A DNA stretch of 40,964 bases from Pirellula sp. (GTDB lineage Bacteria; Planctomycetota; Planctomycetia; Pirellulales; Pirellulaceae): assembly GCA_021300155.1 (NCBI GenBank), contig JAJTID010000134.1, positions 1 to 40,964 of the forward strand. The letters run 5' to 3'. Under the pieces are notes generated by a model that did no database searches, was not told the DNA's origin, and was given only the letters and a program-made list of their open reading frames with translations. Made by a program: the position numbers and the translations under genes. The first letter of the stretch is position 1. Every line of letters starts with the position of its first letter. Shown one piece after another: positions 1-40,964 of this stretch.

Positions 1-339
1 AGTAGGATCCCCCAACTGCTCTTCGATACGTTTTCCAGGAAAAATCTGCAACCACCGAAGAGCGACTTGCCGATCCGACCATGTAGCAACGACATCCGGC
101 CTACTTCTCAATACAACGTGCAGGTGATTGGATAGAATCGCGTACGCGAGCACATCTATACCGAAAACTGATGCTAGCTTCTCGATCCTTTGTCGGATCC
201 ATTCTTTTCTGTAAGAATAGTCTGTCCCGGTGACAGAATCCACACCGCTAAGGTAAGCCCTCCGCACGCATCTTTGAACGCAATGTAGGATGGCGATTTC
301 TTGAGGTCGAAAGACCTCAGAACGTAATGGTCTAGGCAC
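1..339 (-). CDS. REP-associated tyrosine transposase (RAYT, IS200-like Y1), N-terminal part, cut by window edge
   Basis: Reading the minus strand from a GTG at 339 gives an open frame of 113 codons that runs off the left edge. A good ribosome site (AAAGGAG) lies about 8 bases before the GTG. The product has the CVQRCVRRAYLSG stretch near residues 20-32 and an HUH-type HLH motif at residues 72-74 (SNHLHVVL), which in the Y1 family binds the metal used in single-strand cleavage. The catalytic tyrosine would be further downstream, outside the window. RAYTs are single-copy domesticated relatives of IS200 transposases that mobilise REP palindromes. A longer ATG frame on the same strand (174-482) is out of register with this signal and looks like a shadow. 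Confidence 0.8.
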   Translation of the reverse strand, partial: MPRPLRSEVFRPQEIAILHCVQRCVRRAYLSGVDSVTGTDYSYRKEWIRQRIEKLASVFGIDVLAYAILSNHLHVVLRSRPDVVATWSDRQVALRWLQIFPGKRIEEQLGDPT

Positions 340-540
340 GTCAGATTCTCCTTTCGCAAGATAATAACATCCCAACCACAAAATGAAAAGTACCAGGCAC
401 CTACAATATGAGAAATTTGAGGAGCAAAATTTGTGTGGCACGGGATGGGTAGCTCGCAATTTCGTCTCGAATTGAGGCGCATTGCGATTAAGATAAGTGG
501 TTTGAGTGTTCATTAGTCGATAAGTTTTCCAACCCTTTTT

Positions 541-3500
541 ATGCTCTCTACCACCACGCGATCAATCTGTGTACGCAGGAGGCTATCTCTCCTCTTGGCT
601 TTATCCTTCATAATGCCAGCAAGTGCGTTTTCCATACTCCTGGCACAGGATAAGAAGCCGGTGCCGCAGGTTCCGACATTGGCGGCAGAGTCCAGCGACG
701 GATCATCTGCTATCGGTACGTTTCGAGTTCCTGAGACGTTGAAATGCAGCCTCTTTGCTGCGGAGCCATTGTTTGGAAACCCTGTCGCCTTCGCTTTTGA
801 TCGATTTGGTAGGGTGTTCGTTTGCGAGTCCTATCGACAAAACAAAGGAGTGACCGACAACCGCGGACATGATGCCAAATGGCTCGATGCAGATCTCGCC
901 GCTATCACGATCTCCGATCGAATCAAATACCATCGGGAATTGCTCGGTAAAGAAGCAGAAGAGTACGAAAAGTTCGATGACATTATTCGTGTACTCGAAG
1001 ATACCGATAGCGATGGCAAAGCGGACAAAGGAACGGTCTTTGCATCTGGATTCAATGGCATCGAAGAAGGAACCGGTGCTGGAGTCCTCGTTCGCGACAA
1101 CATCGTCTACTACACGAACATTCCCAAACTCTGGGGATTGAAGGATACCAATGGCGATCTTGTCGCGGATGAGCGAATTGTCCTCTCAGATGGCTATGGT
1201 GTGCGCGTAGCGTTCCGTGGCCACGACATGCACGGCTTGATCGTCGGTCCCGATGGTCGCCTATACTTTTCCATCGGTGATCGCGGTTACTCGATCCAAA
1301 CTCCCGAAGGCAAATTCCAAGACCCTGAGAGCGGGGCCGTGTTCCGTTGCGAATTGGATGGATCCAAGCTTGAAGTGTACGCGACTGGCCTTCGCAATCC
1401 ACAAGAGCTCGCCTTTGATGACGAAGGTAACTTGTTCACCTGCGACAACAATTCTGATTCGGGAGATAAAGCACGCTGGACACAGATTGTGCGAGGTGGT
1501 GATACAGGTTGGAGGATGATGTACCAATACTTGTCCGACCGCGGCCCGTTCAATCGCGAGAAGATTTGGTACCCCTTTAGTCCTGAGTCTCCGGCTTACA
1601 TCGTTCCGCCGATTGCCAATATCAGCGACGGTCCGTCTGGATTGGTTTGCTATCCAGGAGTCGGATTGGATGGCAGTCCCGGCTTGAAGAATGCGTTCTT
1701 CCTCTGCGACTTCCGTGGACAGTCCTCCAATAGCGGCATTCGACGAATCCAGTTGAAGCCTAAAGGGGCAACCTTTGAAATCGCAAAGAACGATGAATAT
1801 ATTTGGAACCTTCTTGCAACAGATGTCGATTTCGCACCGGATGGCAGCATGTTGGTGAGCGATTGGGTAAACGGTTGGAACGGCGAGAACAAAGGTCGTC
1901 TCTATCGATTCGACTCCAATACGGATTCCGTGAAAGAGGAAGGCGCGGCCAGTGCGAAACTTTTGAAGCAAGGTGCCGCATCCATGGATGACGCCTCCTT
2001 GCTGAAACTATTCAAGCATGCAGATCGTCGCGTTCGTCTCGAAGCTCAATGGGAATTGGCAAAGCGAGGGAAGTCCAAGCTGTTGGCCGATCTCTTCTCA
2101 ACTGCCAATACGAGGAACGAGAAACTACACGCAGTATGGGGATTGGGACAAATCGCTCGTCACGCAAACGATTCAATTGCAATAACGACGCTACAGACGG
2201 CCCTCGAGGAATCGGACGAGTACGTGGTAGCTCGCGCTTGTGAGATGTTAGCTGATAGCGGATTTGAACTTCCGTCAAGTCTATGGTCTACACTTGCGAA
2301 ACATGCTTCACCGATCGTGCAAACGCAGGCGATGTTGGCTATCGGTAAACGCAAAGCGAAGGTTTCCCTCGAAGAAGTTGCTGCAATTGTTGTTGCCAAT
2401 CAAGATCGCGACCCAGTTTTGCGTCACGCGGCATCGATGGCATTCGCGGGTACGATTGACGAAGCTGGCATTGCGAAATGGAGCCGACATCCTGAAGGGT
2501 CCGTAAGAGTGGTATTGGCAGTCGCATTGCGAAAGGCCAGGAATCTCGGTATTGCTACTTTGCTCAATGACTCGTCCCTGCGTGTTGTTCGCGAAGCCGC
2601 ACGGGCCATTTATGATGTTCCTGAATTGAATGCTGCATTGCCATTGCTTGCCTCAGTGACCATCGCCAAGGAGTTTGACGAGCCGATCACAAGACGAATA
2701 CTGCATGCCAACTATCGATTGGGGGGCGATTCGAGCATCGATCGCTTGGTACAGTTTGCGGTATCCGATGTGGGTAGTGATTCCATGCGAGCAGAGGCCG
2801 TATCGTTGCTTGGCGACTGGGCTGCTCCCGGGCTACGTGACAAAATCATGAACAGACATCTTCCATTGGAGCAACGCCCAACGAATGTAGTCCTTGCTAA
2901 ATTGCAACAGAACGTAGCGCAACTTGCTGCGGCTCCCGACGAAGTGCGTGACCAGTTCTTTGCGGTCGCTACCAAGTTTGAAATGAAGGAGGTCGCATCT
3001 TTGCTGGTAGGCATTCTTGACGACGCGAAGGCTTCACCGAAACGACGAGCGGATGTCATCGTAGCCTTGAGTGCACTCAAGCCCGAAGCGTTAGATTCCA
3101 TTCGTGATACGCTATTGGTTGATCCGCAGTCCGTCGTGCGCGTCGCAGCGCTCAAATCGTTGCTTAAGAAAGATGAAGCCAAGGGGATCACTGCATTAGA
3201 AAAGGCCATCGGTTCCTCGGATACGATGGAACGACAATCCGCCTGGGATCTGGTTGCGACCATCGACGCTTCGAAGACACAACCAATTCTTGAGGCGGGC
3301 ATGAGCAACTACGTACGTGGTTCTTTGCCCAAGGATTGTATGTTGAATTTCCAAGATGCAGTCAAAGCGAGCGGGACAGATGATTTGAAAAAGAAGATAA
3401 CGAAGATCATCAATGGCCGTGTTGACAAACAAACTACAGTCCCCAAAGAAGCGTACGAAGATTGTCTCGAAGGAGGAGATATATACAAAGGACGAGAACT

Positions 3501-3945
3501 ATTCTTTACCCGTAGCAATCTGTCCTGCGTTCGCTGTCACAAGGTTGGATCCGTAGGTGGTGAAGTCGGTCCGATTCTAAGCGAATTAGGAAAGCAAAAA
3601 GATCGTGGGTATCTTCTCGAAGCGATTGTTACTCCCAATGCAGCGATAGCTCAAGGATTTGAGACCACGATTATTCTTACTGATGATGACGATACGATAT
3701 CTGGGGTACTGAAGTCGGAAGACAGCAAGATGCTTCGAGTCATGGACGCCCAAGGCCTCCTTATTGAGGTAGAGAAGGAAACCATCGTGAATCGCAAGAA
3801 AGGACAATCCTCGATGCCGGCAGACTTAATGAAGTATCTGACGAGGCGTGAACTTCGTGACTTGGTAGCTTATCTGGCTTCGTTAGATGGAAGCGAGAGT
3901 GCGATCAAGAAGTTCGGGGACGCAGGCGGCCACTCGGTGGAGTAG
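541..3945 (+). CDS. PVC-type secreted c-type cytochrome: membrane-bound-dehydrogenase propeller + HEAT repeats + CxxCH haem domain
   Basis: This 1134-residue protein begins with a signal peptide (basic RRR, then a hydrophobic run to about residue 35). Residues about 60-460 resemble the planctomycete/verrucomicrobial membrane-bound dehydrogenase propeller domain, with repeated DxDxDG-like loops such as DTDSDGKADKG and DTNGDLVADE that may bind calcium. Residues about 480-960 are alanine/leucine-rich helical repeats of HEAT type. The C-terminus has one haem c attachment motif, CVRCH at residues 996-1000, followed by GEVGPILSELG, as in the PVC haem-binding family. Such proteins are exported and often thought to take part in polysaccharide or alcohol oxidation; the substrate here is unknown. 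It stands alone and faces the next gene convergently. Confidence 0.9.
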   Translation: MLSTTTRSICVRRRLSLLLALSFIMPASAFSILLAQDKKPVPQVPTLAAESSDGSSAIGTFRVPETLKCSLFAAEPLFGNPVAFAFDRFGRVFVCESYRQNKGVTDNRGHDAKWLDADLAAITISDRIKYHRELLGKEAEEYEKFDDIIRVLEDTDSDGKADKGTVFASGFNGIEEGTGAGVLVRDNIVYYTNIPKLWGLKDTNGDLVADERIVLSDGYGVRVAFRGHDMHGLIVGPDGRLYFSIGDRGYSIQTPEGKFQDPESGAVFRCELDGSKLEVYATGLRNPQELAFDDEGNLFTCDNNSDSGDKARWTQIVRGGDTGWRMMYQYLSDRGPFNREKIWYPFSPESPAYIVPPIANISDGPSGLVCYPGVGLDGSPGLKNAFFLCDFRGQSSNSGIRRIQLKPKGATFEIAKNDEYIWNLLATDVDFAPDGSMLVSDWVNGWNGENKGRLYRFDSNTDSVKEEGAASAKLLKQGAASMDDASLLKLFKHADRRVRLEAQWELAKRGKSKLLADLFSTANTRNEKLHAVWGLGQIARHANDSIAITTLQTALEESDEYVVARACEMLADSGFELPSSLWSTLAKHASPIVQTQAMLAIGKRKAKVSLEEVAAIVVANQDRDPVLRHAASMAFAGTIDEAGIAKWSRHPEGSVRVVLAVALRKARNLGIATLLNDSSLRVVREAARAIYDVPELNAALPLLASVTIAKEFDEPITRRILHANYRLGGDSSIDRLVQFAVSDVGSDSMRAEAVSLLGDWAAPGLRDKIMNRHLPLEQRPTNVVLAKLQQNVAQLAAAPDEVRDQFFAVATKFEMKEVASLLVGILDDAKASPKRRADVIVALSALKPEALDSIRDTLLVDPQSVVRVAALKSLLKKDEAKGITALEKAIGSSDTMERQSAWDLVATIDASKTQPILEAGMSNYVRGSLPKDCMLNFQDAVKASGTDDLKKKITKIINGRVDKQTTVPKEAYEDCLEGGDIYKGRELFFTRSNLSCVRCHKVGSVGGEVGPILSELGKQKDRGYLLEAIVTPNAAIAQGFETTIILTDDDDTISGVLKSEDSKMLRVMDAQGLLIEVEKETIVNRKKGQSSMPADLMKYLTRRELRDLVAYLASLDGSESAIKKFGDAGGHSVE

Positions 3946-3979
3946 ATAGGCAACCGGTGCAGAAGTACATTGGTATGAC

Positions 3980-4070
3980 TCGTTTAACCGTTAGCAGCGT
4001 TTAATAGTCAGCCGAAGGCGTTCTTCGTTGTAATATTCTTCGCGTGCGCCTGCGGCTGACCGTTAAACGA
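3980..4070. repeat. Nested inverted repeat between convergent genes (terminator or REP-like)
   Basis: Two nested arms are visible. The outer arm TCGTTTAAC (3980-3988) pairs with GTTAAACGA (4062-4070). The inner arm GTCAGCCGAAGGCG (4007-4020) pairs with CGCCTGCGGCTGAC (4047-4060) with one mismatch. The element fills most of the 154-base gap between two genes that converge, so it may act as a bidirectional terminator. The GCCGCAGGCG-type core is also typical of dispersed planctomycete palindromes. Confidence 0.6.
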
Positions 4071-4099
4071 AACTTTCGAACCAGTATTTATTCATTCGC

Positions 4100-6181
4100 C
4101 TACGTGGTTCCGTCGCTCGCTCCCCAAGAAGAGAGGATCTCTAATCCCTTGGACTCGAGAAGTTTGTAGCATTGTGGCAAATCAAACTGCTTTAGCTGTC
4201 CGTCGACCAGAAAGGCCAAAGGCCACGAGTACGCTTCTGTCTCCGCGATCTCTTGGAACGAGCGAAGCGCGTTCTTTAGCGTTACTTTGGTAACGAATGG
4301 CGATTGCGTTGCCGCCAGAGTCGCGACCAAAGCGCCCCAGCCATTGCCAACTAAATGGACCGATCGATAGCCGAGGCTTGCCAGCCATCGAGTTACTTGC
4401 ATCGCATCCCACACTCGCTGTCCAAGGACAGGTCGATCCAGCATCAAGCCGTGAGCCGATTGGAAATAGTCACTGCCGTAGACACTATTGAAAGTGTCCT
4501 TGCCGCATGTGTCGGGTTGCGATTCGCCTATTCCTCGAACATCGCAAATATAGACGTCTGCCTCGCTGTTGTTCTGAACAAGCGTATGCACCAGTGCATC
4601 ACTTCTTGCTTCCTGATCCGCCGAGCGATGCGAAATGTACAAAATTGCCCGCTCTTTCGAACGCACGGGACGCGATGTCCAGCTTTCTTCAAATAATCCA
4701 GAAGCCAATGCATGAATTCCAGGCTCAGTCTCGACAGCATAAGTGCAGTAGTTCTTCGACGGATACTTGCGATTTCCAACGCCGCGAAGGATACGATAGT
4801 CCGGCGCAGCGGAGTGTTCTGGAAGCCGGAGCAATTCACGGACCTTCTTGATCAACTCCTCAGCGTATCGTGTTTCCCGAGACTTCGCTAACTCTTCCGC
4901 ACGTTGCCGAGTCATCGAGAAGACTGTTCTAGAGCCGATATCTCCAACGGATCCGCGCGGCGTACACCAAAGGGTTTCGTCTTTCTCAAGGATCAATTTT
5001 GGTTCGGCACCGTCTCCTTCGATCCGGGTTTGTTGGTTGAAGAAACGATACATCGCCTCGCGATTTTCCTGGGAGTAACCATGATACGAGCTACCGATAT
5101 GCAAACGGATGTTGTCAGGTTTGCCGAGTAACGTGTAGAGACGCTTAAGACGACCAGATGCTTCTTCGGCACCGCGAGCGTCAAAGTAGTCCTTCTCTTG
5201 AGCCACAATCACAATCGGCTTGGGTGCTAAGGCTGCCAGAAAATCGCAATGATCGAGTCCGAGGCTCAGCGCGCGCGGTGGACACTGTTCTGTATCGGCA
5301 GGCAGTTCGTTCTCGGCATTTCGACGAAAGGTTGTTACGAAACATGCGGGAGCTGCCATGGTCCAGCGTTGCTCAACCGCGCATAGCCAAGTCGTTTGCG
5401 TGCCACCACCGGAGTTCCCAGTAAGTCCGATATGATTCGGATCCACTTCGTCTCGCGAGAGCAAGTAGTCCAATGCTCGAATCCCGTCCCATGCGAACCA
5501 GCTTCCTAGAAACTCTCCAACCAAGTATTGTTGGTTACCCATTTGGATATGTTCGTTCACTCCAGGCGAGAACTTGGACTTTGAGTCTGGGGTCGAGTAT
5601 TGAAGTCGTTCTCCTTGTCCGATGGGATCATAGATCAGAACAACATATCCCTGCCTCGCGAGCCCTTGAGCGAAAAACTGATAAGCCTCTGCGGCCTTTC
5701 CATTCGCCGAATGGCCACAGGTTCCGACAACTCCTGGGCATTTTCCGGTCCGTTTGGGAACGTACAAATTCGCAGTCACGAGAAAACCTGGGCGGCTTTC
5801 AAAGATGACATTTTCGATTCGATATGTGTCTCGTTCTTCGACTCGAGTGGTCCTTGCGAGAAGCGGAGTCTTTTCAGGCTCCGGTCCGAAACACAATCGC
5901 GCTCTCTGTTGACAGGACTTCACGTAGGCCATCGCATCTTGTTCTGTACGAAGAGCATCGCGAAGTGCATTCCCACGACGTTCCGCCTCGCGAACTTGTT
6001 GAACAAGCCATTCTTGAGTCATTCGTGGAAATCGATGGAGCGGAGCCAATGTGTCGGCGGTTCGAGTCTTGACATCTTGTCCAGGTGCAAATGAACAGGT
6101 TACCCCACTCATACCAAACGCGGCAGACAAGCCAGCTCCCTCAAGGAAATACCTTCTCGACGAAAAACGTGATGATTTCAT
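4100..6181 (-). CDS. Tat-exported alpha/beta hydrolase (acetyl xylan esterase/dienelactone hydrolase type), two hydrolase domains
   Basis: The 693-residue product starts with a twin-arginine signal (SSRRYFLEGAG, residues 7-17), so it is probably exported folded. The first hydrolase domain (about 110-380) shows an oxyanion region GTCGHSANG, the strand YDPIGQGE, a nucleophile elbow GNSGGG with Ser257, and a late HIGSSYHGYS stretch that could hold the catalytic histidine. This pattern fits the AXE1-like esterases common in planctomycetes. A second alpha/beta domain occupies the C-terminal third, but its elbow reads VGNGWGA, with glycine in place of the serine, so it is probably not catalytic. 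The substrate, perhaps an acetylated polysaccharide, is inferred only from the family. Confidence 0.8.
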   Translation of the reverse strand: MKSSRFSSRRYFLEGAGLSAAFGMSGVTCSFAPGQDVKTRTADTLAPLHRFPRMTQEWLVQQVREAERRGNALRDALRTEQDAMAYVKSCQQRARLCFGPEPEKTPLLARTTRVEERDTYRIENVIFESRPGFLVTANLYVPKRTGKCPGVVGTCGHSANGKAAEAYQFFAQGLARQGYVVLIYDPIGQGERLQYSTPDSKSKFSPGVNEHIQMGNQQYLVGEFLGSWFAWDGIRALDYLLSRDEVDPNHIGLTGNSGGGTQTTWLCAVEQRWTMAAPACFVTTFRRNAENELPADTEQCPPRALSLGLDHCDFLAALAPKPIVIVAQEKDYFDARGAEEASGRLKRLYTLLGKPDNIRLHIGSSYHGYSQENREAMYRFFNQQTRIEGDGAEPKLILEKDETLWCTPRGSVGDIGSRTVFSMTRQRAEELAKSRETRYAEELIKKVRELLRLPEHSAAPDYRILRGVGNRKYPSKNYCTYAVETEPGIHALASGLFEESWTSRPVRSKERAILYISHRSADQEARSDALVHTLVQNNSEADVYICDVRGIGESQPDTCGKDTFNSVYGSDYFQSAHGLMLDRPVLGQRVWDAMQVTRWLASLGYRSVHLVGNGWGALVATLAATQSPFVTKVTLKNALRSFQEIAETEAYSWPLAFLVDGQLKQFDLPQCYKLLESKGLEILSSWGASDGTT

Positions 6182-6353
6182 GACTTGATAGTCCTTATGG
6201 AGTGTCCTTTAGGTTTGTTCGCTTTCCAATCAGCGATCGATTATACTCTCGTGAACCAACTCCATTGGAGCCGAGGCGTTTTCATGTGCGGTTCCAAGGA
6301 ATGGTCCTCTACATCCTACCTGTTTTTCCCACCACGTTTCCGCTCTATTATCC

Positions 6354-7286
6354 ATGTTCGTCAGAATATCATTCATGGTTGCTGCCTTGTGCTTTGTCGG
6401 GCAGTTGCACCAGCAAGCGATCGGGCAAGAAGTCAGCCTCGTCTCTTTAGCTAATCCGATAGCTGCGGCCAACAAGATTCGGCCGATGCAAAGTATTGGA
6501 ACAGCAACGTTGCAGGCAGAAGGTACTCTTTTGCTCTGCGGCGGCGGGACGATTCCTAAAGTCGTTCGCGATCGCTTTTACCAAAGCGGCAAAGGGGCAC
6601 AAGGAACATTGGTCGTCATCCCCACGGCATCAGAGCAGTCGGATCGAGGAGACTTTGCAAGATTCATTGAATACTGGTCGGAGTTTCGATGGCAAAACGT
6701 AGAGATCTTGCATATGGATAATCGCGAGGCTTCCTTTCGGGACGATTCCGCTTTGCGTCTTTTAGAGCAAGCGACTGCGGTTTGGATTGCGGGTGGAGAT
6801 CAGAGTCGACTTGCAGAGCGTTATGCAGGAACGCCGATTGAGTCCGGTTTGAAGGCGTTGATCCATCGAGGTGGGATCGTTGGCGGAACGAGTGCGGGAG
6901 CGGCGATTGCCTCGGACTCGATGATTTCTGGAGGCTATTGCGAGCCGACGATGTCGCGAGGCTTTACGATGTTGACGAAAGCCATCGTGGACCAACATTT
7001 TTCGCAAAAAGGCCGCTCCATGCGATTGCGGACTGCGATCTGTCAATCCCCGGAGAGAACTGGGATCGGAATTGATGAGTCCACTGGTTTGTTCATTAGT
7101 CCTCAAAAGTCGAAAGTCGTTGGGGAAGGAAGTGTATTCGTCTACAAAATGAATGGGAAATCAAATAGTGCACCGATCGAGTCGCCATCGCAAAGCTTTC
7201 TCGACTTCGAGAGTGTGATGGATACAACACAATTGCTAAACGGCGATGAAATTGCCACGCTCGATCTAGACGTATTTGCGAATTAA
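6354..7286 (+). CDS. Secreted cyanophycinase-like peptidase (S51 family)
   Basis: The 310-residue protein has an N-terminal hydrophobic signal (residues 3-25, ending near AIGQE). It carries family S51 landmarks: LLCGGGTIP near 60, VVIPTASE near 87, WIAGGDQ near 144, the serine nucleophile in GGTSAGAA (Ser180) and DQHFSQKGR with His215. Cyanophycinases cut cyanophycin (multi-L-arginyl-poly-aspartate) to beta-Asp-Arg dipeptides; exported versions scavenge the polymer from outside. It lies 17 bases before moaE and may share a transcript, although no functional link is known. Related S51 dipeptidases (PepE) are shorter, so cyanophycinase is the better reading. Confidence 0.82.
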   Translation: MFVRISFMVAALCFVGQLHQQAIGQEVSLVSLANPIAAANKIRPMQSIGTATLQAEGTLLLCGGGTIPKVVRDRFYQSGKGAQGTLVVIPTASEQSDRGDFARFIEYWSEFRWQNVEILHMDNREASFRDDSALRLLEQATAVWIAGGDQSRLAERYAGTPIESGLKALIHRGGIVGGTSAGAAIASDSMISGGYCEPTMSRGFTMLTKAIVDQHFSQKGRSMRLRTAICQSPERTGIGIDESTGLFISPQKSKVVGEGSVFVYKMNGKSNSAPIESPSQSFLDFESVMDTTQLLNGDEIATLDLDVFAN

Positions 7287-7303
7287 GCAAACAATTCGGA
7301 TCT

Positions 7304-7729
7304 ATGATTGAGATAACAACTGATCCGATACCTGTCTCCAGGCTTGTCTCCCTTTGCACTGACGAAGAGTGCGGTGCCACTTTAATGTTTCTTGGGACGA
7401 CGCGCCGTTGGACCAATGGTATTGAAACGGCGTATTTGGAATATGAATCGTATGCTGAGATGGCACTTTCCAAAATGCACGAATTGGCAGACGAAGCCAA
7501 ACAACGTTGGCCGATCAAAAAGCTCTGCATGGTCCATCGCATCGGCCGTGTTGAAGTAAAAGAACCGAGTGTCGCGATTGTGGTTAGCACGCCCCATCGA
7601 GCAGAGGCGTTTGCGTCTGGGCAATGGCTCATCGATGAACTCAAGCGCCGGGTACCGATTTGGAAGAAAGAGTGGTTCACGGTTGCTGCACCGCAATGGA
7701 TCCACCCTCAACCAACGAGCGAGCCATGA
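7304..7729 (+). CDS. moaE: Molybdopterin synthase catalytic subunit MoaE
   Basis: The 141-residue product matches MoaE along its length: a GATLMFLGTTR segment near residues 24-34, a YLEYESYAEMA stretch near 45-55, the HRIGRVEVKEPSVAIVVSTPHRAEAF core near 80-105, and the terminal KRRVPIWKKEW with the lysines that act in sulphur transfer to precursor Z. MoaE works with the small sulphur carrier MoaD to make molybdopterin in the cytoplasm; no moaD is seen nearby. The stop codon overlaps the moaA start as ATGA, which indicates translational coupling. Confidence 0.93.
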   Translation: MIEITTDPIPVSRLVSLCTDEECGATLMFLGTTRRWTNGIETAYLEYESYAEMALSKMHELADEAKQRWPIKKLCMVHRIGRVEVKEPSVAIVVSTPHRAEAFASGQWLIDELKRRVPIWKKEWFTVAAPQWIHPQPTSEP

Positions 7730-8730
7730 TGTTTCCTCCTTTGGTTGATTCCTTTGGCCGCATTCATACATCGTTGCGCGTAAGCGTCACGGACGCGTGC
7801 AACATTCGGTGCAGGTATTGCATGCCGGAATTCGTGAAAGGGTTCCTTCCACAAGATCAGCTACTTTCCTTCGAATCGATCGAACGGGTCGTTCGAGTTT
7901 TGGCAAAGAGCGGAATCAAGAAAGTTCGCTTGACGGGAGGCGAACCGTTGATGCGGCAAAACCTAGCCCAATTAGTCAAGCGGCTTGCGAGTATCGAAGG
8001 TCTGGAGCAGATTGCCATGACAACCAATGGCATGTTGCTCCCACCGATGGTGCATCAACTAGCGGAGTATGGACTGACACATGTAAATGTCTCGTTGGAT
8101 ACACTTCGAGAAGAGTCGTTTCGCAAGATGTCGCGTCGAAACGGGATCGAGCAAGTGATCGCGGGCATTGAGTCTGCCTTGCCAACGAAAATGGTTGTGC
8201 GATTGAACGCCTTGGTGTTGCGTGATATCAACTTGGACGATTGCATTCCGTTGGTGGAGTTCGCCTTGGAGCGGTGTCTCTTTATTCGGTTCATTGAATT
8301 CATGCCGTTGGATGCGGATCGCCAGTGGAGCCGAGATCAAGTGGTGACGGGCGACGAGCTGCGTGCAATCCTGGAGACTCGGTTTGGTCCGTTGGTGCCA
8401 TTGGAAAGAGCTGATCCGGCGCAACCAGCAACCGACTTTGGTTTCGCAGGGCGAACGGAACGATCGGGTGGCGTTGGGTTTATTGATCCAGTATCAAAAC
8501 CGTTCTGCGAAAGTTGCAATCGCTTGCGGTTGACGGCCGAGGGCAAGTTCCGAAATTGTTTATTCGGACGCGAAGAGTGGGATATTCGTCAAGCGGTCGA
8601 GAGTGGAGTATCGGATGACGCGATTTATACGATTGTGGCAAACTGTGTTGGGGCCAAGTATGCATCACATGGGATCTCGACAAGTCAATTCCTACAGCCG
8701 CCGCGTGCCATGTACCAAATCGGCGGTTAG
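7726..8730 (+). CDS. moaA: GTP 3',8-cyclase MoaA (radical SAM)
   Basis: The start is placed at ATG 7726, which overlaps the moaE stop. An in-frame ATG at 7660 exists but would overlap moaE by 70 bases. The 334-residue protein has the radical SAM cluster CNIRCRYC (Cys25, Cys29, Cys32), the GGEPL motif, and the second C-terminal iron-sulphur cluster as CESC...NC (Cys261, Cys264, Cys278). It ends in the GG dipeptide known to be needed in MoaA for activity. It catalyses the first step of molybdenum cofactor synthesis, rearranging GTP to 3',8-cyclo-GTP. With moaE it forms a small operon; moaC is not visible. Confidence 0.94.
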   Translation: MMFPPLVDSFGRIHTSLRVSVTDACNIRCRYCMPEFVKGFLPQDQLLSFESIERVVRVLAKSGIKKVRLTGGEPLMRQNLAQLVKRLASIEGLEQIAMTTNGMLLPPMVHQLAEYGLTHVNVSLDTLREESFRKMSRRNGIEQVIAGIESALPTKMVVRLNALVLRDINLDDCIPLVEFALERCLFIRFIEFMPLDADRQWSRDQVVTGDELRAILETRFGPLVPLERADPAQPATDFGFAGRTERSGGVGFIDPVSKPFCESCNRLRLTAEGKFRNCLFGREEWDIRQAVESGVSDDAIYTIVANCVGAKYASHGISTSQFLQPPRAMYQIGG

Positions 8731-9005
8731 TGAAGTATGTCTACCTGTTTTGTCGGTTCATTAGCCGTTTTGGTCGTTCTTCGCTCGGCCCTTCCATGTC
8801 GCTTGCGATGGTCCAATGAAGAGCGTCGCCGGTAACCCAACTTGGATCGGTATTGTTTCGAAATACGAGGGCGAAATATAAATTGTCGCCCCTTCGGTAT
8901 TCCAATTTGTCAGGAATGTTTCCGTGGTTGTTGTTACAATCAGGATGCGTCCGTTTTTGGCCTAGTTCCTTTGAGATTGGCTTGATTGAGAAGATGCAAT
9001 AGTTT

Positions 9006-10001
9006 ATGAACCCCATGTTCGGAAAGAAAAAGAATTCCATTTCTAGGCTTACTTTCGCGTTACTTTGGTGGATCGGTGTTTGTGTGTTAGGTGTGTCCGC
9101 AGCGCAAGATGCACCGAAAGACTATCCCACAAAAATCAGTACGGAGAATCTTCCGAATTGCATCCAGGTAACGGAGAACGTTTATTCCGGCGCTGTCCCG
9201 GAGGGACCACTCGCGTTTGAAGAACTAAGAAAGCTAGGTATCAAGACGGTCGTCAGTGTCGATGGGATGAAGCCCAATGTGGAGTTGGCTACCTCTTATG
9301 GGCTAAGGTATGTCCATCTGCCACATGGATATGACGGGATCTCTTCGCAACGGCTGCAGGAAATCGCGAAAGCGTTGCTGGAACTCCCGAAACCGGTCTA
9401 TGTTCACTGCCATCATGGAAAGCATCGCAGTCCCGCAGCGACTGCCTCTGCGTGCATCATGCTTAGCTGGATCGACCGTGAAGCAGGATTGAAAGTCCTC
9501 TCGATCGCCGGTACGAATCTGAACTTTCGCGGGCTCGTGCAAACCGTCGAGGAAAGCAAAACTATCGATCCGAGCGTGCTCAAGAGACTACCCGTCGAAT
9601 ACAAAGCGATATCGGAGATTGCTCCATTGACCGAACAAATGGTTGTGATGGACGAGCTCTTTGAGGAAATCGGAAACGGGATCGAGCGGTACGCAGCTCA
9701 GGGTGCCAAGCCAAACGCAGAAGCGACTCTGAAAGATAGCAAGATGGAGCAAGACAGATTGAGGCTCGCGGATACGGCGTTGTTACTGACCGAGTCGTAT
9801 ATTGAGCTTCTCCGAACAACCAACGATTCCAAAGCCGAGTATCTACAATTGCTCGAGCATGGCCGAAATCTGTCTGAGCAATTGGAGACAACTTTGAGGC
9901 GAAACCCACTCCAAGCAAAGCAGTCATGGACGCAACTCAAAGAAAACTGCACCCGTTGCCATCAAAAATTCCGCGACAACGCCGGTTCGCTTGCTAAGTG
10001 A
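9006..10001 (+). CDS. Secreted protein-tyrosine-phosphatase-like protein with C-terminal c-type haem motif
   Basis: The 331-residue product has an N-terminal signal or anchor (hydrophobic residues 15-33, then SAAQD). Residues about 45-175 resemble a dual-specificity phosphatase: VYSGAVP, IKTVVSVDG, and the signature loop HCHHGKHRS with Cys135 and Arg141 in CX5R spacing. The C-terminal part (about 200-331) is helical and ends with CTRCH (Cys315, Cys318, His319), placed as in cytochrome c' four-helix bundles. Haem attachment would need export, which the signal supports. Both parts lie in one uninterrupted frame. The protein is preceded by 275 bases without a convincing gene and followed closely by glnS. 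The biochemical role is unknown. Confidence 0.75.
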   Translation: MNPMFGKKKNSISRLTFALLWWIGVCVLGVSAAQDAPKDYPTKISTENLPNCIQVTENVYSGAVPEGPLAFEELRKLGIKTVVSVDGMKPNVELATSYGLRYVHLPHGYDGISSQRLQEIAKALLELPKPVYVHCHHGKHRSPAATASACIMLSWIDREAGLKVLSIAGTNLNFRGLVQTVEESKTIDPSVLKRLPVEYKAISEIAPLTEQMVVMDELFEEIGNGIERYAAQGAKPNAEATLKDSKMEQDRLRLADTALLLTESYIELLRTTNDSKAEYLQLLEHGRNLSEQLETTLRRNPLQAKQSWTQLKENCTRCHQKFRDNAGSLAK

Positions 10002-10142
10002 ACCTTGGGTTCACTTTCTCGTCTTTCCCTGAAACCGCATGGGGACCTGTCGTTTTTCGCTGCCAGACCAAGAATATAGCAACTGCCATTGGGTGGAAAC
10101 GTTCCTTTCGGCATAATTGCAGGAGAGAGCGAGGAAGTTCGA

Positions 10143-11876
10143 TTGAATCCCTCGCCAGACATCCAAGACGAAAGAACCATTGTGACTGAACCGAATCCCG
10201 CAGAGCCAGCATCAAAGAACTTTATCGAAGTTGAGATCGAGAAGGACTTTGCCAGCAAACCGCAACTCGCAGGCCGAACCGTGGCGACTCGTTTTCCTCC
10301 GGAACCGAACGGCTATTTGCATATTGGGCATGCAAAATCGATCTGCTTGAATTTCGGCTTGGCGCGTACTTATGGTGGCACCTGCAATCTGCGGTTCGAT
10401 GACACCAACCCCAGCAAAGAGAATGATGAGTACGTCCAATCGATCATGAACGACGTTCGCTGGTTGGGCTTTGAATGGTCCAATCTGCACTATGCATCTG
10501 ATTATTTTGGGCAGCTTTATGATTGGGCTGTTCAATTGGTTCGTGACGGGAAAGCCTTTGTTTGCGACCTCTCGTTCGACGAGATGCGGGCGTATCGAGG
10601 TACACTCACAGAGCCAGGCAAAAATAGTCCATTCCGTGACCGTTCAGTCGAAGAGAATCTAGATTTGTTCGAACGCATGAAGAAAGGTGAGTTTGCCGAC
10701 GGTACCCGCACGTTGCGAGCGAAGATCGACATGTCGTCGCCCAACACGAATTTGCGCGACCCGGTTATGTATCGGATCATGCATGCGCACCATCACCGAA
10801 CCGGAGACGCGTGGTGCATTTACCCCATGTACGATTGGGCACACGGTCAAAGCGATTCGATCGAGAACATTACTCATTCGATATGCACACTGGAATTCGA
10901 AAATCATCGGCCCCTTTACGATTGGTTTTGTCAAAATCTAGGGATCTATCATCCACGGCAAATGGAATTCGCTCGGATGAATCTGACCTACACCGTGATG
11001 AGCAAACGAAAACTACTTCAACTCGTGAATGAAAAGCACGTGGAGGGATGGGACGATCCTCGAATGCCGACCATCAGCGGCCTACGACGTCGCGGCTATA
11101 CGCCGGAAAGTCTGCATTTGTTCTGTGATCGTATTGGAGTAGCTCGATTCAATAGCACGATCGACGTAATCATTCTCGAGAATAGCATTCGCGATCATCT
11201 CAATTCGGTGGCCTCGAGGTACATGGCCGTACTAGATCCAATCAAAGTCGTATTGACCAACTATCCAGATACGACCGAGTACTTGGATGCCGTGAACAAT
11301 CCAGAAGACGAATCAACGGGCGTTCGGCAATTGCCTTTTTCGAAGGAGCTATACATCGAGCGCGAAGACTTTATGGAAACCCCGCCATCGAAGTTCTTCC
11401 GATTGAAGCCGGGTGGAGAAGTTCGATTGCGATACGCATACATCATTCGTTGCGAGGAAGTGGTGAAAGACGCTGACGGCAACATTGTTCAACTCAATTG
11501 CACCTATGATGCAGACACCAAGAGTGGTTCGCCAAACGCGACCGAACGAAAAGTCAAGGGAACGATTCATTGGGTATCCGCCCCACAAGCTGCGAAGGTC
11601 AAAGTCCGGTTGTACGATCGGCTGTTCTTGAACGATCATCCGGAAGACGCACCGGAAGGAAAGACGTTCCTAGACAACATCAATCCGAATAGCATCAAGG
11701 TGATCGATGCCATGGTCGAGCCGGCACTTGCGAAACTAGAGATCGGTGCTCGTGTTCAGTTTGAGAGAAACGGGTACTATTGTGTCGATACAAAGGATTC
11801 GAAACCTGGCGCTCCGGTGTTCAATCGCATCGTCACTCTCAAGGACACATGGGCCAAGATCTCCGCGAAGTCGTGA
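10143..11876 (+). CDS. glnS: Glutaminyl-tRNA synthetase
   Basis: The protein shows the class I signature [14 protein letters not shown] (HIGH motif) and a VMSKRKL (KMSKS) loop, plus FDDTNPSKE and the [16 protein letters not shown] segment typical of GlnRS, which charges tRNA-Gln in the cytoplasm. Start choice is uncertain. TTG 10143 has the best ribosome site (GAGGAAG, 5-6 bases upstream). GTG 10182 would give an N-terminus closest in length to the E. coli enzyme. The frame stays open up to a TTG at 10089. A hairpin (11952-11967) follows the stop. The presence of GlnRS means that direct glutaminylation is used here. Confidence 0.93.
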
Positions 11877-11951
11877 ATTGCAAAGATGGGATAGGCTTAC
11901 ATCCTGTCAAAGCACCGTGCATCGAATTGTTCGTGCCTAACCATGAGCCGT

Positions 11952-11967
11952 CGGGGCGTTTGCCCCG
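11952..11967 (+). terminator. Possible glnS terminator hairpin
   Basis: The sequence CGGGGC-GTTT-GCCCCG forms a 6-base GC-rich stem with a 4-base loop, followed by GTTTCCTT. The T tract is weak. It lies 76 bases after the glnS stop and before the Uma2 gene. Confidence 0.4.
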
Positions 11968-12149
11968 GTTTCCTTGCCGCAAGAGAACACAATGAACGCA
12001 AAGGTTAAGCAACCATGACTAAGCACTATGCGGAAAGCAAGCTTCCCGCGTTTCCCGCCTGTCTGCCGCCACTGGCAACCGCAGTCGCTGTCAGTCTATA
12101 ATGGACATTGTGGATCGTTTCGAACCAATTTCAATGCGGTGAATCAACA

Positions 12150-12773
12150 ATGGCAGTCCTAGTTTGTGACGAAGAGATTGCAGAGGAGCTTATTGCCAAG
12201 CGTCAAGCATCAGGTGGTGATCGATACGACGAGGTTTGGAATGGAGTTTATGTAATGTCGCCCATTGCCAACAACGAGCATCAATCGCTAGCAACGCAGT
12301 TGGCCTGCATTTTTGGTTCAATAATAGATTGGAGAGGCCTAGGATTCACTTTGGCCGGAGCCAATGTCAGTGATCGGGAAGATGATTGGACAAAAAATTA
12401 TCGTGTTCCGGATGTACTTGTGTTTTCCAACGACACGAAAGCGATAAATCGACACACGCATTGGTTTGGTGGTCCGGAGTTGGCAATTGAGATTGTAAGT
12501 CGAGGGGACAAGACACTCGAAAAGTTAGATTTTTACGCAGCAGTGGGTACCCAAGAATTGTTGGTCATCGACCGTCATCCTTGGAAGCTAACGATGTATC
12601 GCTACAATGCCTTGAGCAAATCGCTTGAGATCAGCGAATGTAGTGAAGTGTCGGCCGAACCAATAGCATCACGCATCTTTCCTATTCAGTTTCGGTGGAA
12701 CACAATCGAATCCTGCATTCAAATCTTGGATTCAAGCGGCACCCTTATTCGGGCCATACCTATACAGATGTAG
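12150..12773 (+). CDS. Uma2 family (DUF820) endonuclease-like protein
   Basis: The 207-residue product, starting at ATG 12150, has the DUF820/Uma2 layout of a PD-(D/E)xK fold: the early GDRYDEVWNGVYVMSP segment, NEHQSLATQLA helix, RVPDVLVF (the Asp of the nuclease core) and PELAIEIVSRGDKTLEKLDFYAAVG, where ELAIEI plus the following lysines supply the remaining core residues. The strand ELLVIDRHPWKLTMYRY follows. The family is abundant in planctomycetes and cyanobacteria; its physiological role is not established. The same frame is open from a TTG at 12108, but ATG 12150 is preferred because similarity begins after it. Confidence 0.8.
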   Translation: MAVLVCDEEIAEELIAKRQASGGDRYDEVWNGVYVMSPIANNEHQSLATQLACIFGSIIDWRGLGFTLAGANVSDREDDWTKNYRVPDVLVFSNDTKAINRHTHWFGGPELAIEIVSRGDKTLEKLDFYAAVGTQELLVIDRHPWKLTMYRYNALSKSLEISECSEVSAEPIASRIFPIQFRWNTIESCIQILDSSGTLIRAIPIQM

Positions 12774-13095
12774 TTCAATGAATCTGCGCCCAACACCGCA
12801 ACTACCGTAGTCTGGGACCATGGTTTCGAACAATTGAGCCGATGGACACTAGCCCCGTTTTTTCTTATCCGCTAAAGAATGCAGAAAACACAGAGAACTC
12901 TCAGCCGCAGGGCAAGGAGCCAGTCCAGGTGAATGGTCCCAGACCACGCAGTTAATGGTTTGGCCGAATTCTAACACGTATTTGTTAGAAATCTCGAAGA
13001 AGCCACGGCGTCGATTCTGCAAGTCCTTGACCAAAAACTCGATTCCGTCCAGACTCTAACCTTTGCCCGTAACCGACGAAACTAAGGGAATTGTT
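12774..13095. other. Intergenic region before purA
   Basis: No convincing gene is visible. Short frames on the minus strand lack a recognisable motif. The region presumably carries the purA promoter, but no strong -35/-10 pair was identified. Confidence 0.5.
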
Positions 13096-14385
13096 GTGCC
13101 AGCAACTTGCGTGATTGGACTCCAGTGGGGAGATGAAGCGAAAGGGAAATTAGTAGATTTACTGGCCCCTCGAAATGACGTGGTCGTTCGCTATCAGGGA
13201 GGCGCAAACGCTGGCCACACCGTAGTTTGCGGCAAGGAAGTCTACAAACTCCACCACGTCCCCTCCGGAATCTTGTCCTCCGGAATTGCCAACGTGATCG
13301 CACCGGGCGTCGTCATCGAACCCAACATGCTGATCCGCGAGATTGAAGGTCTCGAAGCGCGTGGCGTCAATCCGCGCAAGAATTTGATGATCAGCGAACG
13401 AGCTCACGTCGTGATGCCTTGGCACTTTGTAGAAGACAAAGCCACGAACCGAGCCGTTGTTGCAGGCGAGAGCATCGGAACAACCAATCGAGGAATTGGC
13501 CCTTGTTATCGAGATAAAGTAGGCCGAACGCACGCGTTTCGATTGACCGACCTCCTTAGCGAACAGATGGAAGCGAAAGTTCGCGATACCGTGGCGGCCA
13601 AGCGTAGTATGTTGGCATCGATCGCCGACCCTGCAGATCTGGAGTCACTCGATGCTGACAAAATAATTGCCCAGTGCAAGAGTTGGAATAGTATTCTCGG
13701 GCCGTTGTCCGCTGACACGACCAACTTTTTGTTGGATGCGTTGGACGATGGAAAGAACCTGCTAATGGAAGGTGCGCAAGGTTCGTTGCTCGACATCGAC
13801 CATGGCACTTATCCCTTTGTCACGAGCAGCAATGCGTCAGGAGTTGGAGTCTCATCTGGGTCTGGCGTTCCTGCCAAGTGGATCACCAATGTGATCGGTG
13901 TTGCGAAAGCGTATTCGACCCGAGTTGGTGGCGGCCCATTCCCAACCGAGCTCGTCGATGAAGTCGGCCAAAAGATTCGCGACATAGGAAGAGAATATGG
14001 AACCACAACAGGACGACCTCGCCGGTGCGGTTGGTTCGACGCAGTAGCGGTTCGTTACACAGCTCGATTGAGCGGTATTCATTATCTATCACTCATGATG
14101 ATGGATGTACTAAGTCACTTTGATTCCATTCAAGTGTGTGTGGCGTATGATGTAGAAGGTGAACGCGTTACCAAGTTCCCATGCTCCGCAGAGTACTTGC
14201 GGAAATGCAAACCGATTTACGAGACCCTACCAGGATGGAATTCAGATGTGTCGGGCGTTCGAAGATTGGAAGACTTCCCATCGAATGCGAGACGATACAT
14301 CGATCGGATTTCTGAATTGATTTCCGTTCCGATCGGAGTTCTGTCGGTCGGCCCGGATCGAGAGCAAACGATCTTTTTGATTTAA
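13096..14385 (+). CDS. purA: Adenylosuccinate synthetase
   Basis: The protein (429 residues from GTG 13096) carries [14 protein letters not shown] (GTP loop with the catalytic Asp of WGDE), [12 protein letters not shown] with the catalytic His, [35 protein letters not shown] and [13 protein letters not shown]. It joins IMP and aspartate using GTP in the committed step of AMP synthesis. GTG 13096 follows an AAGGGA ribosome site, and the N-terminus then matches the usual PurA start; an upstream TTG at 13063 in frame would add 11 residues. The widespread GGHNAGHT is GGANAGHT here. The stop codon lies inside a short tandem duplication (14379-14402). Confidence 0.95.
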
Positions 14386-14434
14386 CGACTGATTTAACGA
14401 CTGATTATCGACGGAACTGATTATCGACCGAAAC
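14379..14434. repeat. Two adjacent short tandem duplications at the purA stop
   Basis: GATTTAACGACT occurs twice in tandem (14379-14390 and 14391-14402), the first copy containing the purA TAA stop. Next comes a 16-base unit beginning GATTATCGAC, also twice (14403-14418 and 14419-14434, with 2 differences). The array fills most of the gap before the next gene. Confidence 0.85.
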
Positions 14435-14447
14435 GTGTCGTCATCCT

Positions 14448-16280
14448 ATGTCTGCTATCGTCAACATTGCTGCTTACAAATACGTCGCCCTCGACGCTTT
14501 GGAGGAGAGGAGAGCCGCTCTAAAGCGGCTCACGAGCGAGCTGCAACTCAAGGGGACGATACTGTTGAGCAGCGAAGGGATCAATCTCTTCCTCGCAGGG
14601 GCACGGCAATCGATCGACACTTTTCTCGTCTCGTTGCGAGCATCTTCATCCGCCTTAGAGGACCTGAAGGTCAAAGAAAGCCTCACCGACTATCAGCCAT
14701 TCCGGAGATTGCTCGTCAAGCTGAAGCGTGAGATCGTGCCGGTCGGTCATGAAGGACGACTTGAGATCGAAACCGAACAAGGAAAAAGGCAAGTCGAGCC
14801 CATCGTTGATGCTTCGCCAAAGTTACCACCGCTCGAGCTCAAGCGTTGGCTAGACGAAGGACGCGAGATCGCGTTGTTGGACACTCGGAATGACTACGAG
14901 ACCGATCTCGGTACGTTCGAGGGTGCAATCGATCTACGATTGAAGAACTTTCGCCAATTCCCTGAAGCAGCGGCCGCTTTACCGGAAGAAGTCAAAAAGA
15001 ATCCGGTCGTCATGTTCTGCACGGGTGGAATCCGGTGTGAGAAAATTGGCCCCTATATGAAAGGGTTGGGCTTCGAGAATATCTATCAACTCGAAGGTGG
15101 AATTCTCAAGTATTTCGAAGAGTGTCAGCAATCGCATTACAAAGGCGATTGTTTTGTGTTCGATCAACGCGTCGCGGTCAATCCAACACTTGCTCCGTCG
15201 GAAACCTACGAATGCTTTGCTTGCCGTCACGCGTTGACGCCACAAGACACTGAATCACCGTACTACGTGGTCAATGAAAGCTGCCCTTACTGTTTCCAAG
15301 AGACGGAGATCAAGCGACAGGCGCGGCAATCGCGAGTGAGTGAAATAGCCAAAGAGCAACGTGGTTGTTCTCCGTATGAAAACAGACGCTGGGTATCGAT
15401 CCCACAACAACAAGCTGGCCGCCCAATCCTCGACGCTCTATGGGAAGCGTTCCCTGGCTATGGCTTGGAGACTTGGAGACGCGATATTGCTCATGGGCTG
15501 GTGCAGTCGCCGAAACATGCCTTTGCACCGGTGGACTCAAATTGGGTTGTCGGTGAAGGAGAACGATTCCTCCACATCATGCCAGACTATGTCGAGCAGC
15601 CCGTTTCGGATCAAGTTGAGATCATCCATGAAGACCGCGCCTTGGTGATTGTCAACAAAGGGGCACCGTTGCCGGTTCATCCCTCGGGGCGTTTTAACAA
15701 GAACACGCTGTTGTCAATTTTGTTGGAGGCCTACGCACCCGAGAAACTCCGACCTTGTCATCGATTGGACATGAACACAACCGGTCTCGTGGTATTCGCG
15801 AGACAGCAGAAGTACGCCATTCAACTTCAGAAACAATTCACTTCGGGCACCGTTTCCAAAACGTACATGGTGGAAGTCGAAGGCATCCCAAACTGGACCG
15901 AGTATGTCTGCGAGTTTCCGATTGAGAATGAAACACTTGCCAATGGCGGACGACGCATTGGAGCGAATGGCCAACCGACCAAGACGATTTTTCATGTGGT
16001 CGGAGACAAGAATGGCAATGCGTTACTAGAAGCAACACTCGTTACAGGACGCACGCATCAGATACGATTGCACTGTGCCGCTCTAGGGCATCCGATTGTG
16101 AATGATCCCCTTTATCTTTCCGGTGGCGACAGTCGCGAACGCCCCGACAGTGATAGGGCAACACTATCGATGGGACTTCATGCCTGGAAAATTGAATTAC
16201 AGCACCCCTTGACCAATCAACGCATCGAATGGACTGCCCCAATGTCGATGACCGCTCGGCAGGTCACCTTTCCTGCTTGA
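14448..16280 (+). CDS. Fusion of tRNA U34 hydroxylase (TrhO/YceA rhodanese) and RluA-type pseudouridine synthase
   Basis: The 610-residue protein has two enzymes in one frame. Residues 1-245 follow TrhO (UPF0176): an N-terminal KGTILLSSEGIN domain, a rhodanese domain with LLDTRNDYE and the active-site CTGGIRCEK (Cys191), and KGDCFVFDQRVAV near 235. Two CxxC pairs follow (Cys256/259 and Cys279/282), probably zinc binding. Residues about 320-380 resemble an S4-like segment, and about 385-605 an RluA synthase with HRLDMNTTGL (catalytic Asp441) and GRTHQIRLH. TrhO oxidises U34 of tRNAs toward 5-hydroxyuridine; RluA enzymes make pseudouridine in rRNA or tRNA. The actual RNA target of the fusion is unknown. 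A frameshift artefact is unlikely because both halves lie in one uninterrupted frame. Confidence 0.88.
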   Translation: MSAIVNIAAYKYVALDALEERRAALKRLTSELQLKGTILLSSEGINLFLAGARQSIDTFLVSLRASSSALEDLKVKESLTDYQPFRRLLVKLKREIVPVGHEGRLEIETEQGKRQVEPIVDASPKLPPLELKRWLDEGREIALLDTRNDYETDLGTFEGAIDLRLKNFRQFPEAAAALPEEVKKNPVVMFCTGGIRCEKIGPYMKGLGFENIYQLEGGILKYFEECQQSHYKGDCFVFDQRVAVNPTLAPSETYECFACRHALTPQDTESPYYVVNESCPYCFQETEIKRQARQSRVSEIAKEQRGCSPYENRRWVSIPQQQAGRPILDALWEAFPGYGLETWRRDIAHGLVQSPKHAFAPVDSNWVVGEGERFLHIMPDYVEQPVSDQVEIIHEDRALVIVNKGAPLPVHPSGRFNKNTLLSILLEAYAPEKLRPCHRLDMNTTGLVVFARQQKYAIQLQKQFTSGTVSKTYMVEVEGIPNWTEYVCEFPIENETLANGGRRIGANGQPTKTIFHVVGDKNGNALLEATLVTGRTHQIRLHCAALGHPIVNDPLYLSGGDSRERPDSDRATLSMGLHAWKIELQHPLTNQRIEWTAPMSMTARQVTFPA

Positions 16281-16555
16281 ACCACACCTAGCACCGAGCA
16301 TTGATTCTAAACATCGATACTGTTGTAGATATGTTCGCCAGCATGTGGAAATAACCTGGCTCGTCTATCTGCGATACAATTCCGACTCGTGCATACTGGC
16401 AGCGAGCTTCTTGAACTCCCGTTTCTGGCACGCGGGAATTTCTCGCCAGTCCCAATCATGAATAACGCCGTAGATAGCATACAAGTACGCCTAATTCCAG
16501 TATTTGGTACTTTTTCCCTGATCGTTACGCGTCTGAAGCATCATGCGAAACGACG

Positions 16556-16989
16556 CTACGGGGCCTAGCTCAGCTTGGCACACAGGTTCTAAGTTTCGCA
16601 TCTTCGAAATCGAAAATCGACGTTTTGTTCGTTTTGGCTACGACATGGAAGCATGTCTGGCCGTATCCATGCAGCCAAAGAAAAGATCTGGGCTTTCGCC
16701 AATACGATTGCAAAAAAGGTCGAGGGCTGTCCAACCATTCGCATAGGGCTCGTGGGTTATCGCAATCGAAATGACCAATATATGACTTTTCAGATGCCAC
16801 TTTCAATCGACCTGGACAGCGTGTACACCATCGCGCGGGCTACCTGCTGCCATCAATAAATCTGTTCTCGATGGTGTATTAAAGAACTTCGAGCAAGTTT
16901 ATGAAATGCAGAAGAATGATCTGGAAGAGTTAGGTGAACATCCCCTAGGCTTGCTCAGAATTGCATCGGTTGCCATTCGAAGTAAATGA
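16556..16989 (+). pseudogene. Decayed von Willebrand factor A (vWA) domain gene
   Basis: One frame reads SKSKIDVLFVLATT, which looks like a vWA MIDAS strand (expected VLDTSGSM) with Asp changed to Ala. One inserted base near 16643-16645 then shifts the frame, after which MSGRIHAAKEKIWAFANTI and IRIGLVGYRNRND continue the vWA pattern in the 16653 frame. That frame ends soon after SIDLDSVY, where the expected middle of the domain is missing. A third frame gives a plausible C-terminal tail (DGVLKNFEQVYEMQKNDLEE) ending in TGA at 16987-16989. A point change, an indel and an internal deletion together indicate a dead gene. The 275 bases before it hold no other recognisable gene. Confidence 0.65.
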
Positions 16990-17010
16990 GCAGTGACAGG
17001 GGGATAACGA

Positions 17011-17042
17011 ACAGAGGGGAGTACCATAGTACTCCCCTCTGT
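17011..17042. terminator. Strong hairpin between convergent units
   Basis: ACAGAGGGGAGTAC (17011-17024), a 4-base loop and GTACTCCCCTCTGT (17029-17042) make a perfect 14-base stem. GGTTTTTG follows on the plus strand, so it can act as an intrinsic terminator for rightward transcription. It lies 38 bases from the 3' end of the minus-strand lipoprotein gene and may serve both sides. Confidence 0.8.
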
Positions 17043-17079
17043 GGTTTTTGAGTTGTGGATTGCCAACTAGATCTTCATG

Positions 17080-18000
17080 TTAGCGGTACAAGTTTGGCTG
17101 TGGAGCAGGCAAACCGTTCGCTGTATGCGGTACGTTGGAGGTGGGGAGCGACTGACCGGTAGCAGCACTTGGTTGTGGAGCCCCGAAATTGTAAGCAGTG
17201 GATCGTCCAGTGCTTCCTGGTCTGTAGGGAGCTGCTCCACCATAGGCGGGTGCAGCCAACGTGGAGGTGTTCATGTTCGGTTGATTTGATGCGAAGCCTT
17301 GAGGTGCTGCGTTAGGCATCGAGCTTGGTTGCGGCAAATTCGACATGCTCGTCGTGCTCATTCCTGCAGGCAACGCAGGAACTCCAGACTGTGCTCCAAA
17401 GCCACTAGGTGCATTGAATCCTGATTGGGCGATCGCAGGAGCTTGTGCAGGCTGTTGGAAGCCTGGTGCATTTGGCATTGAGTGAGGTGGCGTGTTGTTG
17501 ACCATTCCCATAGGTAGAGCGGCGTTGGGTCCAGCAGAGTTCGCAGCTAGGCCCATTGGCTGTGCATTGCCGTAACCTGTCGGAGCAGTGTAGCCTGTCG
17601 GTCGACCGCCAGAACTAGTCATGTAAGGTCCGGTTTGGTAGCCGTTTGCATTCGATGCAAGCCCTTGCGGGCTGCTATAGCTAGCAGCAGGGGATGTTGC
17701 CCCGTATGGACTCTTCGATGCATTGGTCATCGAAGTCGGTGTATTCTTTAGTGAAGGACTCATCGGCGAACCGCTGGTCGCGAGGCCGGAGCCGCTGGAG
17801 GCTAAGCCGGAGCCAGTAGAGCTTCCGGAAACCGAAAGGCTAGGGTTGCTGCCTGCAAGGCTAGATTCTGTTGGCTTTTTCGACCAAGAAAACATATCTT
17901 TGCCTGGCATTTTCCAGCCGCTATTGCAACCGGTCTGTGTTCCTGCCACGGCAGCTATCACTAGTGCCAACTTAGTCCATTTTGTGATATATTTCCGCAT
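17080..18000 (-). CDS. Low-complexity Pro/Gly/Ser/Asn/Ala-rich lipoprotein
   Basis: Starting at the ATG at 18000 the protein has MRKYITKWTK, a hydrophobic run LALVIAAVAG, and then TQTGC, a plausible lipobox whose cysteine would be lipidated. The next stretch, WKMPGKDMFSWSKKP, is followed by about 250 residues rich in Ser, Gly, Pro, Asn, Ala, Gln and Met with loosely repeated units such as ASSGSG, GYGNAQP and PNAPGFQQP and no cysteine. It looks like an unstructured envelope protein. An AAGGGA ribosome site lies 11 bases upstream. The frame is open to 18060, but the extra residues have no signal-like start. Function is unknown. Confidence 0.72.
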   Translation of the reverse strand: MRKYITKWTKLALVIAAVAGTQTGCNSGWKMPGKDMFSWSKKPTESSLAGSNPSLSVSGSSTGSGLASSGSGLATSGSPMSPSLKNTPTSMTNASKSPYGATSPAASYSSPQGLASNANGYQTGPYMTSSGGRPTGYTAPTGYGNAQPMGLAANSAGPNAALPMGMVNNTPPHSMPNAPGFQQPAQAPAIAQSGFNAPSGFGAQSGVPALPAGMSTTSMSNLPQPSSMPNAAPQGFASNQPNMNTSTLAAPAYGGAAPYRPGSTGRSTAYNFGAPQPSAATGQSLPTSNVPHTANGLPAPQPNLYR

Positions 18001-18340
18001 CGCTTGCATTTCCCTTTGGAAGCATTTGTACCGAGTGCTTGGCGGTGGCGTTTTGGGCACCGGATTCGCCTATTGATCCATCCACGCGAATCGACCAATT
18101 TTGTTTCACAGATCGTTCATCGGCGAAACGAGGTCGGATAATCCATACAATCGGCAAATTTTGTCAAATCGCTATTTGACCGAAACTTGCCTATAGGGAA
18201 TGGAATATTCGAATTAGTGTACGGACGTCAATACGAAGAGTTGATGTTCCAATTTTGCCAATGGATCACTATCGTCATGTCCTGGAAGGCCATACGATGC
18301 GACCACGGCCTTGGACGAGACGAGCGACTTCTAACACTAA
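18001..18340. other. Divergent intergenic region
   Basis: This lies between the minus-strand lipoprotein and the plus-strand GlmU-like gene and presumably holds both promoters. Short frames overlapping it have no recognisable motif. Confidence 0.45.
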
Positions 18341-19660
18341 ATGGATGGTGCGATGACAATTGTAGTCTTCGAAGACACGCAATGTGAAATGCTAGCTCCA
18401 ATAACCTTGGCCAGGTTGGCTGCGACCATAACATGTGGAAGTTTCCGCTTAGTGGATCTCCTGTCGCTAATCGACGCTGATTTGTTCGGGATCACTCGAC
18501 CTCATCTACAATCGATCCAACGAATCGATTACCCCATATTGCAGACACTCGAACAGAGCAACACTACCGATGTTCCGCGCGATCGTTCTATCCAGATCCT
18601 ATTGAATGCTCGCGTAGCTCCGACCGCCAAGAACTTCGAGACCATTCGATCACTTCAGCTTCGTGCGAGTCAGTCTGCTCCTGACGCACCGCCGACCGTC
18701 ATCATGGACCGAAACACCGTGGCAGCCGTTTTGAATCCAAGATGGTCGCTGCACGATATATTCGCATCTGGCTATTTGGGCACCGAAGAGTGGCTAGCAA
18801 AGGCAAAGCAACTCGAACCGTCGGATGCCAAATTGCAGACGATCGAAATGCCACACGAACTGATTGCCTGCAATATGGAATGCTTTCGTAGCAACATGGA
18901 ATTGCGATTGTTGCTCGCATCCAAAGAACAATCGGTGGTCAGCCCGCTTCGGGAAGTATCCGACGGTTTATTTCTCGCCGATGGCGCTACGATTGGCGAC
19001 TATGTTCTTAGTGATACCCGAAAAGGACCCATCATCGTGGACCGAGGTGCCGAGGTAGGACCCTATACCCTACTTCGCGGCCCGATCTATATCGGTCCGA
19101 AAGCTAAAATACTGGAGCATGCGGCGATCAAAGATGCCGTTTCCCTATCGCACACCACCAAAACCGGCGGCGAAGTCGAAGCGTCCATTGTCGAACCCTA
19201 CTCCAACAAACAACACCACGGCTTTCTGGGCCACAGCTATCTCGGTAGCTGGATTAACTTGGGTGCAGGGACTTGTAATAGCGATCTGAAAAATACGTAT
19301 GGCACCGTCAACATGGAATACGGGTTTGGCAAAGCACAAACGAATATGCAGTTTCTCGGCTGTATTATGGGAGACTACTCAAAGACTGCGATCAATACGG
19401 GTATCTTCACAGGAAAAATTATCGGTGTCTGCAGTATGATGTATGGTTTTGTGACCAGCAACGTGCCGAGCTTCGTCAACTACGCTCGACTGTTCGGACA
19501 ACTGGCGAGCCTTCCACCCGAGGTAATGGTCAGTACGCAACAACGCATGTTTGCACGCCGAAACGTCCAGCAACGTGGTTGCGATGTGCAATTGATCTAT
19601 GACATGCATCGATTGACTCAAATGGAACGCGACCGCCAAGGAGACGCTCTGGTGCTGTAG
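18341..19660 (+). CDS. GlmU-like sugar nucleotidyltransferase/acyltransferase family protein (left-handed beta-helix)
   Basis: The 439-residue product has a divergent N-terminal half (IVVFEDTQCEMLAPITLARLAATI) of the putative sugar nucleotidyltransferase group and a C-terminal half with hexapeptide repeats: GAEVGPYTLLRGPIYIGPKAKI, then HTTKTGGEVEASIVEPYSNKQHHGFLGHSYLGSWINLGAGTCNSDLKNTYG and GDYSKTAINTGIFTGKIIG. This matches GlmU-related proteins of Bacteroidetes and planctomycetes. The classic N-terminal nucleotide-binding GxGTRM loop is not seen, so true UDP-GlcNAc pyrophosphorylase activity is doubtful. ATG 18353 is an alternative start that removes four residues. It converges with thiE. 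Confidence 0.78.
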   Translation: MDGAMTIVVFEDTQCEMLAPITLARLAATITCGSFRLVDLLSLIDADLFGITRPHLQSIQRIDYPILQTLEQSNTTDVPRDRSIQILLNARVAPTAKNFETIRSLQLRASQSAPDAPPTVIMDRNTVAAVLNPRWSLHDIFASGYLGTEEWLAKAKQLEPSDAKLQTIEMPHELIACNMECFRSNMELRLLLASKEQSVVSPLREVSDGLFLADGATIGDYVLSDTRKGPIIVDRGAEVGPYTLLRGPIYIGPKAKILEHAAIKDAVSLSHTTKTGGEVEASIVEPYSNKQHHGFLGHSYLGSWINLGAGTCNSDLKNTYGTVNMEYGFGKAQTNMQFLGCIMGDYSKTAINTGIFTGKIIGVCSMMYGFVTSNVPSFVNYARLFGQLASLPPEVMVSTQQRMFARRNVQQRGCDVQLIYDMHRLTQMERDRQGDALVL

Positions 19661-19667
19661 TTGGACA

Positions 19668-19734
19668 TGCTGGAATCCCTTTATTGCCCGTCTGATTGCG
19701 GGCTGACGAATTGATGGAAGCGGTTATTCCAGCA
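19668..19734. terminator. Nested inverted repeat between convergent genes
   Basis: The outer arms TGCTGGAAT (19668-19676) and ATTCCAGCA (19726-19734) enclose the inner arms GCCCG (19686-19690) and CGGGC (19699-19703). The outer right arm overlaps the last codons of thiE. The location between two converging genes suggests transcription termination; no clear T tract is present. Confidence 0.45.
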
Positions 19735-20848
19735 TTTCTCTTAAACGTTGCGTAGCGTCGCCAGGCTTCTCTGCATTCCAAATCGCATTGCTCACGGCCA
19801 CTCGCTGAAATCCAGCTCTAACGACTTCTTGGATATTTTGAGCATGGATTCCACCGATCGCGAAGCCCGGGATGTTTGCCTCTTCCAGTATTGGGCGAGC
19901 TCGTTCAAGGAACGCAACACCAGAAAAGCTTTCAAAAGATTTGGTGCTTGACGGAAAGGTCGGACCACACCCAACGTAATCCGCACCAAGTGAAATCGCC
20001 GCCTTCACTTGTTCAACATCGTGCGTCGACATACCGACCACCGACTCAGGGCGAAGCAAGGATCGCGATTGATCGATCGACAAATCCGATTGCCCTACGT
20101 GCAACCCAAAGCATGGCGACAGCCGCGCGATATCTGCACGATCGTTCACAATGATTCGTGTTTGTTGGTCATTGACAGCCTCGCAAGACGCCTTCACGTA
20201 AGCGAGCAACTCGACAGCGTCTTTCTGTTTGTCACGTATCTGAATCAAGTCCACTCCTGAGCGCGAAACTTCAGCCACTCGCTCGGAAAACGCCGGTAAC
20301 GGAAGTTGGCAGTCCACCAGCAAGTAGAGTTTGGCTTGACGAAGAAATAGGAAATCCCGTTGAAGGCTCAAAAGGGACGCGGCGTTCAAATCGTATGATG
20401 CATAACGCAGTTTTTCGATCGCTTGGGCCGATTCAGGAAACAGATATTTTGCTAACTCTTCGAGGCAACGTAGCGATTGTTGCAGACGATTCGAAGCAGC
20501 AGCCGCGATGTCGGTCAATCCGCCGGTTCGCACAAGTTCGGAGTCTGTTTTTTGATCGGAGCCAACATCGGCAGCAGCATGACGGGATGACCATATCTCC
20601 GAGGCGGGCCAATGCTTTGAGATCGCTTGCAGTGAATGCCTTAGATTCTTGTAACCGAATTGGGCTGTAGCCAAGTCCCTGAAGCGAGCAATATCTTCCA
20701 GCGTGCGAACCGCTTCGTTGGCACGGTTGAGATTAGCATCGAGCATTCGCAACGAATCACGTCGATCCCCCTGAGGCTCTGGGGTCGAAAAATCTGAACT
20801 TTTTTCAGCGGCAGGTTGCGACATAACGGAGAAAGTTACGGGTGGCAT
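19724..20848 (-). CDS. thiE: Thiamine-phosphate synthase ThiE with N-terminal ThiD2-type extension
   Basis: The 374-residue protein is much longer than ThiE alone (about 210). Residues about 30-165 contain LDANLNRANEAVRTLEDIARF and later NRLQQSLRCLEELAKY, a helical domain found ahead of ThiE in planctomycetes and some other bacteria and labelled ThiD2 in databases. The ThiE barrel follows with LYLLVDCQ, DLIQIRDKQKD, RIIVNDRADIA, GLHVGQSDL, VGMSTHDVEQ, GADYVGCGPTFPSSTK and GFAIGGIHAQN. It joins the pyrimidine and thiazole phosphates to make thiamine phosphate. No other thi gene is close by. The start is the first ATG; ATG 20824 is possible. Confidence 0.9.
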   Translation of the reverse strand: MPPVTFSVMSQPAAEKSSDFSTPEPQGDRRDSLRMLDANLNRANEAVRTLEDIARFRDLATAQFGYKNLRHSLQAISKHWPASEIWSSRHAAADVGSDQKTDSELVRTGGLTDIAAAASNRLQQSLRCLEELAKYLFPESAQAIEKLRYASYDLNAASLLSLQRDFLFLRQAKLYLLVDCQLPLPAFSERVAEVSRSGVDLIQIRDKQKDAVELLAYVKASCEAVNDQQTRIIVNDRADIARLSPCFGLHVGQSDLSIDQSRSLLRPESVVGMSTHDVEQVKAAISLGADYVGCGPTFPSSTKSFESFSGVAFLERARPILEEANIPGFAIGGIHAQNIQEVVRAGFQRVAVSNAIWNAEKPGDATQRLREMLE

Positions 20849-20950
20849 GGCAAGCGAATCGGAATGGCATCCACGAACTCTTTTTGGGGACGCAAACTTC
20901 TGGTACTATAGACGTTCACGATCGATTCGGAAACGGATGAATACATCGAT

Positions 20951-21024
20951 GCCCTCGTAGCTCAGTTGGATAGAGCGCGGCTTTCCTAAAGCTGAGGTCA
21001 CAGGTTCGATCCCTGTCGGGGGTA
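20951..21024 (+). tRNA. tRNA-Arg (anticodon CCT)
   Basis: A full cloverleaf can be drawn: acceptor GCCCTCG with CGGGGGT (one G-T pair at the end), D arm GCTCAGTTGGATAGAGC, anticodon stem CGGCT/AGCTG with loop TTCCTAA (anticodon CCT), and T arm ACAGG-TTCGATC-CCTGT. The 3' CCA is not encoded. It lies directly before the restriction-modification locus, and tRNA genes are frequent integration sites. Confidence 0.95.
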
Positions 21025-21100
21025 TTCCTTTTTGCCAATGAAAACATTGGGAAAGCTTCTCCAACTGCCTGATTCTTGAAAAGTGGCAATTGTGGTATTT

Positions 21101-21135
21101 ACCTCAATTTGGTTTTAATTGACCTAAATTGAGGT
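21101..21135. repeat. AT-rich inverted repeat after tRNA-Arg
   Basis: ACCTCAATTT (21101-21110) and AAATTGAGGT (21126-21135) are perfect 10-base inverted arms with a 15-base loop. It could be a terminator for the tRNA transcript or a remnant of an insertion boundary. The rest of 21025-21287 shows no gene. Confidence 0.5.
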
Positions 21136-21287
21136 GCATTTCCGTCCTAGTCTTAGGATCGAAAACACCACAACAGAGTTGAGAGAGGCAGACATGCGGA
21201 GGAGAACCGGAATACCGGGGTTTGGTGCATTGCGCCATCACAAAGCGTCAGGACTCGCAGCTGTAATCAATGTCTTGCGGGATACTT

Positions 21288-24200
21288 CTACGAACCGGAC
21301 GCACGATCACGCAGTTTTTCGTACAAGCCGAGTTGATTGAGCATGATGCGTTTTAGGCCTTCTCGCATCTCAGGCGAATTCAATGCCTTAGTGCTCAAGT
21401 CGGCTTGTACATCCATCGCGTCGATGATGGCATTCATGATTTCGCTGGTCAGGTCGGGCGAGTTCGCAAATTGCTCTTTCGAATTGCTCGTCGCCTGTTT
21501 TTGAAGGACAGTCGATTCAAGTACTTTCTCATTCAACGTCGTTGCATGGGACAACTGATCTCCATCAGTCGTGTCCGTGCCGTAGATCTCATTCAGTTTG
21601 GAGATGATCTCCGTCAGATACGCTTTCTGCTTCTCTCTCACCGTTCCGCTTCCGATCTCGGTCAGCGGGTTAAGTTTAGGAGCGTCTTTGTCGGATAACC
21701 CCAGATTCCTCTCGCCCCGATGACTTAGCTTGTGGTGGGTCAACGTCACATCGGATAGATCGACACCGTCTCGTTCTCGACCAAATTTCAGCAGCTTCAC
21801 CAAGTACTTAAAGAAGATCGCTCGCTTCTCGAAATCGGTGTTGCCGTAGTCAAAGATCTGCGACAGGAACGTATACGCTCGCAGGTAAGTCGAGACATCT
21901 GAGCTAAACAGTACCAAGGCATCCATCGTGTCTTTCGCCGACTGTGCTGCCTTGTCGTCTTTGCTCGCAACCGCGGCGGCATGAGCTTCCTTGGCAGCGG
22001 CAAACTTCTTCAAGAGTCGATCCGCGACGGGAGTGATCGCTGCTTCTAGCTGTTTCTGTTTCGAGTTCGGATCGAGAACAACGTTCACGACACGATCGAT
22101 TTCATTCTCGTCATAGTAGCCTAGCGCATCCAGTTTCGTCCGCAAGGTGAGTATGATCTCCCGGTCATTCACATCGGAAAGCTGCGCTGTTGTAAAGTAA
22201 GTCTTGAACGCGTCGAGGACTTCGCTGGGTTCATTCACAAAATCTAGGACATACGTGTTGTCTTTGCCTGGATAGCAACGATTGAGTCGAGACAAGGTCT
22301 GTACCGCCTGAATTCCCGCCAACCGTTTATCGACGTACATCCCGCAAAGCAGTGGTTGATCAAACCCTGTCTGGAATTTGTTCGCGACCAACAGGATCTG
22401 AAACATGTCATCTTTGAAGGCTTCTGCGATGTTTCGGCCTTTCAAGTCAGGGTTCAACATCGAGCTGGTCTCTTTGAACGGATCCGGTCCTGATTCCTTG
22501 TCGTTCACTTCGCCTGAAAAAGCAACCAACGTTCGCAATGGGTAGCCTTTTTCCTGGATGTACTTGTTGATGGCCAGTTGCCAGCGAACGGCCTCGACCC
22601 GACTGCTAGTGACGACCATTGCCCTAGCTTTGCCGTTCAATAACGGAGCGATGGTTTCGCGGAAATGTTCGACTACAATTTGGACCTTCTGGGCGATGTT
22701 GTAAGGGTGAAGCCTAACCCAGTTCATCAGCCCTTTCATGGCGGTGCTGCGTTCGACTTCCGTATCATTCAGTTCCTTTCCTGCGTTGGCCAGCTTGAAC
22801 GCGAGTTTGTACGGCGTGTAGTTCTTCAGCACATCCAGGATGAAACCTTCCTCGATCGCTTGACGCATCGAATACACATGGAATGGTTCAGGTAGATTGC
22901 TCGGTCCTGCGGGCTGAGTCGGATCCGGAAGACGGCCAAACAACTCCAGCGTCTTCGCCTTGGGGGTCGCGGTGAAGGCTACGTACGTGATACCTGTATC
23001 CGCAGCCCGCGAAGCCATCTGTGTTGCGAGAACGTCCTCTGTGCTAATCGCCCCACCGTCTTCAAGTTCCTTTTGTTCCTCAGCGGATAGGACCAACTTC
23101 AGTTTCGAAGCAGCTTCGCCAGTCTGAGAGCTGTGTGCCTCGTCGGCTATCACTGCGAATGTTTTTCCTTCGGTCGCAGCTAAGTCCCGAACCTTTTCTA
23201 GAGCTTTAGGAAACGTCTGAATCGTACAAACGACAATCTTCTTGTCACCTGACAACGCTTCGACCAACTCCGCACTCTTACTCCCTTGGTCGCCCTTGAT
23301 CGTGGCTACAACACCCGCAGTTCGCTCGAAGCTGTCGATGGCATCCTGAAGCTGACCATCGATTACACGTCGATCTGAGACTACCAAGACTGTGTCAAAG
23401 ACTTTCTTGTTGATTGCATCATGCAAGTCCGCTAAGAAATGAGCCGACCACGCGATAGAGTTCGTTTTGCCAGAACCAGCAGAGTGCTGAATCAAGTATT
23501 TTCCTCCAGTCCCTTCCGATAGAACTGCTCGTTGCAGTTTACGTGTAGCATCGAGTTGATGGTAACGAGGAAAGATCAGCTTGGTGATCTGCTTCTTACT
23601 ATCCTTCACCGCAACGAGATACCTCCCAAGAATCTCCAGCCATCCGTCGCGCTCCCAAACCTGCTCCCAGAGATACGAAGTTCGATATCCAGCGGGATTG
23701 AGCGGATTGCCTGCTGCTCCATTGTCACCCATATCGAACGGTAGAAAGTCTGTGGCTAAGCCAGCGAGTTTCGTCGTCATTTTCACCCGACTGCTGCTGA
23801 CAGCGAAATGAACCAATGCACCTGATGGAAACTTCAACAGTGGTTCGGAAGCGTGTCCTTTTGGTTGCGGATCGCGATCCTTTTTGTATTGATAGACCGC
23901 ATCATCGATGCTTTGAGTATTGTCGGTCTTAATCTCGATGGTGGCAACAGGGATACCGTTGAGGAACAGAACCAAGTCGATGCTATTCTCATTGAGAAGC
24001 GAGTAACGCACTTGGCGAACGACTCGCAGTCGATTGGCAGCGTATCGCTGCATGATGTCCGGATTCATCGCCAACGCTGGCTTGAACTGGGCCATCCGCA
24101 GTGGCTTTTGCAAACCCAACACATCAAACCCGTTTCGGATCACATGCAGCGTACCGCTCTGATTGAGCGAGTCGCGGAGCCTTTTGAGCAGTGTTGCTTC

Positions 24201-24398
24201 AGCGGCAACGCCATGATTTTTCGTCATGGTCTTCCACGCATCATGGGCGGTTTGCTGAACCCAGGCAATCACATCCGAAGGAAAAAGAGCCAATTGGCGA
24301 TCGTAGTTTGAGGCATCTTTCTCCGCGTACAGCCAACCGTGAGCCGCGAGGTGATCGCAGATGTCGTTTTCAAATTCGATTTCGTTGTGAAGAGCCAT
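21288..24398 (-). CDS. hsdR: Type I restriction enzyme R subunit HsdR
   Basis: The 1036-residue protein has an N-terminal PD-(D/E)xK nuclease core (IDLVLFLNGIPVATIEIK: Asp141, Glu155, Lys157), then an SF2 motor: Walker A QHSAGSGKTNS (Lys311), DEAH box VIADEAHSSQTG (419-422), TYVAFTATPKAKT (motif III) and QTLSRLNRCYPGK (motif VI). It translocates DNA and cuts it when the HsdM/HsdS complex finds an unmodified target. All key residues are present, so it should be active. An AAAGGT ribosome site lies before the ATG. A 317-base gap separates it from the upstream genes of the locus, so it may have its own promoter. Confidence 0.95.
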   Translation of the reverse strand: MALHNEIEFENDICDHLAAHGWLYAEKDASNYDRQLALFPSDVIAWVQQTAHDAWKTMTKNHGVAAEATLLKRLRDSLNQSGTLHVIRNGFDVLGLQKPLRMAQFKPALAMNPDIMQRYAANRLRVVRQVRYSLLNENSIDLVLFLNGIPVATIEIKTDNTQSIDDAVYQYKKDRDPQPKGHASEPLLKFPSGALVHFAVSSSRVKMTTKLAGLATDFLPFDMGDNGAAGNPLNPAGYRTSYLWEQVWERDGWLEILGRYLVAVKDSKKQITKLIFPRYHQLDATRKLQRAVLSEGTGGKYLIQHSAGSGKTNSIAWSAHFLADLHDAINKKVFDTVLVVSDRRVIDGQLQDAIDSFERTAGVVATIKGDQGSKSAELVEALSGDKKIVVCTIQTFPKALEKVRDLAATEGKTFAVIADEAHSSQTGEAASKLKLVLSAEEQKELEDGGAISTEDVLATQMASRAADTGITYVAFTATPKAKTLELFGRLPDPTQPAGPSNLPEPFHVYSMRQAIEEGFILDVLKNYTPYKLAFKLANAGKELNDTEVERSTAMKGLMNWVRLHPYNIAQKVQIVVEHFRETIAPLLNGKARAMVVTSSRVEAVRWQLAINKYIQEKGYPLRTLVAFSGEVNDKESGPDPFKETSSMLNPDLKGRNIAEAFKDDMFQILLVANKFQTGFDQPLLCGMYVDKRLAGIQAVQTLSRLNRCYPGKDNTYVLDFVNEPSEVLDAFKTYFTTAQLSDVNDREIILTLRTKLDALGYYDENEIDRVVNVVLDPNSKQKQLEAAITPVADRLLKKFAAAKEAHAAAVASKDDKAAQSAKDTMDALVLFSSDVSTYLRAYTFLSQIFDYGNTDFEKRAIFFKYLVKLLKFGRERDGVDLSDVTLTHHKLSHRGERNLGLSDKDAPKLNPLTEIGSGTVREKQKAYLTEIISKLNEIYGTDTTDGDQLSHATTLNEKVLESTVLQKQATSNSKEQFANSPDLTSEIMNAIIDAMDVQADLSTKALNSPEMREGLKRIMLNQLGLYEKLRDRASGS

Positions 24399-24715
24399 TT
24401 ATCTCGGACCTTTTTACTGTGCGTGTTGCTTTCGCCGCCATTGGAGGGGATTTTGTGACTCGTTTGCAAGACGCAAATTATTTTGTGTCTCGCGAAACGC
24501 CAAATACGAGTCACAAATTCGTTTGTGCCTCTCCGATGATTCACAAATTTCAGAACACCTTTCGCCCCTTGGCTTGGCTTTCCACATCGCGAAATATGAG
24601 CCCATCAAATAACGGTCAAATAAACGTTGTCGTCGTAAGTCAAATCGTGGAAGGCAGTTGCGGATTCCGGGCAGGTGCAAAAACTACGTCGTATCAAACA
24701 GCCATCAAATAAGGA
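24399..24715 (-). promoter_or_regulatory. hsdR upstream region with repeated TTTGTGNCTC half-sites
   Basis: There is no gene here. TTTGTGACTC (24452-24461), TTTGTGTCTC (24482-24491) and TTTGTGCCTC (24522-24531) occur in direct orientation, with inverted copies GAGTCACAAA (24508-24517) and GATTCACAAA (24538-24547). The first and the inverted copy form a 12-base inverted repeat TTTGTGACTCGT / ACGAGTCACAAA. They sit about 55-150 bases upstream of the hsdR start and may be operator sites, possibly for the neighbouring AlbA_2/HTH protein (inference). Confidence 0.5.
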
Positions 24716-26182
24716 CTACGCCCAAAACGGCAAGTATTTCGCGTGCTTCCTGCCTTGATCCGCGGTAAGGGGGCGTATTAGCCCGTCCTCCAGTGTGTCG
24801 CTGATAATCCGGCTTGCTGTGGCCCGATTCTGCTCCTCAATGCCAAACCGCTCTCTCAAAGTCGTGTTCGTCATTGGTTCCCGCTGAACGAAACGCAGTG
24901 CCGCGTGAAGGTAACATGCCCGAACTTTCTCCGATCGATCCATGTCGTTCAACGGCTTGTGTGCGAACAAAACCGACCGAGTAGAGTCATTGGGAGTTTC
25001 AAAGCTTGGGGCAGGTAACTGATAAAACTCCGTTTCGAACACCACCTTGTCCACACCGCTACCACGTTCTTCGCAAACACCAATGCGACGCATGAACGAT
25101 GCTAGCGACTCGTTCCGAGATCGTGGTGGGGAATCGAGGAATCGTTCCGTTTTGACCAACGGGAGGCCGGGATTGGTTATCTCCATTCGGTCAGAAAAAA
25201 TCTCGACCATCGGTCCCGTGCCAGTTACTGAAAAATCCTGGTGAATCAAAGCATTCGCAACAAGCTCTCGAACGGCGAGTTCCGGGTACATCGGAACCTC
25301 TTTTCGCAGCGCCTGCCCTATAACCTCATTTCGTGGCAGCAGTTCATTGATGAATCGGATCAGTCCTTCAAAGCCAATCGCATAACCTTTGTCGCCTCGC
25401 TGTTCTTTGACGGTTCTGATGCGGCCTTTACCGCCGTAGACAATGACACGCACTGACTTTCGATCAAGCGGTTTGAAATTGTTCAGCGATCGAGCAAATA
25501 GAATCGCGCCTAAATTGGTGATGTTCCAGGCCCCAGCATCATCCGACACGATCATGTCATCGTCTTTAAATGCATCTAAAATGGCGTCGACATTATCGGG
25601 GAGTGCACGCTGTAGTAATTGGAAATATGCCGGATAATCTAGCAGCGATATAACATCGCTACTATCAACATGTTCTTTTGCGAGCCGACGTTCAAAAGGC
25701 GTCGTGTCGAAGATTCGCCAAAGGGCACGTTCTAGTTCAGGATGATCCTTCAGTTTCTGCCGATAAGAGCCAACTCGAACATACTCAGTGCCGGCGAATT
25801 GAGTAGGCTTCGTATGAGCTCTTGGAATCTCAAGGATGACCAGCGGTTTACCGTCGTACTCGATAGAGTGGAATTTGAAATGCAATCGCGGACTCAACAA
25901 ACGAACAAGCCAATTTTCGAGGTCTTCGTTGCCCTGCTTTGCGGTTCCGGGCCGGAACGATGTACCCAGCACTTCGTGACTGCCATTCTCGATGCCCCAA
26001 AGCAGATAGGCGTTGGCTTTTCCCTCCAGCGCCGCCGCATTACTAAGCGCCGAAAGGTATTCACCAATGTCCTGAGGGTCAGCGATGTTGTGTTTGAATT
26101 CGAGCCACGGGGTCTCGACGGGCAGTTTGCGCAATTCGGTGACCAAACCTCGATGGTACTTGGCGGTTGATTCGTTACTCAT
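24716..26182 (-). CDS. AlbA_2 (Schlafen-like) / HATPase / winged-helix putative regulator of the type I RM locus
   Basis: The 488-residue product belongs to the COG2865-type proteins. Residues about 20-140 form an AlbA_2 domain (PWLEFKHN, EYLSALSNAAAL, NAYLLWGIENG). Residues about 225-345 contain an HSP90-like ATPase fragment (AVRELVANALIHQDFS, then EIFSDRMEITNPG). The C-terminus looks like a winged helix (LRERFGIEEQNRATASRIISDTLEDGLI). Such genes are frequent between hsdS and hsdR and are usually annotated as transcriptional regulators or RecG-like; a DNA-helicase motif is not present. Its ATG overlaps the hsdS stop by four bases, so it is translationally coupled. Confidence 0.85.
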   Translation of the reverse strand: MSNESTAKYHRGLVTELRKLPVETPWLEFKHNIADPQDIGEYLSALSNAAALEGKANAYLLWGIENGSHEVLGTSFRPGTAKQGNEDLENWLVRLLSPRLHFKFHSIEYDGKPLVILEIPRAHTKPTQFAGTEYVRVGSYRQKLKDHPELERALWRIFDTTPFERRLAKEHVDSSDVISLLDYPAYFQLLQRALPDNVDAILDAFKDDDMIVSDDAGAWNITNLGAILFARSLNNFKPLDRKSVRVIVYGGKGRIRTVKEQRGDKGYAIGFEGLIRFINELLPRNEVIGQALRKEVPMYPELAVRELVANALIHQDFSVTGTGPMVEIFSDRMEITNPGLPLVKTERFLDSPPRSRNESLASFMRRIGVCEERGSGVDKVVFETEFYQLPAPSFETPNDSTRSVLFAHKPLNDMDRSEKVRACYLHAALRFVQREPMTNTTLRERFGIEEQNRATASRIISDTLEDGLIRPLTADQGRKHAKYLPFWA

Positions 26183-27552
26183 TCTTTACCCTTCGATGCA
26201 AAACCACGAACGTCGATCTTGCCAGTGACGGCGGCGGAGATGAGGGCGGTGCGGCGCTCTTGAAGAAGTTCGATTGCTCGTTCGGCTTCCGCAAGTAGTC
26301 GGTTTGACACCGCAACTGTGCTATCCAAATAATCGATTATCTCACGTTGCTCCTCGATTGCAGGAAACGCAAACTTGGCAGCAACCAGAAGCGACGAACT
26401 AATGATCGACTGGTTTGCAAGTTTATGGCTAAACACGTTTAAGTGGTTTCGATATGCAGTGCTGCAAAGCGTGTAAAACAAGTATCGTTTTTCGATAAAG
26501 TCAGGGTTCTCGCGAAGAATCACGACGTTTTGATTTGGTACGGCTCCAGCGAGCGAGTCTGGAATAATGCCAACTTGACCGACGGCAGATTCTGTAACCT
26601 TAGGGTCGCTCCCGACCATGCTGATGACAATGTCACCCGCCATCAGCACGACACGTTCATAAGTCGCCACAACTTCTTGGGGCAAAAATATTTCCGGTGG
26701 CGATATGGTCTTGTTCTTGATATTGCCAGCGCGGATGAATGGGACACCATCATCTTGAAAATCTGACGAACTGAACCCAAATCCATTCACTGTTGAAGCG
26801 TAATGCTTAAGGCAAGCTATCTCCCAATGCTGTGGCACATCTCCGAGCCATTGGATGCCGGAGGGTTTCATGGGGGCGTTGGGGTTCAGGCCTTTGGTGA
26901 CCGCGTGACTGATGACCGCCTGCCGCTTTTCCTTCAGCAACTCAATCAAACGACGCTGCTCCGACACCAAACCGTCGATCTTCGACGTTTCTACATCGAG
27001 GAACGACGCGATCGCACGTTGCTCGTTGAGGGGAGGGATGGCAGTTGCAAAGTTCCTCACGAAGTCACCGGGGACACGTTTTTGTCCCCCCGCTCCATAC
27101 ATAGTCGATTCGCCGATGTGGCGGAAGTGCGACGACATGAACAGCCAATGGAGATAGCCGCTGGTTGTGTGTTTGGGGCGAGGGCGGACCACGATCAACT
27201 CGGTTGTTCCGAATCCAATTCCATTCAGAAGTCCTCGCATGATCGCCCCTTTGCCATTCTCAAAACAGGGCGTGATCTTTGCGAGAGTTACATCGCCTTC
27301 ACGGAAGTATGTGTAGCCGTTTTCCACCGCACCGATTGAGCGTGTGTGTTCAAGTTGGATTGTGCCATCGTCGCCAACCGCTTCCATTGGCAGGAACGAA
27401 ACTGATAATTCCCGATCTAAGTCGCTGACTTCCGACTTTGAAGGATTTAGTTCAGCGACGCGTCTCAATCGAACGACGCTCCAGTGCAATGGCACTTCAC
27501 CTAGCCACTCAATACCGCTGTCCGTTGTATCGGAGTACTTCGCTAAACTCAT
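26179..27552 (-). CDS. hsdS: Type I restriction enzyme specificity subunit HsdS
   Basis: The 457-residue protein has the twofold layout of HsdS. Each half starts with a similar stretch (GIEWLGEVPLHW near 13 and GIQWLGDVPQHW near 228), followed by a variable target-recognition domain and a conserved coiled-coil helix (ERAI-type ASFLDVETSKIDGLVSEQRR and the later IIDYLDSTVAVSNRLLAEAER). The two recognition domains differ from each other, which implies a bipartite asymmetric DNA target that cannot be predicted here. The start ATG overlaps the stop of the upstream hsdM-tail frame (ATGA). Confidence 0.93.
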   Translation of the reverse strand: MSLAKYSDTTDSGIEWLGEVPLHWSVVRLRRVAELNPSKSEVSDLDRELSVSFLPMEAVGDDGTIQLEHTRSIGAVENGYTYFREGDVTLAKITPCFENGKGAIMRGLLNGIGFGTTELIVVRPRPKHTTSGYLHWLFMSSHFRHIGESTMYGAGGQKRVPGDFVRNFATAIPPLNEQRAIASFLDVETSKIDGLVSEQRRLIELLKEKRQAVISHAVTKGLNPNAPMKPSGIQWLGDVPQHWEIACLKHYASTVNGFGFSSSDFQDDGVPFIRAGNIKNKTISPPEIFLPQEVVATYERVVLMAGDIVISMVGSDPKVTESAVGQVGIIPDSLAGAVPNQNVVILRENPDFIEKRYLFYTLCSTAYRNHLNVFSHKLANQSIISSSLLVAAKFAFPAIEEQREIIDYLDSTVAVSNRLLAEAERAIELLQERRTALISAAVTGKIDVRGFASKGKE

Positions 27553-27933
27553 TGCGACAGTTCCCCGATCATCTTAACGATCCGATCCGTCACCCCTTTC
27601 AATTCCTTGTCGATCTCATCCAACTCGCGAGGCGGTTTGAAGACGTAGAAATGACGGTTGAACGGGATTTCGTAGCCGATCTTGGTCTTGTCGTGGTCGA
27701 TCCAAGCGTCAGGGACGTGCGGCACAACTTCTCGCTGGAAATGGGCTTCGATATCTTCGCCCAGTGGAACATCCTCGCTGTTTCGCAGTTTCGAGTCGGG
27801 CTTGGGTAGGCCTATCCGTTTGCCTTTCGTTTCCTTGACGACTTTGCCCTTTTCATCAAGCTCCGGTCGCTCGACCGTGACTGTCTGATAGCCCAAATCG
27901 GTGTTCTTGAAAATGCGGCTGATCGGTAATCCT

Positions 27934-27960
27934 GTGAGCGGAAAGGCGCTAGCCGCTGAT
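27934..27960 (+). repeat. REP palindrome, copy 1
   Basis: This 27-base unit starts GTGAGCGG and has an AGCGG/CCGCT stem around AAAGGCGCTAG. It differs from copies 3 and 4 at a few positions and abuts the duplicated hsdM tail. Confidence 0.8.
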
Positions 27961-28005
27961 ATGGCCTGAACGGTGAGCAATGCCCGAAACGGACACCATC
28001 CATAT

Positions 28006-28030
28006 CCGCCGCTAGCGCGTTGCGGCTCAC
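28006..28030 (-). repeat. REP palindrome, copy 2 (inverted)
   Basis: Read on the minus strand it starts GTGAGCCGC and ends GCGGCGG. Relative to copy 3 both stem arms change (GCGGC/GCCGC to GCCGC/GCGGC), so base pairing is kept by compensating substitutions. Confidence 0.75.
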
Positions 28031-28050
28031 CATCGATTGTCCATACGACC

Positions 28051-28077
28051 GTGAGCGGCAAGGCGCTAGCCGCCGGT
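28051..28077 (+). repeat. REP palindrome, copy 3 (RAYT 3' side)
   Basis: This 27-base unit starts GTGAGCGGCAAGG and ends CTAGCCGCCGGT, with a GCGGC/GCCGC stem. It is identical, in inverted orientation, to copy 4 on the other side of the RAYT gene. Confidence 0.88.
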
Positions 28078-28147
28078 TTTCTCAGCAACACAACGGCGGC
28101 TAACGTCTTGTCGCTCACAAATGCAGATTGATATCGTGGGAGGTGCA

Positions 28148-28675
28148 TTATTTTCCTCGATCCATTCGGTCCTGTGCTTCAGTAACATAAAGGACGACTC
28201 TTTCGAGATCATCATCCCCATCGATGAATTCGATGTCCCCGCCCTTGGTCCAAACTTTTTCGTTGGTGATGGGATTGGGCATGCGGCGCAATGCAGTAGT
28301 GCCATTCGCTTTGAATTGGTCACGAACACGTTTTGGCGGTGCCGCCGCAGTTACCACCACGTGGGCGTGATTCGATCGGACGCATACGGCATGAATATGC
28401 CAACCGCGAATGGTAGCATGTTCGCGAATTGTTTTTTCGACCGCTTCTCGCTGAGACTCGTTAAGTACGATTGGCTTTTCTTTCATCCGGTCGCGACACC
28501 ACTCCTCCAGCTTCGGTTGTGGTAGCTGGTCTCCGGCTTTCCATTTACGCCAGCCACGACTGTCGCCGGGGAGCCAGGCACCATACGTTGTCCATGTGAT
28601 AAACAGTGTGATGGGCTCATTGAGTTCGGAAGTACCGGCGGCTAGCGCCTTGCCGCTCACGTTCTGGTCACTCAT
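28148..28675 (-). CDS. REP-associated tyrosine transposase (RAYT) inside the type I RM operon
   Basis: The 175-residue product has the Y1/HUH fold landmarks: LFITWTTYGAWLPGD near 24-38, HIHAVCVRSNHAHVVVT with HAH at 103-105, and a candidate catalytic tyrosine in ERVVLYVTEAQDR (Tyr163). It nicks single-stranded REP hairpins. The 27-base REP copies 3 and 4 flank it as perfect inverted repeats. Copy 4 overlaps the first codons (NVSGKALAAGT), so the natural start may be downstream, for example near ELNEPITLF. The annotated ATG overlaps the DUF1016 stop (ATGA) and its own stop overlaps the next frame (TAATG). It appears intact and is a later insertion into the hsd locus. Confidence 0.88.
   Translation of the reverse strand: MSDQNVSGKALAAGTSELNEPITLFITWTTYGAWLPGDSRGWRKWKAGDQLPQPKLEEWCRDRMKEKPIVLNESQREAVEKTIREHATIRGWHIHAVCVRSNHAHVVVTAAAPPKRVRDQFKANGTTALRRMPNPITNEKVWTKGGDIEFIDGDDDLERVVLYVTEAQDRMDRGK
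28634..28660 (-). repeat. REP palindrome, copy 4 (RAYT 5' side)
   Basis: Read on the minus strand it is identical over 27 bases to copy 3 at 28051-28077. It lies within the 5' end of the RAYT frame, so part of the predicted N-terminus is REP-encoded. Confidence 0.88.
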
Positions 28676-29100
28676 TGCGAAAACTCCCCGATCATGACGG
28701 CTATGGGGTCCGTCACCCGCTCCAATTCGTCATCGATCTTCAGCAACTCGACAAAATGCGACCAGCTCAATAAGTGCGACGTTGTCGCACCTTTTGGATA
28801 GGCAAGGTAAAACTGGCGAATGCGAATCACACCGCTTCGACTCAATGCCTTGCCATGGCGAAGCGTGAGATCATGGCTCAATCGGTTCAAAAGCCCCTTT
28901 CCGTATTCCGCCCGAGCCTTCCCGCCCTGTTCGTATTCGATAATGTGCTGACCAATTTGCCAGTTGGTAGTCGTCAAGTGTTCATTAACAACCTGATAAG
29001 CTCTGCGTTGCCCTTCGACGTAGGTTGAGGAAATCCGCTCCAACAGTTGTTGGTACTGCGGATCGTCTGAAAGGTTGAGAAGCTCGCGCGATTCGCTCAT
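28672..29100 (-). CDS. Truncated DUF1016 (YhcG-like) protein fused to an HsdM-type tail
   Basis: Residues about 1-122 match the N-terminal domain of DUF1016/YhcG proteins: NWQIGQHIIEYEQGG, RAEYGKGLLNRLSHDLT, GVIRIRQFYLAYP and LSWSHFVELLKI. The family is normally about 330 residues with a C-terminal PD-(D/E)xK nuclease domain; this is entirely absent. Instead the last 20 or so residues (DELERVTDPIAVMIGEFSQ) resemble the HsdM C-terminus (AELKGVTDRIVQMIGELSQ). The joint lies at AGATCGATG, a 9-base match with hsdM. The ATG overlaps the hsdM stop and the stop overlaps the RAYT ATG, each as ATGA. DUF1016 genes often sit between hsdM and hsdS. This copy is probably non-functional as a nuclease. Confidence 0.8.
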   Translation of the reverse strand: MSESRELLNLSDDPQYQQLLERISSTYVEGQRRAYQVVNEHLTTTNWQIGQHIIEYEQGGKARAEYGKGLLNRLSHDLTLRHGKALSRSGVIRIRQFYLAYPKGATTSHLLSWSHFVELLKIDDELERVTDPIAVMIGEFSQ

Positions 29101-30896
29101 TGTGACAACTCTCCGATCATTTGCACGATGCGATCCGTTACGCCTTTGAGTTCCGCATCGATCTCATCCAACTCGCGGGGAGGTTTGAACACGTAGAAAT
29201 GACGGTTGAACGGGATTTCGTAGCCGATCTTCGTCTTTTCTTGGTCGATCCAAGCATCAGGGACGTGAGGGATGACTTCTCGCTGGAAATATGCCTCGAT
29301 GTTATCGCCCAACGGAACGTCTTCGCTGTCTCGCAGTTTGGCATCGGGTTTGGGCAATCCTTTGCGTTTGCCCTTTGTTTCTTTAACAACCTTACCCTTT
29401 GCATCAAGCTCAGGTCGCTCGACAGTAATCGTTTGGTAGCCAAAGTCGGTGTTCTTGAAGATGCGGCTGATGGGTACGCCTTTGGTTTGCCCCTTAACCC
29501 CGGCAGTTTTTTGTTTGACAGGCTTGCCAGTTTCGGGATCGACGTAGACTTCTTTTGCGTCGCCAAAGAGACGGGTGATCTCGGCAATGTGATCGTCGCT
29601 CAATTCCTTGCGTTTGCTTCCCAAGCTCTTGCGCATCTTCTGCCACATGTTGCTGGCGTCGATCAACTGCACTTTGCCCTTGCGATGTTCGGGCTTGCGA
29701 TTGGTTACGATCCAAATGTAAGTACTGATGCCAGTGTTGTAGAACATGTCCGTCGGCAACCCAATGATGGCTTCAAGTAGATCATTCTCTAACACGCACC
29801 GACGAATCTCGCTTTCCCCGCTCCCAGCACTGCCCGTGAACAAGGGCGAGCCATTGAGGACGATGCCAAAGCGACTGCCACCGTCTTTCGTCGGTCGCAT
29901 CTTGGAGATCAAGTGCATCAGGAACAACAGCGACCCATCGCTAACTCGGGGCAGACCGGGACCGAACCGTCCGTTGAAGCCCTGCTGTTCATGCTCCTTC
30001 TTGATTTCCTTCTCGATCTTTTTCCATTCGACGCCGAACGGTGGATTGGACAGCATGTAATCGAACTGCTTGCCCGGTAGACCATCCTCGGACAACGTGT
30101 TGCCGTGGATGATGTTGCTGATGTCCTGTCCTTTGATGAGCATATCTGCTTTGCAGATCGCATAGGACTCGCCATTGAGTTCCTGACCGAACATCACCAG
30201 CCGAGCATCAGGGTTCTGACTGGAGAGATGATCCTCTGCTACGGAAAGCATGCCACCAGTTCCAGCAGTCGGATCGTACAGCGAGCGAACGATACCGGGC
30301 TTGGTCAAGGCGTCGTCGTCTTCGATGAAGAGCAGATTGACCATCAACCGGATGACTTCTCGGGGGGTGAAATGTTCCCCAGCGGTTTCATTGGAGAGCT
30401 CGGCGAACTTGCGTATCAGTTCCTCGAAGACATGCCCCATCTGTTCGTTGCTGACTACTTCCGGATGTAGATCGATGTTGGCAAACTTTTCGGTTACCAG
30501 ATAAAGCAGATTGGCTTTAGCGAGTCGCTGAACTTGGGTATGGAAGTCAAAGCATTCGAAGATGTCTCGCACTGCAGGAGAAAAGGCCTGGATGTACGAG
30601 TACATGTTCTCGGCGATGTTGTCTTGATCGCCCATCAACTTCTTGATGTCCAGCGGCGACGTGTTGTAGAACAGCAAGCCTGCCTTCTTCAGCAGGAACG
30701 GCTCGGGGTTGATCCCGGCTGCATCCCGCTTCTCCTTTTCTTTCAGCACCGCGTCTTTGGTAGATTCGAGAACGCAGTCTAATCGACGTAGGACGGTGAA
30801 AGGAAGAATGACCTTGCCGTATTCGGACTGCTTGTAATCGCCGCGAAGAAGGTCTGCGACGGACCAAATAAAGGAAGAAAGGTTCTGTTGACTCAT
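29097..30896 (-). CDS. hsdM: Type I restriction enzyme methyltransferase subunit HsdM
   Basis: The start is placed at ATG 30896 (MSQQNLSSFIW), giving 599 residues; the frame is open to 30962 but the extra 22 residues do not look like HsdM. An N-terminal helical domain is followed by the N6-adenine methyltransferase core: GEHFTPREVIRLM near 173, DPTAGTGGM (SAM-binding motif I, about 208-216) and NPPF (motif IV, 284-287). With HsdS it methylates adenines in the target; with HsdR it makes the restriction complex. The C-terminal 127 residues are repeated downstream. An 11-base tandem repeat containing TTGACA lies about 70 bases upstream. Confidence 0.95.
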   Translation of the reverse strand: MSQQNLSSFIWSVADLLRGDYKQSEYGKVILPFTVLRRLDCVLESTKDAVLKEKEKRDAAGINPEPFLLKKAGLLFYNTSPLDIKKLMGDQDNIAENMYSYIQAFSPAVRDIFECFDFHTQVQRLAKANLLYLVTEKFANIDLHPEVVSNEQMGHVFEELIRKFAELSNETAGEHFTPREVIRLMVNLLFIEDDDALTKPGIVRSLYDPTAGTGGMLSVAEDHLSSQNPDARLVMFGQELNGESYAICKADMLIKGQDISNIIHGNTLSEDGLPGKQFDYMLSNPPFGVEWKKIEKEIKKEHEQQGFNGRFGPGLPRVSDGSLLFLMHLISKMRPTKDGGSRFGIVLNGSPLFTGSAGSGESEIRRCVLENDLLEAIIGLPTDMFYNTGISTYIWIVTNRKPEHRKGKVQLIDASNMWQKMRKSLGSKRKELSDDHIAEITRLFGDAKEVYVDPETGKPVKQKTAGVKGQTKGVPISRIFKNTDFGYQTITVERPELDAKGKVVKETKGKRKGLPKPDAKLRDSEDVPLGDNIEAYFQREVIPHVPDAWIDQEKTKIGYEIPFNRHFYVFKPPRELDEIDAELKGVTDRIVQMIGELSQ

Positions 30897-31399
30897 TGGC
30901 GTTATGACTGTTCGTGTAGCGATAATCCTGAACAGTCTACCAAAACCCGTATCCTTCACCACCGAGGTGTCAATTAGGTGTCAATTCCCTCTAATCTTTC
31001 GAATCGACTGCTTGAAAGTCTGCAATTTTCATACTCACTCGGCAGGCAGGAGTTGAGCGACGGGTAGCATTACGTTGTCGGAACGCTGGAGGGCGTTCCA
31101 TGCGTTGCTGGATCATACGACATGGGTGGCATAGCAGTCGACATCGCTTGCCGGCCAGATTACGTGGAGCAACATGCAATCGAAATGATGCTGGAATTCA
31201 TCGAGGACGAACTAACCGAAGCGGACCGCATCGTCATTGTGCCGATCCTCAAATCGAGAGTGAGAAGCGACTGGTGGGCATCCTGCGAAGGTATGGATAC
31301 CGTCGATCCGATAGCCTGGGTAACCATATCCTAACGGTCAGTTTATGGCTCGAAGGTTGGCGGCGTTGGCCTAATCCGACGCAAGAAACAGACTACCGC
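30897..31399. other. Region upstream of hsdM, no firm gene
   Basis: AGGTGTCAATT occurs twice in tandem (30965-30986); on the minus strand each unit reads as TTGACA, a possible -35 element for hsdM, although a good -10 is not seen. A 7-base hairpin GGAACGC/GCGTTCC lies at 31080-31099. A plus-strand frame at 31122-31334 (70 codons, acidic, MGGIAVDIACRPDYVEQH...) could be a small gene or remnant but has no recognisable motif. Confidence 0.45.
31122..31334 (+). CDS. Possible small hypothetical ORF or gene remnant
   Basis: This 70-codon frame encodes an acidic peptide with a DYVEQHAIEMMLEFIEDE helix-like segment and a strand-like RIVIVPILKSRV. Third codon positions are fairly GC-rich, as in neighbouring genes. 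No ribosome site or known family is evident, and the end is abrupt, so it may be a fragment. Confidence 0.22.
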   Translation: MGGIAVDIACRPDYVEQHAIEMMLEFIEDELTEADRIVIVPILKSRVRSDWWASCEGMDTVDPIAWVTIS

Positions 31400-31879
31400 C
31401 TACTTGATCACGGTTGGCGGTTGATCTGGGAACGCTTTGATCAGATCGTTGTAAGGAAACTTCTTTTTGTCGAGCTTACGGAACTCAGCCTCATCCAACA
31501 GCGAACTATCAACCGCGTCGCCAATCTTCCAGTCGGTGAAGTAAATGGACATCGTGTGATCGTCGATATTGTACGTGTGGATCGACAAAGATTTTGGACC
31601 ATACAGGCCACTGCGGAGATCTTGCCACTGAATCTTTGCCTCAGACTTTTTCTTCCATGTCGAGTCTACACCATTAAACGTTTCCTTGCCGAGCTGGCTC
31701 ACATCTGTTGTCTCGAAGTAATCAATCCTGACAGGCAGGAACTTTACCTTTTCATCAAACTCCACAACCATCGCCCAGTAGCGAGGGCCTAGCCGTTCGA
31801 AATGACGATCGGCAGTGCGGCCAGCAACCATGCGACGGATGTACTTGGGATGTGGAAGTGGACAGGAAGGGAGAGGCAT
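31400..31879 (-). CDS. Hypothetical protein
   Basis: The 159-residue product is not recognised. It has no signal peptide or membrane segment and looks soluble, with alternating strand-like segments (PRYWAMVVEFDEKVKFLPVR, SLSIHTYNIDDHT, MSIYFTDWKIGD) and a proline-rich start that may be an over-extension (a later Met is at residue 17). The composition is protein-like, which favours a real gene. It is divergent from the large membrane protein gene that follows and sits next to the RM locus, so it may belong to the same accessory region. Confidence 0.5.
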   Translation of the reverse strand: MPLPSCPLPHPKYIRRMVAGRTADRHFERLGPRYWAMVVEFDEKVKFLPVRIDYFETTDVSQLGKETFNGVDSTWKKKSEAKIQWQDLRSGLYGPKSLSIHTYNIDDHTMSIYFTDWKIGDAVDSSLLDEAEFRKLDKKKFPYNDLIKAFPDQPPTVIK

Positions 31880-32018
31880 GTCTATTTAATTCTCGCCGAA
31901 TAACCCTTAGAATATTCGAAACGCAGATTGCGATTCCATTCTCGTTATGCAGTAGACTTTTCTCCTTTTGCCCTGCGATGAAACGTTTGCAGGTGACGCT
32001 CTATTCTCCACCTCGTTC

Positions 32019-33917
32019 ATGGACTTAACGGCGCTTGATACTTGGTCTTCACTGTCGCGTGCGCTTGTCGCTACCGGCGTTCTACTATGTATTGGTAAAT
32101 TCATTGGCAGTGCCCTCGTTGGCAGAAACGCGTCGGTGTACCTTCAATTAATTGTAGGTGTGAACTGCACCGGACTTCTTGGATTAGCGATGGGTTGGGT
32201 TCCGCAACCAATACCTATGCTGCTGATGATCGCCTTAGCTACTTCCATCGTTCTTGTCGGCATTGTTCGAGAATGCAGTACGTGGAAGATCCAAAGTCAA
32301 AGTTTCGAGCGATCGTGGTGGGTGAGCTTCGCACCTTCGTTACACGGTTGGACGATGCCGAAGATTTGCGGGATCTTTGGGGTGTTGATCACGTTGGGGC
32401 CCGCGTTGACTTATCCGTCTGGCTGGGATGAATTGGTATACCATGTCGAATTGCCTCGACGTTGGTTGAATGAACGTTTCTTGTCGGTGTACAGCGACTT
32501 GCCATGCTCTGCTTTACCTTCGTTGCCCGAGGTCATTTGCTGGTCGGTCGCTCCCATCGAACATTTGGTAGCACCGCGATTGATAGGCTGGGTAATGTGG
32601 GTTAACGGAGTTTTATTGTTCCGCGAATCGTTGCGTACAGTCGCTTCTGCAATCACCGCTGAGGTTTTGGTATGGGCAGTTGTTGCGAGTCGCGTGTCAT
32701 TGATGATAAGCGCAAATTTCTATGTCGAGAGTTTCTTGCTGGCTGACACGGCCGCACTCTGCAGTATTCTGCTAGTCCCAAAAACGATGGACCGGCGTTC
32801 TCTACATGTGGCCGGCCTCGTGCTGGGCGGAGCTATCGCTACGAAATTGATCGCTATCGGCTTAGCTGCTTTTTTGCCAGTTGCTTGTTGGGTTGTTTGG
32901 TCTCGATCAACCGTCGCTGTCCGGCACTTTGTTTTCAGCTTATGTATCGCAATTCTCTTTGCTTCTCCGTTTTACTTGCGAGCGTGGATATTGTGCGGCA
33001 ACCCTTTTTCGCCTTACTTTGCAGGTTGGTTTTGCTCTGATCCCGCAATGCTCTTGATGAGCGATTTTCATCACGAGTTGGCGGTTGGCAATTTTGGAAT
33101 ATCAGGCTGGCAAGGGTTCTTGGCAGCTTCCTTTGCACTCGCCTTCGCTCGCGAGCTTTATGACGGATCTTTTGGGATGCAGTGGATCGCGTTACTGGCT
33201 TGCTGCGGGTTCGCTTGCTATGCCTTGACGAATAAACGATCTTCGTTGATTGCCAAGCAAAAAGAGCTAACCGCCGCGTTCATGTTATGCGGCGTCTTGT
33301 ACACACTGTGGTTTGTCTCTTCCCAGCAATCGAGATTCGCGGTTTCGATTTTAATGTTAGCTGCGTTTGCGTCCGCGATCTACATGGAGGAATTGAAACA
33401 TCAAACCAAACGGGCTCTGCTCTTTTGTGTCGGAATATTGACAATGTTTAGTGTGCCTTGGTCGAACAGCGGTTACTACCTCGACAGTTGGCTATGTGTG
33501 CTGAAAGTTTTCTCACCAATCGACTACATTCGTGATGGCGTTGGTGATAGCTACACAGCACTGGCTATCTATTTGCATTCGGAGGTTCCACATGAAGATA
33601 AAATTGTCACGCTATTCGAGCATCGATTAGCGTACCTTCCTCTTGGCGTGGAGATTGCGACACCATACTTTCAGACGAAGTACTTTGCTCCACCCCAGAT
33701 TCCGACTTCTGCACAGAGTATCATGGAGCACTTGCGCGAGCATGAGGTGAAGTATTTGGTATTAACGCCAACGCCAGCAGGACCGGATGTTTCCACTCGA
33801 TTCATCGATGCGCAACAAGAGTGGTTTCGAGGAATTGACGAATGTATCGCCTCTGACAAACTGAAAGTTGTGTGGCGATCCGAAAACCACGTGGTAGCAC
33901 AAGTTTCATGGGATTGA
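32019..33917 (+). CDS. Multi-spanning membrane protein, glycosyltransferase family 39-like
   Basis: From ATG 32019 the product has 632 residues with about a dozen hydrophobic segments (for example LLCIGKFIGSALV, MLLMIALATSIVLVGIV, LIAIGLAAFLPVACWVVW, ALLFCVGILTMFSVPW). A loop early after the second or third span contains SGWDELVYHVELPRRWL, in the place where membrane glycosyltransferases of the GT-C fold carry an acidic D/E pair used with polyprenyl-phosphate sugars. The last 150 residues are mainly hydrophilic and probably periplasmic. The acceptor is unknown. An upstream TTG at 31968 in frame is possible, but neither start has a clear ribosome site. Confidence 0.7.
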   Translation: MDLTALDTWSSLSRALVATGVLLCIGKFIGSALVGRNASVYLQLIVGVNCTGLLGLAMGWVPQPIPMLLMIALATSIVLVGIVRECSTWKIQSQSFERSWWVSFAPSLHGWTMPKICGIFGVLITLGPALTYPSGWDELVYHVELPRRWLNERFLSVYSDLPCSALPSLPEVICWSVAPIEHLVAPRLIGWVMWVNGVLLFRESLRTVASAITAEVLVWAVVASRVSLMISANFYVESFLLADTAALCSILLVPKTMDRRSLHVAGLVLGGAIATKLIAIGLAAFLPVACWVVWSRSTVAVRHFVFSLCIAILFASPFYLRAWILCGNPFSPYFAGWFCSDPAMLLMSDFHHELAVGNFGISGWQGFLAASFALAFARELYDGSFGMQWIALLACCGFACYALTNKRSSLIAKQKELTAAFMLCGVLYTLWFVSSQQSRFAVSILMLAAFASAIYMEELKHQTKRALLFCVGILTMFSVPWSNSGYYLDSWLCVLKVFSPIDYIRDGVGDSYTALAIYLHSEVPHEDKIVTLFEHRLAYLPLGVEIATPYFQTKYFAPPQIPTSAQSIMEHLREHEVKYLVLTPTPAGPDVSTRFIDAQQEWFRGIDECIASDKLKVVWRSENHVVAQVSWD

Positions 33918-33927
33918 AGAGTTCATT

Positions 33928-34062
33928 TCACTCGCGATCGCTTTGTGCAAGAGTTTTCTCTAGCTCGCGGAGTTTCAGGAACCGGAACGTTTGTTCACCA
34001 TCAACTCGACACATGTAGCCATACGTCAGATAACGAGCAAACTGACTCAGTCTGTTAAGCAA
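33928..34062 (-). CDS. Possible 44-residue ORF coupled to the ABC ATPase gene
   Basis: A TTG at 34062 starts an open frame that overlaps the last 8 bases of the ABC gene and ends with TGA at 33928. AAGGGG lies 4 bases upstream of the TTG. The peptide (LNRLSQFARYLTYG, then MCRVDGEQTFRFLKLRELEKT) is protein-like and ends in an amphipathic helix. The family is unknown. Without homologues it remains tentative. Confidence 0.35.
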   Translation of the reverse strand: MLNRLSQFARYLTYGYMCRVDGEQTFRFLKLRELEKTLAQSDRE

Positions 34063-34981
34063 CCAACCCCTTAGTTACCAGCATGAATACATCTTCCAGT
34101 GAAGGCTCCTTGTCGCTGAAGGATCGCATCTTGACACCGCCTGCGATGAGTCGTTGCATAAGTTCTGACAAGCCGTTGTCGTCGGTTTCAAGTTCAGCGG
34201 TAACGCGGTCGCCATCAATGTCGATGCCCCGCAGCGTAGGATCGCTTCGCAAAATCGAGACGCCAGCATCTTGGTTCTCCAGGAAACGCACTTCCACGAT
34301 GCGATTGCGTCGGATTTTGCGATAAACGGCATCGATCGGACCATGCATTAGCAGTTGGCCCCGCTCAATGATTCCAATCGATGTGCAACAGTCAGCTAAC
34401 TCGCTCAAGATGTGGCTGCTGATCAGAATCGTTTTCCCCATCTTGCGAAGCTCCTTCAACAAAGCCTTAACCTCGATGCGCGCTCGGGGGTCCAATCCGC
34501 TCGTCGGCTCGTCAAGTATCAATACAGGCGGATCATGCACCAATGTCTTGGCAAGACACAGTCGTTGCTTCATTCCTCGCGACAGACCGTTGACATAGTC
34601 GTCGCGTTTGTGTGTCAAATCCAATAACTCTAGAACATCGCCAATTACTTGTTTGCGTTGCGATCGACCAATTTTGTAGGCAACCGCAAAGAAGTCGAGA
34701 AACTCCCAAACTTTCATACCGTCATATACACCGAAATCGTCGGGCATGTATCCAATACTTCGGCGAACATCCATTGGCTGCTTGTTCACACTGTAGCCAT
34801 TGACGGAGCCATCGCCCCGAGTGGACTTCAATAGGGTGGCCAAAAAGCGAATCGACGTGCTTTTGCCAGCACCGTTAGGACCGATGAAGCCAAACAGTTC
34901 GCCTGCCTCGATTTTCATCGACACGGTTTGTACAGCAGTAAACTCGCCGTAGTCTTTTCCAAATTCGTTTAACTCAATCAT
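34055..34981 (-). CDS. ABC transporter ATP-binding protein (ABC-2 exporter type)
   Basis: The start is placed at ATG 34981 because GGAG lies 8 bases upstream; the frame is open to 35029. The 308-residue protein has Walker A GPNGAGKST (residues 34-42), a Q-loop region near GYMPDDFGVYDGMKVWEF, the signature LSRGM (133-137, usually LSGGM or LSGGQ), Walker B LILDEPTSGLD (154-164) and an H-loop in ISSHILSELADC. The C-terminal 90 residues form the regulatory domain of the CcmA/DrrA-like ATPases. The permease partner is not next to it. Confidence 0.92.
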   Translation of the reverse strand: MIELNEFGKDYGEFTAVQTVSMKIEAGELFGFIGPNGAGKSTSIRFLATLLKSTRGDGSVNGYSVNKQPMDVRRSIGYMPDDFGVYDGMKVWEFLDFFAVAYKIGRSQRKQVIGDVLELLDLTHKRDDYVNGLSRGMKQRLCLAKTLVHDPPVLILDEPTSGLDPRARIEVKALLKELRKMGKTILISSHILSELADCCTSIGIIERGQLLMHGPIDAVYRKIRRNRIVEVRFLENQDAGVSILRSDPTLRGIDIDGDRVTAELETDDNGLSELMQRLIAGGVKMRSFSDKEPSLEDVFMLVTKGLVA

Positions 34982-35168
34982 CGATGACTCCAGGGCTTCC
35001 GATTGCAATAGTCGTTTCGGATTGTACACGATTTCTTGTCGCAGAGAGGTAAATCGATCAGTTGATTGTTAGGAGCACTAGAGATGCACGAGTTCCTCGC
35101 AAGCGCAGCGGTTTGTGATGGCAGAGTCTGTGATTCGAGGGGCTTCACTTTTCCTACCGACTCAAATC

Positions 35169-35696
35169 CTAACGACTCAATAAACACTTCCTCGCGTGGA
35201 AAAAGAATTCGCGAAAGTCGGCACGCTGGTAATCGGGATAGGTCCATTCCATTGGCTTCCACTGTTGGTCCCGAAACGCCAATGTCACCTCGGCATAAAT
35301 TCCATTTTGAAGATAGATACGATGTTCCCTGTTCTTTGTGGATGCCAACACGATCTTGGTGAGAGACATATAACCAGGATCGATGTTGAGTGGCCTATCT
35401 TCTGTAAACTCAAAACTTCGTTTTGCCTCGGACTCCCATTCATTCGTCAGAATTTTGTTGTCGGCGAGATCTGTCGGGTCGTAGTCTAAATCGAGAACTG
35501 CGAATTGCTTGAGCAGGTTGTGCCCCATGCTGGATTGATAGTAAGCTGATTCCGAGAATGGAAAGGGAGCGCTTACTTCAATCGTCGGTCCCCAAGTCGC
35601 GCGAACCCGCTGCCATAGCCAATCGAGCAGCATAGGATGTCTGCTAAATGCAGCTACAAATCGCATGCATTTGGGATGTTTTTTGACCTCGCCCAT
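35169..35696 (-). CDS. DUF4416 family protein
   Basis: The 175-residue product follows DUF4416 closely: start MGEVKKHPKCMRFVAAFSRH, then TWGPTIEVSAPFPFSESAYYQSSMG, DLADNKILTNEWE, NIDPGYMSLTKIVLASTKNR and the terminal TYPDYQRADFREFF. The family is found in planctomycetes and some delta-proteobacteria and its function is unknown. No membrane segment or signal is present. It lies 21 bases after the DUF420 gene on the same strand, so the two probably share a transcript. Confidence 0.88.
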   Translation of the reverse strand: MGEVKKHPKCMRFVAAFSRHPMLLDWLWQRVRATWGPTIEVSAPFPFSESAYYQSSMGHNLLKQFAVLDLDYDPTDLADNKILTNEWESEAKRSFEFTEDRPLNIDPGYMSLTKIVLASTKNREHRIYLQNGIYAEVTLAFRDQQWKPMEWTYPDYQRADFREFFFHARKCLLSR

Positions 35697-35717
35697 GGGA
35701 AACCGTTAGCGTCCTCG

Positions 35718-36257
35718 CTACTTGACGTAGTAGGGGGAAATCATGAGATAAGCCAATACTCCAGTGACCGAAACATAAAGCCAAATCGGAAATGCCCACT
35801 TTGCAATCGCTTTGTGTCGAGCGATTTGGTGAGTAACCGCGAACATAAAGGCCCTCAGCACCAAAGGCAAAACCAGCAATGACAAAAGGATGTGCGAAAT
35901 CAATATAAAGTAATAGACAGTTCGGATCGCACCTTCACCACCGAAGCGTGTTGATTCGTTGGATAAGTGATACGTCACATAACATACCAAAAACACCCCG
36001 CCCAAACAAAAAGCGGTCGTCATCATGGCTCGATGCATGTTGATCCGGCCCATTCGCTGCGCGATGATTCCCAAGATCAGACAAATCGAGGTGGCTGTGT
36101 TGATTCCTCCGATCACATGTGGAATTACTTTGGTCCAATCGCCCAAGTTAACTTTTGTTCGAATTCCCAGCAACACGGCAACAACAATGGGAATGGCAAT
36201 CGAGAGACTGTTCACCAATAAAGTGATCTTCTTCTCCGAGTTTGCAATGGTGGTCAC
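35718..36257 (-). CDS. DUF420 family membrane protein
   Basis: The 179-residue protein has about five membrane spans (LSIAIPIVVAVLLGI, VIGGINTATSICLILGII, MTTAFCLGGVFLVCYVTYHL, YYFILISHILLSLLVLPLVL, FPIWLYVSVTGVLAYLMI), with conserved histidines at HVIGG, MHRAMM, YHLS, SHI and HKAIAKW. This matches DUF420 proteins, which are associated with haem-copper oxidase assembly in some bacteria (CtaM-like). No oxidase gene lies in the window, so the role is inferred from the family only. Confidence 0.88.
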   Translation of the reverse strand: MTTIANSEKKITLLVNSLSIAIPIVVAVLLGIRTKVNLGDWTKVIPHVIGGINTATSICLILGIIAQRMGRINMHRAMMTTAFCLGGVFLVCYVTYHLSNESTRFGGEGAIRTVYYFILISHILLSLLVLPLVLRAFMFAVTHQIARHKAIAKWAFPIWLYVSVTGVLAYLMISPYYVK

Positions 36258-36401
36258 GACAAGCCTTTGTTCTTAGGGAATGAGGGGGATGTTGATAACG
36301 GACGAAATTTGTTCTGGATCGAGATTCGGTCGCGTGAATACCGCGTAGGTTCGTAGGAAACTTTTTCGTGAAACTGCAGGAGCCCGACTCAGGGCAACAC
36401 G

Positions 36402-36713
36402 TCACAAAGCTTTTCCTAGCTTTGTATCCTTGGGGGCTTTGATGTCTTTGTACCAACCGAGCAAGCATATTTCTTCGATGCTGGCCCAATGGCAATGTTC
36501 GCTCCAGACCGATGTTTTTCCATCGGGGCATGAAGCATCCCCTTCCTTGCCACGAGGAATTCTTCCGAGGAGCGATGGATCGTTCCAGGCTGCTTCGCAC
36601 TCATCACATAGTATGTAGCCCGTCAAGGATTGTTTGCGAACATGAACTCGAACGCGGGCGAGGCCTTGCGAGCAAATCGGGCAGTCGTCAATGTAAAAAT
36701 ACTTCTTGGTCAT
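36402..36713 (-). CDS. Hypothetical zinc-ribbon-like protein
   Basis: The 103-residue product has two cysteine pairs, CPIC (residues 11-14) and CDEC (36-39), arranged like a small zinc ribbon, followed by WNDPSLLGRI and an unrecognised tail (residues about 55-103). It lies 8 bases after the next minus-strand gene and may be translated with it. Function is unknown. Confidence 0.55.
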   Translation of the reverse strand: MTKKYFYIDDCPICSQGLARVRVHVRKQSLTGYILCDECEAAWNDPSLLGRIPRGKEGDASCPDGKTSVWSEHCHWASIEEICLLGWYKDIKAPKDTKLGKAL

Positions 36714-36721
36714 ATGAATCG

Positions 36722-37429
36722 CTAGAGCGGAAAGGCTGTAATCACCGCGTCGTCACGAACGATGACCTTCATTTTCCTGACCTTGGGGTTCTTTTTGCGT
36801 TTTCCTGTTTCTCCGCCAAGAAAACCGATGGGTTTATCGAACCCAGCTTCGTAAGCGATGTCGCCGTCATCTTCTTTCATACTCGTTCCTTTGAGCTTCT
36901 GTTTCGCTCGCGTCACCGTGTCATCGATGGCAATGAGGAACTCCACCATCGAGCCATCAAAGACGCCATGAGAGCCTGGTCGGTCTGGCATATCGCTCAA
37001 GTGGCGTTCGATATGCTTGAGCCGATGCCCTTCTTCTGAACCGGGTTTGTAAATCAAACCAGCTGGCGATTCAAACCGATTCTTGCCGACCTCCGTGAGG
37101 TAATCCTCGACAGATTGCGGGGGTGATTTTTTTTCGGGCGTTTTCGATTCCAAATCCGAATCTTCATCCGATTCGTCTTTTGGAGCCTTCGATTCGTTCG
37201 ATTTAGAAGCACTCGACGGTTTCGCATCCGCGTTCTTTTTGGTCGTCGCTTTCGCAGGTTCGTCGCCAGTTAAGCTAGCGACGCTGGGCAAGTTCCAGCC
37301 AAACCACTGGTTGAGTCGTGGTTGTAATGGGACGTAAACGATGATTGCCGCGATGATTGCGACTGCCCATTTCGCGGGAATTACCTTCAAAAGTGAGGCG
37401 GCCGTTTCTTTTTGACTCTTGGAATTCAT
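36722..37429 (-). CDS. Membrane-anchored protein with EndoU/BECR-like RNase-type C-terminal domain
   Basis: From ATG 37429 (GGTGAAG upstream) the product has 235 residues. A single hydrophobic segment (about 22-35, WAVAIIAAIIVYVP) is followed by a charged, low-complexity linker rich in Lys, Ser, Glu and Asp (55-105). The C-terminal domain reads NRFESPAGLIYKPGSEEGHRLKHIERH (118-143), then GSHGVFD and finally KVIVRDDAVITAFPL. The pattern SPAGL...GHR.KH...H.VF...V.TAFP recalls toxin RNases of the BECR (EndoU/colicin D/RelE) group. This is an inference from motif shape and the protein may have lost activity. It is divergent from the RND pump. Confidence 0.6.
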   Translation of the reverse strand: MNSKSQKETAASLLKVIPAKWAVAIIAAIIVYVPLQPRLNQWFGWNLPSVASLTGDEPAKATTKKNADAKPSSASKSNESKAPKDESDEDSDLESKTPEKKSPPQSVEDYLTEVGKNRFESPAGLIYKPGSEEGHRLKHIERHLSDMPDRPGSHGVFDGSMVEFLIAIDDTVTRAKQKLKGTSMKEDDGDIAYEAGFDKPIGFLGGETGKRKKNPKVRKMKVIVRDDAVITAFPL

Positions 37430-37569
37430 ACGATCTTCACCTTGGGAAACATCATTTTTCAATCATACCCAACAGTAGTGGGATTCGCCTATCCGAACTA
37501 CAATGCACGAGGCTGATTCTTTCCGATCCTCCCCTGCCGTATCCCGCCTCACCCACATTAGGTCCTACC

Positions 37570-40500
37570 TTGTACTGGCTTGCTGAAATCTGTGTGAAGC
37601 GTCCCGTCTTCGCTCTGATGCTAGTTACCGCTTTGGTAGTAGCTGGGATCGTGGCATTTCCATCGTTGGGAATCGACCGGTATCCGAAAACCGATTTGCC
37701 AACGGTCTATATTCGAACAACCTACCCAGGGGCCGCCTCCCAAGAAGTCGAGTCGGAGGTCTCGCAAGTCATCGAAGACGCGGTCTCAACGGTTTCAGGA
37801 ATCGAAGAGTTACGGAGTATTTCCAGCGATGGAAGCTCGATCGTTCTGATTACTTTTGCGTTGAATCGAGATATCGACGCTGCTGTTCAAGATATTCGGG
37901 ACGCTGTCTCGGCGCTCGGAAATCGGCTACCGAGAACGGTTGACCCGCCTGTGGTCCAGAAATCCGATTTGGACTCCAGTCCTATCATGACGATCGCAGT
38001 TTCGGGCGAAAAGACGCCGTCCGAACTTTATTTTTTGGCCGATCGATTCGTAAAAAGTGTCATCGAATCAAGTCAAGGTGTTGGGCAGGTGACGATTTCT
38101 GGCGCCGCAGAGCGAGCGATCAAAGTTGACATCGATGCGAAGAGGCTTGCTGCGTATGGAATGACGATCTTGCAAGTTCGCGATGCTCTCGTTCGCCAAA
38201 ACACAGAAGTACCGGGCGGACGCGTCGACGAAGGGCTTCGAGAACGTGCACTTCGAACACTCGGTCGAGTCCCTACGGCCGACAAATTTCCTGAACTGGT
38301 GATCGACACGGTCAATGGGGTGCCGATCCGGTTGGAAGACTTGGGTACCGTATCCGATGCCAATAAAGAAGTGCGAACGATCTCGCGATTAGATGGTGTG
38401 CCGACCGTTACGTTGAGCGTTCAACGGCAGTCTGGCGAGAACACCGTTCGGGTTATCCAAGGTGTCAAAGACAAATTGGAGCGAGCCCGAGGATTGTTGC
38501 CGCCGGATGTTCGCGTGGCCGTCATCCAAGATCAGTCTCGCTACATTTTGGCCGCTCTTCATGAAATCGAAAACCATTTGTTGTCTGGTTCGGTGCTGGC
38601 GTGTCTCACCGTTTTGCTATTTATGCGGTCATGGCGTTCCACGTTGATCGCGTCGGTCGCCATCCCTGCCTCGATCGTTGCAACCTTTGCGTTCATGCGT
38701 GCATTCGGTTTTACGTTGAACAATATGACGATGCTGGCGTTGGTCTTGATGGTCGGTGTCGTGATCGATGACGCGATCGTTGTTCTTGAGAATGTTTTCC
38801 GTTGCATCGAAGAATTGGGGATGGAGCCCAAACAAGCGGCAATTGAAGGCACACGCGAGATCGGGCTTGCGGTTCTGGCAACGACCATATCTTTGGTGAT
38901 AGTTTTCTTGCCCGTTTCGTTCTTGTCTAGCGTGACGGGTCGGATGCTTTTTGAGTTCGGTGTCACTGCGACCGTTGCCATTCTCATCTCCATGTTCGTC
39001 AGCTTTACGTTGACGCCGATGATGTGCAGTCTGCTTCTGAAGAAGCCAAAAGCCAACAGCTTTTCCCATGCGAATGCGGGGACGCGTGGTGGACTCTATC
39101 GATGGGTCGAGAGCGGATATATGCTGAGTCTGCGTCTAGCTATGCGATATCGATTTGCGACGCTCGTGCTGTGTATCCTTACTATTCTTGCCAATATTCC
39201 GCTCTATTCATGGGTTCGCCAAGACTACATTCCGAGCAATGTCGACGAGTCTGAATTCGAAGTCAGCATCAATGCCAAAGAGGGAACGACCATCTCCGCG
39301 ATGAATGTGGCGGTTGGTAGTATTGAAAAAAAGCTTCAGGAAGTCGAAGGAGTCGAGCTTGTCCTTTCTTCCGTGGGTGGTCGAGGGTTTGGTGGTGTTA
39401 GTTCAGCGAGTATCTACGTTCGATTGATCGATGCACACAAACGGAGCTTCTCGCTCGAACGACTGGTGCATGACGCTCTGCAAGGCGAGCCATCGAAAGC
39501 ATTCAAAGGGAATTATTCCCAACAGCAGAAGATGCAGCAGATTCGTTCGATGTTGAAAGTGTTCTCCGACGTTCGGATCTCGATTCGAAACCTCACTTCG
39601 CTGCGTCAAGGTGCGAATGTTGATATCGATTTTTCGGTTACTGCACCCGATGCCAAGTCGCTCAACGTGTTCTGCGAAGATCTTCGTAAGAGGGTGCAGG
39701 AGCTACCTGGTATTGTGGATGTCGACATTACACTTCGGCTGGACAAACCAGAACTGCTTGTCGATATTGATCGCGAACGATCGGCATCGCTCGGTGTTCC
39801 AGTCCAAGAGATCGCCGATACACTTCGGATCGCCGTCGGTGGTGAAGATCGAGTATCTCGCTATCGTGATGCGAGTGTCGACGACGCGTACGATGTGGAG
39901 CTTCGATTGGTAGGAGTGGATCGTCGGGATGTCGATGCGATCTCTCAGCTTTACGTTCGCACGAACCCTCCGGTGAATCAAACAACCGATGGAAACGTGG
40001 GCTCGCGAAACAATTCCCTGACTCGTATCGAGAATCTCGTTAGCTTTCGTTTTGGGGATGCGGCGGCTCGGATCGATCGACTGGACAAGCAGCGTATGGT
40101 GGCCATCCGTGCCAACATTGCATCCGGTTATGCATTGGCCGATCGAATCGCTGCCATCAAGGAACAGGTCAAAACCATGGGCCTTCCTCCAGGATTCGAA
40201 ACGAAAGTGTTGGGACGAGGCCGAGAGTTGGAAAGAACGCTCGATGAGTTTCGTTGGACATTCTTGCTGAGTTTCGTATTCATGTACATCGTGCTCGCTG
40301 CCCAGTTCGAACACTTGGCACACCCCCTTACTATTTTGTTCACATTGCCACTGTCGATCCCGTTTGGCTTGATCAGTCTGTATTGGGGGAATGAAACGTT
40401 AAATGTTTATTCTGCACTCGGGGTGTTAGTGCTATTCGGTGTGGTCAAGAAGGCGGCGATTCTACAGATCGATTGCATGAATGCATTGCGTTCCAAGGGG

Positions 40501-40827
40501 GTAGATCGAACGACCGCGATTATGCAGGCGAACCGAGATAGATTGCGTCCTATTTTAATGACGACAATATCCTTCGTGGCTGGTCTATTGCCACTGCTTA
40601 TCGCGACCGGACCTGGTTCGGAAGAGCGACGATCGATCGCGGTGCTTGCGACAGGAGGGCAAACATTGTCGCTGTTGCTGACGTTGATCGCGGTTCCCGT
40701 GATGTATACGTATTTTGACGATCTCGACAAACCTCTGCGATCTTGGTTCCGCAAACGTTCGGAGAGCAACCCATCGACTCCTGAAGAAGCTGAGGCAGAG
40801 GAACCGAAAGTTCTTCAAAGCGCCTAA
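37570..40827 (+). CDS. RND-family efflux transporter (AcrB/MdtB type)
   Basis: From TTG 37570 (AGGT upstream) the protein has 1085 residues, in the family's usual range. It shows the first span (VFALMLVTALVVAGIVAF), GIDRYPKTDLPTVYIRTTYPGA, the central span cluster, GVVIDDAIVVLENV with the proton-relay pair Asp400/Asp401, and the C-terminal GVVKKAAILQID with Lys960. Two periplasmic halves are present. It uses the proton gradient to export small molecules. The membrane-fusion partner and outer-membrane channel are not in the window. The frame stays open to 37357, overlapping the divergent gene, which is probably not used. Confidence 0.92.
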   Translation: MYWLAEICVKRPVFALMLVTALVVAGIVAFPSLGIDRYPKTDLPTVYIRTTYPGAASQEVESEVSQVIEDAVSTVSGIEELRSISSDGSSIVLITFALNRDIDAAVQDIRDAVSALGNRLPRTVDPPVVQKSDLDSSPIMTIAVSGEKTPSELYFLADRFVKSVIESSQGVGQVTISGAAERAIKVDIDAKRLAAYGMTILQVRDALVRQNTEVPGGRVDEGLRERALRTLGRVPTADKFPELVIDTVNGVPIRLEDLGTVSDANKEVRTISRLDGVPTVTLSVQRQSGENTVRVIQGVKDKLERARGLLPPDVRVAVIQDQSRYILAALHEIENHLLSGSVLACLTVLLFMRSWRSTLIASVAIPASIVATFAFMRAFGFTLNNMTMLALVLMVGVVIDDAIVVLENVFRCIEELGMEPKQAAIEGTREIGLAVLATTISLVIVFLPVSFLSSVTGRMLFEFGVTATVAILISMFVSFTLTPMMCSLLLKKPKANSFSHANAGTRGGLYRWVESGYMLSLRLAMRYRFATLVLCILTILANIPLYSWVRQDYIPSNVDESEFEVSINAKEGTTISAMNVAVGSIEKKLQEVEGVELVLSSVGGRGFGGVSSASIYVRLIDAHKRSFSLERLVHDALQGEPSKAFKGNYSQQQKMQQIRSMLKVFSDVRISIRNLTSLRQGANVDIDFSVTAPDAKSLNVFCEDLRKRVQELPGIVDVDITLRLDKPELLVDIDRERSASLGVPVQEIADTLRIAVGGEDRVSRYRDASVDDAYDVELRLVGVDRRDVDAISQLYVRTNPPVNQTTDGNVGSRNNSLTRIENLVSFRFGDAAARIDRLDKQRMVAIRANIASGYALADRIAAIKEQVKTMGLPPGFETKVLGRGRELERTLDEFRWTFLLSFVFMYIVLAAQFEHLAHPLTILFTLPLSIPFGLISLYWGNETLNVYSALGVLVLFGVVKKAAILQIDCMNALRSKGVDRTTAIMQANRDRLRPILMTTISFVAGLLPLLIATGPGSEERRSIAVLATGGQTLSLLLTLIAVPVMYTYFDDLDKPLRSWFRKRSESNPSTPEEAEAEEPKVLQSA

Positions 40828-40855
40828 GGAATAGTCTGCGAATAACTTCCAGATT

Positions 40856-40964
40856 TCATTTTGGCTGAGGAATTGCGGTGTAGTTGAATTTCGGGAGTAC
40901 TGCATCGAATTGGATCTTCATCGTTTCTTTGAAATCCTCGGCAACCTTACGGCCCGTTGAGAAG
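40856..40964 (-). CDS. C-terminal 35 codons of an unidentified gene, cut by window edge
   Basis: The minus strand reads FSTGRKVAEDFKETMKIQ and ends in TAIPQPK followed by TGA (40856-40858). The frame is open to the edge. The composition is protein-like and the gene converges with the RND gene. The family is not identified. Confidence 0.6.
   Translation of the reverse strand, partial: FSTGRKVAEDFKETMKIQFDAVLPKFNYTAIPQPK

Follow-up and report, generated by a model that had tools for sequence, protein, structure and literature searches.

The window, a 40,964-nt stretch of a Pirellula sp. contig, contains a type I restriction-modification operon in which hsdM, hsdS and hsdR are all present (Pfam: PF02384/PF12161, PF01420 and PF04313/PF18766/PF22679, respectively; Table 1). 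Along the minus strand, hsdM is followed by a DUF1016_N fragment, the gene of a RAYT transposase, a 199-aa open reading frame (ORF199) and hsdS. Stop and start codons overlap by 4 nt or 1 nt at the hsdM/DUF1016, DUF1016/RAYT, RAYT/ORF199, ORF199/hsdS and hsdS/AlbA gene junctions.

Table 1. Coordinates of the hsd operon and of the repeated hsdM ends in the window.
Feature	Position	Strand	Evidence and remarks
hsdM (N6_Mtase, HsdM_N)	29097..30962	-	PF02384, PF12161; ATG common to relatives at 30896
Tail 1, 128 codons at the hsdM 3' end including stop; ATGA overlap with DUF1016 fragment	29097..29480	-	
DUF1016_N fragment, fused in frame to an hsdM-type tail end	28672..29100	-	PF17761 E 3.4e-27; PADLOC PDC-S02
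Tail 2, terminal 14 codons plus stop of hsdM-type end, 3' of fusion point; ATGA overlap with RAYT	28672..28717	-	
RAYT / Y1 transposase gene (REP-associated); first codons run through a REP	28148..28675	-	PF01797 E 7.3e-06
REP-like repeat within start of RAYT ORF	28636..28660	-	repeat search
REP-like repeat 3' of RAYT	28094..28118	-	repeat search
REP-like repeat, reverse orientation	28051..28075	+	repeat search
REP-like repeat, degenerate	28006..28030	-	repeat search
REP-like repeat, 1 base from tail 3	27934..27956	+	repeat search
ORF199 (bridge ORF), from RAYT stop (TAATG) through REPs into tail 3; ATGA overlap with hsdS	27549..28148	-	
Tail 3, 128-codon copy of hsdM 3' end including stop	27549..27932	-	
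hsdS	26179..27552	-	PF01420; PADLOC
AlbA/Schlafen-type accessory gene; ATGA overlap with hsdS	24716..26182	-	Pfam
hsdR	21288..24398	-	Pfam

An earlier note on this DNA had described three hsdM-like ends, each before the next start codon, and these were confirmed by nucleotide alignment, shuffling and repeat search. Tails 1 and 3 align without gaps, with 317 of 384 nt and 113 of 128 codons (stop included) identical, a dN of 0.061 and a dS of 1.17; the remaining 15 of 128 agree with the difference of about 12% of residues given in that note. The end of the DUF1016 fragment aligns to the last 26 codons of hsdM including the stop (28672-28749), with a score reached by none of 2000 shuffles of its end peptide. 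In a comparison with the DUF1016 gene of another genome (L004), the fragment resembles hsdM and no longer DUF1016 over its final 46 nt, and the fusion point lies where the two sequences are alike (KIDDELER in DUF1016, EIDKELKG in the hsdM tail). The DUF1016 gene is an in-frame fusion and not a fragment beside a separate tail, which refines the earlier note. An 81-nt triple repeat was also recovered by the general repeat search (73% and 80% to the reference copy), and at the very end of all three tails stand GGAGA or GGGGA, a serine codon and CAATGA, overlapping the next ATG. The 128-codon copy is likewise real, though not free-standing: it forms the C-terminal part of ORF199, to which the PADLOC MTase_I match in this frame is confined. 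The start of ORF199 at the RAYT stop and its read-through of the REPs are absent from the earlier note.

The relationships among the tails were examined by tree and AU test. A sister relationship was rejected both for tails 1 and 3 of the window (p 0.004) and for the tail 3s of the window and of a second genome, L003 (p 0.019); therefore, alleles have moved. For the two tails of L003 it was not rejected (p 0.19). Tail 3 groups with tails of the same hsdM lineage (support 94/85, under the program's star) and on this tree derives from a related but non-sister allele, and the p value of 0.004 rules out in-place tandem duplication in the window. Between the window and L003, segments of the hsdM body are mostly 94-97% identical and those of the 3' third 78-92%. 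The idea that another complete hsdM had left a remnant at a different place in the genome was also rejected, as a search of 260 host contigs with the 127-aa tail gave only the two window copies at E <= 0.001, at a sensitivity that would miss copies as short as tail 2. In other genomes, the bridge tails seem, from their identities, to go with the gene behind them. Those of L004 and L130 are identical at 50 of 51 nt, one lying behind DUF1016 and the other behind RAYT, and the L139 bridge tail is closest to the L008 tail (43/51; next best 42/51), with the same small gene 3' of both. In L170, five synonymous differences between the copied codons and hsdM were counted by eye.

Copies of hsdM tails were found in nine genomes (the window and eight others) at ten junctions. 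Six genomes belong to the window's family, one to another family of its order, and two are Verrucomicrobia MAGs; the genes before the copies are DUF1016/YhcG, RAYT, AlbA-type or uncharacterised. A search of each locus with its own tail covered 101 rows (3 of 104 were too short, and some genomes appear twice, e.g. L075 with L097 and L008 with L091) and yielded copies ending at most 4 nt from the hsdM stop in 8 rows (7 loci), with scores of 21.2-294 against a maximum of 18.8 among 303 control scores. L130 and L139, both degraded loci, came from separate searches outside this one, and in L028 and L078 the copy does not adjoin hsdS. Among 36 loci with an hsdM-hsdS gap, a copy was present at hsdS in 4, elsewhere in 2 and absent in 30. 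In this set one genome is represented by both L008 and L091, the gap of L021 measures just 38 nt, and the hsdS starts assigned to L105 and L110 are not true ones. For L075, both boundaries of the gap (where hsdM ends and hsdS begins) were placed by hand; with an hsdM end shorter by 3 nt, its copy escaped the ungapped test (20/63) and was detected by the own-tail search. No tail copy at the hsdM stop was found in 39 further loci, hand-picked among the matches listed. An extra scan with longer flanks covered 43 loci, mostly of genomes already in the own-tail search (the L171 row, with no hsdM, is void).

Several matches were seen outside these counts. In L026, 14 nt of the hsdM end lie exactly at the hsdS start, inside the control range, and L063 scored 27/63 at hsdS against at most 24 in 23 controls, with no local match there; neither was counted. 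Matches away from the hsdM stop exceeded the control maximum of 18.8 in L072 (20.8) and L067 (19.0), that of 15.4 in the 43-locus scan in L177 (15.6), and that of 17.2 among the 39 loci in L263 (29.8), L243 (19.8), L258 (19.2), L276 (19.2, upstream), L254 (18.4) and L266 (17.4). On inspection, the L263, L243 and L272 matches were put down to repeats or chance, and four further tail-like matches (L131-L134) were left out. Since off-stop matches above the control maximum exist, anchoring at the stop bears part of the case for the weakest locus, L075. The inserted or adjoining proteins scanned with Pfam (DUF1016 and RAYT of the window, DUF1016 of L003 and L004, AlbA and DUF1016 of L028, a 343-aa protein and HARE/Mrr of L170, a 119-aa protein of L114 and an 84-aa protein of L078) included no integrase, the enzyme expected of an integrase-type insertion that restores its target gene's end. 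The 343-aa, 119-aa and 84-aa proteins matched no Pfam family above the cut-off, nor did the 343-aa and 119-aa genes match one in PADLOC.

The earlier note had proposed the hsdM tail as a portable module for insertions. Tail-bounded insertions with varied genes in eight other genomes agree with this, while the 30 of 36 gap loci without a copy, together with the 43-locus scan and the 39 further loci, rule out tail copies as a general rule for hsdM-hsdS insertions. The same note had taken the repeats to be old or to come from a related hsd locus; the grouping of tail 3 within the same hsdM lineage fits the second origin and is at odds with a remnant of an unrelated hsdM, and an old age does not follow, as the divergence may reflect different hsdM alleles.

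The copies share a consistent reading-frame arrangement. At nine of the ten junctions, the copy lies within an open 'bridge' frame that starts at the preceding stop codon (-6 to +4 nt from the stop), the exception being L075, where hsdM is frameshifted and the frame is untraceable across a run of N. The stop of the tail copy overlaps the start of the next gene at eight of the ten. Weighing against a special meaning of this arrangement, gene overlaps are frequent in operons in general, and REP arrays may tend to keep one frame open. In seven of the open bridges the linker had enough length for shuffling; multiplied together, their shuffle fractions come to 6e-7, a figure that combines loci that are not independent. 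Eight of the ten bridges contain only 14-40 tail codons, the shortest remnants being 14-17 codons, and copies of widely different length all share one end.

In EcoKI, hsdM and hsdS are translationally coupled according to PMC3510504. Coupling is described in PMC10666635 as requiring overlaps or very short spacing: in two E. coli gene pairs, 15 nt at the 3' end of the upstream gene were enough, and a stop-to-start spacing of ~20 nt all but abolished coupling in six gene pairs. In the window, the GGRGA motif lies within the end of the upstream gene. Predicted ribosome-site strength at hsdS starts differed between direct loci and tail-less gap loci (p = 0.039; 42 of 51 and 28 of 32 loci, respectively, with L028 and L078 classed as tail-less), and the sites at tail-borne starts were not significantly weaker than those of tail-less gap loci (p = 0.12, n = 5 vs 28); these predictions weakly back a role for the tail.

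Taken together, the repeated hsdM ends are probably bridges that keep the translation chain intact across inserted genes. The start of hsdS, or of whichever gene comes after hsdM, usually overlaps the stop codon of hsdM by 4 nt, and a ribosome finishing hsdM would go on to the next gene, aided by GGRGA in the last hsdM codons. We infer that DNA of related hsd loci recombined between hsdM and the next gene, and that selection for coupling may have retained those joints in which the incoming downstream gene was accompanied by the end of its own hsdM, no shorter than 14-17 codons with the stop counted. Ribosomes would then enter the bridge in frame at a start codon located where the inserted gene stops, so that the hsdM end would stay intact and the chain of hsdM, inserted gene, bridge and hsdS unbroken. 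The window would record at least two such events: in one, the nuclease half of the DUF1016 gene was presumably lost through deletion into a tail, and in the other a RAYT/REP block followed by tail 3 may have arrived beside hsdS.

Alternatively, the tails could be passive debris, that is, functionless traces of insertions into the hsdM 3' end, by long target duplication or as recombination scars, whose overlaps were inherited from the original hsdM junction. Such events leave flanking direct repeats, the L028 copy (last ~90 of 122 nt identical to hsdM) fits a recent in-place duplication, and the two L003 tails may be sisters. However, the two long copies of the window are not sisters, copies of very different length keep the same end, and debris need not give open linkers or a bridge start at the stop of the inserted gene, and this account is considered rather unlikely. 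Far less likely still is that ORF199 and its kin are working peptides, a free HsdM C-terminal domain binding HsdS as partner or competitor of full-length HsdM. The EcoKI HsdM C-terminus must sit near the HsdS N-terminus (PMC3510504), dN/dS between the tails is low, and tail 3 of L003 has no change at near-invariant positions. On the other hand, low dN/dS is expected anyway if the copy came recently from a functional hsdM, most bridges retain just the few tail codons given above, and of 63 near-invariant positions, 5 are changed in tail 3 of the window and 0 in tail 1 (at least 3 changes are found in 5 of 87 other tails).

The long copies raise a further possibility, namely that they arose when the REPs following RAYT crossed over with others in a donor's hsdM linker. 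The long copy begins at a REP in both the window and L003, and the linker of the CA13 hsdM, a gene frameshifted in its record, has two paired REPs at this position. Furthermore, the REP pattern occurs in the host genome at 5 sites (up to 3 mismatches), all at 27934-28660, and REPs dispersed in many copies through that genome were not found. Against this, no RAYT match was obtained at the site of the tail copy in L004, L028, L078 or L170, which excludes REPs as a general cause, and REP-REP recombination is regarded as a doubtful though conceivable origin of the long copies. It is compatible with bridge function and may have been the route for some bridges.

Bridging by hsdM ends shares elements with several known systems. 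As in termination-reinitiation at ATGA/TAATG (PMC6728339, PMC10666635), 4-nt or 1-nt overlaps occur at every junction from hsdM to the AlbA gene, and a brief upstream 3' end can suffice (PMC10666635); unlike in the systems described there, a gene's 3' end reappears here as a copy behind an inserted gene, where coupling would be its presumed effect. In EcoKI hsdM-hsdS coupling and in the HsdM-tail duplication proposed on the way to Type IB systems (PMC3510504), the hsdM tail likewise forms a coupled unit with the start of hsdS, and tail sequence is copied inside the hsd operon; there the tail is proposed to have fused into HsdS, whereas here it forms a separate short frame before the next gene. 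In domain movement (DOMO) through repeat-mediated recombination (PMC3077401), hsd-locus repeats also serve as recombination joints, within hsdS; here the joint would be the hsdM end and the cargo whole genes. The REPtron (PMC3733652) resembles the window in that REP-like inverted repeats flank a gene for a Y1 transposase, and differs in that the REP pattern here is restricted to one locus and RAYT is overlapped into the hsd operon. The window also has an insert between direct repeats of its target. Insertion with long target duplication was reportedly described by Nobusato in 2000; in the window, however, the repeats are not sisters and the downstream copy has acquired a start codon where the inserted gene stops.

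Tightly coupled operons should resist insertion because the ~20 nt spacing nearly abolishes coupling (PMC10666635), and bridge frames made from the upstream gene's own end would offer accessory defence genes a simple route into them. Such bridges would be short reading frames that annotation pipelines likely overlook; any operon can be screened for them, and reporter assays can test them. More tentatively, the hsdM end might act as a plug-in joint, at once a homology arm for cassette exchange and a ribosome hand-over for the next gene, with DUF1016/YhcG nuclease, RAYT, AlbA-type and other genes as its cassettes. If so, operons would gain middle genes without loss of coupled translation.

The minus strand of the window carries a Type I restriction-modification operon, with stop and start codons overlapping by 4 nt (ATGA) or 1 nt (TAATG) at every junction from hsdM through the AlbA gene.

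Genes of the window's restriction-modification operon
Feature	Position	Strand
hsdM	29097-30962	-
DUF1016_N fragment	28672-29100	-
RAYT-type Y1 transposase gene	28148-28675	-
199-aa ORF (ORF199)	27549-28148	-
hsdS	26179-27552	-
AlbA/Schlafen-type gene	24716-26182	-
hsdR	21288-24398	-

The last 128 codons of hsdM (tail 1, 29097-29480) and the end of ORF199 (tail 3, 27549-27932) aligned without gaps, matching at 317 of 384 nt and 113 of 128 codons including the stop (dN 0.061, dS 1.17). The DUF1016 (YhcG nuclease-type) fragment tracks a DUF1016 gene of the type found in locus L004 up to AAGATCGATGACGAATTGGAGCG and from there continues as the final 46 nt of an hsdM-type end, 14 codons and a stop (tail 2); its C-terminal peptide matched hsdM to a degree equalled in none of 2000 shuffles. 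Since the DUF1016 and hsdM-tail sequences are alike at the fusion point, this fusion likely arose by short-homology deletion. The triple repeat was also recovered by a repeat search, confirming the recurrence of the hsdM 3' end described in the earlier note.

Including the window, hsdM-tail copies were found in nine genomes at ten bridge junctions, a bridge being a short ORF that carries a tail copy ahead of the next gene; the fused tail 2 is an eleventh copy.

Gene order at the other loci with tail bridges
Locus	Source	Gene order
L003 (G447)	Pirellula MAG	hsdM, RAYT, 175-aa ORF with REPs and 127-codon tail, DUF1016/YhcG gene, 32-codon ORF, hsdS
L075 (G361)	Planctomycetes bacterium CA13	frameshifted hsdM (REP pair in linker), RAYT, REP array, 15 tail codons and stop, hsdS
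L130 (G483)	degraded locus	hsdM end, RAYT, 62-aa ORF with about 29 tail codons, hsdS remnant
L139 (G160)		RAYT, 94-aa ORF with 21 tail codons, small gene, hsdS/hsdR remnants
L004 (G420)		hsdM, DUF1016/YhcG, 42-codon ORF with about 30 tail codons and without REP, hsdS
L028	Verrucomicrobia MAG	hsdM, AlbA/HATPase gene, 41-codon ORF, nearly all tail
L078	Verrucomicrobiaceae MAG	hsdM, 84-aa ORF with about 15 tail codons at end
L108/L170 (G099)		hsdM, 343-aa gene, 18-codon ORF, nearly all tail, HARE-HTH/Mrr gene, hsdS

The 32-codon ORF of L003, a locus labelled Pirellulaceae, ends in about 13 tail-like codons. L108/L170 has a distant hsdM and comes from a different family of the window's order, Pirellulales; the copied codons of L170 show five synonymous differences from its hsdM (by eye). 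No hsdM body was found within the 16-kb stretch of L139, and the small gene after its bridge is the gene directly behind hsdM in L008. In L008 and L114 this 119-aa gene (L114 1881-2240; L008 9803-10162; L139 after 2300) occupies the place between hsdM and hsdS, overlapping by 4 nt and lacking a tail copy, and the L114 copy had no Pfam family above cut-off and no PADLOC match. The CA13 hsdM is frameshifted inside the tail (L075 9476-9852) and has a mosaic end, its last 37 tail codons being 97% identical to the window's in protein against 70% before them. L028 also has short repeats of a second kind (AAGTGGCTTCTGGAAAAGCCGC type; 4833-4960 and 6050-6250), adjoining the bridge and recurring ahead of hsdS (by eye).

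When each locus was searched with its own hsdM end (101 rows, 303 control scores), eight rows, representing seven loci (L097 and L075 are from one genome), gave copies whose ends fell no more than 4 nt from the hsdM stop. Controls reached at most 18.8, against 21.2 for L075, the weakest of the copies counted; two rows away from the stop scored 19.0 and 20.8. Among 43 loci with longer flanks L170 alone stood out at the hsdM stop, and among 39 further loci none did, with six rows above the control maximum elsewhere, two of which were inspected and put down to repeats or chance. Where a gap separates hsdM from hsdS (36 loci), a tail copy was present at hsdS in four (three by one gap-locus test, L075 by locus reading and the own-end search) and elsewhere in two. 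By these counts the device is recurrent but uncommon: the tail-bounded insertions anticipated by the earlier note do occur in eight other genomes, but at only 6 of 36 gap loci and, at the stop, 0 of 39 further loci.

At nine of the ten junctions the tail frame can be traced back, without interruption, to a start codon within -6 to +4 nt of the upstream stop; this start overlaps the stop by 1 or 4 nt in eight and lies 2 nt beyond it in one. L075 fails the frame test, and a run of N blocks following its frame. For the seven bridges with a shufflable linker the product of chance fractions was 6e-7, a figure that is not a p-value given the partial relatedness of the loci. At eight of ten junctions an identified next gene or its remnant begins in overlap with the bridge stop; in L028 and L078 the following gene is more distant. 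Tails range from 127 codons down to 14-17 including the stop, and the GGRGA-bearing end and stop are retained.

In a tree of 22 tails, window tails 1 and 3 grouped with the L003 pair (94/85), which speaks against the alternative that tail 3 is a remnant of an unrelated hsdM. Tail 1 clustered with both L003 tails (100/98), and tail 3 was placed next to this cluster, not inside it. Sisterhood was rejected by AU test for tails 1 and 3 (p 0.004) and for the tail 3s of the window and L003 (p 0.019), but not for L003's own pair (p 0.19) or the two tail 1s (p 0.49); tail alleles have been exchanged. Between the window and L003, the hsdM body is mostly 94-97% identical per comparison window (first three, 86-91%), and the 3' third is 78-92% identical, as would be expected under recombination of that end. 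The L004 and L130 bridges are identical at 50 of their last 51 nt despite different preceding genes, and the L139 bridge is closest, by one base, to the L008 tail (43/51), the following gene being common to both; from this, the bridge and the gene that follows it seem to move together. At 63 near-invariant positions, five changes were counted in window tail 3 and none in tail 1 or either L003 tail; the mean for 87 other tails is 0.74, and 5 of these have three or more. By this measure window tail 3 seems to drift as a protein, a pattern that favours a role of the RNA or translation end over one of the peptide.

Five REP-like repeats, the short repeats that accompany RAYT (REP-associated Y1 transposase) genes, lie within and behind the window RAYT gene, a feature absent from the earlier note, and tail 3 begins one base from the last. 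They are the only REP sites found in the window's 6.46-Mb genome (27934-28660; 21-nt pattern, at most 3 mismatches). Genomes with a RAYT relative lacking an hsd gene in the examined 1.5 kb contained 92 (G454), 115 (G359), 87 (G196), and 71 (G255) sites at up to 2 mismatches; the four other genomes whose RAYT sits at an hsd locus contained 9 (G447), 6 (G483), 17 (G361), and 10 (G160), and G420, with a DUF1016 bridge and an hsd locus without RAYT, contained 91. Among 241 genomes searched, the five best matches to the window RAYT are without exception located in hsd loci or remnants of them. In this setting the RAYT may be domesticated or unable to move. In a Planctomycetaceae MAG (L015 11402-11881), hsdS and hsdR flank another RAYT relative (62% identity), and a REP-like sequence stands immediately ahead of hsdS; RAYTs may favour hsd loci. 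In CA13 a REP pair (L075 9400-9475) occupies the variable HsdM linker between catalytic domain and tail, and the linker peptides RKAITSGS (L003) and RKAIAAGS (L004) look by eye like REP-encoded peptides. REPs may be one origin of this linker.

EcoKI hsdM and hsdS are described, in a passage of PMC3510504, as translationally coupled. According to passages of PMC10666635, reporter work indicates that genes must overlap or lie very close together to be coupled; in two E. coli gene pairs, the final 15 nt of the upstream gene were enough. An insertion between hsdM and hsdS would leave hsdS cut off unless the inserted gene carried a ribosome site of its own or supplied a new hand-over, and the tail copies would be the second of these solutions. 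The analysis demonstrates the anatomy of the bridges, their recurrence, their open frames and the exchange of alleles; we infer recombination as the route, coupling, and selection. Predicted ribosome-site strength, compared with 28 tail-less gap loci, gave p 0.039 for 42 direct junctions and p 0.12 for five tail junctions, and is only weakly supportive of the hand-over reading. Among the matches listed from open-access literature on long target duplication, genes between hsdM and hsdS, RAYT with restriction-modification, and coupling with insertion, no title or opening of an abstract describes bridges made from the hsdM tail; the nearest printed idea found, in a passage of PMC3510504, is a proposed HsdM-tail duplication within HsdS en route to Type IB enzymes. 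A 342/343-aa gene, whose L170 copy had no Pfam or PADLOC family, is found behind hsdM in members of two families within the order (L170 2840-3871; L197 1313-2341), and its occurrence with a tail bridge in one case and without in the other provides a natural pair for testing.
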